Shown here: positions 1 through 43,029 of the stretch, piece after piece | How the letters are laid out: every line of letters starts with the position of its first letter | Numbering within the stretch: position 1 is the stretch's first letter | Origin: Promethearchaeota archaeon | Lineage (GTDB): Archaea; Asgardarchaeota; Lokiarchaeia; Sigyniarchaeales; SOKP01 | NCBI GenBank assembly: GCA_011364975.1 | Contig: RDOE01000021.1 | Span: 1 to 43,029, forward strand | DNA: 43,029 nt | Reading direction: 5' to 3' | Notes under the pieces: model-generated | What the model was told of the DNA's origin: nothing | Databases searched by the model: none | What the model saw: the letters and a program-made list of their open reading frames with translations, nothing else | Program-made: the position numbers and the translations under genes

Positions 1-165
1 GGACTGTATATTACATTAGGGAAGCTTGGCGTCGCAGCTATGCCCTTAACTTATTTTGCGATTAAAAAATCAAAAATAGATAACATAAACTATTTCTCTT
101 TTTATTTAATTTTCATCAATCTTTTTTTAGATCCTGTTAAATTAAATATCCTAAAGGATTATTAG
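1..165 (+). CDS. C-terminal tail of a truncated membrane protein
   Basis: An open frame enters from the left edge and ends at TAG 163-165, giving 54 residues. The tail contains two hydrophobic stretches, one around the start (GLYITLGKLGVAAMPLTYF) and one around YFSFYLIFINLFL, separated by a short basic loop (IKKSKI), so it looks like the end of an integral membrane protein. The start lies outside the window and the family cannot be named from this piece. The frame is open from the first base, which is why I call it real, but a short chance open frame in AT-rich DNA is not excluded. Confidence 0.5.
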   Translation, partial: GLYITLGKLGVAAMPLTYFAIKKSKIDNINYFSFYLIFINLFLDPVKLNILKDY

Positions 166-210
166 GGATTATAAATACTTATAATGTGAGAATTATTAGT
201 TCTAAATTAA

Positions 211-738
211 GTGATTGAAATGATAGAGTTAGTCGTAAAAAATTCTAAAATTGTATTAAAACAAGGAGATATTACTGATTTAAGCATTGATGTTATTGTT
301 AATGCTGCAAATGCTCAATTAATTCTAGGAGGAGGGGTAGCAGGAGCAATAAGTCGAAAAGGCGGTCCAAGTATTCAAGAGGAATGTAATAAAATTGGTG
401 GCACATTTGTGGGTGGGGCTGTTATAACTAAAGGTGGTAATTTAAAAGCAAAATATGTAATTCACGCTGTTGGACCTCGAATGGGAGAGGGTAATGAAGA
501 TCAAAAATTAGAGAATGCTACTCTAAATAGTTTAAAATTAATGGATAAACATAAATTGAAAATAATTGCATTTCCCGCTATATCTACGGGTATTTTTGGT
601 TATCCTATCGATAGATGTGCGAGAATCATGATCTCAACAACAAAAGCTTATTTAGAAGGAGATACGCAAATTAAAGAAGTAATTTTTTGTTTGTATACGA
701 AATCTGATTTTGAGGTATTTGAATCTGAATTAAGTTGA
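211..738 (+). CDS. Macrodomain (ADP-ribose-binding/hydrolysing) protein
   Basis: A 175-residue single macrodomain, the usual length for stand-alone MacroD/YmdB-type proteins, which bind ADP-ribose and often remove it from proteins or hydrolyse O-acetyl-ADP-ribose. Diagnostic motifs are GDIT (residues 19-22), VNAAN (30-34), the phosphate-binding GGGVAGAI (40-47), and AISTGIFGYP (123-132), which forms the second nucleotide loop. The NAAN asparagine and glycine-rich loop of the hydrolytic MacroD class are present. The frame opens with GTG at 211; an ATG at 220 is an equally possible start. AT-rich TATA-like sequence (TATAAATACTTATAAT) lies 25-45 bases upstream, so transcription may be nearly leaderless. 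Cytosolic, no signal peptide. The partner that writes ADP-ribose is not visible nearby. Confidence 0.93.
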   Translation: MIEMIELVVKNSKIVLKQGDITDLSIDVIVNAANAQLILGGGVAGAISRKGGPSIQEECNKIGGTFVGGAVITKGGNLKAKYVIHAVGPRMGEGNEDQKLENATLNSLKLMDKHKLKIIAFPAISTGIFGYPIDRCARIMISTTKAYLEGDTQIKEVIFCLYTKSDFEVFESELS

Positions 739-976
739 AACTGAAATATTCTACTTGAATAGGGACAATTTTGTAAACATTTAATAATTCAAATTTTGAT
801 TATGTAATTGGTTCCATATTTTAATCACCTAACATCTACCTTTTTTTTTCTTTTAATATGCTCTCTCAAGCTTAGTTTACTATGAAAATAGTTCATTTAT
901 AGTTGAATTTATCTACCTTACTTGATAATTTTATTAGGAATCAATGACTACAAATGAATTAATAGTAATTCTTAGA

Positions 977-989
977 AACTTCCGAAGTT
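977..989. promoter_or_regulatory. 13-base palindrome just before ppsA start
   Basis: AACTTC-c-GAAGTT is a perfect dyad with a one-base centre ending three bases before the ppsA ATG. As DNA it could be an operator; as RNA the loop would be too tight for the full stem. No typical Shine-Dalgarno sequence is seen here. Function is inferred from position only. Confidence 0.25.
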
Positions 990-992
990 AAA

Positions 993-3917
993 ATGAGCGA
1001 GCGCGATTATAGGTACATAAAATTTTTTGATGAGATTCGATCGGATGATGTTCCTCACGTTGGAGGGAAAAATGCGTCTTTAGGTGAATTAACGAGTTTT
1101 GGTATTCCTGTACCGTTTGGATTTGCTGTAACTGCTAAAGCCTATGACTACGTGCTAGAATCTAATGACATTCTTTATAATCAGGAATTAATATCCTTAA
1201 AAAATTACATTTCTCATCAAATAAAAGAAATATCTCAAGAGCTAAAAAATGAAGATATAAAGTCAATTCAAACCGTTGATAAGATCTGCAACAATATTAG
1301 AACCCATATTGAACAAGCAAAAATTCCAGACAGCCTAACAGAAGAAATCGTTGAAGCATATAATGAGTTATTGAAGCACATAGGTAATGAAAGCACATTT
1401 GCTATTCGTAGTTCTGCAACAGCAGAAGATCTCCCAGATGCGTCATTTGCAGGACAGCAAGATACTCACTTAAATATTTCTGGAGAAGATCAAGTATTAA
1501 GATATATTCTTAAAGATATGGCCTCAGTCTTTACAACAAGAGCAACTATGTATCGTGAACGAGCAGGATTTGATCATTTTGCGGTCAAGTTAAGCGTAGG
1601 TGTACAGGAAATAGCAGGTGGACTTAAAGGAGTTCAAGCTTCAGGAGTTATGTTTACAGAGGATCCCGACTCAGGTAATCCAAATGTTGTTGTAATTCGA
1701 GGCACATGGGGATTAGGAGAACTAATTGTTCAAGGCGTTGAAAAGGGAGATGAATTTATTGTTTTCAAACATGCTTCGAAACTCCAAATTATTAGCAAAA
1801 GTTTAGTGAAAAAAGAGCGAATGATGATTTTTGATATAGATAAGGGAGGAACTATTACAAAACAAGTAGAAAAAGAGAAGCAAAAAAAGTTTTGTTTAAC
1901 TACTGAGCAGGTTGAGATCTTAGCTCAATACGCTATTAAAATACGAGAACACTATAACATACCTATGGATATTGAATGGGCACTTGGTAAAAATGGAAAG
2001 ATATATATCGTTCAAGCACGCCCAGAGACGGTTCATTCTCAAAAAGGAGACACTGAGGAAATATTTTATTTATTAGAAGATCCTGTTCAATTAATCGAAG
2101 AAGGATATCTTATTGAGAATTCAGGTACGGCAATAGGGAGGAGAATTGGCTATGGACAATTAAAAATAATTGAATCGATCAATGATGCTCATTTGTTAGA
2201 ACAAGGGGATATCTTAATAACCGAAGAAACAAATCCCGATTGGACCTCTTACATGCAGAATCTAGGAGGTGTAATTACAGAGCGAGGAGGCCCGACTTGC
2301 CATGCGGCAATTGTGTCAAGAGAATTAAATATTGCTTCGATTGTGGGGGCAGATAATATCATTGAAACAATTAAAGAAAAGCAACGAATGGGAGGATTAA
2401 AAACATTAACAATTGATTGTAGCGAAGGGACACCTCGTATTTGGACAAAAGATATTGAATATGATTCTGACACCATTGAATTTGCCTTACTTCCAAAAAC
2501 AAAGACTCAAGTTCTGGTTAATTTGGGAATTCCCAAAGGAGCATTGTCTGCAGGAAAGTATCCTGATGGAACGGGATTAGCTCGGTTAGAATTTATTATT
2601 AACGATGAAATCAAAATTCATCCTAATGCATTAATTGATTTTGATTCTTTACTTGTAAGACATGATGTATTGATTGAACAGAGAAAAAGAATCGAGAATC
2701 TTAAAAAAAGTGATTTATACCATAAAGATCCTTTTAATGTAGAGATTAAAAAGCTTAAAGACACGATCGACAAGATAAGAGAACTCACGGCGGGATATGA
2801 TGATAAAGAGGAATTTTATATTGAGAAATTAGCGGAAGGCATAGCAACAATCGCAGCGGGAGTTTGGAAAGAATTGTCTGATGGTACTATAGCTCCATGT
2901 GTAGTACGATTATCAGATTTTAAAACAAACGAATATGAAAATCTAATTGGTGGTTGGATCTATGAAACCGATGAACATAATCCGATGTTGGGGTTTCGAG
3001 GAGCATCACGCTACGTGTCAAATGATTTTCAAAATGCATTCATTTTGGAGTTGAGAGCTATTGCAAAAGCAAGATCTTGGGGGTTAACAAATATTATTCC
3101 AATGTTACCCTTTACACGCTCTCCGGAAGAAGCACAGAAGATAATTGAGTTAATGGAAAATGAGGGATTAATAAGAGGTGAAAACGGAGGCAAGGACGAA
3201 TTAAAGTTATACATAATGGCCGAGATACCCTCAAATATTATTTGTGCAGACATTTTTAGTCAATTTGTAGATGGCTTTTCAATAGGTAGTAATGATTTAA
3301 CAATGTTAACCTATGGTGTGGATAGAGATGAAGCAAAGTTATTACCTTTAGCCAAAGAATTTAATTACACGACTAACAGTGAAGCTTTAAAGCGATCTAT
3401 TAGCCATTTAATTAAGATTGCTCATCAATATGGAAGAAAAGTAGGAATATGTGGTCAGGCTCCATCTGATGATCCTGAATTTCTTAGATTTCTGGTAAGA
3501 GAAAACATAGATTCAATCTCTCTTAATTTTGATACCTTTGCTCGAGGGAGAATCAATACATGGCGAACGGAAATCATTGAGGTTAAGTTAAAAGATGATT
3601 ATAAAACTACAGTCTATAATTTGCTTGATAAGTGCGATAACTTAATTGAAAACCTAAGAGTTCCAAGAGGAAAATTACGAAATATGGTCCGTAAGAAAGG
3701 AAAAGATACTAGCCCCCAATTAAAAGAAATAACAGATAAATTTAATCAAAGTTTCAAGGAAATTTCGGAAATGTCCTATGAATTTATCAAAGAAATTGAT
3801 CAAGAAAGCTTTAAAGATTTTCATACCCTATTTGAAAAGTATAACTTTCGCATTACAGAAATTGAAAAAATAATTCCAGTACTTACAAAAAAAGTAAGAG
3901 AATTTGGGATATTTTAG
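993..3917 (+). CDS. ppsA: Phosphoenolpyruvate synthase (pyruvate, water dikinase), extended
   Basis: Makes PEP, AMP and phosphate from pyruvate and ATP, the entry to gluconeogenesis. Domain order is classical: N-terminal ATP-grasp/PPDK_N (about residues 15-345, with FAIRSSATAEDLPDASFAGQ), swivelling phosphohistidine domain with GGPTCHAAIVSREL carrying the catalytic His437, then the C-terminal TIM barrel with MLPFTRSPEEA, DGFSIGSNDLT and the active-site Cys820 in GICGQAPS. At 974 residues it is well above the roughly 790 of bacterial PpsA. About 100 residues are a lysine/glutamate-rich, predicted helical C-terminal extension after the barrel (from about residue 870), and the rest are smaller insertions, including a charged helical one after residue 60. 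All catalytic motifs are intact, so the extension is an addition rather than a sign of decay. Monocistronic; a 254-base gap lies upstream. Confidence 0.95.
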   Translation: MSERDYRYIKFFDEIRSDDVPHVGGKNASLGELTSFGIPVPFGFAVTAKAYDYVLESNDILYNQELISLKNYISHQIKEISQELKNEDIKSIQTVDKICNNIRTHIEQAKIPDSLTEEIVEAYNELLKHIGNESTFAIRSSATAEDLPDASFAGQQDTHLNISGEDQVLRYILKDMASVFTTRATMYRERAGFDHFAVKLSVGVQEIAGGLKGVQASGVMFTEDPDSGNPNVVVIRGTWGLGELIVQGVEKGDEFIVFKHASKLQIISKSLVKKERMMIFDIDKGGTITKQVEKEKQKKFCLTTEQVEILAQYAIKIREHYNIPMDIEWALGKNGKIYIVQARPETVHSQKGDTEEIFYLLEDPVQLIEEGYLIENSGTAIGRRIGYGQLKIIESINDAHLLEQGDILITEETNPDWTSYMQNLGGVITERGGPTCHAAIVSRELNIASIVGADNIIETIKEKQRMGGLKTLTIDCSEGTPRIWTKDIEYDSDTIEFALLPKTKTQVLVNLGIPKGALSAGKYPDGTGLARLEFIINDEIKIHPNALIDFDSLLVRHDVLIEQRKRIENLKKSDLYHKDPFNVEIKKLKDTIDKIRELTAGYDDKEEFYIEKLAEGIATIAAGVWKELSDGTIAPCVVRLSDFKTNEYENLIGGWIYETDEHNPMLGFRGASRYVSNDFQNAFILELRAIAKARSWGLTNIIPMLPFTRSPEEAQKIIELMENEGLIRGENGGKDELKLYIMAEIPSNIICADIFSQFVDGFSIGSNDLTMLTYGVDRDEAKLLPLAKEFNYTTNSEALKRSISHLIKIAHQYGRKVGICGQAPSDDPEFLRFLVRENIDSISLNFDTFARGRINTWRTEIIEVKLKDDYKTTVYNLLDKCDNLIENLRVPRGKLRNMVRKKGKDTSPQLKEITDKFNQSFKEISEMSYEFIKEIDQESFKDFHTLFEKYNFRITEIEKIIPVLTKKVREFGIF

Positions 3918-4053
3918 ATAAAATACTACATATAAGAAGTAATCTTGTTTAATTAAGACTTATATTAAAAATCAAAAAAATTAAATCTTATTGAAGATTG
4001 TAAAATTCAACTAGTTAGTTTTTTAGCTATAATCTCACTAAAAAATCAAATTT

Positions 4054-4060
4054 GGTGATC
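4054..4060 (+). promoter_or_regulatory. Canonical archaeal ribosome binding site deciding a TTG start
   Basis: GGTGATC is fully complementary to the GATCACC of the archaeal 16S rRNA 3' end and ends four bases before the TTG at 4065. An in-frame TGA lies at 4056-4058, so no upstream start is possible. The site therefore fixes TTG as the start of the UPF0147 gene. Confidence 0.7.
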
Positions 4061-4064
4061 TTTT

Positions 4065-4346
4065 TTGTCAAGGGGGAAAGAATTTACTGATGAGATACTT
4101 GAAACTTTTCAAAAAGTCGAATATTTACTAAATGGCATGATGAATGATAGAGGGGTTCCAAGAAATATTAAGAGAATCGCTCAAAGATGTATCGATCAAT
4201 TGCATAGGGATGACGATTCTCCGGCAGTACTTTCTAGCAATGTAATGTATATGATTGATGATTTATCACAAGACCCAAATATACCATTTCATAGTAGAAC
4301 AACCATATATCGCATAATATCTTTGTTAGAAAAAATAAAGGATTAG
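4065..4346 (+). CDS. UPF0147 family protein
   Basis: A 93-residue protein of the conserved archaeal UPF0147 family, whose function is unknown. Diagnostic segments are GVPRNIKRIAQRC, the central DDDSPAVLSSNVMYMIDD and SQDPNIPFHSRTTIYRII, the most conserved block of the family. All-helical, soluble, no cysteine cluster or catalytic motif. The start is TTG, supported by a perfect GGTGATC ribosome binding site and an in-frame stop immediately upstream; length from this TTG matches the family. It stands alone between ppsA and the GTPase gene with its own gaps on both sides, so it is probably monocistronic. Confidence 0.9.
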   Translation: MSRGKEFTDEILETFQKVEYLLNGMMNDRGVPRNIKRIAQRCIDQLHRDDDSPAVLSSNVMYMIDDLSQDPNIPFHSRTTIYRIISLLEKIKD

Positions 4347-4509
4347 TAGTATTGTAGTTTCACTTTTTTTGTGATTTTTTATTAAGAATGTTATAAAGCT
4401 CTCATTATTTATGGAAAGCGTTAATATTTATATGGCTGATATATATTATTAATAGGATATCAAAATTTAATAAAGCCTTAAATTAAAATATATAAAAGTT
4501 ATTTTAAGA

Positions 4510-5550
4510 ATGGAACAGAAATTAATTACTGGATTGTTATATACCCAATTAGACGATGAAGTAGGGCCTAATCCCTTAGTTTGGATTGGTGATATTCCTC
4601 AATCCAGCAGATTATATATAAGCATTAAAACAATAACTATTCTCTCAGGAGAAAGTGGACTTATACCTGAGTCTCTTGTGATTTTGCCGTTTCCCTCTTT
4701 AAATTCTAAAGGGATAATTAAATACCTTAAATGGGATGATCCTAATAGACGAGGTGGGATTGGTCAATCCGCAATAACATTGCTATTTAGAGAAATTGAT
4801 GATGTCATTTTCTATAAATATATTAGCTATTTAGATAGTTCCTTTGATGAAGCAGCGAAATTTCTTTCCAATTTAGAAGTAAATAAGGCTCATAGAGAAG
4901 CATATGTAGATGTTCTTAAAAAACTTGAATATTCATTGTCTCAATTTCTCGCAGAGTTTAAAAGAAAGGAAATTAGTGAAGCTGCTTCGAGAGCATTCCC
5001 AAGTCAAAAGATAAAGGAGGAAAACTTAGTAGATTATAAATTTAAAATCGTTATCTGTGGTGATCCAAGTGTTGGTAAAACATCTCTAATTTTAAGATTC
5101 ACCGACAACGCTTTTAGAAGGCATTATATACCAACTCTGGGAGTTCATGTTTCCGATAAGATATTTCAAGTTAAAGATTCTTATGTTCAATTAGTTTTAT
5201 GGGATATAGCTGGTCAACAAAAATTCGAAATAATGAGACAACAATTTTATTTAGGTTCTGATGCGATATTTTTAATATTTGATCTTACTAATCATAACTC
5301 ATTTGAAAGTGTTTCAAACTGGTATTTTGACATCCAAAATCAGCTTAAAGATAAAAGAAAGATGATTGGATACATTGTTGGAAACAAAAAAGATTTGGCT
5401 GATGATATAAAAATCGTGAGTGATAAAGGATTAGAATTAGCAAATTATTTAAATCTCTCTTATATTGAAACTTCAGCGCTTACGGGAGAAAATGTTGAGA
5501 AAGCGTTCACAAATATCGCTCAAATCTTATACGATTCGATCATAGGCTAA
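4510..5550 (+). CDS. Longin-like domain fused to a Rab/Ras-like small GTPase
   Basis: 346 residues in two parts. Residues 1 to about 155 form an alpha/beta domain (starting MEQKLITGLLYTQLDDEVGP, with a GPNPLVWIGD turn) that looks like the longin/roadblock class of profilin-like folds; this fold call is my inference. Residues 180-346 are a complete Ras-superfamily GTPase: G1 GDPSVGKT (184-191), switch I YIPTLGV with the Mg-binding Thr, G3 WDIAGQ (231-236), G4 NKKD (292-295) and G5 SAL (322-324). Switch II GQ with a Rab-like WDIAGQQKF suggests a Rab/Ras rather than Arf relation. No C-terminal prenylation cysteines, so membrane association, if any, must come from the N-terminal domain or a partner. 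Such fusions are typical of Asgard archaea, where small GTPases are greatly expanded. Confidence 0.9.
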   Translation: MEQKLITGLLYTQLDDEVGPNPLVWIGDIPQSSRLYISIKTITILSGESGLIPESLVILPFPSLNSKGIIKYLKWDDPNRRGGIGQSAITLLFREIDDVIFYKYISYLDSSFDEAAKFLSNLEVNKAHREAYVDVLKKLEYSLSQFLAEFKRKEISEAASRAFPSQKIKEENLVDYKFKIVICGDPSVGKTSLILRFTDNAFRRHYIPTLGVHVSDKIFQVKDSYVQLVLWDIAGQQKFEIMRQQFYLGSDAIFLIFDLTNHNSFESVSNWYFDIQNQLKDKRKMIGYIVGNKKDLADDIKIVSDKGLELANYLNLSYIETSALTGENVEKAFTNIAQILYDSIIG

Positions 5551-5561
5551 TTCTTTTTTTA

Positions 5562-5589
5562 TGATCGTGAAAGATACATTTCGCGATCA
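5562..5589. terminator. 11-bp stem-loop between convergent genes
   Basis: TGATCGTGAAA (5562-5572), loop GATACA, TTTCGCGATCA (5579-5589): eleven pairs with one G-T wobble. It sits 11 bases after the GTPase stop and before the convergent protease gene ending at 5655, the position expected for a bidirectional terminator or a 3'-end RNA processing signal. A T-run (5553-5560) precedes rather than follows it on the plus strand. Confidence 0.45.
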
Positions 5590-5654
5590 AACATATACCT
5601 TTACATAACACCAAAATATAGCCTAAGATATTATCTCAATAACATTAAAAGAAA

Positions 5655-6437
5655 TTAGTTATTTAATTGAACAAGATTCCGTAATCTTTTTTCTAGATAA
5701 GGATGACGAGAGAAAAAAGTGTATCTAAATTTATTTTGCTTTTTTGTCGGATTATTTAAAATCCAGAAACTTTTCGAAACATCAATAACATTAAATTTTG
5801 ATTCAGATTGCGATTTAAAACATTTAACCATCTTTACTAGAGCAGATGCTAATGAGAGCGGATCTTTTGTATACTTAGAACTTTTAAGATCAGCTTGAAT
5901 TTCCCTCGTGCGAGAAATATATGAATCTAGTACTACGCCGAAAGGAATCCAAAAATATCGGCTTATAATAAATGACGCTTTAATCCAAATATCCTTATTG
6001 GATATATGAAAGAGTTCATGAGAAAGAACAGCTATAAGCTCATTTTTTTCTAAATTCTCAAATAATCCCACTGACAAGACTATAATGTACTTTTTTGGAT
6101 GAATGAATAATGTAAATGCATTAGGAAGAGCTTCATCTAACATTCCAATTTCAATTCTTTTATGAATATTTAATTTTTCATTCCATTCTAAAATATAGTC
6201 ATATAGTTCGGAACATGAATTATAGGAGAGAATGGTAATTCCATTTCGTCTCACTATTGATTTTCCTCCAAGAGCGTACCAAAAAGTGCCAAGAAGGAAC
6301 AAAGATATGTGATATAAAACAATAAAAAAAACTACTTCAATGTCTGAATAAACAATTGGAAGTATAATTGTAATCAGAATATATACCAGAAAGAGAAAAT
6401 AGATGAAAAAATATCTGCTTTTAATTAGTTTCACCAT
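5655..6437 (-). CDS. Membrane zinc metalloprotease, M48/M56 (HtpX/BlaR1-like)
   Basis: 260 residues. Two N-terminal membrane segments (about 8-30 and 33-55) are followed by a cytosolic-facing protease domain with NAF (106-108), the zinc motif HELFH (140-144, inside SHELFHIS) and the third ligand Glu179 in REIQAD. The NAF and ExxxD arrangement is HtpX-like, but the gene overlaps the upstream BlaI-type repressor by 17 bases, the classical arrangement of the BlaR1/MecR1 (M56) pair. Inference: it is a signal-responsive protease that inactivates the repressor or a related target. There is no C-terminal penicillin-binding sensor domain, as in most non-beta-lactam relatives, so the signal is unknown. 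Shorter than HtpX (about 290). Confidence 0.85.
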   Translation of the reverse strand: MVKLIKSRYFFIYFLFLVYILITIILPIVYSDIEVVFFIVLYHISLFLLGTFWYALGGKSIVRRNGITILSYNSCSELYDYILEWNEKLNIHKRIEIGMLDEALPNAFTLFIHPKKYIIVLSVGLFENLEKNELIAVLSHELFHISNKDIWIKASFIISRYFWIPFGVVLDSYISRTREIQADLKSSKYTKDPLSLASALVKMVKCFKSQSESKFNVIDVSKSFWILNNPTKKQNKFRYTFFSRHPYLEKRLRNLVQLNN

Positions 6438-6834
6438 TTTTTGATTTCTTAATGTGTTCTAATTCTTCAAGTAAGTTATCTAATTCCTCATTACTATAGT
6501 TTTTTGAAATTTCTTGAACTATCTTCATTGAAGCTTTATTGCCATATGATTTTATAATTTGATCTGCTAAATTTTCTGATACTTTCTTTTCAAAATGCTT
6601 TTTTGTCTCTTTTGCTTTGTAGATATAAAATAATCCTCCTTTACCGGTATCAACTTCCCGAGATAGAAAACCTTTATTGAATAATCGATTCATAGTTGTA
6701 CTTATGGTAGTAAGGGCAATCTTTCTTTCTTGAGAAAGAGATTCATATATTTCTCGTACAGTAGATGATTTAGTTGACCATATTATTTGCATAATTGCCA
6801 GTTCTAAAGGCCCTAATTCAGATTTTACCGCCAC
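6421..6834 (-). CDS. BlaI/MecI-type winged-helix transcriptional repressor
   Basis: 137 residues. The N-terminal winged helix runs LGPLELAIMQIIW ... TVREIYESLS ... LTTISTTMNRLFNKGFLSRE, the full BlaI/MecI/CopY signature, and the C-terminal helical dimerisation part (about 85-137) is acidic. Family members bind inverted repeats upstream of their own operon and of a divergent target. Here the start is GTG at 6832-6834. The gene is first in an operon with the M48/M56 protease (17-base overlap) and is divergent from a small PLDc_N membrane protein and an ABC exporter across a 164-base region carrying repeated sites. Regulation of both directions by this repressor is therefore likely. Confidence 0.92.
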   Translation of the reverse strand: MAVKSELGPLELAIMQIIWSTKSSTVREIYESLSQERKIALTTISTTMNRLFNKGFLSREVDTGKGGLFYIYKAKETKKHFEKKVSENLADQIIKSYGNKASMKIVQEISKNYSNEELDNLLEELEHIKKSKNGETN

Positions 6835-6998
6835 TTTTTATTCCTCTATTTAAAATAAAATTAGTCCTTACTAATGGTTATTATTTTTCTATTATAATAA
6901 ACGTTTCTATTGCAGTAGTAACCTTTATATGGTGACAAGTATTCTATTATAATCGAAGTATCTATTCAAATAGAATCAAATCAAAAAGGTGAAAAAAC
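6835..6998. promoter_or_regulatory. Divergent control region with repeated candidate BlaI-type operators
   Basis: Two direct copies of a TTCTATTATAAT...TCTATT block start at 6888 and 6942, spaced 54 bases (about five DNA turns), with 12 identical leading bases and a second identical TCTATT 17 bases in. The second copy runs into a perfect dyad TCTATT-ca-AATAGA (6961-6974). A further short dyad TTAGT-cctt-ACTAA lies at 6861-6874, near the repressor start. A good TATA element CTTTATATGG (6922-6931) points toward the plus-strand operon. The pattern fits autoregulated, repressor-controlled divergent promoters; operator identity is inferred. Confidence 0.5.
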
Positions 6999-7205
6999 AT
7001 GTTTCTACCAATTGAGGTAATGATGTGGGTAATTCCCTTATTAATATTTCAAATTTCTTTGATAATATTGTGTCTTATTAATATTGTAAAAAGTAAAGAA
7101 AAGTCTACAGGTAACAAAATAGGTTGGTCGGTTATTATAATCTGTATTACATTAATTGGAGCAATACTATATTATTTTCTAGGATGGGAAAAAAAAGTTA
7201 AATAA
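6999..7205 (+). CDS. Small two-helix PLDc_N-like membrane protein
   Basis: 68 residues with two transmembrane helices (about 6-28 and 42-62) joined by a basic loop (KSKEKSTGNK). The second half GWSVIIICITLIGAILYYF followed by LGW matches the PLDc_N domain pattern (W...G...Y...G), found alone in many bacterial operons together with peptide or bacteriocin-type ABC exporters. First gene of the three-gene operon controlled from the divergent BlaI region; the ABC ATPase follows after 14 bases. A role as an immunity or accessory subunit of the exporter is inference from context. ATG start at 6999 with AAAAAGGTGA upstream as ribosome binding site. Confidence 0.75.
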   Translation: MFLPIEVMMWVIPLLIFQISLIILCLINIVKSKEKSTGNKIGWSVIIICITLIGAILYYFLGWEKKVK

Positions 7206-7219
7206 TTTAGGCAAAATAA

Positions 7220-8185
7220 GTGATTAATATGGTTTACAATACCGATGAATTAATTAAATTTCAAGACGTATCTAAAACTTATAAGAATTTACTTGCGCTT
7301 GATAAAATTTCATTTAATATAAATAAAGGAGATGTTTTTGGATATATTGGCCCAAATGGAGCCGGTAAAACAACCACAATTAAGATTATTGTGGGATTGA
7401 TCAGAGATTATCTGGGAAAAGTTTATTTTAATGGAGAAGATATTGCCAAAAGGCATCATCAAATACACAAATTTGTTGGATATCATCCACAAGATGCTGG
7501 ATTTCAGGATTGGAGAACAATAAACCATGTTATGCATACTTTTGGATTATTATCTGGGTTGAAAGGAGGTGTTTTAGAAGAGAAAATCCATAAAACATTA
7601 AACTTTGTAGGTCTATTAGATGAACGTGATAAAAAGGTTAAACACTTATCGGGGGGTATGTTACAGAAATTAAGATTAGCGCAAGCCCTTCTTACTGAAC
7701 CGGAAATTTTAATACTTGATGAGCCATTATCGGGGTTAGATCCCTCAAGTAGATATCAAATTAAGAATCTTATCCGTTCTTTAAGTAAACAAGGAAAAAC
7801 TATCCTTTTTTCTTCTCATATTCTTTCAGATGTTCAAGATGTTGCAAATAAAGTTGGAATAATTAATCGAGGAAAAATATTACGAATAGGAACTCCTGAA
7901 GAATTACAAACTGAATTCAATATTGGAAATGAAATTGAAATTGAATACGCTATTAATAATCAAAAATTTATAGAAAAAGAATCGCTGGAATGCATTCAAA
8001 ATATAGATGAAATTGCTTTAAATAAGCAACTTTTGACTTTAAAGCCAGATTTGGACTTAGATAATGCAATTAATCAAATTCTGAATTATTTAGTTCAAAA
8101 TAATTTCAAAATTCGAAGTTTTAAAACTAATAAGCCTAGTTTAGAAGATGTCTATTTACGATATGTAAGAGGTGATTTTCAATGA
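7220..8185 (+). CDS. ABC transporter ATP-binding protein
   Basis: 321 residues. Complete nucleotide-binding domain: Walker A GPNGAGKT (44-51), Q-loop in YHPQD, signature LSGGM (143-147), Walker B LILDEP with Asp167 and catalytic Glu168, and the switch histidine in FSSHILSD. The final 90 residues form the small C-terminal domain typical of ABC-2 type (CcmA/NatA-like) exporters, ending PSLEDVYLRYVRGDFQ. Overlaps the permease start by four bases (ATGA), so the two are translationally coupled subunits of one exporter. The frame begins at GTG 7220; ATG 7229 is an alternative start. Substrate unknown; the BlaI/protease pair across the promoter suggests a peptide or envelope-active compound. Confidence 0.95.
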   Translation: MINMVYNTDELIKFQDVSKTYKNLLALDKISFNINKGDVFGYIGPNGAGKTTTIKIIVGLIRDYLGKVYFNGEDIAKRHHQIHKFVGYHPQDAGFQDWRTINHVMHTFGLLSGLKGGVLEEKIHKTLNFVGLLDERDKKVKHLSGGMLQKLRLAQALLTEPEILILDEPLSGLDPSSRYQIKNLIRSLSKQGKTILFSSHILSDVQDVANKVGIINRGKILRIGTPEELQTEFNIGNEIEIEYAINNQKFIEKESLECIQNIDEIALNKQLLTLKPDLDLDNAINQILNYLVQNNFKIRSFKTNKPSLEDVYLRYVRGDFQ

Positions 8186-8844
8186 ATTTTAGGATCTTAT
8201 TTTTTGATGAATTAAAGGGATTTTATAAATCGAAAGTCATGTTAATATTATGGTTTGGAATGCCTTTTTTAACGTTGTTATTACACTTTATTAATCCTAA
8301 TTTAGAGGAATTACCTGTATCATATTTAGTTGCACTTTTAATTTCCAGTATCGGTGGAACACTTTCTGCAGCATTACTTAGTACTTCAATAGCGAATGAA
8401 AAGTCTCACCACGTGTTTGACTTGTTTTTAGTAAGACCAGTGAGTCGAACTTCCATTTTGCTCGCAAAGTTTATTGCAGTTTATTTATGTTTGATTATTG
8501 CTACGGGACTATCTCTTATAATCGGATTAATCATTGATTTTTATAATTTAGGTACATTATCAGAGTTTATCATACAAAGCACATTCGATTCCCTATCAAT
8601 AAGTTTAGCTGGTATGGCAATTTCTTGTTCGATTGGAATGTTTTTTGGCATTTTATTATCCTCAGTGCCAGTTGCAGCAATTTTATCAGTTTATCTTGGA
8701 AATCAATTATCTGCGGTCTCAATATTAGCTACAATATTCATTGATGTTATCGATCCTACTCTTTTCGCATTAATTATTGGTTCTTCAGTCTCGATAATTT
8801 TTATAGGAATATCCATATTTGCTTTCAGCAAAAAACAATTTTAA
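8182..8844 (+). CDS. ABC-2 type transporter permease
   Basis: 220 residues with about six hydrophobic helices: residues 18-36, 45-70, 92-114, 130-160, 162-185 and 192-216. Start ATG overlaps the ATPase stop by four bases. The NEKSHHVFDLFLVRPVSRTSILLAKF segment after helix 2 is the characteristic cytosolic coupling loop of ABC-2 exporters (RPVSR..ILLAK). No extracellular domain is large enough to be a peptide receptor. It would homodimerise and work with the ATPase at 7220-8185. Last gene of the operon; nothing follows on this strand until the TcmP gene. Confidence 0.9.
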   Translation: MNFRILFFDELKGFYKSKVMLILWFGMPFLTLLLHFINPNLEELPVSYLVALLISSIGGTLSAALLSTSIANEKSHHVFDLFLVRPVSRTSILLAKFIAVYLCLIIATGLSLIIGLIIDFYNLGTLSEFIIQSTFDSLSISLAGMAISCSIGMFFGILLSSVPVAAILSVYLGNQLSAVSILATIFIDVIDPTLFALIIGSSVSIIFIGISIFAFSKKQF

Positions 8845-8879
8845 CCGCACTATGCTATTTTTTTTCATATTTTAGACTT

Positions 8880-9188
8880 CTATATTAAATTTAAAAAGTT
8901 CTTGAATTCTTCGCTTTCTTCATCCTCATCAACACTACGAATTCTAAAATCAATTCCGTGCGAATCTCTTATATAGGGTGCTTTTTGAGAGGCAATAAAT
9001 TTCAATCGAACATTTGCTTTCTTTCCATTCCATATCCAAATATTCTTATCATAGGGATCTACAATAATAAAGATTGAATTTGAATCTAGCATCTCCTTAA
9101 TGGTAGTATCTTCTAACTCAATTTGAACTAATTCTTCATTTGAATCATTTAGTTTGAAAAGCAACAATTGAGCTTCTAATTCAGTCAT
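8880..9188 (-). CDS. Single-domain gelsolin-like protein
   Basis: About 102 residues. Residues 35-100 follow the gelsolin repeat pattern: SIFIIVDPYDKNIWIWNGKK (hydrophobic strand, turn, then the W-x-G-K that follows the I-x-I/V-W strand), ANVRLKFIASQKA on the long helix, then FRIRSVDEDEESEEFKNFL with the E...EF ending. In eukaryotes these domains bind actin and calcium; Asgard archaea encode one- and two-domain gelsolins together with actin homologues. The N-terminal 30 residues are a helical, acidic extension. ATG at 9188 is chosen; a TTG at 9197 is three codons upstream in frame. A TATA-like AGTATAACC lies about 32 bases before the ATG. No actin or profilin gene is in the window. The main alternative is another protein of the gelsolin/cofilin-like fold with a non-actin role. 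Confidence 0.75.
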   Translation of the reverse strand: MTELEAQLLLFKLNDSNEELVQIELEDTTIKEMLDSNSIFIIVDPYDKNIWIWNGKKANVRLKFIASQKAPYIRDSHGIDFRIRSVDEDEESEEFKNFLNLI

Positions 9189-9379
9189 ATTTGTCAATAT
9201 TTGGTTGTTATTGGATTTGGTTATACTCCAAATAGCACAAATGATATCTTTAGATTTAAATATTTTTATTTATTTACTTTATTGTCACGATTTTCTAATT
9301 TTGAAAATACCAAAATATGCTTGGTTTTTAAGATTATTTTCAAAAGTAGATTGAAAAGATAAAAATTTAGTTGCTTTTC

Positions 9380-10486
9380 ATGTGCTATGTCCTACAAGAT
9401 GAGAAACTCATAAAAATTGAAGAAAAAACGAAAATATTCAAATATGAATTTTTGAGTTCCTATATTCCAATGTGGAATAAAATACTCTGCGGAAATAAAC
9501 GAAGAAAAAGAGCCTTAATTGATACTCATGCAGGGACAGGAAAAGTAAAATTGAACGATAAAGAAATTTATGGTTCGAGTATATTATTTTTAGAAAAGAC
9601 TGCTTTGAAACAAGAACTCCTTCAGTTTTACTTTATAGAAAAGGATTATGACAAATATCATACTTTGAGAGAAATCGTAGATAAAGTGTGTGAAAAGGGG
9701 TTTTATTTTCCTGATGTATATGGAAAAAAAACAATAGTTATAGAAAAAAGTGGTTTACCTTATGAAATTAAAGTACCACTCTATAATTCGAAAGTAAAAC
9801 GTCCTAATCCGGATCAAATACAAATTTTAAGAGGAGATTGTGTAAGCTTAATCGATAATATATTAGAGGAGATAAAAGATATTCCCGCCTTCTTTTTTAT
9901 AGATCCATGTGGTAAATTTGCATGGGAACTAATTGAAAAAATAGGAGAAAATAGATTTTTTGATCAACAGGGAAAAATGAAGCTGAATGAACAAGGTAGA
10001 AAAATTGATGGAACAGAATTATTTATCAATTTTTCCTGGGAAGCAATATTAAGAAATAAAAATAAAGATGAAAAAGACAAATTTTTTCAAGAAATGTATG
10101 GTTTGAATTGGGATGGGATGCGAGAAGCATTAAAAAGAGCAAAATCAACTAAAATAAAAAATAGAGAAAAATTTACTGAATATGATTTGTATATTGAAGT
10201 ATATAAGGAGAAGTTACAAAAATATTTTGATTTTGTCATTGAAATGTCGATAGTGGGCGTAAAATCTGAGAAAAATCCAATTTATGCTATGATTTTTTGT
10301 AGTAATAATGAAATTGCTAAAAATTTATATGAAAATAAAGAAGTTGCATTAAATAAAACAAAAAAAACATATCTCTACCTAAAGGAGAAATCTCTTAATA
10401 AAAAAGAATTTACCTATGAAAAATATAGAGCTTTCATGCAAAATCAGAAGTCTTTGGATGAGTTTTTCAATAAAGAAATAACATAA
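9380..10486 (+). CDS. tcmP: Three-Cys-motif partner protein TcmP
   Basis: 368 residues from ATG 9380 (an in-frame TTG at 9371 would add three). Shape is that of the TcmP family, whose genes sit beside radical SAM genes with a three-cysteine motif; function unknown. The sequence runs like a Rossmann methyltransferase: ALIDTHAGTGKV as a motif-I glycine loop, FYFIEKD as the acidic end of strand 2, QILRGDC, and FFFIDPCGKFAW in place of motif IV (D-P-C/F-G). This suggests a nucleotide- or SAM-binding fold, but activity is unproven. The adjacent radical SAM gene starts 45 bases downstream on the same strand, as expected. The C-terminal third is lysine-rich and helical. Confidence 0.8.
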   Translation: MCYVLQDEKLIKIEEKTKIFKYEFLSSYIPMWNKILCGNKRRKRALIDTHAGTGKVKLNDKEIYGSSILFLEKTALKQELLQFYFIEKDYDKYHTLREIVDKVCEKGFYFPDVYGKKTIVIEKSGLPYEIKVPLYNSKVKRPNPDQIQILRGDCVSLIDNILEEIKDIPAFFFIDPCGKFAWELIEKIGENRFFDQQGKMKLNEQGRKIDGTELFINFSWEAILRNKNKDEKDKFFQEMYGLNWDGMREALKRAKSTKIKNREKFTEYDLYIEVYKEKLQKYFDFVIEMSIVGVKSEKNPIYAMIFCSNNEIAKNLYENKEVALNKTKKTYLYLKEKSLNKKEFTYEKYRAFMQNQKSLDEFFNKEIT

Positions 10487-10531
10487 TCTTTTTAGAATAT
10501 AATTTTAATAAGATCAGAAAGGTACAAGATC

Positions 10532-11326
10532 ATGGTCGGACTTTTAATTAAGAAGATTACGGCTGGAACAAAAGAATGGGCTTCATCAAATATTAATATT
10601 TTTTTTGGTTGTCAGCACAATTGTCGCTATTGTTATGCAAAGAAAATAGCTATTAGATTTAATCGAAAATCAGAAGATACATGGAAAGTAATGGAATTAA
10701 ATCCTAATAAATTATTACAGAATTTCCGAAGACGTTCCGGGCGAATTATGTTTCCTACGTCTCATGATATTATTCCAGAATTCAAAAGCGAGTGTTTTCA
10801 AGTACTTGAAAAGATTCTAGAGGTGGGAAATCTTGTTCTAATAACTACTAAACCCCATTTAGAAGTAATTAAAGCTATCTGTAGAGATTTCTTCTATTAT
10901 AAAGATCTTATACAATTTCGATTTACCATCACCTCAATTGATAATAATTTACTACGATTTTGGGAAGAAGGAGCCCCAACTTTTGAAGAACGATTTGAAT
11001 CTTTGAAATTTGCTTTTAAAATGAATTATAAAACCAGTGTCTCAATTGAACCTTTTTTAGATTCTAACCCTAAGAAATTGATTGATACAATATATCCCTA
11101 TATTTCTGAAACTATATGGATTGGAAAAATGAACTATATAAGCCAAAATAAAATACCTAAAGAAGATAGAGCAAATTATAAAAAAATTAGGATGATCTAT
11201 TCTCATAAAAATCTCTTATCGATTATTCACTCTCTTGAAAGCTATAAGAAAGTACGTTATAAAGACAGCATCAGGAAATATGATTTTCAAATTCCGTCAT
11301 ATCAAGCCCCCAAGCTTTTTAATTAA
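10532..11326 (+). CDS. Radical SAM (three-Cys-motif, DUF5131-like) protein
   Basis: 264 residues. The iron-sulfur motif CQHNCRYC supplies Cys27, Cys31 and Cys34 (CxxxCxxC), binding the [4Fe-4S] cluster that cleaves SAM. The following RIMFPTSHDIIPEF, VLITTKPHLEVI, FRFTITSIDNNLLRFWEEGAPTFEER and SVSIEPFLD segments match the partial TIM barrel of the SPL-like/DUF5131 group that pairs with TcmP. Start ATG 10532 is preceded by AAAGGT. The E-G-A-P-x-F-E-x-R segment resembles spore photoproduct lyase relatives, but no lyase-type extra cysteine is evident. Substrate unknown; the pairing suggests nucleic-acid or nucleotide modification (inference). Confidence 0.88.
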   Translation: MVGLLIKKITAGTKEWASSNINIFFGCQHNCRYCYAKKIAIRFNRKSEDTWKVMELNPNKLLQNFRRRSGRIMFPTSHDIIPEFKSECFQVLEKILEVGNLVLITTKPHLEVIKAICRDFFYYKDLIQFRFTITSIDNNLLRFWEEGAPTFEERFESLKFAFKMNYKTSVSIEPFLDSNPKKLIDTIYPYISETIWIGKMNYISQNKIPKEDRANYKKIRMIYSHKNLLSIIHSLESYKKVRYKDSIRKYDFQIPSYQAPKLFN

Positions 11327-11431
11327 GAAATGTTAGATTATTTTACGATAAATTGCATAACCATTCGTAAATAAATACGATTATTATTTCTGAATCTATA
11401 TACCAAGCTTTTCAAAAATCAAGGGTTCTTT

Positions 11432-12010
11432 ATGAGTATAAAAGTTAAAAAGGAAGAAAGCAACTCCAAAGCAATAATCGTTCCTATTATTAAGGGGATG
11501 GAAGTAATAAAAATTACAATCAATGGTGGACTAATCCCTCTGAAGAGAAACATTAATTTTAAAGAATTTACAGAAAAATTATTACCACTTCTAATGGACC
11601 TTGAAAATTTTTTAGAGTTATCTCAAATTACAATACATCAAACAAAAGAAAAATTGAAACCCGTAATATATGAAGAAGAAAAAGCATATCCTAATCAATG
11701 GGATATCTCTACAATAAAATCCTTTTGGTTTGATTTAGATGATAAACAACGAGAATTTGTAAAAATTGTGTACGATAATGAAGAATTAGAGCGTGAACAT
11801 TTAACTGATGACCTGGTTAGAAAAAATATCCTACCTAATGATGATACAAAAAAGTATAAATTAGCAGGAATCTCTGCGGCTTTATCTAGGAAATGGAATT
11901 CATTACAGCTACAACCATTATGGATTATTAAAAAAGGAAAATACATAATGAATTTGGAAGTTATAGATCTTCTTTCCAAATTCTTAGAAAATGGAAATCA
12001 TTCAAATTAG
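11432..12010 (+). CDS. Uncharacterised protein with probable C-terminal winged helix
   Basis: 192 residues, not recognised. The N-terminal half (1-90) is mixed alpha/beta. The C-terminal half contains FWFDLDDKQREFVKIVYD, LTDDLVRKNILP, a GISAALSRKWNSLQLQPLW helix-turn and IIKKGKYIMN, which together have the layout of a winged helix: three helices, then a wing hairpin. Ends KFLENGNHSN. Same strand as TcmP and the radical SAM gene, 105 bases after the latter, so it may belong to that cassette or be separately transcribed. DNA or RNA binding is inferred from this layout only. Confidence 0.7.
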   Translation: MSIKVKKEESNSKAIIVPIIKGMEVIKITINGGLIPLKRNINFKEFTEKLLPLLMDLENFLELSQITIHQTKEKLKPVIYEEEKAYPNQWDISTIKSFWFDLDDKQREFVKIVYDNEELEREHLTDDLVRKNILPNDDTKKYKLAGISAALSRKWNSLQLQPLWIIKKGKYIMNLEVIDLLSKFLENGNHSN

Positions 12011-12028
12011 ACTTTTTGAAGATTTTGT

Positions 12029-13009
12029 TTAAATTACAAGATAAACTTTATATTTATCCATGAAATATCCTATGAAATATATAATTACAACGTTAAGGCT
12101 AGCAACAAGAAAAACAAGATAAATTGGGGCATTAAAAGGGAGTATTTCGTAGACTATATAGATTAAAATTATATGAATTAAGTATAAAAAGAACGCATTT
12201 CTTCCCAAGTTTATAATTAAATTACCTCTAATCGAGATCTGAGTATAATTTCTATTTCTATCAAAAACAGTATAGATTAAATTAAATAATAATGCAGAAA
12301 TTCCTACACTCAATAGAACATATGAAACAGAAACATATTGACGACTTATTTTCCAGGAATAACTTAAAATTATTCCAGAAAATATCAATAATACCGCCCC
12401 AATTAGCATATAATTCCTTTTACTCTGACTTTTTATACTTTCATAGAAAATCGATGATAATAGAATCATTGCACCCCAAGCAAATATACTATAGATCCCT
12501 CCTTCAACAGAATCATAAATTAAATGTTCAAATCCATTCATTAAAATAAATTGATGAATTATTAAAGCAATTAATGCAAATGCTAACCGAAAATAATATT
12601 TCAATTCAATTACTAATAATAAAAACAAACCAGAACTACCAAGTATTTGAAGAGTACCCCATCTAAGTATAAGTCGGTTTGCTTCGATATCGATACTGAA
12701 AATTAAACCGATAATAATGAAAATAATAAAGCGTCGCAAGTGCCGTATAATCGCATCTTTTCTACCCAATAATACTAATCGCTTACTGTAAGAAAGATGG
12801 GTATTTATGGCTAACATAAAAACAAAGAAGGGCGCCACTAAATCTACATATGTTATCCCATACACTACAGCATGCTTACTCCATCCGGGTATATTTTCAT
12901 ATGGTCTAAGAGTATTCACAAAAACCATTAGGATTATAGATATTCCTTTAAAAATATCTATACTCAAATACCGTTTAGAATTCTTTACCTCACTCTTCGA
13001 TTCTGACAT
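12029..13009 (-). CDS. HGSNAT/DUF1624-like membrane acyltransferase
   Basis: 326 residues, about nine to ten transmembrane helices. The N-terminus SKRYLSIDIFKGISIILMVF with following VNT is the opening of the heparan-alpha-glucosaminide N-acetyltransferase-like (DUF1624/DUF5009) family (x-S-x-D-x-x-[RK]-G-x-x-I-x-x-M), and YVDLVAPFFVFMLAINT is its second conserved block. Such proteins move an acyl group across the membrane to a sugar; the substrate here is unknown. ATG 13009 is the only good start. It is convergent with the unknown gene ending at 12010 (18-base gap) and divergent from the acetone carboxylase operon, to which it need not be functionally linked. Confidence 0.85.
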   Translation of the reverse strand: MSESKSEVKNSKRYLSIDIFKGISIILMVFVNTLRPYENIPGWSKHAVVYGITYVDLVAPFFVFMLAINTHLSYSKRLVLLGRKDAIIRHLRRFIIFIIIGLIFSIDIEANRLILRWGTLQILGSSGLFLLLVIELKYYFRLAFALIALIIHQFILMNGFEHLIYDSVEGGIYSIFAWGAMILLSSIFYESIKSQSKRNYMLIGAVLLIFSGIILSYSWKISRQYVSVSYVLLSVGISALLFNLIYTVFDRNRNYTQISIRGNLIINLGRNAFFLYLIHIILIYIVYEILPFNAPIYLVFLVASLNVVIIYFIGYFMDKYKVYLVI

Positions 13010-13169
13010 TAATTTGCATTGTTTTAGTAAATATTTAATTTAGATAATAGAAAATGCGGTATAAAGTTTTATTAATCTCAAAACAAATATAGAATTTATT
13101 TAAATAAAATCATCTATAATAATAAGCTAATTATATAACAAATTAGAATCAGGGAATGAATGGTAAATC

Positions 13170-15353
13170 ATGACAGTAACTAATAATAGAATTAGACATA
13201 TTCTTAAGGCAATCGCTTTAGACACAGGTGGTACAATGACAGATAGTTTCATAATTGATGAAAATGGCTCTTTTACAATAGGCAAGGCATTAACAACTGG
13301 AAAAGAGGAATCAATAGGAATATTCAACTCAATAGCAGATTCCTTACATGAATGGGGTACAACTTTAGGAGAGTCAGGTAAAGAAGTAGAAGCTTTGGTA
13401 TATTCTGGGACTGCAATGTTAAATAGATTATTAGAGCGTGAAGGAAATAGCAATATTGGAGTTATTGTAAATGCTGGATTCGAAGATCTTCACCGATTGG
13501 GAAGAGCTTTACAGTGCTGGATGTGGCTCGATTATGGAGGTAGATTACATGCTCGTGAACATGAACACCCAAAGCCTCTAGTTCCAAGAAAAAATTTTAA
13601 AGGTGTAAGAGGAAGAATAAATTTTTGGGGCGAAGAATTAATTCCTCTTTATGAAAGGGATGTTGAAAAAGTAGTTGAAGAATTAATTGAAATGGAAGTA
13701 AATAGCATTTGTGTTTGTTTACTCTGTTCTTATATGAATGCTAACCATGAAATGGAAGTGGAACGCATTGCAAAAAAAGTTATGGAAAGTAAGGGAAAAA
13801 ATATACCAATAATTCTCTCATATGAACATAATCCTATAAGAGGCGAAACGCCTAGGCTTAATGCACTCCTAATTGAACAATATGCGGCAGAACCTTCTAG
13901 AGATCAATTAAAGGGTATTGCAAAAAGATTTGAAAGAGAGGGAATAGCAGCTCCTCTTAGAATCCTAACAAGCTATGGAGGGACTATGTCTCCTTATTCA
14001 AAATCACTAATTCCAACTATGGTATCAGGACCTATAGGTGGTATGATCGGAAGCAAATTTATAGCTGAGAGATATGGAATTAAGAACCTAGTATCTTCAG
14101 ATGTCGGAGGAACGAGTTTTGATGTAGGTTTAACCATGGAAAAATATGTACCAACAAAATGGGAAAGTTCCCTTGGAGGATTTATTCTCAATATTCCAAT
14201 GATCGCTTTAGATTCTATTGGAGCGGGTACTGGGATGTATGTTCGATATAATGATATTTCTGGAAGACTAGAGTTTGGTCCTGAAAGTGCAGGATATCTA
14301 ATTGGAGTATGTAATGAGCAATCAGGAGTTGATCAAGTTACCATGACGGATTGTAGTTTAATTCTTGGGTATTTAAATCCAGAATACTTTCTTGGAGGTA
14401 GAGTCCCTTTAAATAAAAAACGTGCTTATAAATATATTGAAGAACAGTTAGCTACACCTATTAAAGCAGATCCTTATGATACGGCAAGGGGTGCTTTAGA
14501 TTTAATTGAGATAAATATGAAGAACCATCTTAATGGAATGATTCAAGGACTTGGATTCCGGCCTGAAAACTATGTTCTTATAAGTTTTGGAGGGGGAGGT
14601 CCACTTCATGTAGCAGGATATTCGAAGGGATTAACTTTTCAAGATATCATGATCCCAGAATGGGCTCCAGCATTCTCCGCTTATGGATGCGCATGTGCAG
14701 ATCATTCATACCGACATGAAATTTCAGTAGATTTGGTTATTGATCCCGAGTGGGCAATGAGTGGATTTGTTGCATCCATGCTTAGTTCTACGTGGAGCGA
14801 CTTGAAGGATAAGATTAAAAGTGAATTTGAAAAAGAAGGGAGAGATCCTAATAAAATGGAGTTTAGACCATCGCTTAAATTACAATATTTTGGAATGTTA
14901 AAAGATTTAGAAGTAGAGTCACCTGTTGAGGTATTAGCTGCGGAATATTCGCCAGAATTAGAACGATTTGATTCCCCTGAATTAAAAGAAATCCTTCAAA
15001 GGTATGATGATCTTTTTGAAAGAATCTTCCGAAGAGGAACTAAAAGTCCAGAACTAGGGTATCATGTAACTAAAGCGGTAGGAACTGGCGTGATACCCGT
15101 ACCTAAACCTAAATTACCCAAATATGAGTTAGGTGACAAGAAACCAAATGGTGAAGCCTCAAAAGGTGTAAGAGAGACTTATTGGGGTGGGAAATGGTAT
15201 GAATCTTCGATTTGGGAAATGAAGTTGCTTAATTCAGGAAACATTATAGAAGGACCAGCTGTCATAGAAGCTCCTGCAACTACATTAGTCGTGCCCCCAA
15301 ATTATCAAGTAAATCTCGATAAACATAGAATTTTTCATATGGAGGTTAAATAA
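13170..15353 (+). CDS. acxA: Acetone carboxylase beta subunit (hydantoinase A-type ATPase)
   Basis: 727 residues, the length of acetone carboxylase beta subunits. ASKHA-type nucleotide site: ALDTGGTMTDSFI (phosphate 1), SSDVGGTSFDVGL (phosphate 2) and LISFGGGGPLHVAGY (adenosine loop). Family role: ATP-dependent phosphorylation of acetone and bicarbonate, producing AMP and phosphate, ahead of carboxylation in the alpha subunit to give acetoacetate. The assignment to acetone rather than hydantoin or acetophenone carboxylase rests mainly on the gamma-subunit gene two genes downstream. GGAGGT at 15341-15346, inside the gene end, serves acxB, so the genes are translationally linked. TTATATAAC (13131-13139) is a candidate TATA box. 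Substrate among small ketones is not fixed by sequence. Confidence 0.88.
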   Translation: MTVTNNRIRHILKAIALDTGGTMTDSFIIDENGSFTIGKALTTGKEESIGIFNSIADSLHEWGTTLGESGKEVEALVYSGTAMLNRLLEREGNSNIGVIVNAGFEDLHRLGRALQCWMWLDYGGRLHAREHEHPKPLVPRKNFKGVRGRINFWGEELIPLYERDVEKVVEELIEMEVNSICVCLLCSYMNANHEMEVERIAKKVMESKGKNIPIILSYEHNPIRGETPRLNALLIEQYAAEPSRDQLKGIAKRFEREGIAAPLRILTSYGGTMSPYSKSLIPTMVSGPIGGMIGSKFIAERYGIKNLVSSDVGGTSFDVGLTMEKYVPTKWESSLGGFILNIPMIALDSIGAGTGMYVRYNDISGRLEFGPESAGYLIGVCNEQSGVDQVTMTDCSLILGYLNPEYFLGGRVPLNKKRAYKYIEEQLATPIKADPYDTARGALDLIEINMKNHLNGMIQGLGFRPENYVLISFGGGGPLHVAGYSKGLTFQDIMIPEWAPAFSAYGCACADHSYRHEISVDLVIDPEWAMSGFVASMLSSTWSDLKDKIKSEFEKEGRDPNKMEFRPSLKLQYFGMLKDLEVESPVEVLAAEYSPELERFDSPELKEILQRYDDLFERIFRRGTKSPELGYHVTKAVGTGVIPVPKPKLPKYELGDKKPNGEASKGVRETYWGGKWYESSIWEMKLLNSGNIIEGPAVIEAPATTLVVPPNYQVNLDKHRIFHMEVK

Positions 15354-15356
15354 AAA

Positions 15357-17573
15357 ATGGAAAGAAAACCAATTGGATGGAATGGAAGGACTCTTAAAGA
15401 AATGCTTGAGGAGAGTGAGAAAAGATTAAAAGAAAAAAAAAGTTATTATGGCATCGAAAAACTTATTTTAAAAGAGCAAAATCCTTTTAGATATGAACGT
15501 GCATATGCCAGTTTAAGAGGTGCCCTTGTATCAGCAAGAGAAACGGCTCTACATGTAGCAGCATCACCAATTGTAACTGAAATTGGAGAACTTTGTTTTG
15601 GACTTTACACTCCAGAAGGGGACTCTATTGCAGTTTCAACCGGCATCTTAGTTCATGTTCATACCATGAGTGAAGGGATCAAGTTCATGATTAGGGAAGG
15701 ATATGAAGATGATCCAACAATAAACCAAGGAGATATATTCCTAAATAATGATCCTCAATGTGGAAATGTCCATACGACTGATGTACAAACGTTAATACCC
15801 ATTTTTTGGAAAGATGAGTTAATAGGTTGGGCTGGTGGAGTTACTCATCAAATTGATATAGGCGGGATTACTCCAGGTCATACATTAGTCTCATCAATTC
15901 AGAGATTTGATGATGGAGTCTATTATACTTGTCTAAAAATAGGATCTAATGATAAAATTTGGCGAGATCATATGATCACCGCTAAAAAATCAGTTAGAAG
16001 CCCCATGTATTGGGAATTAGACGAAAAATGCCGCCTTTCAGGAGATTTAATGATAAGAGATGCTGTATATGACTTCATAGAACAAGAAGGAATTGATTTT
16101 TATAAACAATTTGTCAGAGAAGCAATTGAGGAAGGAAGACAAATTGTCCAAAAACGAGTAAAGGAACGACTAATTCCAGGAAGGTACAGAGCAGCCTCTT
16201 TTATGGATTTACCGATGAAAAATCAAGCATGGGTTCCAATTGCAAGAGTTGATAAGATATCTAATCACCCTAATGAAATTATTGTAAAAGAAGATGGAAC
16301 ATTTTCATTATCGTTTGATGGAGCTAGCGCAGGAGGAGCAAATGCCTTTAATTGTGACAAAGGAGCGATGGAGGGAGGTCAGTGGGTTCTATTAACGCAG
16401 ATTCTTATCTATGGTGACAAAGTTAATGATGGAGCATATTATGCTGTTGATAAAGACTATCCATTAGGTTCATGGGCAAATCCCAACGATCCATATCTTT
16501 CATATCAAGCACCATGGGGAAATTTAATACCTGCTTATACAACGATGATGAAATGTTTATCTTATGGTTTATTTGCTAGAGGATTTAGGGAAGAGGTAGT
16601 TCCAGGTTATGGATTCACTGGAGATTCCATACAAGGAGGGGGTGTTTATAATGCAGGACCTTTAGAAGGTGAAAGATGGATGTTATCAACATTCGAGATT
16701 TCAGGTCAAGGCTTAGGAGCGAGTGCAGTTAGGGATGGGCTTAATTGGGGTTACGCCATGTGGAATCCAGAATCAGACTTAGGAGATGTTGAAACCTGGG
16801 AGTTATTTCAAGGTGGCATTCCATATTTATCCCGGAAAGTAAAACCTAATACACCTGGTTATGGTAAATACCGAGGTGGTGCTAATTATGAATCTGTAGC
16901 GTTTATAGCTAATTCAGAAAAAGTAGAATTCTTTGCAGGTAGGGAAGGCTTAGTTTTTCATGGTTCTGGAGGAATGCATGGAGGATATCCTAATTCAACG
17001 AGTTATAGATTGCTAGCTACTAATACAAATTTGCAGGAGATCTTCCAAAATAAGCAAGATTATCCCATAAGCGATCCAGATCCGAGTAATGGAGATTTTG
17101 AAAAGTTATTAAAAGGAAATATTGAGAGAAAACCGATAGGAACTATATATCCAATTTCTCTTAATAATTATGATATAATCCACTTCTCAGAAAGTGGTGG
17201 TCCGGGATATGGTGACCCTATTGAGCGCAAACTTGAAAATGTAAAACAAGATTTAGACAATGGATTTTATACTCTAGATGTAGTCAGTAAAGTGTTTGGT
17301 GTTGTTGCGATGTTTAATAATGAAACCAACGAATGGATAATTGATGAACAAGCAACTAAAAATCGTAGGAATGAAATCATTGAGGAAAGAAAACAAAAAT
17401 CTCTATCATTTGAAGAATTCTGGGAAGGGGAAAGAAAAAAAATAACTGAAGGCAAGTTATATGAGGCAGTTAAGGTCATGTATGCAGAAAGTTTAAAATT
17501 ATCAAAAAAGTGGGGTAAAGAATTTAGAGAATTTTGGAAATTTCCAGAGAGTTTTCAAATTGAGGTGAGTTAA
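15357..17573 (+). CDS. acxB: Acetone carboxylase alpha subunit (hydantoinase B-type, Mn site)
   Basis: 738 residues, starting three bases after acxA with GGAGGT 11 bases upstream. Carboxylation subunit of the acetone carboxylase complex. His139, Asp142 and His164 in NVHTTD and THQIDIGG have the HxxD-(21 residues)-H spacing of the manganese site described for the Xanthobacter alpha subunit, so the catalytic metal centre appears intact. Other family landmarks are FLNNDPQCGN, SFDGASAGGANAFN, GNLIPAYTTMMK and the C-terminal GGPGYGDP. Function and complex membership follow from family knowledge and from tight clustering with beta and gamma subunits; the actual ketone is inferred. Confidence 0.9.
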   Translation: MERKPIGWNGRTLKEMLEESEKRLKEKKSYYGIEKLILKEQNPFRYERAYASLRGALVSARETALHVAASPIVTEIGELCFGLYTPEGDSIAVSTGILVHVHTMSEGIKFMIREGYEDDPTINQGDIFLNNDPQCGNVHTTDVQTLIPIFWKDELIGWAGGVTHQIDIGGITPGHTLVSSIQRFDDGVYYTCLKIGSNDKIWRDHMITAKKSVRSPMYWELDEKCRLSGDLMIRDAVYDFIEQEGIDFYKQFVREAIEEGRQIVQKRVKERLIPGRYRAASFMDLPMKNQAWVPIARVDKISNHPNEIIVKEDGTFSLSFDGASAGGANAFNCDKGAMEGGQWVLLTQILIYGDKVNDGAYYAVDKDYPLGSWANPNDPYLSYQAPWGNLIPAYTTMMKCLSYGLFARGFREEVVPGYGFTGDSIQGGGVYNAGPLEGERWMLSTFEISGQGLGASAVRDGLNWGYAMWNPESDLGDVETWELFQGGIPYLSRKVKPNTPGYGKYRGGANYESVAFIANSEKVEFFAGREGLVFHGSGGMHGGYPNSTSYRLLATNTNLQEIFQNKQDYPISDPDPSNGDFEKLLKGNIERKPIGTIYPISLNNYDIIHFSESGGPGYGDPIERKLENVKQDLDNGFYTLDVVSKVFGVVAMFNNETNEWIIDEQATKNRRNEIIEERKQKSLSFEEFWEGERKKITEGKLYEAVKVMYAESLKLSKKWGKEFREFWKFPESFQIEVS

Positions 17574-17576
17574 ATT

Positions 17577-18068
17577 ATGAAGGAAGATAAAAAGACTTTA
17601 GAAAGGATGCTGGAAGGTAATTTACCATGGAATCAATTAAAACCAATTATTGGTGATCAAAAAGATTCCAATAGGTTCGATAAAATATTAGAGATACTTC
17701 AAGCGAAAGTAAAGTGGAATGAGAAAATTTTATTACCTCTTCATGAGCACCTTTATGTTGTTGCAAAAGATGGTAAAAGAATAGTGAAATGTGATTGTGG
17801 ATATGAGTTCGGAGATTATCAAATCAATTGGAAAACCAAATGTAGAATCAGAGTGAGAGATACAATTGAAACTATTGAGCAGCTTTATCCAAAATATATG
17901 GGGAGTGATCCAGAGTGGGAAGAATTAAGAGAATATTATTGTCCAGGCTGTTTTATTCTTTTAGATGTTGAAGCAGTACCTCCAGGATATCCAACGATTT
18001 TTAATTTCTTGCCAGATATTGATACATTCTATGAGAAATGGTTAAGTAGAAAAGCGCCAGATAAATAA
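17577..18068 (+). CDS. acxC: Acetone carboxylase gamma subunit
   Basis: 163 residues, matching the roughly 168-residue gamma subunits that are specific to acetone and related ketone carboxylases. LPLHEHLYVV, KCDCGYEFGDYQINWK, REYYCPGC and EAVPPGYPTIFNFLPD form the family core; Cys72/Cys74 and Cys122/Cys125 are the four zinc ligands. Start ATG three bases after acxB with GAGGTGA at 17562-17568 as ribosome binding site. This gene distinguishes the operon from plain hydantoinase AB pairs, which lack it. No acxR-type activator or beta-ketothiolase is adjacent, so the fate of acetoacetate is not shown here. Confidence 0.93.
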   Translation: MKEDKKTLERMLEGNLPWNQLKPIIGDQKDSNRFDKILEILQAKVKWNEKILLPLHEHLYVVAKDGKRIVKCDCGYEFGDYQINWKTKCRIRVRDTIETIEQLYPKYMGSDPEWEELREYYCPGCFILLDVEAVPPGYPTIFNFLPDIDTFYEKWLSRKAPDK

Positions 18069-18145
18069 AACTTTACAATCTTTTTATTTAATATGTTTTT
18101 CCTAAAAATTAATAATTTAATTAAAGATATCAACTAATTCTCATA

Positions 18146-19417
18146 CTAAATATATGAACTAAAAAGACTTTCTTTTTTTGGAAACAAGGTTTCAATCAAT
18201 AATTTTGATGATGGAGATACTATAGCATCTCTTATAATATAGTTTAACTCATCTATCGTACGGTCACCTAACAATAATTTAAACAAAAAAGCACCTGGGA
18301 TTCTAAGATCAGTAATTTGAGGATTGGGATATTCTGGTTTAATTTCCACATTAGTAAGTATTCCACTTTTAAAATTTAATATAAAAGTACTTTGATAATC
18401 ACTAATTCTTAAGATTTTAGTTAAACCAGAAAATTTGGAATTTTTCAATCTATTTTCAATAATGGGTTTTATTTGATAAAAAAAGCGTTGCAAGTGAGGG
18501 ATTTTTATTTGCCATCCGTAAGTTGAGGCAGGTTCTCCTCCTAAAGATAAAATATATCTATAAAAGGGTGAGACTTCGCTTGTACTAAGTGTGATTATAT
18601 CATTTTCATGATAACTTCCCATAGTTTTGATGAATTGAAGTAATGTTATCATTTCTCTATTATTTAAATTAGGGTTAATAATTTCATAATTTTGATTATC
18701 ATAACTCAAACCTAGTGAAAAATAATTAGTTTTTACACCATTAGTTTCAAAAATGTAAGTGGAACGAATTTCTGAGTTAAATTGGCTATTTAAGTATTTA
18801 AATTTAAAACATTCGGGATCGAATATGTTATAAATATAGAAATTCTCATGAAATTGATTATATTTAGATTCAATAAAAGTAATATCGTTTGTAGTAGCTT
18901 TTCTAAGAGTTATGGTGTCATACTTCTTGTTTGGGATTTTAGATACTGGAATTGATATTCGCTCATCAAGCAATGAGACATATTCATATCCAAGTGAACG
19001 ATAATAGAAGGGGATACCTCTAATTACTGAAAGATTATATCCATTTTGATGCATTATTTTTTCATATAATTCATTTAAAATTTTAATAAAGCCTCTTCCC
19101 CGATATTCTTCAAGAGTTCCAACAAATTCCATTTCACATATTGGGAGTTTATTGCCATCAATTTGCCATTCTAAAGGAGCTAAGCATATAGAAGAAGCTA
19201 GCTTATTTTCTTTTTGATCTTTAATAAATAAAAATAGAATTTTATTTCTAAGTGGATGTTCTAGGATCACCCGGCGAATAAAAGTCTCTATTACCTCTTC
19301 TTGATGAACTCTTAAATTTAGATTGATAATAGCATTTAAATCCTCTTCTGTCTCCTCAGCTATATGTATACTGAACTGCTCATCAATCTTTGCGTTGTAA
19401 CCCTTTTCAAATTTCAT
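18146..19417 (-). CDS. Eis-like GNAT N-acetyltransferase
   Basis: 423 residues, the length of Eis-type acetyltransferases (two GNAT folds plus a sterol-carrier-like C-terminal domain). The acetyl-CoA pyrophosphate loop is in EFVGTLEEYRGRGFIK, about residues 93-108 (R-G-R-G), followed by NLSVIRGIPFYYRSLGYEY. Residues about 310-423 resemble the SCP2-like C-terminal domain, with the terminal carboxylate (IRDAIVSPSS...FSSYI) near the position used catalytically in Eis. Substrate unknown; relatives acetylate amines of antibiotics, proteins or polyamines. Monocistronic, divergent from the GH32 gene across 92 bases. Confidence 0.85.
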   Translation of the reverse strand: MKFEKGYNAKIDEQFSIHIAEETEEDLNAIINLNLRVHQEEVIETFIRRVILEHPLRNKILFLFIKDQKENKLASSICLAPLEWQIDGNKLPICEMEFVGTLEEYRGRGFIKILNELYEKIMHQNGYNLSVIRGIPFYYRSLGYEYVSLLDERISIPVSKIPNKKYDTITLRKATTNDITFIESKYNQFHENFYIYNIFDPECFKFKYLNSQFNSEIRSTYIFETNGVKTNYFSLGLSYDNQNYEIINPNLNNREMITLLQFIKTMGSYHENDIITLSTSEVSPFYRYILSLGGEPASTYGWQIKIPHLQRFFYQIKPIIENRLKNSKFSGLTKILRISDYQSTFILNFKSGILTNVEIKPEYPNPQITDLRIPGAFLFKLLLGDRTIDELNYIIRDAIVSPSSKLLIETLFPKKESLFSSYI

Positions 19418-19509
19418 ACATTTGTAAATATTTAACTTTATTTCAACTTTATTAAATTATAAGTTTCATTTATCTTAGTAGAATTTGTCAATTTTTTGTA
19501 TTAATAAAA

Positions 19510-20889
19510 ATGTCTAATTTTCATTTATCTAATGAAGAAGAACACAAAGAAGATCCATTAAGACCGAAATACCACTTTTTACCACCATCAAATTGGATGA
19601 ATGACCCAAATGGGCCCATTTTTTACAAGGAAGAATATCATTTATTTTATCAATACAACCCTACTGGAAATCAATGGGGTAACATTCATTGGGGTCATGC
19701 TAAGAGTAAAGATTTGGTATATTGGGAATATCTCCCTATAGCGCTTAGTCCATCTAAAGAAAAAGGTGAAACTCATTGTTTTTCAGGTTGTTGTGTGTTA
19801 GATAATGGTAGACCAATTATTATATATACGAGTGTTGGTCCAAATAAAAGCCCTTCTACAGGAGCGGAACAGTGGCTTGCTTTTAGTAACGTTGAAATGA
19901 TAACCTGGAAAAAATACGAGAAAAATCCCATTATGACAAACTCATTACATGAAAAATTAGAGATTCATGATTGGCGTGATCCCTTTGTTTGGAAAGAAGA
20001 AGATATTTGGTATCTTATCTTAGGTGGACATATCAAAGAACCGGTACAACCTATAGTTTTGCTATATAAATCTTATAATTTATATGATTGGAAATATGTA
20101 GGACCACTCCTTATTGAAGATAAATCTAAAGGAAAGAACTGGGAATGCCCAAACTTCTTCAAGTTAGATGAAAATTATATCCTTATAGTGTCCCCTCATA
20201 ACAGAGTAATTTATTCTATTGGATCTTATGATAATTACCAGTTTAAACCTAACATATGGAATATTTTAGATTATGGAAAGTTATTCTATGCTACTAATGT
20301 TATGAAAGATAAGAATAATAGAATCATTCTATGGGCTTGGATTAAAGCGAAAGGTTCAAAAAATTGGAACGGGTGTTTAACTTTACCAAGAATTATAAGT
20401 TTGTCTCATAATAATAATAAACTAACTTTTAAATTTCCATCAGAATTGCAGAAACTGAGGAAAAGTAAATATTGTATTGAGAATATAAAATTAGATAACC
20501 AAATTATTTATAATCCATTTGACACTAAAGATTTTTGTTTTGAAATTCAGGTAGAATTACAATTAATTAACCTTGAAATTTTTTATATTAAATTAACAAA
20601 GAATAAATCCTTAAGGAAGGAAGAATCGATTGGATTTGATCTTAAAACTAATAATTTTTGGGTGGGAAAAGATAAAGTTCACTATATTCTTCCTTCTGAT
20701 GATAAACTCCTGAAACTTCATATTTATATTGATGTATCAATTATAGAGGTAATAATTAATGATCATGCTTGTATTACTACCCAAATTATCCCAAAAGATA
20801 ATTTTGCAAATAATTTAGAGATAGGTACTGTTAACGGGAGTATAATGATCAGAAAATTATTAATCTGGAATTTAAAATCAATTTGGTAA
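19510..20889 (+). CDS. Glycoside hydrolase family 32 (beta-fructofuranosidase)
   Basis: 459 residues, cytoplasmic (no signal peptide). Five-bladed propeller residues 20-310 carry the GH32 triad: nucleophile Asp32 in WMNDPNG (29-35), transition-state Asp157 in WRDPF, acid/base Glu212 in WECPNFF. HWGHAKSKDLVYWE and the RPKYHFLPPSNW opening are classic. The C-terminal beta-sandwich (about 330-459) ends in SIIEVIINDH. Substrate would be sucrose, its phosphate or small fructans. The usual FSGSA segment reads FSGCC here. Unusual for archaea; likely gained from bacteria (inference). No sugar transporter, fructokinase or regulator lies beside it. Confidence 0.93.
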   Translation: MSNFHLSNEEEHKEDPLRPKYHFLPPSNWMNDPNGPIFYKEEYHLFYQYNPTGNQWGNIHWGHAKSKDLVYWEYLPIALSPSKEKGETHCFSGCCVLDNGRPIIIYTSVGPNKSPSTGAEQWLAFSNVEMITWKKYEKNPIMTNSLHEKLEIHDWRDPFVWKEEDIWYLILGGHIKEPVQPIVLLYKSYNLYDWKYVGPLLIEDKSKGKNWECPNFFKLDENYILIVSPHNRVIYSIGSYDNYQFKPNIWNILDYGKLFYATNVMKDKNNRIILWAWIKAKGSKNWNGCLTLPRIISLSHNNNKLTFKFPSELQKLRKSKYCIENIKLDNQIIYNPFDTKDFCFEIQVELQLINLEIFYIKLTKNKSLRKEESIGFDLKTNNFWVGKDKVHYILPSDDKLLKLHIYIDVSIIEVIINDHACITTQIIPKDNFANNLEIGTVNGSIMIRKLLIWNLKSIW

Positions 20890-20992
20890 AAATTAAGATT
20901 TTTTGAATGAAGAAAAATTGCAAAATATTACTTAAAGATTAACAAATTAATTAAAAAAAGTAAGGAATATGTAAGAAAAAGTTATAATAATC

Positions 20993-21259
20993 TTAAACCG
21001 ATTTTTGAACCTCAAGCTCTTCAAAATTTAACTCTCGCAATTTAATTCTTACTTTACGGGGAGTATATGTATGGTTTAATAATTCAATCACATTTTTATG
21101 AATCGCTTGAATATTATCTAAACCACACTTATAATAAATGTTATTTTCTAGAAAATTGATTCTAAGTATCTCCTTCAATCCATCTAGAGATTCTTTAATA
21201 TTACAATAATAATTATCAAATACATCGTTAATATTTTTTTCATGTGTAGTTTTAGTCAT
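20993..21259 (-). CDS. Uncharacterised small helical protein
   Basis: 88 residues, MTKTTHEKNINDVFDNYYCN onward, no recognised domain, no membrane segment. Charged and predicted mostly helical, with two cysteines (Cys19, Cys45). Clean ATG start at 21259, stop 105 bases after the convergent GH32 stop. Upstream is a 337-base AT-rich gap that would contain its promoter. Likely real because the frame is long for this AT-rich sequence and codon use is like its neighbours; function unknown. Confidence 0.55.
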   Translation of the reverse strand: MTKTTHEKNINDVFDNYYCNIKESLDGLKEILRINFLENNIYYKCGLDNIQAIHKNVIELLNHTYTPRKVRIKLRELNFEELEVQKSV

Positions 21260-21596
21260 TATTGTTTAACCATAAATTTTTTATTTCTCTATGTAAGAAA
21301 AATTCATTTTTATATTTAAATTTAGTCATTTTCCGTTTCTTCCACGACATTTTCATGAACAATCCCAAACACTTAAGTAACGAAAACGGAATTAATATAA
21401 TATTATTTCAATAATATATTTCAATTAAATTCATACAATTAATGAAATCAAATAAATTAAAATAAATGAAAAAGGCATTATTGTTCGGAATCCATCATCA
21501 AATACTATTTATTATGATCAAAATCCTGCCTTGTTAACTAATAATGTACAAAATCAGTCAAAATAATTTAACAAATAAAATGCAAACATCCTAATT
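21260..21596. other. 337-base AT-rich gap, no gene seen
   Basis: No convincing coding frame, tRNA or repeat array. It must contain the promoter of the 20993-21259 gene (minus) and the 3' end of the ICMT-like gene (minus). The only structure seen is a loose inverted repeat TTCCGTTT (21331-21338) / AAACGGAA (21384-21391), separated by 45 bases, standing out as GC-rich in this stretch. Confidence 0.5.
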
Positions 21597-22103
21597 TTAA
21601 TTATTCAATGTTTTAAAAGGATTAGGTAACCATTTAGGAACTCTTTCTTTATATCTACGATATTCATCTCCGAAATCATCTTCTAAGATTTTTTCTTCGT
21701 AATTTACCATTTTATTATAAATTACAAATATAAAAACTATAATTCCAATACTAATGAGTGAAATTGATAGAAAAATTAAGGCAATATATAACAACAAAAT
21801 TCCCAAATACATAGGATTTCTAACAAAGCGAAAAATTCCGGTTATAATTAGATGATCTGGCGGTTCATGGGAGTGGAATAAAGTTTTATGAGATATAAAG
21901 ATAAAACTAAGCGCGATAATTAGGATAATTATAAATATCAGAATCCGAATTATTAATAGGATAAAATTGTTAAAGAAAATGGATACCTGAAATATACTCG
22001 AATCGAGGAACCAAATTATGATAAAAACTATAGGGGAACCTATTAAATATAGATGAGTATGAGGCATTTCTCGTTCTTTTCCGACTTTATGATTGGATTT
22101 CAT
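21597..22103 (-). CDS. ICMT/PEMT-family membrane methyltransferase
   Basis: 168 residues, about five membrane helices. The C-terminal SAM-binding signature is present: HLIITGIFRFVRNPMYLG (the RNPMYLG motif of isoprenylcysteine carboxyl methyltransferase and phospholipid methyltransferase), then NYEEKILEDDFGDEYRRY and VPKWLPNPF, where EE and Y-R-R-Y complete the SAM pocket. Substrate cannot be told from sequence: isoprenylcysteine, phosphatidylethanolamine-like lipids or another small molecule. ATG at 22103. Transcribed away from the duplicated DUF4190-like genes, with about 220 bases between starts. Confidence 0.85.
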   Translation of the reverse strand: MKSNHKVGKEREMPHTHLYLIGSPIVFIIIWFLDSSIFQVSIFFNNFILLIIRILIFIIILIIALSFIFISHKTLFHSHEPPDHLIITGIFRFVRNPMYLGILLLYIALIFLSISLISIGIIVFIFVIYNKMVNYEEKILEDDFGDEYRRYKERVPKWLPNPFKTLNN

Positions 22104-22227
22104 AATAAAACCACATTAAAGATATAGACGGTTATAATAAAATGTGAATTAATCTAATTATATAATTTTTAGGACTAAACATACTATTCATAAAATTATC
22201 CGGTGGGTAATTTAAATCCTAAAAAAA

Positions 22228-22270
22228 TAGATAAAAATTTAAATACAACTTCCATACTTAATTATCCATA
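22228..22270 (+). promoter_or_regulatory. Promoter of first DUF4190-like gene
   Basis: AAAAATTTAAATAC (22233-22246) looks like an archaeal BRE/TATA box; the ACAACTT and CTTAATTATCCATA that follow are conserved in the second copy. Conservation between the paralogous upstream regions, while the flanks have diverged, supports a functional promoter. The long leader to 22327 (about 55 bases) is less conserved. Confidence 0.6.
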
Positions 22271-22326
22271 TCTTATAAAAAGATATTTTTTGAAATCTTA
22301 ACAATTAAGAAAATAGAGGAATCGAA

Positions 22327-22605
22327 ATGTCAAATACTAATGGAATTATTTCGTTAATTGTTGCTTTAGTAGGATTGTTTATTAGTTGGTTTTTAGTATT
22401 TTTCTTTTTCATTGGATTTATCTTTCCAGTAGTAGCAATAATTTTTGGAGCTATCGGTATTAGCAGAGATGATTCAAAGGGTATGGCAATAGCGGGTTTG
22501 GTAATTGGTATTATTGATTTACTGTGTCTAATTTTAGTAATCTTTCTCTTAGCAGCATTTATAGCGGCCCTTTTTGGAGGTTTCGGAGGATTTCTTCCAA
22601 TGTAA
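22327..22605 (+). CDS. DUF4190-like small membrane protein, copy 1
   Basis: 92 residues, three hydrophobic helices. Pattern N-G-I-I-S-L-I-V-A-L followed by a short F/W-rich helix, PVVAIIFGAIGISRDDSKGMAIAGLVIGII and a final hydrophobic helix matches DUF4190-type proteins, in which the A-I-x-x-A-x-x-G-L/I-x-x-G turn is diagnostic. Ends with a glycine/phenylalanine tail FGGFGGFLPM. Function unknown. Start ATG with AGAGGAATCGAA upstream. An antisense open frame covers the same DNA but is a shadow. Confidence 0.8.
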   Translation: MSNTNGIISLIVALVGLFISWFLVFFFFIGFIFPVVAIIFGAIGISRDDSKGMAIAGLVIGIIDLLCLILVIFLLAAFIAALFGGFGGFLPM

Positions 22606-22772
22606 TAAAGGCAGGTGATTATGCTTATATAACATTTAGAGTCCATCGATCAGTCAGGTTTTCTGATGTGATTATATTTTAATGAAATATTCTAGATTTC
22701 TACTAATAAGCTAATGATTTAAATATACTATTAATATAATTAACCGTTGAGTAAACTTAGTTCAAGAAAAAG

Positions 22773-22815
22773 ATAGATAAAAATTTAAATACAACTTACG
22801 TTCTTAATTATCCAT
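22773..22815 (+). promoter_or_regulatory. Promoter of second DUF4190-like gene
   Basis: Repeats the first copy: identical ATAGATAAAAATTTAAATAC plus AACTT, then TTCTTAATTATCCATA. The spacing to the start codon (about 73 bases from the TATA end) is the same as in copy 1, so both paralogues are probably expressed from equivalent promoters. Confidence 0.6.
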
Positions 22816-22870
22816 ACATTTTAAAAGATGTATTTATAAAAAATTTATTAACGTAAAAAAGTGAAATTAG

Positions 22871-23137
22871 ATGGGAAATACTTTTGGAATAATAGGATTA
22901 ATTTTAGCAATAGTCGCGTTATGTGTATCTTGGATAATACCAATTCCTTTTAGCGTTTGGATTTTTCCTATACTTGCTATAGTAATTAGTGCAATTGGAA
23001 TTGCAAAAGATGATAAAAATGGTATGGCGATTGCGGGATTAGTAATTGGTATAATAGCCTTAGTTTGCTGGGGTTTCTTGGGATTCATTATCTTAGCTTT
23101 TTTCCTCGGGTTTCTTGGACTAAGTGGATTATTTTAG
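22871..23137 (+). CDS. DUF4190-like small membrane protein, copy 2
   Basis: 88 residues, paralogue of the gene at 22327. Shared blocks include the start (N-x-G-I-I-x-L-I), the ISAIGIAKDDKNGMAIAGLV turn, and VIGII; the ends differ (LGFLGLSGLF here, FGGFGGFLPM there). Three hydrophobic helices. Has its own promoter copy. Similarity of protein and promoter and the constant 544-base offset show tandem duplication followed by divergence. Confidence 0.8.
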   Translation: MGNTFGIIGLILAIVALCVSWIIPIPFSVWIFPILAIVISAIGIAKDDKNGMAIAGLVIGIIALVCWGFLGFIILAFFLGFLGLSGLF

Positions 23138-23167
23138 GTAAAAAGCACATTTCTAATAAAAATAAGT

Positions 23168-23185
23168 CATTCAATTTTTTTTTTT
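23168..23185 (+). terminator. T-run after the second DUF4190-like gene
   Basis: A run of about 13 T with further T-rich sequence about 35 bases after the stop at 23137, the usual form of an archaeal oligo(T) terminator. No stem-loop is needed. Confidence 0.5.
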
Positions 23186-23343
23186 TTATTATTTTAAATG
23201 ATTCATTAAACTAAACTCTTATAATTAATAAATTATTTTTAGGTTATTGTATCAAATAATATCATATATTCGTCAAAATGTATTTAGATATCTAATAAGT
23301 CAACTGAAGGCAAGCAGATAAAATTGGATTAATATTGGATAAA

Positions 23344-23973
23344 ATGCAACAGAAGAGAAAAAATATAAAAAAGGCAATTTTTCATTTTTTAAGTTTCTGG
23401 CCCTTAGTATTAAGTCATCATCCAGAATGTGAAAGATTTAAGGGTCATACGCTTAATTTTGGTAAATTTCATTTATGTATTGGGTGTTTTGTGGGATATC
23501 CTACCGCAATTATTGGTATTTTTCTTATATCTTCTTTTAATATTTCAAGTCTAATACCTTATCAATCATTTCTAATAATAGGACTTGGGCTATTATCAAC
23601 ATTCTTCTTAAGTATTATTAACTTAACTAAAATTAAGGTTGTCAAAATAATACAAAAGTTTTTAATGGGTATAGGGGCATCCTTCCTTTTTTGGTGGATA
23701 TGGTATGGGGAAACTTCTATAAATGTTAGATTTTATACCTTTTCTTACACCTTCAGCATTATTTTGGGCATTCTGAATTTTTATCATGTTTATGGTTTTT
23801 TTACTACATGTTATAAGTGTAATACTCCTTTTGCTTGGGGTTCTTGCTCAGGCTTTAACTTTCTTAGAGCTTATGAGGATAAGCATAACTTAAGAAATCT
23901 ATTTGTGGGAATGGATAGTTATACCCAAAAAGTATTAAGAAAAAGAGAAGAGAAAAAACTTAAAAAATCTTAA
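23344..23973 (+). CDS. DUF2085-like membrane protein with conserved cysteines
   Basis: 209 residues from ATG 23344 (an in-frame TTG at 23335 would add three). Four or five membrane helices. The N-terminal LSHHPECERFKGHTLNFGKF with HLCIGCFVGYP has the H-x-x-C ... C-x-x-C-x-G-Y spacing of DUF2085 (C-H..C.R..G), and a second cysteine set FFTTCYKCNTPFAWGSC lies near the C-terminus (about residues 157-174). Paired cysteines facing one side suggest metal or disulfide chemistry (inference). Lysine-rich C-terminus. Function unknown. Confidence 0.7.
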   Translation: MQQKRKNIKKAIFHFLSFWPLVLSHHPECERFKGHTLNFGKFHLCIGCFVGYPTAIIGIFLISSFNISSLIPYQSFLIIGLGLLSTFFLSIINLTKIKVVKIIQKFLMGIGASFLFWWIWYGETSINVRFYTFSYTFSIILGILNFYHVYGFFTTCYKCNTPFAWGSCSGFNFLRAYEDKHNLRNLFVGMDSYTQKVLRKREEKKLKKS

Positions 23974-23974
23974 C

Positions 23975-25039
23975 TTACTTTAAAAGAAGTTCCCAATTAA
24001 TATGTTCTTTTACAAGTTTATGAACAATTTTGACTTCTTCTTCTTGAATACCTGGTTTTAAGCGTTCCATGTTTCTTATGGTTGTATAAGTATCAGAAGG
24101 GCTAAGAATTATTGGGACACCTCGTTCGTTCGCTTCATATATCACTTTGACATCCGGTTGTATAAAACCAGTCAAAACTAAAGCCAATACATTTTCATTT
24201 AAGGAAGCAAGAATTACATCAGTTCGATCTCCTCCTGTAATAACTACCGCTTTTTTAACTGACCTCAAATATTTCAAAGCAGCTTGAACATGCATTGCGG
24301 CTATAATATAGGTTTCTACAACAGCATTCAATCCCTCTATCGCAGCTTCATTTATTAATTCTCCACCAATTGCCTCCATAATTTCGGATACACGGGGGGA
24401 TAACAATTCTATACTTTTTTCAATAAGTCCAATAATAGAAATATTATAACGCTTGATATGATTTTCATTTAATTCCTCAATTCGTGCTTTATAATCATGA
24501 TCTATTTTGTTAAAAATAACTCCTTTTATTTTCATATCTCTATACTCGAAATATTTCTTGGTGAAGAAAAGATCATCAATACATTTATCAGAAGACTTGG
24601 TTTGGATAAATACTACCTCGTTAATTCCCAGACTTTGGGCAATTGTAACATCGTCTAATCCAACTCGAATGTATTTCTTAATGCTTGGAGCACCCTCAAT
24701 AATGATGTAATCATAGTTTTTGCTAAGCTGATCAAATGCATCTTTAACAATCTTTAAATTCTGTTCCTTTTTAGAAGAATCAATTAAATCTACATAATAG
24801 CAGTCGGGTATAGACACTGGACTTATAATATCATAAGGAAGATCAGTTTTAAATACAGTACTCTGTATAAAACCAACATCTCGGTCTGCCTTATTTGAAA
24901 ATGCTCCTTTAGGAACACCTATTGGTTTGAAATACGCAACTTTCTTACCTTCTTCCTGTAATTTCAACATAATGCCTATAGAAAGAAGACTTTTTCCAAC
25001 ATGTTCATTTAAAGAACATAAATATATTCCTTTTGCCAT
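23975..25039 (-). CDS. Phosphotransacetylase N-terminal-like protein (P-loop + DRTGG)
   Basis: 354 residues. Residues 1-215 are a dethiobiotin-synthetase-like P-loop domain with SLNEHVGKSLLSIG (GKS at 15-17) and YIIIEGAPS; residues 215-354 are the DRTGG domain with VVITGGDRTDVILASL. This is the N-terminal two-domain half of long bacterial phosphotransacetylases, without the catalytic Pta domain. In archaea such stand-alone proteins lie beside ADP-forming acetyl-CoA synthetase, as here (69 bases downstream of that gene, same strand), suggesting a regulator or nucleotide sensor of acetate/acyl-CoA metabolism. Catalytic activity is not established. Confidence 0.88.
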   Translation of the reverse strand: MAKGIYLCSLNEHVGKSLLSIGIMLKLQEEGKKVAYFKPIGVPKGAFSNKADRDVGFIQSTVFKTDLPYDIISPVSIPDCYYVDLIDSSKKEQNLKIVKDAFDQLSKNYDYIIIEGAPSIKKYIRVGLDDVTIAQSLGINEVVFIQTKSSDKCIDDLFFTKKYFEYRDMKIKGVIFNKIDHDYKARIEELNENHIKRYNISIIGLIEKSIELLSPRVSEIMEAIGGELINEAAIEGLNAVVETYIIAAMHVQAALKYLRSVKKAVVITGGDRTDVILASLNENVLALVLTGFIQPDVKVIYEANERGVPIILSPSDTYTTIRNMERLKPGIQEEEVKIVHKLVKEHINWELLLK

Positions 25040-25108
25040 TTTTTATCTCTTTTTTTTAATCCAATTTCTGTAATATTTTATTCTTCTTTTATTTTTTCGG
25101 TTAATTTA

Positions 25109-27289
25109 TTATCGTGAAATAGTTATTTTAATATCAACAGCGGAATAACCATTAATAAAACTTAATAAAGGATTTATATCCAATTCTATAATTCCAGGAA
25201 ATTCATTTACCAACTGCGAAAGTCTTAATAAAACTTCAATTACTGAGTTAATGTCTGAAGGGCTTTCGCCCCTTACTCCCTGTAATAAATTAAAGATTTT
25301 GGTTTTTTGAAGAAGTTCTACTGCATCCTTTCTCGTGAATTTATATGATAAATCAAAAGCTACATCTTTAAGAAAATTTGCATAGATTCCACCTGATCCA
25401 ATCATAAGAAGAGGTCCAAATTGTGGATCACGCGACATTCCAATAATTAATTCATTCACTTTTTTTTCTTTGCTAAAATCTATCATTTCCTGGACTTCAA
25501 CTCCATAAATCTTGGCAGTATGAGGCCCAAATTTCTTTACATTATCTACAATTTGAATAAATGCCTCAAATGCTTGCTCAGGAGTTTCTATATTTAATAA
25601 TATACCACCCACATCAGTCTTATGTATAATTTGGGGGCTAACAATTTTCATAACTACTTTTCCAGTAGATTTTCCAATTTCTTTCTGTAATTCCATAGCT
25701 TCTCTCGGAGTTTGTGCTAATCTAGATTGTGGTGAATTTATTCCATAACATGCAAAAATCTCATTTGTTTCATGACTTAATAAAACAGTTCTTCCATCAT
25801 TTCTAGCTTCTTCAATAATCTCCTTAACTCTTTTATTGTTAACACTAAATTTAGAAGGCTCGATTTGGCTTAATGGTTTACTATTTAGAAATTGTCTGTA
25901 TATTACCATTGCTTTTAACGATTGAGCAGCCCTCTCTGGAAATGGAAAACAAGGAATACGATGATCTTCGAGATATTTAACTGCACTCTTAATTGAGATT
26001 CCTCCGATGAAAGAACATATTAATGGTTTATCTTTTAATGACTTAGATGATATTTCATAAATTAATTCAGCAACATCAAGCGGACGTGTTTGTGCTTGAG
26101 GACTCATTAAAATTAGCGCACCATAAGTAGTTATGTCGTCTTGGTTAATCTTTAGAGTTGAATTTTCATTATTTAACCCAAAAACTGTCTTAATTGTGAA
26201 TTTATATCTTTCAGGAGGTGCATCTCCTATTATATCTATTGGGTTAAAGATAGCTGCCTCAGGTGGAAGTTTTTCCCTTAAAGCATGCAATATTGGCTCT
26301 GAAAATTGAGCAAAATTCAGATTTTCTCGCTCAAAAGCATCCGTAGCGACAATCCCAGGACCACCTGCATTGGTTATAATTGCAAAAGAATTTTTATCTG
26401 GGATCGGTTGATAAAGAAAGATCTCCCCATAATCAAAAAGATCCTCCATAGTTTTAGCTCTAATGATTCCACATTTCCCAAAAGCTAACTCATAAGCAAT
26501 ATCGGCCCCTGCCAAAGCACCAGTATGACTAGATGCAGCTCTAGCACCCGCTGCACTAACTCCTGATTTTAAAATTACTATAGGCTTTTTTCTTGCGGCG
26601 CTTGGAACAACTTCCAAAAATTTCTGACCATTTTCAATACTTTCCAGATAACATAATATAACGTTAGTATTTTCATCCTCAGCAAGATAATTAATAAAGT
26701 CTACTTCATCCATGTCTGCTTTATTACCTAAACTTATATTACAAGAAAAGCCAAAAGCCTGTTCCATTGAATAATCCATCATTGCCGTTAAAAATGCTCC
26801 AGATTGAGAAATCATAGCAATATGGCCTTTTTTAGGAGTATTAGCTGCGAATGACCCATTATAATTAATACCAATGAATCCCAAACAATTTGGTCCTATG
26901 ATTCGCATCTTATATTTTTTTGCAATTTTTTTTAATTCTTCTTCCCGTTTAACCCCCTCACCACCAATTTCTTTAAAACCCGCGGTAATTATGACCAATC
27001 CTTTAACATGCTTTTCTCCACATTCTTTAACAACTTCCAACACATAATTACTGGGGATAACTACTATTGCAACTTCAATATCATAAGGAACTTGTAATAT
27101 ATTTTTATAAACCTTATGACCAAGTATTTCGGTAGCATTTGGGTTAATAGGATAAAGATTTCCGGAATAATTTGATTCAATGATGTTTTTTAAAACATTA
27201 TAACCGACTTTTCCCTCTGTTGGGCTCGCACCGATAATAGCAATACTTTTCGGATTAAAAAAGAAGGAAATGTCTGTGTTTTTACTCAT
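25109..27289 (-). CDS. acd: Acetate-CoA ligase (ADP-forming), fused alpha-beta
   Basis: 726 residues: alpha part (CoA-binding Rossmann and ligase domains, about 1-470) fused to the ATP-grasp beta part (about 490-726). Converts acetyl-CoA (or other acyl-CoA), ADP and phosphate to acetate, CoA and ATP; in archaea it is the main substrate-level ATP step of fermentation. Motifs: SIAIIGASPTEGKVG, GPNCLGFIG, AMISQSGAF, the phosphohistidine His255 in RAASSHTGALAG, and in the beta part VMKIVSPQIIHKTDVGG, with LDINPLLSF near the end. Acyl specificity cannot be read off. First gene of a likely operon with the P-loop/DRTGG protein. Confidence 0.95.
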   Translation of the reverse strand: MSKNTDISFFFNPKSIAIIGASPTEGKVGYNVLKNIIESNYSGNLYPINPNATEILGHKVYKNILQVPYDIEVAIVVIPSNYVLEVVKECGEKHVKGLVIITAGFKEIGGEGVKREEELKKIAKKYKMRIIGPNCLGFIGINYNGSFAANTPKKGHIAMISQSGAFLTAMMDYSMEQAFGFSCNISLGNKADMDEVDFINYLAEDENTNVILCYLESIENGQKFLEVVPSAARKKPIVILKSGVSAAGARAASSHTGALAGADIAYELAFGKCGIIRAKTMEDLFDYGEIFLYQPIPDKNSFAIITNAGGPGIVATDAFERENLNFAQFSEPILHALREKLPPEAAIFNPIDIIGDAPPERYKFTIKTVFGLNNENSTLKINQDDITTYGALILMSPQAQTRPLDVAELIYEISSKSLKDKPLICSFIGGISIKSAVKYLEDHRIPCFPFPERAAQSLKAMVIYRQFLNSKPLSQIEPSKFSVNNKRVKEIIEEARNDGRTVLLSHETNEIFACYGINSPQSRLAQTPREAMELQKEIGKSTGKVVMKIVSPQIIHKTDVGGILLNIETPEQAFEAFIQIVDNVKKFGPHTAKIYGVEVQEMIDFSKEKKVNELIIGMSRDPQFGPLLMIGSGGIYANFLKDVAFDLSYKFTRKDAVELLQKTKIFNLLQGVRGESPSDINSVIEVLLRLSQLVNEFPGIIELDINPLLSFINGYSAVDIKITISR

Positions 27290-27441
27290 GTTATGACAAA
27301 ATTTGATTGATATTATGTTATTTATTAAAAGATATCATAACAAATAACTTTAAAGTTTTTAATTTTTAAGTAGCTTTAATATGATATATATCAAATTTAT
27401 TTATTGAATATTAAATTTAAAAAACAAGTGAATATAAAATT

Positions 27442-27918
27442 ATGACTAAGATAAGTATTCTTACGAATAAAGGAAATATTAACCTAAACTTATTCGATGA
27501 TGAGGCTCCTTTAACGGTGGCAAGTTTTCTCTTTTTAATCAAGAAAGGATTCTATAATGGGCTCTCTTTTCATAGGGTTATCAGTGATTTTATGATTCAA
27601 GGAGGAGATCCTTTAGGCAATGGAACTGGTGGTCCAAAATCAGTAGGCATAACTTCCTTTTCTCATCAAGGAAGAGAAATCGGTTACCCTTTCTCTGATG
27701 AATTCAAATCAGGAAAAAAATTTGGAAAGCCGGGAATTTTAGCCATGGCAAATGCTGGGCCCAATACGAATGGATCGCAATTCTTCATTACCCACGTTCC
27801 TACTCCTTGGTTAAATAATAAACATACCATTTTTGGGGAAGTAATTGGCCCTAAAGATCAAGAAGTGGTGAATTCCATCCATCAAGGAGATAAAATTCAC
27901 AAAATTGAGATAAAATAA
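27442..27918 (+). CDS. Cyclophilin-type peptidyl-prolyl cis-trans isomerase
   Basis: 158 residues, one cyclophilin domain without signal peptide. Active-site set is complete: SFHRVI with Arg45, QGGDP with Gln53, GILAMANAGPNTNGSQFFI including Gln113 and Phe114, and the Trp123/His128 pair in TPWLNNKHTIFG. Speeds proline isomerisation during folding. It resembles the short cytosolic archaeal/bacterial enzymes. Monocistronic; T-rich sequence CTTTTTTTATATTTTTTTG (27950-27968) soon after the stop probably terminates transcription. Confidence 0.95.
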   Translation: MTKISILTNKGNINLNLFDDEAPLTVASFLFLIKKGFYNGLSFHRVISDFMIQGGDPLGNGTGGPKSVGITSFSHQGREIGYPFSDEFKSGKKFGKPGILAMANAGPNTNGSQFFITHVPTPWLNNKHTIFGEVIGPKDQEVVNSIHQGDKIHKIEIK

Positions 27919-27949
27919 ATCAAAAATGGAATTTAATAAATTAAACAAA

Positions 27950-27969
27950 CTTTTTTTATATTTTTTTGA
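27950..27969 (+). terminator. Oligo(T) terminator after cyclophilin gene
   Basis: Two T-runs of seven within 20 bases, 32 bases after the stop codon. Typical archaeal T-rich terminator without a stem. Confidence 0.5.
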
Positions 27970-27997
27970 TTAACTGAGCTAAATTTGAGATATTTAT

Positions 27998-28198
27998 TTA
28001 GTAATCGTCATCATCAAAATCATCAAAGTCATCATCACCAGAATCATCATCATCGTCCCATTCACCATCGTTTAGATCATCATCTTCATCCCATTCATCA
28101 TCATAATCTTCCCAATCTTCATCATCATCAAAATCATCTTCATCATCATCGTCTTCTCTTCCACCATATCCGGGAGCATTTAGATCCTCATTATTCAT
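27998..28198 (-). CDS. Extremely acidic, low-complexity small protein
   Basis: 66 residues, MNNEDLNAPGYGGRE followed by an Asp/Glu tract with interspersed Trp, Tyr and Phe; 41 of 66 residues are acidic (33 D, 8 E), with a single Arg. No fold is expected; it would be a disordered polyanion. Repeated aromatic spacers every 3-8 residues argue against a mere simple-sequence expansion. ATG at 28198 is preceded by a TTTAAATA-like TATA about 25 bases up and AGGTTT. It could chaperone basic proteins such as histones or bind metal ions; both are guesses. The opposite-strand His-rich frame is a shadow. Confidence 0.6.
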   Translation of the reverse strand: MNNEDLNAPGYGGREDDDDEDDFDDDEDWEDYDDEWDEDDDLNDGEWDDDDDSGDDDFDDFDDDDY

Positions 28199-28502
28199 AG
28201 TCTTTAAACCTATTTTTTATTTAAATCATTAATTATATTATATTTGATTTTAATTAGGTATTTTTCTAATACAAATAGATAAAAATATCTTTTTTAAATA
28301 TTACGATCTTTAAAGCTAGGTATCTAGATATAGAAATTAAATATCCCATAGATATCTTTAACAATTAGTAAATTGAATAAAAAGTCTTATTTAGATATTA
28401 TTAAAATAGATTAACCCAATATTTCCTAATTGACTTATGTGAAGATTTATTAACAAATTTCTTTTTTAATAATTCATAATAAATTGAAAATGTAATAATA
28501 TA
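28199..28502. other. 304-base divergent AT-rich intergenic region
   Basis: No coding frame seen. Lies between the acidic protein (minus) and the coiled-coil gene (plus), so it should contain both promoters. A perfect ten-base palindrome TATCTAGATA is at 28321-28330; otherwise only AT-rich sequence. Confidence 0.5.
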
Positions 28503-29966
28503 ATGAATAAAGATTTAAAGGACTTAATTGACTCAATAGACACATCAAATAAGACTCATTCAGATTTAGAAACGATGATTAAGTACTTGAAAGAAGAAGT
28601 TCAGAGGCTAAACTTTACTATAAATGAACAGAAACAAATTATTCAGGATCAAAATCTAAAACTTAGTAAAATAGATAATACAAATATACCAGAAGATATG
28701 GTGTTATTAAAAGAATTAGTACATACTCAACGTCAAGAAATTGTAAAGAAAGATAAGGATATTGAGATTCTCCAGCGAACCATTGAAGAAGTTTCCTTGG
28801 AATTAAATAAAATGGAAGATTATGAGGGGGAAAATGAGGAATTAATTTATGCTCAAAAAATAATTGTCCAACTGACTGACGAAAACCAAATTCTCAAAGA
28901 TAAAAATGAATTGTTAAACAATGAAATGAAAGAGCTACATAGTCAAATTAATCTAAAAAAGCAAGAAATTTTTGATGAGAATCAAGAATTGATTGATGCT
29001 AATAAATTAACATTTCAATTAAAGGAAGAAACAGAGGTTAATAAAGTTAGAATAGAATCATTAATGAAGGAAAATGAAGCGTTAAAAGCTGACTTAAATG
29101 AAACTACAAGCATTCAGAAGGATCTCAGCAAAGAATTAGAAGAATCAGAAAAATTAATCGACCAATTAACTTTTGATAACGATCAAATGCAAGAGAAAAT
29201 TAATTTTCTTCAGCAAAAATTAGAAATTACTGGAAAAGAGCAAAAGTATGAGGATAATGTCTCTACAAAAACTCAGCAAGAAGAAACTTATCAAAAACAA
29301 TTGCAAAAATATGAAGAGGAGATTTTAGAATTAAAAAATATCATCAATTCTAATATCTCAATTATGGAAAACCTTCAACAGAAAAATTTTGGGATTCAAT
29401 CAAAATTGGATCAAGAAACTGTAATCAGGGAACAAAAAAGTAATGAGTTTACAAAGTTAATAGCTGAAAAAGAACGCGAATTAGAGCATATTAATCTCAA
29501 ATTACATAAAATACAAAATTCTAATAAAAAATTGAGTGATTTAATAGTAGAATTAAAATTGAAAGAAATAACAACCCCAGAAGAACCAAAACTTAAAGTT
29601 ACTAGCAAAAATGGTTATAGTAATAAAATTCCTAATAGTATTTTCTTTAAAATGTATAATAAATTAGATGAAGAGGCAAAAAATTATATTATTGACCAGC
29701 TTATTAATGATCTACAAAGATCTGAAAGGGATTTAAAAATTAATGCAATCAAAATTCTAAGTTTTATTAAAAGTAAGAAAGTTTTCGATGCTTTAATAAA
29801 CTTAAAAAACGATAACGATTGGATTGTAAAATTATATCTAATAAAAGTTTTAAACCAATTTAAAGATTTGAGCATAGAAAATACATTAAAGTTTCTTCAA
29901 AAGGATATTGATAATGATGTTCGAGAAGCAGCCACTGAATTGCTCTTGAAGTTAAATCTTAAATAA
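28503..29966 (+). CDS. Long coiled-coil protein with C-terminal HEAT-like repeats
   Basis: 487 residues. Residues about 15-355 are almost continuous coiled coil rich in Leu, Ile, Lys, Glu and Gln, broken near residues 58-66 (DNTNIPED) and about 240-265. A module repeats in register: ENEELIYAQKIIVQLTDE (110-127) and ENQELIDANKLTFQLKEE (159-176), 49 residues (seven heptads) apart, with a looser third copy at 214. After a short linker, residues 375-487 form two to three HEAT-like helical repeats (LKINAIKILSFI..., VKLYLIKVLNQF, VREAATELLLKL). This rod-plus-adaptor form recalls eukaryotic tethers, though no homology is claimed. Asgard function unknown; no membrane anchor. Confidence 0.8.
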   Translation: MNKDLKDLIDSIDTSNKTHSDLETMIKYLKEEVQRLNFTINEQKQIIQDQNLKLSKIDNTNIPEDMVLLKELVHTQRQEIVKKDKDIEILQRTIEEVSLELNKMEDYEGENEELIYAQKIIVQLTDENQILKDKNELLNNEMKELHSQINLKKQEIFDENQELIDANKLTFQLKEETEVNKVRIESLMKENEALKADLNETTSIQKDLSKELEESEKLIDQLTFDNDQMQEKINFLQQKLEITGKEQKYEDNVSTKTQQEETYQKQLQKYEEEILELKNIINSNISIMENLQQKNFGIQSKLDQETVIREQKSNEFTKLIAEKERELEHINLKLHKIQNSNKKLSDLIVELKLKEITTPEEPKLKVTSKNGYSNKIPNSIFFKMYNKLDEEAKNYIIDQLINDLQRSERDLKINAIKILSFIKSKKVFDALINLKNDNDWIVKLYLIKVLNQFKDLSIENTLKFLQKDIDNDVREAATELLLKLNLK

Positions 29967-30184
29967 AAATCTACACTTTTTAGACTTTTACCCTAGATTA
30001 TCAAATTTTTCTTTCAATTTCAAATACTTTTAACGAGTTTTATATTTAAATATACTAACCAGTTAATACTTTTTATGAAAAAAAATTAATAAATGACTAA
30101 ATTACCGAATAATTAATAACTCGGTTTCGGTATTTTTATAGTTTTAAGTTAAAAATTATAACTTAATTGGTAGTTAAGATTATT

Positions 30185-30442
30185 ATGGTTAGAGAGTTAA
30201 CTCCAAATCGATGGAATTGGTCACAAGAACATCAACAATGGGTTTATATCGAGATTGATAAAGAGGGGAGAAAAATTGATTATTTTCAGACTGAACCCCC
30301 TAAAGAGTTTAATGAATTAACTTATCAAATTAAAATTTTAAATGACAAACTTCTAGTATGTAATAATTCTGAAGAGAATGATAGAATCTTCAATAAAATG
30401 ATTAAAATTTCCAAAAGAATGCAATCTATGAGAAAAAAATAG
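30185..30442 (+). CDS. Uncharacterised small soluble protein
   Basis: 85 residues from ATG 30185 (a TTG at 30167 would add six). Starts MVRELTPNRWNWSQEHQQWV, with the tryptophan-rich R-W-N-W..W segment, followed by charged helices ending SKRMQSMRKK. No recognised domain. The tight 8-base gap to the convergent endonuclease V stop suggests a compact real gene. The Trp-rich opening (W-x-W-x-x-x-x-x-x-W) may be a small beta hairpin such as a WW-like element, but this is a guess. Confidence 0.55.
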   Translation: MVRELTPNRWNWSQEHQQWVYIEIDKEGRKIDYFQTEPPKEFNELTYQIKILNDKLLVCNNSEENDRIFNKMIKISKRMQSMRKK

Positions 30443-30450
30443 CTCATTCC

Positions 30451-31206
30451 TCATGCTTCACTATTAGAAAATTCTTTAACTTTCTCTTTTGATAATTTGT
30501 GTGCAAGATACAAAGCATTAGGTTGTCTTTTATTCGTTGTCAACCTTAGGGCGATGTCTATCGCTAAATCAATTGCAATTTTATAACCAACACTAATAAA
30601 AACCGGTTTCCTATCATCTGCTAAACAGATACTATAGCCGATAATTTCATTTTCTATTGAATCTTCATATGGACCCCTGTTCCAAATAGGTGTTCTAATT
30701 CCCTTTTTCCGTTCTAATGTTTTATAATCATAATAGCCAATATAGGGGGTTTTTGCAACACCCATAGAAGGAATATTCAAAGCTAAACCTAAATGAACAG
30801 CCTCTCCAAAACATCTTGGGTGAATAATGCCATGACCATCACAAATTAGCAAATCTGGTTTTAATTTACTATTTTTTAAAGCAAAACTTATCACTCTGGA
30901 TTCTCGAAATCCTAAATATCCTGTTTTATAAGGAAAATTGATTTCGATCTTGGCATAAGATGATTCAATATACTTATGTTGTTGCTGATCCCAAAATACA
31001 GCACAACCAATTCCCCATTCTTTTCCATTTTTAATATAGTAGGAGACATCTGCAGCGGTTATAATATTAATATCTCCCTTACGTATTTGGTATTTAGGAT
31101 CTGAATTAATTTTAGATGTTATTTCACTATATTTTGTTTGTAATTCTTTAGCCTTCTCAAAAGTTATATAATCTTGTAATAACTCTTTTGAAATTATTCT
31201 TTTCAT
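30451..31206 (-). CDS. nfi: Endonuclease V (deoxyinosine-specific)
   Basis: 251 residues. Cuts DNA (in some lineages RNA) near deaminated adenine (inosine). Family motifs in order: ITAADVSYY with the first metal-binding Asp, NFPYKTGYLGFRES matching the PYIPGxLxFRE block with catalytic Glu, DLLICDGHGIIHPRCFG with catalytic Asp and the H-P-R loop, and MGVAKTPYIGYYD. The N-terminal 45 residues form the usual helical hairpin. Catalytic residues appear complete. Monocistronic, minus strand, divergent from cooC. Confidence 0.93.
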   Translation of the reverse strand: MKRIISKELLQDYITFEKAKELQTKYSEITSKINSDPKYQIRKGDINIITAADVSYYIKNGKEWGIGCAVFWDQQQHKYIESSYAKIEINFPYKTGYLGFRESRVISFALKNSKLKPDLLICDGHGIIHPRCFGEAVHLGLALNIPSMGVAKTPYIGYYDYKTLERKKGIRTPIWNRGPYEDSIENEIIGYSICLADDRKPVFISVGYKIAIDLAIDIALRLTTNKRQPNALYLAHKLSKEKVKEFSNSEA

Positions 31207-31380
31207 TTCAAATTAAAAGTAATATTGCAAAATTATTTTTCAAATAATATATCATAAATTATTAGTAAGATTTCTTATTAAAATTAAATAATCCAAAACA
31301 TAATTTTACTAATTCTAATCTAAACATTTAATTCTTGTTCATTAATATTAAACTAAAGATAAAATGTTTCTGTTAAAACC

Positions 31381-32184
31381 ATGAAAATAGCAGTCTCTGG
31401 TAAGGGTGGTGTGGGAAAAACTTTAGTTGCTGGAACGTTAGCACGATTATTTGCGAAAGATGGGTTCAAAGTCCTTGCAATTGATAATGATTCTGCGATG
31501 AATTTAAGTTATACATTAGGGATCGATGAAGATGTGAAATCCAAAATTGTACCCATTTCTGAAATGAAAAGTATGATTGAAGAACGTACAATTGTTCCAG
31601 GAGCAGGTTCTGGAGTATATAATATAAATCCCGAAGTAGCAGATATTCCTGATAAATATAAAGTTGCCGGACCTAATGGATTACAATTACTTGTGTTAGG
31701 AGGTATTGAAGAACCTGCAACTGGCTGTTTATGTCCTGAAAATGCGTTGATTAGAACCTTGCTTTATAATTTATTTGTTAAAAGAGATGAAGTAGTCATT
31801 GTTGACTTTGAAGCAGGATTAGAGCATTTAGGGCGAGGGACTGCAAAAGGAATTGATGTAATGTTAGTGATTACTGAGCCATCTCAAAAATCTTTAGATT
31901 TATGTTCAAAAATAATTAAATTATCTAAAAAGCTAGGAATTATTAATATCTATTTAGTTGCGAATAAAATAATTGACGATTCTCAACTTTCAATAATATA
32001 TGAGAAAATTAAATCGTGGAATGTCCCTCTCTACCATTCTATTCCTTACGATAAAGAAGTAGGAAATGCGGATCTAAGTGGAAGTTCCCCTATTGATCAC
32101 AATTCGAATTCAGAAGCAATGGTATCAATCATGTCGCTTTATGGGAAATTAAAAAAGTTGAAAAGCGAAGTATTTGATTTATAA
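31381..32184 (+). CDS. cooC: CooC-type CO dehydrogenase maturation ATPase
   Basis: 267 residues, MinD/NifH-like fold. Deviant Walker A GKGGVGKT (7-14), switch DNDSAMNLSYTLG (35-47), and the CooC signature Cys116/Cys118 in ATGCLCPENAL, which binds nickel at the dimer interface. CooC loads nickel into the C-cluster of carbon monoxide dehydrogenase, so its presence implies CODH or CODH/acetyl-CoA synthase elsewhere in the genome. The other family candidate, a NifH-like electron carrier, lacks the CxC pair. Start ATG at 31381. Followed 151 bases later by a small membrane protein. Confidence 0.92.
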   Translation: MKIAVSGKGGVGKTLVAGTLARLFAKDGFKVLAIDNDSAMNLSYTLGIDEDVKSKIVPISEMKSMIEERTIVPGAGSGVYNINPEVADIPDKYKVAGPNGLQLLVLGGIEEPATGCLCPENALIRTLLYNLFVKRDEVVIVDFEAGLEHLGRGTAKGIDVMLVITEPSQKSLDLCSKIIKLSKKLGIINIYLVANKIIDDSQLSIIYEKIKSWNVPLYHSIPYDKEVGNADLSGSSPIDHNSNSEAMVSIMSLYGKLKKLKSEVFDL

Positions 32185-32335
32185 ACTTAATTCTAATCTA
32201 TTCGATGTCTTTTTTATATCATTTATAAGCTCTATATAGTCTATATAGTTGAGTCATTAATAACTAGATTTATAGAATTAGATTGGGAAAAACCCAAATA
32301 ATATTAAATTAGAGAGAAAGAGGGATGAAAATAAT

Positions 32336-32518
32336 ATGGTTCAGAAAAAAGAAAATTTATTAGTTTTAGGAATGTATTCTCTCATTATTGCTTTTATATT
32401 AGAAATGTTTGGTGAATCCTATGTTTTTCTTGATATAATTATATTATTCTTTCTGGGAATCGCAATAATTTCGAATGCGAGATATGTAGTTTTAGCAACT
32501 GTAGATAAGAAGAAATAG
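32336..32518 (+). CDS. Small two-helix membrane protein
   Basis: 60 residues with two transmembrane helices (about 9-25 and 30-54) between a basic N-terminus (MVQKKEN) and a C-terminal VDKKK. Upstream AGAGAGAAAGAGGGATG supplies a purine-rich ribosome binding site. No family recognised. Separated from cooC by 151 bases and convergent with hypC (31 bases between stops). A real small gene is likely but function is unknown. Confidence 0.5.
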   Translation: MVQKKENLLVLGMYSLIIAFILEMFGESYVFLDIIILFFLGIAIISNARYVVLATVDKKK

Positions 32519-32549
32519 GTTTTAAAACAATTATAATTATTAAAATAGT

Positions 32550-32798
32550 TTATAACATATCTGATAAATCAAGATTTTGTTCTTCTGCTAGCTCTTTCCA
32601 TTGATCTATTGCTTCTAGAGCCTCCTTTTCGTTCATTTGCTCAATTGCATATCCCGCATGAACTATAACATAATTACCAACTTCAGGATTCAATAATAAA
32701 GCAACAATTACCTCTTGCTTTAATCCATCAAAATCGACTAAAGCAGTTTTTCTATCATTTTTAATTTCTAATATTTTCCCTGGTATTGCTAGACACAT
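32550..32798 (-). CDS. hypC: Hydrogenase assembly chaperone HypC/HupF
   Basis: 82 residues. The N-terminal MCLAIPGKI with the essential Cys2, and VIVHAGYAIEQM with the conserved His, are diagnostic. HypC shuttles Fe(CN)2CO from HypD to the hydrogenase large subunit. It is about 9 kb from the hypE-hypD pair and is transcribed alone; its partners HypD and HypE are at the right end of the window. Confidence 0.95.
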   Translation of the reverse strand: MCLAIPGKILEIKNDRKTALVDFDGLKQEVIVALLLNPEVGNYVIVHAGYAIEQMNEKEALEAIDQWKELAEEQNLDLSDML

Positions 32799-33042
32799 GC
32801 TTTTAGAGAGGTATCTTTATATGTATGAGTTTTATAATTTTCTAAAATAAAAAAAAGTATTTATTATATTTCTAAACTAAAATAATAATTCTTCTAAATT
32901 AGTTACTTAATTAATTTAACGTACTTATAAAATTCTTTGTACCATCAAAATTTAGTTTTTCTAATAAGAACTCTTAAAAGTAAGATAAGCATAGTTAATC
33001 ATGAAATTATTAATCAAAATGTTATATACTTGAGGGTAAAGA

Positions 33043-33444
33043 ATGACTAATTATATTGAAAATTTAGTGAGAGGGCTTCCTGGAGAGGCTCTTGTTATTG
33101 TTGCTTTTGCTGAGGCATTCATCAAACAAAATCTGGCAAGTATATCTAATGAACTTTTACCTGTCTATGGTATTATAGTATTGATTTCGGTGTTTATTAT
33201 GACATTTATTTTGAAATATTTTGCGACAGGTATTGTTAAATTTGATGGATTTAAGGTAAATAATTCAACATTAACAGGCTTAATTTTTACATTAATCGTC
33301 TCATTTCAAGCAGTATGTTATAGTTTAGTCGTAGTTGGTAGTTATATCATCTCAGATCCGAACATTCTTTTGTTAGTGATTTTTATAAGCATTATCATAG
33401 GGCTTATACTTAGTACTGCTGCGACAATATTTCCTAAATCCTAA
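33043..33444 (+). CDS. Uncharacterised small integral membrane protein
   Basis: 133 residues, three or four hydrophobic helices (about 12-32, 40-62, 80-104, 108-130). Begins MTNYIENLVRGLPGEALVIV; no recognised domain. Positively charged KFDGFKVNNST loop between helices 2 and 3. Own promoter region upstream; 111-base gap to the Rag-like GTPase downstream on the same strand, so co-transcription is possible. Confidence 0.6.
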   Translation: MTNYIENLVRGLPGEALVIVAFAEAFIKQNLASISNELLPVYGIIVLISVFIMTFILKYFATGIVKFDGFKVNNSTLTGLIFTLIVSFQAVCYSLVVVGSYIISDPNILLLVIFISIIIGLILSTAATIFPKS

Positions 33445-33555
33445 TTTTTTTTATTTTAATAATTCTAATTTTGAGAAAGTAAATTCTATCCTAAAATTAA
33501 TATATATTATTTCGCCATTATCTATTCAAAGAAGTTAAAAGGAAATGATCTTACT

Positions 33556-34500
33556 TTGGAGTATTTAGAGAAACATTCTACTGAAATGCATAAAATATTA
33601 TTTACTGGTCTTGATACTGCAGGCAAATCGAGTATTATATACGCACTTAAAAGAGAATTTTCTCAAATAATAAATATTGAACCAACTAAAGGCATATCCA
33701 GAAGGATTTATAGGTTACTTGACAATGAAATAAGTGAATGGGATTTAGGAGGTCAAGAAAAATATCGTATCTCTTATCTGAAAAACCCAAATGTATATTT
33801 TGACGGAACAGAAGTTGCAATTTATGTCATTGATGTCTTAAATAATGCCAGAATATCTGAATCCTTGAGTTACTTAAAAGATGTGCTTTATCAATTTAAT
33901 ACATTAAAAATAAAGCCACCAATTAATGTTCTTTTTCATAAATGCGATCCTAATATAATTAGGAGTAAAGCTAATGAGATCGATAATACAATTGAAGATC
34001 TAACTAAACAAATTAAGGAGATCGCTAAAAATAGTGAACTGCACTTTTTCAGAACATCAATTTTTGATTTATATTCAATAATGAGTACTATATCTGAAAT
34101 TTTATTGCAACTTTACCCTAAAGCTCAGCTCGTTCAAAAAGCAATTAAAGAATTCGCTAAAAAATTAAATTGTCAAGGATTATTGATTATTGATAATAAT
34201 TCAATTATTATAGGCTCCTTTTTTGAAAATGATTCGGCTAAATTTCTTCTTCAAGAAAGCATCCAATATTTTTTGACACTGAATGATTGCTTTCTTAAAT
34301 TAGGAAAGAGTGATGAAGATGATCAGATTCTAGCTCAAAAATTAGGCTATCACTTCCTATTTAAATCTATATTGTTGAAAGAAGGCGATTCTCCTTATCA
34401 TTTCTCAATAATAAAAGAGCATAATCCCTATGAGTTATATTTTATTAAGAATGAAATTCAAACCTTTGTTGAACGATTAATTGATATAATTAAAAGATAA
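33556..34500 (+). CDS. Rag/Gtr-like GTPase with C-terminal roadblock-like domain
   Basis: 314 residues. G1 GLDTAGKSS (18-26), switch I Thr44 in EPTKGIS, G3 WDLGGQ (62-67, the GG of Arf/Rag proteins), G4 HKCD (128-131; Rag proteins have H-K-x-D instead of N-K-x-D) and G5-like TSIFD (167-171). From about residue 188 to the end is an alpha/beta domain (KKLNCQGLLIIDNNSIIIGS...) with the order and size of the roadblock domain that follows the GTPase in RagA-D/Gtr. In eukaryotes Rag GTPases recruit TORC1 to lysosomes; only the family relation is inferred. Start is TTG at 33556 with AAAGG upstream; an ATG at residue 11 is later. Confidence 0.88.
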   Translation: MEYLEKHSTEMHKILFTGLDTAGKSSIIYALKREFSQIINIEPTKGISRRIYRLLDNEISEWDLGGQEKYRISYLKNPNVYFDGTEVAIYVIDVLNNARISESLSYLKDVLYQFNTLKIKPPINVLFHKCDPNIIRSKANEIDNTIEDLTKQIKEIAKNSELHFFRTSIFDLYSIMSTISEILLQLYPKAQLVQKAIKEFAKKLNCQGLLIIDNNSIIIGSFFENDSAKFLLQESIQYFLTLNDCFLKLGKSDEDDQILAQKLGYHFLFKSILLKEGDSPYHFSIIKEHNPYELYFIKNEIQTFVERLIDIIKR

Positions 34501-34734
34501 TAGCATTACTGGGAATTATTTTTTTTTATCTTGAAAAGATCATACTTTTTTCAAAATATCAATACTTTTTTGGAGAAATTCTTTTACAGGGTAAAAAATA
34601 TTTTACTTTATGTTTTTTGATCTAATTAGGAGTATTTTTTTTCTTAATTATTACGAAAGAAGTGTTTTTATATTCTTTTAAATTTTAATTAAGAAAAGAG
34701 CTCAAAAACTTAGAGAATATAAGAATTGGTATCA

Positions 34735-35490
34735 ATGGCTGTCGAACCTAGATTAGCTGCTACTGTGGTTTTATTACGTAAACGTGTCCCTGATTCCGAA
34801 TCTAATGATGATTGCGAATTTGAAGTTTTTATGGTTAAAAGACATAGCAATGCAAGATTCATGAGTGAACATCATGTATTTCCTGGTGGTGCCATTGATA
34901 AACAAGATATAATCAATGATTCAAAAGAAAGGTTAATTGGTCTTGATAATTCTATCATTGATAATCTAAAAGAAGTTCACGAAGATCCTTCTATTCTTTG
35001 GATAATCGCAATTCGCGAGCTCTTTGAAGAAACCGGGATTTTAATAGCACGTAGTGAAGAAGGAAATTCATTAGAAAAAAAAGCCAAAAAATTAATGAAA
35101 TATCAAAAAAAACTTCAGAAAAAACGAAAAACTATGACTGAGATTTTAACGAAGGAAAATCTATATTATTATGCGAACAATTTAAAGTATTTTGGAAGAT
35201 TTATCACTCCTGAGGCTTCTCCCATTCGTTTTGATACACAATTTTTTCTATGTGAGTTTCCTCATGATCAAAGTATTAATTTGTTTTACGATGAACTAAC
35301 TGAAGGAATTTGGGGTTCTCCTTCGCAATTTATAAAGAAATTTAAAAAAGGACAGATTAAATTGATTTTCCCTCAATACTTAACGCTCAAACGTCTTAGA
35401 AAATTTAAGACTATTGAAGAAGTATATGAGCACTCTAAAGAGGTTTCTAGTCATAATCGATTGAAAGATATGAAATTGCAATTTAATTAA
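34735..35490 (+). CDS. Nudix hydrolase, NUDT19-like
   Basis: 251 residues from ATG 34735 (a TTG at 34726 gives 254). Nudix fold with a split Nudix box: FPGGAIDKQD at the front and IAIRELFEETGIL at the back, with about 40 residues inserted between, as in NUDT19/RP2-type enzymes, which hydrolyse CoA or related dinucleotides. REL-x-EE-x-G catalytic glutamates are intact. The C-terminal part FGRFITPEASPIRFDTQFFL is also typical of NUDT19-type proteins. Substrate CoA is probable, not proven. Own promoter (TTTTTATATTC near 34667). Confidence 0.85.
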   Translation: MAVEPRLAATVVLLRKRVPDSESNDDCEFEVFMVKRHSNARFMSEHHVFPGGAIDKQDIINDSKERLIGLDNSIIDNLKEVHEDPSILWIIAIRELFEETGILIARSEEGNSLEKKAKKLMKYQKKLQKKRKTMTEILTKENLYYYANNLKYFGRFITPEASPIRFDTQFFLCEFPHDQSINLFYDELTEGIWGSPSQFIKKFKKGQIKLIFPQYLTLKRLRKFKTIEEVYEHSKEVSSHNRLKDMKLQFN

Positions 35491-35553
35491 GGAAAGTCAC
35501 AAGTTTTTCTTTAAGATAAACTTTAATTTAATTAAATTAAAATGTGAATAAAT

Positions 35554-36114
35554 TTGATATTAAAAAAGTTAACAGAACAACCTAAAAGTTATATATTACT
35601 ATTAACTGCGATAATAGGCTTTGTTATATTTCTTTTAATCAACCAACTAATTTTTGCACCGCTAACTCAAGCTGTACCCACCTATGGAATCCTAGATTTT
35701 GAATTTGCTTGGGTTCCAGAGCAAGTTTTAATAATTTTTTCTGTTTGGGGACCTTCTGGAATGGAAGCGCAAGCTTTTGGGATTTATTGGGATTTTCTAT
35801 ATATCGTTGGCTATGGAATCTTTATCTTTTCATGCATTTTACTTGTATCTAGAGGGTTAGATGGTAGATTTCAGTCATTTGGCCTTTGGATGAGTTTAAC
35901 ACCTCTCATCAGCGGAATCTTTGATGTTATTGAGAATATCAACTTACTAATACTAATAAATACAGCACCAACCTTGCCTTCTTTTGCTCCATTTATTGCT
36001 TCCTTATCTGCTTGTATTAAATTTGGATTACTTATTCTAGGAATTATATATTTCTTTATAGGTTTAGTGCTTTTTATAACCAAGTGGTTTAAGAAAAAGA
36101 ATAAGCTAAATTAA
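35554..36114 (+). CDS. Four-helix membrane protein of unknown function
   Basis: 186 residues with four transmembrane helices: YILLLTAIIGFVIFLLIN, WDFLYIVGYGIFIFSCILL, SFGLWMSLTPLISGIFDVIE and FGLLILGIIYFFIGLVLF. Between helices 1 and 2 is a loop with LDFEFAWVPEQVLIIFSVWG and then GMEAQAFGIYWD. A PLxxGxFDVIEN arrangement in helix 3 is widespread in a bacterial/archaeal uncharacterised membrane family. Only start is TTG 35554, since no ATG is available upstream in this frame. Confidence 0.7.
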   Translation: MILKKLTEQPKSYILLLTAIIGFVIFLLINQLIFAPLTQAVPTYGILDFEFAWVPEQVLIIFSVWGPSGMEAQAFGIYWDFLYIVGYGIFIFSCILLVSRGLDGRFQSFGLWMSLTPLISGIFDVIENINLLILINTAPTLPSFAPFIASLSACIKFGLLILGIIYFFIGLVLFITKWFKKKNKLN

Positions 36115-36133
36115 TAATAACAACTATTTTTTT

Positions 36134-36922
36134 TTATTCTTTAGCTGAATAGAAATCGATGAGATTATCAATCCAATTAAAAATCTCTTCCTTTGTCAAA
36201 TGATCAATATTAAATTTAAGTCGTTCCAATTCCCTTAATAAAGCATTCATATCTAAAGGGATTGATCTTTGGCACAACTCAAATAAGAGTTCATTCGTTT
36301 TGGATACAAGGGATTTAATGTTTGGAACAATAGGTTCTATATCTGGGAGATTCTCAAGGCGGACTAAAATATTGATCAAGGTAAAAACAAATTCCGTTTT
36401 ATTTCCCTTAAAACTAATATCAAAATGATAATGATATCCTCCATAAGCATCCATTGGAACTATTTCATTATATCGATTCGAAATCCGAATTACAGACTTT
36501 ATATTTTTGAAAAGGATAGAGGGGGACCATGCAAAAATCTGATAACTTGATTGAACATCTCCACTATGGATTGTCGGAATAAATCGATTCTCTTCTTTAA
36601 ACTGTCCGAATGGAATTATCACAAAATCCACAGAGTCTTGAGGCTTATAATCCTCTAAACTAATATATAAATTCTTTAAAGTGTGAATCACTTCCGTTCG
36701 ATGATCAATAATGTCAAACTCAAATTTATTCGCCTTCGGTTTATAAATATAGAAAATAAGACCATCAAACCCAGTAAAATCCAGGTCTAAAGAAAAATTT
36801 AAAGTGTTAATAGTTAAATCTTTGGTTTTAAATTTTATATCTAAAAACAAATGTGAAAAACTCTCTATATATTGAAAAAACCAAGGGGGATCTCGAGCAC
36901 CATCAAATGCAATCATATTCAA
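36134..36922 (-). CDS. Uncharacterised protein with N-terminal beta-rich domain
   Basis: 262 residues, not recognised. Residues 1-185 look beta-rich (FSLDLDFTGFDGLIFYIYKP, FDISFKGNKTEFVFTL), residues 185-262 helical with leucine-rich segments (LVSKTNELLFELC, MNALLRELERLKFNID). Begins MNMIAFDGARDPPWFFQYIE. No signal peptide or membrane helix. Faces convergently the 35554-36114 gene with 19 bases between stops. Function unknown. Confidence 0.65.
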   Translation of the reverse strand: MNMIAFDGARDPPWFFQYIESFSHLFLDIKFKTKDLTINTLNFSLDLDFTGFDGLIFYIYKPKANKFEFDIIDHRTEVIHTLKNLYISLEDYKPQDSVDFVIIPFGQFKEENRFIPTIHSGDVQSSYQIFAWSPSILFKNIKSVIRISNRYNEIVPMDAYGGYHYHFDISFKGNKTEFVFTLINILVRLENLPDIEPIVPNIKSLVSKTNELLFELCQRSIPLDMNALLRELERLKFNIDHLTKEEIFNWIDNLIDFYSAKE

Positions 36923-37071
36923 TTAACTCCCAGAATTATTCTCTACCGATTATATATCCTTTCTGTATTTAAATGGAAAGAGACTTACTATTAAAATTTA
37001 AGCTACCCAGTATTTTAATTTTTTGAATACACGAAATATCAACAAATTATACGTTAAAAACAATAATAATA

Positions 37072-37090
37072 AGAAAAAATAAAAAAAATA
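37072..37090 (-). terminator. Oligo(T) terminator after the hydrogenase-hdr operon
   Basis: On the minus strand TTTATTTTTTTTATTTTTTCTT lies about 30-50 bases after the hdrB stop. T-rich, no clear stem, the usual archaeal form; it marks the end of the mvhG-mvhA-vhuU-hdrC-hdrB transcript. Confidence 0.5.
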
Positions 37091-37121
37091 AATTAAGAGT
37101 TGTATAATTATATGGTTATTC

Positions 37122-37979
37122 CTATAACTCTTTTTTCATGCGAGTTCTGTGAAATTTTAACCCGATCTCATCAGCAGATGTTCCCATAGCTAATGCTAAC
37201 AATTCTGTGATATATAAGACAGGAATTTCATAATCTTTTTCGTATTTTTTGGATAAATCCCTTTGTCTTGTATCGAATTGTTGAAAGCAGGCAGGACAGT
37301 TAACAACTAACACATCAGCACCTACTTTAGCAATGCTATCCATTTTGATTTTTAGGTTTGCCATACCATGCTCTTCATAAGCATTGGTAACTGCTGAGCC
37401 ACAGCATAAAACTTCCTCCTCATAATTAACTACAGTTGCACCAGTAGCAGCGACAATTTCCTTTAAGTTCTTTGGACGCATTACATCATCAGATTCCATC
37501 CATTCACCTGGGCGCATATAATGACATCCAGGATGGACCGCTACTTTTAGTCCACTTAGTGGTTTGGTAACTGATGCTTTAACCTTGTCCAAATTATCCT
37601 TTAATACATCTACAAAATGCTTTACATCAATTGAACCCTTGAATTCTTTACCAATTTTGGCTAATTCCTTGTTGATTCTATTCTTCTTAAGTGAATCATG
37701 TTTTAATTGATGCTGCACACCTCTAAGGGTGTTGGCACATCCGTTGCATAATGAGATAATATCTTTACCTTCTGCTTCTGCTAAACATAAATTGCGGGCA
37801 CCAATCGCTAACCAGGCTTCGTTATCGAAGCTTTTCATTCCCGTAGGGTCTGGACAACAACTAAATGGCGCTTGAGACGTTTCAATTCCAACCTTATCGA
37901 AAACTTTTCTTGAAGCAGCTTCTATAAACGGAATTCTGTTTCCAATAGTACATCCTTCAAACATTTTAAATTCTGTCAT
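37122..37979 (-). CDS. hdrB: Heterodisulfide reductase-like subunit B
   Basis: 285 residues with two CCG domains that bind the unusual noncubane [4Fe-4S] clusters. First domain: Cys10, Cys41-Cys42 (CCPDP), Cys78 and Cys81 (CNGC). Second: Cys152 (HPGC), Cys192-Cys193 (LCCGSA), Cys228 and Cys231 (CPAC). All ligands are present. HdrB receives electrons from HdrC and reduces a disulfide or equivalent acceptor; in an Asgard without methanogenesis the physiological disulfide is unknown. Last gene of the operon, 15 bases after hdrC. HdrA is not in the window. Confidence 0.95.
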   Translation of the reverse strand: MTEFKMFEGCTIGNRIPFIEAASRKVFDKVGIETSQAPFSCCPDPTGMKSFDNEAWLAIGARNLCLAEAEGKDIISLCNGCANTLRGVQHQLKHDSLKKNRINKELAKIGKEFKGSIDVKHFVDVLKDNLDKVKASVTKPLSGLKVAVHPGCHYMRPGEWMESDDVMRPKNLKEIVAATGATVVNYEEEVLCCGSAVTNAYEEHGMANLKIKMDSIAKVGADVLVVNCPACFQQFDTRQRDLSKKYEKDYEIPVLYITELLALAMGTSADEIGLKFHRTRMKKEL

Positions 37980-37994
37980 TTTCTTCTTCCCTCC

Positions 37995-38501
37995 TTATTT
38001 TAGCTTTTTTTCAGCTCCAATATTTTTCATTAAGGTTTGCAATTCTCCAACATTAGGCTCTGCAACCGCAGGTAATCCTAATTGTTGTCGTCTTCGCTCA
38101 ATAGCAGGCTGTGAAGGAATCGCTTTAGAACTCTCGAAGATTGCTTTTGCTTGAGAATAAATAAATTCGGGCGCATTCCCTTGTTCCGCAGATTTATTCT
38201 TTAAAAATGTAAAAATCTCAGTCAACTCAATATGTTGAGGACATACTTCATCGCAGGTATCACATACAGTACAGCCCCAGATCGCCAATGGATCTTGAGA
38301 AAAGATCACATCTTTATACCCTAAAAGCGCAGCTAAGATATTCGCTCTTGGATCATAACCAGTTGTGGTATAAAAATCCTTGGATACAGCAGAAACTGGA
38401 CAATTATCTGTACATCTCGAACATTGATAGCAATATTTTATTAAATCAGAGCTCACATGCTTATCCATTACTTCCTTTCGGAATTCAAAATCAACCATCA
38501 T
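37995..38501 (-). CDS. hdrC: Heterodisulfide reductase-like subunit C
   Basis: 168 residues, two ferredoxin-like [4Fe-4S] sites: Cys24, 27, 30, 34 (CYQCSRCTDNCPVS) and Cys77, 80, 83, 87 (CTVCDTCDEVCPQH). It passes electrons from HdrA-bound flavin to HdrB. Starts with a double ATG at 38501, 106 bases after the vhuU stop, the largest intercistronic gap in this operon and the location of the candidate SECIS structure. hdrB follows after 15 bases. Confidence 0.95.
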   Translation of the reverse strand: MMVDFEFRKEVMDKHVSSDLIKYCYQCSRCTDNCPVSAVSKDFYTTTGYDPRANILAALLGYKDVIFSQDPLAIWGCTVCDTCDEVCPQHIELTEIFTFLKNKSAEQGNAPEFIYSQAKAIFESSKAIPSQPAIERRRQQLGLPAVAEPNVGELQTLMKNIGAEKKLK

Positions 38502-38550
38502 GTTTTATTCACATTTTCCGATTTTTCATTCATTTTTCTTTTACATATAT

Positions 38551-38622
38551 ATTGGCTTTAACCCGGGCATGGGCAGTTATATCCAATCTATTATTTTTAT
38601 TGGATATTCATCCTAAGCCAAC
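38551..38622 (-). ncRNA. Candidate SECIS element downstream of the Sec codon
   Basis: The minus-strand RNA folds into a nine-pair helix AUAUCCAAU (38607-38599) / AUUGGAUAU (38587-38579) closing an 11-base A-rich loop AAAAAUAAUAG. Directly before the helix is AUGA (38611-38608, overlapping the vhuU stop). An outer helix GUUGGCUU (38622-38615) / AAGCCAAU (38558-38551) pairs around it. AUGA plus an apical loop beginning AAA resembles the eukaryote-like SECIS reported in Lokiarchaeota. The matching 3' GA of the kink-turn is not evident. A competing fold AUUGG...CCAAU over the GC-rich UGCCCAUGCCCGGG is possible. Confidence 0.5.
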
Positions 38623-38772
38623 GTTCAACTTTCGAGAGTAAATCTCTTCACCGTTTTCTTTAACTACGGTTAAATGAGCCGCGCAGCTTAATCAACAATC
38701 AAAACAGCGCACGATCATTTCCAACAGATTTACTACTCCCTCAGGCACGTCTTCACTCATTTTAATATTCAC
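38608..38772 (-). CDS. vhuU: VhuU-type selenoprotein: separate C-terminus of NiFeSe hydrogenase
   Basis: 54 codons read through an in-frame TGA at 38692-38694 (residue 27). The product contains MIVRCFDC-Sec-LSCAAHL: the L2 nickel-binding motif of [NiFe] hydrogenases (D-P-C-x-x-C-x-x-H), with Sec27 replacing the first Cys, Cys30 the second, and His33 the maturation site. The preceding upstream gene mvhA lacks this motif. GTG start at 38772 is preceded five bases away by AAAGGAG; ATG 38760 is an alternative but too far from the SD. The 21 residues after His33 fit the peptide removed by hydrogenase maturation proteases. In methanococci VhuU is likewise a separate Sec peptide. Without UGA decoding this would be a 26-residue stub, so Sec is my reading. 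Normal ORF calling misses it. Confidence 0.88.
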
Positions 38773-38798
38773 GTTTTCTCCTTTAATTTTTATATTGT

Positions 38799-40103
38799 TT
38801 ATTTAATCCAAGGTTCGGGTAGTTTTAAACCATCCAAGGCCTTGTCTTCAAATACCTGCTTAGCAACATGCATTAATGTTTTCTCGATCCCTGCAATATT
38901 ATGATTTGTCGCCACAAGAAGGTTAGCTTTCTTACATAGCCCATCAGCATCTGAAAAGATATGATACAAAAGAAGACCTCTCGGGGCTTCAACTACGCCC
39001 ACACCATCAGCTTCTCTGGGTTCAACATCTAAGGTCTTGCAATCAGGATTTACTATATCTGGATCTTGAAGCAATGTGGCAATCATTTCAATGGATTCGA
39101 CCAATTCAATTAAACGCGCCCAATGATAAGCAAAAGTGAAATGGGGAGTATTCCCAATTTTTGCTCTCATTGCTTTTAATGCCTCATCTGCTAAGGGAGT
39201 AGCCATCTTATCTGCAGCATTTATCATTGCTAAAGTATTTGCCCTATATATACCATCTGGATATCCTGCGGGTTTATAATACATGTGAGTTGCATAAGAA
39301 TGCTCCGGAATATGCTCTCCCAGTGCTTCCAAATATTTTTGAGGAGGATAATCAAATTTCTGACCATCAGGACTTACAATTCGAATATCTCCTTCGTAAA
39401 TATCATGAACACCGTTTTTTGTCATACCAGCATAGTAAGTTGGCACTACACCAACATTAGCTACGACATCCCAATAATCCTCGACAACCTTTAAGCCAAT
39501 ATCAACTGTCTTTTTTGACCACTCAACTTGGTCCTCAATCTGCTTTAAGAATTTATCCCGAGCGGTTTCATCCATCGCCTTTTTCATCCCACCAACGATT
39601 GCACTTATGGGATGGACAGATTTACCACCGATCTCGGCACATAACTTCTGCCCGAAGTCCATCATCTTTAAAGCCATAGCCCCTACATCAGGCATCTTGC
39701 TAATGACATGAACAACATTCCTTAACGCGGGGTCTGCAAAAGGTCCTAATAGAAAATCTGGTGCAGCTAATGCATAAAAATGTAATGCATGAGAACTGTA
39801 TTGTTTTGCATTCATGAGCAATTGTCTTAATTTATATGCAGGTTCGGGAATTTGAACACCCCATGCATCTTCTACTGCTTTAGTTGGAGCTATATGATGA
39901 GGTATTGGACAGATTCCACAGATTCTAGGAGTAATCCTTGGGATGTGTTCACAATATCGACCCTCAAGAAACTTTTCAAAGAATCTTGTGGATGTGATAT
40001 TGAACTGCACATCCTTAACTTTGCCATCATCGCTTAGGACTAATCTTAAACCACCATGTCCCTCTAATCGAGTGACTGGTTCTACTTCTATCACTTTATC
40101 CAT
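38799..40103 (-). CDS. mvhA: F420-non-reducing hydrogenase large subunit (Vhu/Mvh A), lacks C-terminal CxxC
   Basis: 434 residues. L1 motif PRICGICPIPHHI with Cys62 and Cys65 binds the Ni-Fe centre from the N-terminal side; RLEGHGG and the long helical body are standard. The protein ends FEDKALDGLKLPEPWIK at a TAA stop, without the required DPCxxCxxH. That motif is supplied by vhuU, 26 bases downstream, so the active site is built from two polypeptides. The subunit works with MvhG and, with Hdr, oxidises H2 to feed ferredoxin and disulfide reduction. Start ATG at 40103, 11 bases after mvhG. Confidence 0.95.
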   Translation of the reverse strand: MDKVIEVEPVTRLEGHGGLRLVLSDDGKVKDVQFNITSTRFFEKFLEGRYCEHIPRITPRICGICPIPHHIAPTKAVEDAWGVQIPEPAYKLRQLLMNAKQYSSHALHFYALAAPDFLLGPFADPALRNVVHVISKMPDVGAMALKMMDFGQKLCAEIGGKSVHPISAIVGGMKKAMDETARDKFLKQIEDQVEWSKKTVDIGLKVVEDYWDVVANVGVVPTYYAGMTKNGVHDIYEGDIRIVSPDGQKFDYPPQKYLEALGEHIPEHSYATHMYYKPAGYPDGIYRANTLAMINAADKMATPLADEALKAMRAKIGNTPHFTFAYHWARLIELVESIEMIATLLQDPDIVNPDCKTLDVEPREADGVGVVEAPRGLLLYHIFSDADGLCKKANLLVATNHNIAGIEKTLMHVAKQVFEDKALDGLKLPEPWIK

Positions 40104-40114
40104 TCTTTTATCAC

Positions 40115-41431
40115 CTATCTATAATTTTTATTTGCAGCTAATGTGAACTTCTCACTAAAGCCGATCTTGTCTTTGATTTGACTTAAGAGATCTTCTTTGC
40201 TTAAAGCTACATTAAATTGTTTCGTTGCTATATCAGCAAATCGTTCGGCTTGATTAACGTTCCACTCTGTTTGACCGAAGCAACCAGAGCAGGGGGCGTT
40301 AACCCGTATACACATACCACCACAGCCAGCTCTTGTAATAGGTCCTGCACATAGATATCCTTGTTCAATAAAACAGTCCTCCATATTTGGAAGGCCTTCA
40401 TAATCACGTTTAACACGAGTCATTTGAGATTTGCTTCCAATAATTCGGGGACATGTATCACAAACATTTGATATCTCAGTGAACTCTCTATGATCTCGTA
40501 AGTATGCCATTACTTTAGAGGCTATCTCTGCAGTATCACTTGGAATATTTGCTAATGAAGTTGAAGCTTTTCCATGAATTTTAATTTGTTTTAAGATGTC
40601 TGCGGATAAGTCAAATCCTGCCATTAAGGGAACGTTTAGGAAAAGAGGTAAAAATTCATATACACTTTTTTTATTTCCTGAACTTAATCCCCCAATATTT
40701 CCAACCATTTCTTTCAATTTTGCGGTTCGAGAAGATACGGTTTTTGCAGGTCCTAAGCATCCTACACAAGGTTTACCATTATTAGTACATTTTAATTCAC
40801 AACCAGTACTAGTAATAGGACCGAAACAGAGAACACCTTTCTCCAATAAACAATTTTCATTATTTAAAGAGCAATTATTACAAAATGCCGAATCTGCCAT
40901 AGGTTGTGGCTTTTGACCTAGCAAAAATGCAACAGCACTAATAATGGCTTCAGGTTTTGGAGGACATCCGCTTATATATGCATCAATTGAAATTACTTCG
41001 TCTGTAGGAACTATTTTTGAAGCAAAACCGGGCATATGTTCTTTAGGTTCATGTGGACTTTCATTAGTTATGGATTCCGCTTGTTCGAATTTGCGCTTAA
41101 CAGAATCTTGAATATCCCACACATTAGCTAACCCATGAACATTTCCGTAGCAAGAGCAAGAGCCGAAAGCAATTATTAATTGGCATTTTGCTCGCATTAG
41201 TTTTACATTTTCTACATCTTCGTTAGTTCGTAATGAACCCTCCACGAATCCGACAAGAATATCACCATCGGGTCTAGCTTTCAAAGAGTCATGTTTAAAG
41301 TCAACAACAGCTGGCCAATATACAATATCGAGTGCTGGGAGAATTGGCAACAATCCTAAATGTGCATTTAATAAGGATTGATGACAACCCCAACAATCTG
41401 ATCCTTGCATAAAAGCTACTTTTACTGCCAT
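40115..41431 (-). CDS. mvhG: F420-non-reducing hydrogenase small subunit (Mvh/Vhu G) with duplicated Cys module
   Basis: 438 residues, versus about 310 typical. N-terminal flavodoxin-like half with QGSDCWGCHQSL (Cys13, Cys16), GSCSCYGN and SGCPPKP supplies the proximal cluster. The Fe-S region is present twice: Cys184, 187, 194, 202, 211, 215, 222, 225 and again Cys324, 327, 353, 361, 370, 374, 381, 384. From the third Cys the spacings (8, 9, 4, 7, 3) are identical, offset 159 residues, with LCFGPITSTGC against LCAGPITRAGC. Either half could hold the medial and distal clusters; both have all ligands. First gene of the operon, start ATG 41431. Confidence 0.93.
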   Translation of the reverse strand: MAVKVAFMQGSDCWGCHQSLLNAHLGLLPILPALDIVYWPAVVDFKHDSLKARPDGDILVGFVEGSLRTNEDVENVKLMRAKCQLIIAFGSCSCYGNVHGLANVWDIQDSVKRKFEQAESITNESPHEPKEHMPGFASKIVPTDEVISIDAYISGCPPKPEAIISAVAFLLGQKPQPMADSAFCNNCSLNNENCLLEKGVLCFGPITSTGCELKCTNNGKPCVGCLGPAKTVSSRTAKLKEMVGNIGGLSSGNKKSVYEFLPLFLNVPLMAGFDLSADILKQIKIHGKASTSLANIPSDTAEIASKVMAYLRDHREFTEISNVCDTCPRIIGSKSQMTRVKRDYEGLPNMEDCFIEQGYLCAGPITRAGCGGMCIRVNAPCSGCFGQTEWNVNQAERFADIATKQFNVALSKEDLLSQIKDKIGFSEKFTLAANKNYR

Positions 41432-41655
41432 TTTATATCCTTTTTTTTTGTAATTTTTATTTTAAATAGAATTGATAACTAAGCTAATTTATTTTAAAAT
41501 AATTAGTTATGTTTTTTTACTCACAATTTTATAAAAATCTTCTTAATTTATGGATTAAGTCCTATTGGATTTGTGGTTATTAGACAAATTTTTCACTTTA
41601 TATTACTGAAAACTATAACCTAAACTCTTTTAATTTGTAAATCGTTTTTTCACCT
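41432..41655. promoter_or_regulatory. Divergent control region of hydrogenase operon and hypED
   Basis: 224 bases between mvhG (minus) and hypE (plus), AT-rich. An inverted repeat ATAACTAA (41475-41482) / TTAGTTAT (41503-41510) encloses TTATTTT/AAAATAA pairs with a six-base bulge, so the whole element nearly self-pairs. T-rich sequence follows (41511-41518). It lies about 45-80 bases upstream of mvhG and is a candidate operator for H2- or metal-responsive control, or for co-regulating hyp and structural genes. No known operator is recognised. Confidence 0.4.
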
Positions 41656-42708
41656 ATGAGTATGAAAAAAGTGAGTTCGAGCGTTATTCGGTTAGCTCAT
41701 GGTGCGGGTGGTGTGTTACAAGAAGAATTAATTAATTTCATTACACGCAATATCACTTATAAGAGAGTGAATAAAGGAATTGGAGTAGAAGAATTGGATG
41801 ATGGCGCTACTATTCCTTTAGAAGATTATGATCAAGAAATTGTGGTTACGGCAGATGGTCATACAGTATATCCTATCTTTTTTCCTGGAGGTAATTTAGG
41901 GATTTTAAGTGTATGTGGTACGGTTAATGATTTAATCATGATGGGAGCCCAACCTTTAGCAATTACTTCTATCATAATCATTGAAGAGGGCTTTTCATTT
42001 GATTCTTTAGAAAAAATCGTGAATTCATTTAATTTCAAGGCTAAGGAAGCAAATATTGCTATAATTGCAGGAGATACTAAAATAATGCCAAGAGGAACAT
42101 TAAATGAAATAATCATGGCTACAACGGGGATCGGATTAAAAGATAAAAATATAAAAGTATTAGATAGCAATTGTCAAGTTGGAGATAAAATTATTATCAC
42201 GGGGAGTATCGCCGATCATGGTACTGCATTGATAGGTAGCCGTGAAGGCTTAAATATTGCGTCCGATCTAACCTCAGATGTAAACCTATTAACGGATATT
42301 TACGAAGTGTTAAAGCCAGAATTAGCAGAAAACATTATTCATGCGATGAAAGATCCTACACGAGGTGGAATTGCTGGAGCGTTAAATAATTGGGCAAGTA
42401 AATCGAATGTAAGTATTCAATTAATCGAAGAATCAATTCCAATTAAAAGGCAAGTTAGTGCTATTTGTGAAATGCTCGGTCTTGATCCATTTATGATTGC
42501 ATCAGAAGGAAGAGCTTTAATATCAGTAAATCCAAAGAATGTAAATGATATTTTAGAGAAAATACGCTCTACCAAAATGGGTAGAGATGCAGAAATCATT
42601 GGAGAAGTAAAAAAAGATAATCCTAAAAAGGTATTTTTGAAAACACTTGTTGGAGGAACTCGCTTTGTGGACATGCCCTTAGGAGAGCCTATCCCTAGAA
42701 TTTGTTAA
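41656..42708 (+). CDS. hypE: Hydrogenase expression/formation protein HypE
   Basis: 350 residues of the AIR-synthase (PurM) fold. VIRLAHGAGGVLQEELI opening, VTADGHTVYPIFFPGG, VCGTVNDLIMMGAQP, IAGDTKIMPRG, KDPTRGGIAGALNNWA and the C-terminal PIPRIC ending with the Cys that carries the thiocyanate group made from HypF-carbamoyl by ATP. HypE supplies the cyanide ligands to the HypC-HypD scaffold. Divergent from the hydrogenase operon, and followed by hypD after 60 bases on the same strand. Confidence 0.95.
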   Translation: MSMKKVSSSVIRLAHGAGGVLQEELINFITRNITYKRVNKGIGVEELDDGATIPLEDYDQEIVVTADGHTVYPIFFPGGNLGILSVCGTVNDLIMMGAQPLAITSIIIIEEGFSFDSLEKIVNSFNFKAKEANIAIIAGDTKIMPRGTLNEIIMATTGIGLKDKNIKVLDSNCQVGDKIIITGSIADHGTALIGSREGLNIASDLTSDVNLLTDIYEVLKPELAENIIHAMKDPTRGGIAGALNNWASKSNVSIQLIEESIPIKRQVSAICEMLGLDPFMIASEGRALISVNPKNVNDILEKIRSTKMGRDAEIIGEVKKDNPKKVFLKTLVGGTRFVDMPLGEPIPRIC

Positions 42709-42768
42709 AGTAGGATAAAATAATGATATTTTTGATAGAAAGAAAAAAGTTGGAGCTGATAAATTACC

Positions 42769-43029
42769 ATGGAAATTCTTGGAACTAAATACTTACGAAA
42801 TAAGGATTTCACAAATAAAGTAATAAAAGCTATAACTAAACTAACCCGTGAAATTAACAGAAAAATTAAATTGATGCATGTATGTGGTACTCATGAACAT
42901 ACTATATCCAAATATGGATTAAGGAGTTTATTACCAAAAGAGATCGAAATACTATCTGGTCCAGGTTGTCCTGTATGCGTATGCCCTGCTGCGGATATTG
43001 ATAAAGCAATAGAGCTAGGAAAGAGAAAG
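42769..43029 (+). CDS. hypD: Hydrogenase formation protein HypD, N-terminal part
   Basis: The first 87 residues, running off the right edge in frame. Contains HVCGTHEHTISKYGLRSLLP and LSGPGCPVCVCPA with the conserved cysteines (CGTH, GPGCPVC) that bind iron and handle ligand transfer with HypC. Start ATG at 42769 after CATGGAA context; 60 bases after hypE, so the two are probably co-transcribed. Full length elsewhere about 350 residues. Confidence 0.95.
   Translation, partial: MEILGTKYLRNKDFTNKVIKAITKLTREINRKIKLMHVCGTHEHTISKYGLRSLLPKEIEILSGPGCPVCVCPAADIDKAIELGKRK

Follow-up and report, generated by a model that had tools for sequence, protein, structure and literature searches.

Asgard archaea reportedly contain selenoproteins with eSECIS-like elements, described by Mariotti in 2016. 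FrhA/MvhA/VhuU selenoproteins occur in 68.3% of Sec-using Asgard archaea according to the accessible text of PMC11227280, and VhuU proteins of about 50 aa are held by the Asgard genomes in the accessible part of PMC11291895. Asgard VhuU selenoproteins are already published, and the vhuU gene described here adds a member to this family. In the text available, PMC11227280 describes an AUGA_[G/A]A type of element and gives as type I criteria a GA_[G/A]A core, an upper stem of 7-15 bp and an apical loop of 8-20 nt; it also reports, citing Mariotti 2016, a stop codon that overlaps the AUGA, and states that SBP2 was not found in Asgard genomes. No archaeal SECIS-binding protein is known in the accessible portions of the literature cited, and one lokiarchaeal SECIS was not functional in Methanococcus maripaludis (PMC11881835, accessible part).

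The stretch of DNA analysed here (the window, 43,029 nt from a Promethearchaeota archaeon) contains vhuU, an easily missed tiny gene for a free-standing C-terminal piece of a predicted [NiFe] hydrogenase large subunit (Table 1). Read from 38772 to 38608, the minus strand gives VNIKMSEDVPEGVVNLLEMIVRCFDC-TGA-LSCAAHLTVVKENGEEIYSRKLNVGLG-TGA, confirming the frame with an internal TGA that the initial annotation had proposed. The frame holds two UGA codons, one in-frame (38692-38694) and one terminal (38608-38610); counted from the ATG start, the landmarks are Cys 22, TGA at codon 23, Cys 26 and His 29. The UGA at 38692-38694 is very probably read as Sec at the first C-terminal nickel ligand, directed by a SECIS element. 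This best explanation is based on the conserved TGA, the conserved reading, the machinery genes and the covariation.

Table 1. Features of the vhuU locus and Sec machinery of the source genome
Feature	Position	Strand	Remarks
vhuG, small subunit	40115..41431	-	NCBIfam VhuG 222.9 bits, cut-off 450
vhuA	38799..40103	-	N-terminal nickel ligands RICGIC, without C-terminal motif; NCBIfam VhuA 468.6 bits, cut-off 800
GTGA, probable Shine-Dalgarno-type element	38769..38772	-	8 nt 5' of ATG
vhuU	38608..38760	-	50 codons from ATG (38758-38760) plus TGA stop (38608-38610)
TGT, Cys 22	38695..38697	-	Replaces Pro of canonical D-P-C; Cys-Sec pair
In-frame TGA, codon 23	38692..38694	-	Predicted Sec, first C-terminal nickel ligand; conserved in relatives
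SECIS (predicted), whole	38551..38622	-	MFE fold z -2.8; covariation
P1	5' strand 38615-38622 (coding); 3' strand 38551-38558 (3' UTR)	-	
AUGA kink-turn core	38608..38611	-	UGA is the vhuU stop; partner AA 38577-38578, AUGA_AA type
P2, upper stem	38579..38607	-	ATATCCAAT/ATTGGATAT, 9 bp, apical loop AAAAATAATAG
P3, side hairpin, third junction arm	38561..38574	-	GCCC-ATGCCC-GGGT
hdrC-like	37995..38501	-	TIGR03290 78.5 bits, cut-off 160
hdrB-like	37122..37979	-	TIGR03288 270.3 bits, cut-off 345.15
hypC	32550..32798	-	TIGR00074 85 bits, cut-off 48
hypE	41656..42708	+	TIGR02124 368.9 bits, cut-off 251.6
hypD, cut by window end	42769..43029	+	TIGR00075 100.5 bits, whole-protein cut-off 192.8
tRNA-Sec			40.3 bits, below Rfam cut-off 47; anticodon loop CUUCAAA
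SepSecS			367.6 bits, over cut-off
PSTK			166.3 bits, below NCBIfam cut-off 290.5; best PDB matches L-seryl-tRNA(Sec) kinase
EFSec			234.5 bits, just below cut-off 242.25; best PDB match SelB/MJ0495-like 4ac9, 1.3e-87
SelD			Over cut-off; Sec-type, own in-frame TGA in HGUSC

The row order is vhuG-vhuA-vhuU-hdrC-hdrB, with vhuU sitting between vhuA and hdrC. The large subunit encoded upstream had been said to lack the nickel motif, and this holds: VhuA ends in ...KLPEPWIK, contains no D-x-C-x-x-C-x-x-H, and its sole C-x-x-C is at residues 62-65. Its best PDB match is 9sfi_g (1.1e-124), and hhalign of VhuU against VhuA gave no overlap, as expected for adjacent pieces. At 438 aa, VhuG extends past the 286-position VhuG model by a Cys-rich second half. 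In the Loki set, i.e. the window plus 54 loci encoding relatives (all record titles Lokiarchaeota or Lokiarchaeia), vhuU is preceded by a vhuA on its own strand in 48 of 49 testable loci, at a distance of at most 110 nt in 40. No hdrC match follows vhuU in 11 of 53 testable Loki loci (L020, L023, L025, L026, L028, L030, L033, L036, L051, L056 and L057); eight of these have hdrC and/or hdrB between vhuA and vhuU, L025 has hdrC/hdrB upstream of vhuU and no vhuA match, and in L056 and L057 hdrC/hdrB are located upstream of vhuA.

A ribosome binding site before a GTG start had been proposed for the gene. AGGAG is indeed present 5 bases 5' of this GTG, but the comparison of relatives makes the ATG at 38760 the more likely start. 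In 43 of the 54 loci that could be compared (the window among them, L004 excluded), GTGA occurs no more than 22 nt from the aligned ATG, at 5-10 nt in 42 of those 43, so the GTG appears to belong to a Shine-Dalgarno-type element. An in-frame upstream GTG or TTG within 7 codons and without an intervening stop is found in only 16 of the 54.

The best NCBIfam family of the vhuU peptide is VhuU (NF041786; 5.4e-13), with a score of 48.5 bits that does not reach the curated cut-off of 70; the protein is therefore filed as a variant relative and not as the methanogen equivalog. The relative L056, which reads D-P-U, also scores below this cut-off (58.0 bits). The gene has the features of VhuU, namely a short free ORF with x-C/U-x-x-C-x-x-H, a partner without the motif and a conserved UGA at the ligand. 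It resembles methanogen VhuU (NF041786; 9sfi_M) in being a free short peptide whose first C-terminal nickel ligand is Sec/X and which has a VhuA partner: a nonstandard residue X of the 27-residue PDB chain 9sfi_M, which ends one residue past the His, is aligned to the vhuU TGA, and the large-subunit partner in the solved complex (9sfi/9t1s) is the best PDB match of VhuA. It differs from methanogen VhuU not only in score but also in reading D-C-U where 9sfi_M has D-P-X, and in its predicted SECIS, which is of a eukaryote-like kink-turn type, whereas methanogen elements are of the GAA_A type in the accessible text of PMC11881835 and PMC9622424. The methanogen eaSECIS feature, a GAA_A bulge followed by G-C pairs, was not found in the window, where no GAA precedes P3. 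The C-terminus is homologous to that of MvhA (PDB 5odc, residues 418-455) and of the only other large subunit found in the source genome (on contig C180), but both of these are fused and carry Cys instead of Sec, and the C180 subunit reads DPC, with Pro before the ligand.

Comparison of the ligand codon in relatives, where TGC would have been the alternative to TGA, returned TGA in all 54, such that codon 23 is TGA in 55/55 Loki sequences. A chance TGA had been judged very unlikely, in agreement with a probability of only ~0.0175 for TGA at a random minus-strand codon of the window's composition, yet all 55 sequences have it. A scan of the phylum produced matches in 200 of 227 genomes. From the matches listed, a selection of 64 short-frame peptides, mostly outside the window's own family, makes up a further set with 61 TGA and 3 TGT; 16 large subunits make up a Cys-type set with 13 TGT and 3 TGC at the ligand codon, 15 of them in frames of 434-519 aa and one, L131, truncated by a contig end. 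The loci L104, L105 and L106 encode Cys-type free VhuU peptides reading DCC...F, with the His replaced by Phe, and their genomes also have Sec-type copies. In the vhuU of L038, the sixth codon past the motif is a TAA in frame, reflecting either a sequencing error or a decayed copy.

The MFE fold of 38622-38547 contains P1, P2 and P3 (z -2.8), and the predicted SECIS shows the Asgard eSECIS-like combination of AUGA_AA, a 9 bp upper stem and an 11 nt apical loop. With the Asgard FrhA/VhuU elements in the accessible text of PMC11227280 it shares the gene family, the AUGA_[G/A]A core, an A-rich apical loop and the stop UGA overlapping the AUGA; it differs from the models published there, which have two stems and for which this text makes no mention of a P3 arm or of a Cys before Sec. 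An AUGA core at the base of the upper stem and unpaired A's in the apical loop are also found in eukaryotic SECIS elements (PMC11227280, same text), from which the vhuU element is distinguished by P3 and by its overlap with the coding end. An Rfam scan of the element matched no SECIS family and three C/D-box snoRNA families below their cut-offs.

In a MAFFT alignment of the 55 Loki element sequences, of which 52 are distinct, 12 of the 21 pairs are changed on both sides, with a covariation of 0.265 compared with 0.138 for shuffled and at most 0.090 for slid alignments. Both-side changes affect all nine pairs of P2, and in P1 GTTGGC/GCCAAC becomes GTAGGC/GCCTAC in several relatives, i.e. the C-terminal codons pair with the 3' UTR. 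A covariance model matched 50 of the 64 further loci at E <= 1, comprising 50/61 Sec-type (11 missed) and 0/3 Cys-type loci (one cut by a contig end). Covariation in the fitted alignment of these matches is 0.599 (0.205 shuffled, at most 0.157 slid), and in an unfitted alignment of 35 of the matched other Asgard loci it is 0.362 (0.240 shuffled, at most 0.120 slid).

As modelled, the SECIS probably forms a three-way junction, in which P3 is an extra side hairpin. A plain two-stem, eukaryote-like hairpin, in which P3 would be a chance GC-rich hairpin within the internal loop, is rather unlikely, albeit in line with the two stems of the published models (PMC11227280, accessible text) and with the single apical loop stated for Lokiarchaeota SECIS in the accessible part of the review PMC9499178. 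P3 pairs in 88.9% of cells in the Loki set with zero both-side changes, and for the 35-locus set RNAalifold chooses a different fold without P1 and P3, at a slightly higher mean score (0.385). Against the two-stem hairpin, P3 is paired in 98.1% of cells in the same 35 loci and shows 15 both-side-change cells, although this alignment was not fitted to it, and the nine non-P2 pairs of the RNAalifold fold contain a single both-side-change cell versus 30 for P1 and P3. Of the 11 FlpD matches in the source genome, three FlpD/VhuD genes (L191, L192, L193) have 2 TGA each; the MFE folds of these three Sec-type vhuD genes have all three arms (z -1.7, -3.2 and -2.5) and form P3 with other letters (CCT/AGG, ATGG/CCAT and ACCAT/ATGGT), whereas their P3 loops, like that of vhuU, all contain TGC. 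The SECIS model matched two of the three vhuD elements and missed L192, although its MFE fold is three-armed.

A three-arm structure is not claimed for selD, as its MFE fold has a 3' P3-like hairpin but neither P1 nor P2, and the model gave no match. Two further model matches have no clear selenoprotein ORF: L072 (G000:C173:2685-2768; 35.5 bits) folds into P1, P2 and P3 with z -2.6, and L073 (G000:C154:20432-20507; 33.9 bits) folds no better than shuffled sequences (z -0.3). They possibly represent an unknown short selenoprotein or a remnant. A full-text search combining selenocysteine insertion sequence, three-way junction and archaea found these words only in a reference title, and in the literature accessible here we did not see a three-armed SECIS described.

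The stop codon of vhuU lies inside the predicted SECIS core. Among the 50 model matches outside the Loki set, all 44 UGA terminators are positioned within the core and all six UAA terminators upstream of it, a count that leaves out the 11 Sec-type loci missed by the model, nine of which end in UGA. The terminator is a TGA at the aligned core in 52 of the 55 Loki sequences (47 AUGA, 4 UUGA, 1 CUGA). L050 and L054 terminate at TAG and retain GGATGA out of frame, which indicates that it is the RNA that requires the AUGA; the remaining locus is L038 with its internal TAA. Of the 33 clear window genes counted, just 3 end in UGA. Avoidance of UGA terminators when the SECIS is located further downstream was considered and dropped, since zero UGA in six is unremarkable at this frequency. 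The pattern seen in the model matches, with all UGA stops within the core, was likewise not seen described in the literature accessible here.

The source genome is a draft (99.25% complete, 6.09% estimated contamination) and carries its Sec genes on contigs other than that of the window. Absence of the Sec-insertion genes had been named as an observation that would argue against Sec, and tRNA-Sec, SepSecS, PSTK, EFSec and SelD are all in the genome. Some of the scores are below cut-off; nevertheless, the tRNA-Sec alignment and the best PDB matches of PSTK and EFSec name the right family. In a Sec locus (L068, G000:C106:31000-42000), a span of ~7 kb encodes tRNA-Sec, SepSecS and EFSec.

At the sequence level, the selenocysteine reading of the vhuU TGA is strongly supported. 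It is extremely improbable that the TGA is a true stop, leaving vhuU broken and the downstream reading a remnant, as might be argued from the TGA itself and from the additional in-frame TAA of L038. The codon is TGA in 55/55, and the pN/pS speaks strongly against a true stop: it is 0.189 for the 20 codons preceding the TGA and 0.166 for the 18 that follow, whereas both wrong frames exceed 1.3. Thus, purifying selection acts alike on both sides, and the plain stop without conserved downstream reading, on which the initial annotation had made its proposal depend, is not what is found; the Sec machinery genes and the SECIS covariation point the same way. Decoding of the UGA as Cys or Trp through a code change or a suppressor tRNA is almost certainly wrong despite the Cys of fused homologues at this position, as UGA terminates 3/33 clear window genes counted and is therefore no general sense codon, the genome encodes a tRNA-Sec with a UCA anticodon together with the Sec pathway, and the SECIS model separates Sec-type (50/61) from Cys-type loci (0/3, one cut by a contig end).

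The TGA had been assigned to the first Cys of a D-P-C-x-x-C-x-x-H motif. Its place at this nickel ligand stands, but the preceding residue is Cys (TGT) and not Pro; the initial annotation recognized the Sec codon and missed both the SECIS and this Cys-Sec pair. Cys precedes the ligand in 53 and Pro in 2 of the 55 Loki sequences, so Pro was not treated as defining VhuU. Among the matches listed, the other Sec-type peptides have Cys in 59/61 (Asn and Phe once each), the three Cys-type free peptides also have Cys before the ligand and Phe for His, and the Asgard Cys-type large subunits have Pro in 16/16. Overall, Cys precedes Sec in 112 of the 116 Sec-type Asgard peptides examined (those other than Loki being among the matches listed). 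A vicinal Cys-Sec pair occurs in mammalian thioredoxin reductase. A literature search on selenenylsulfides in NiFeSe hydrogenases retrieved no papers, and in the literature accessible here we did not see a nickel site with a Cys-Sec pair described. As a guess, Cys 22 might protect Sec through a selenenylsulfide.

In the SECIS-directed selenocysteine reading, EFSec would bring Sec-tRNA(UCA) to the vhuU UGA under the direction of the SECIS RNA, which is predicted to begin 69 nt downstream of this UGA in the last vhuU codons and to end in the 3' UTR. The element would form a three-way junction, with P1 joining coding sequence and 3' UTR, P2 as a eukaryote-SECIS-like arm with putative kink-turn geometry (AUGA_AA, AAAAA loop) and P3 as the side hairpin. 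By the time a ribosome arrived at the stop UGA it would have melted the SECIS, so that termination would follow. The selenium-containing peptide would then join VhuA, placing Sec23 and Cys26 beside VhuA Cys62 and Cys65. The tail is 21 residues long in 52/55 Loki peptides and, among the matches listed, in 58/64 other peptides, and a HycI-type protease gene is present in the source genome; judging from the sequences, loss of this tail to a protease is plausible, and the maturation protease would cut after His29 or one residue later. The mature site would turn over H2, presumably coupled to HdrBC.

A broader proposal, which we regard as quite unlikely in its entirety, is that the three-armed kink-turn SECIS is the ancestral archaeal form, of which eukaryotes kept P1 and P2 and methanogens P1 and P3, that the stop UGA lies in the core so that the ribosome switches the element off, and that the Cys-Sec pair could form a protective selenenylsulfide. 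If true, the retention of P1 and P2 in eukaryotes and of P1 with a short G-C hairpin (P3) in methanogens would explain why their SECIS elements look unrelated.

The variant features, i.e. the third arm, the stop in the core and the Cys-Sec pair, matter more than the vhuU gene itself. A Cys beside Sec at the nickel site would, as far as found, be a new hydrogenase ligand environment, and the UGA terminators that coincide with the SECIS core suggest how UGA can mean Sec at one place in an mRNA and stop at another. The conserved third arm would offer a concrete site at which to test for an archaeal SECIS-binding factor, as well as a structural basis for comparing eukaryotic and methanogen SECIS elements.
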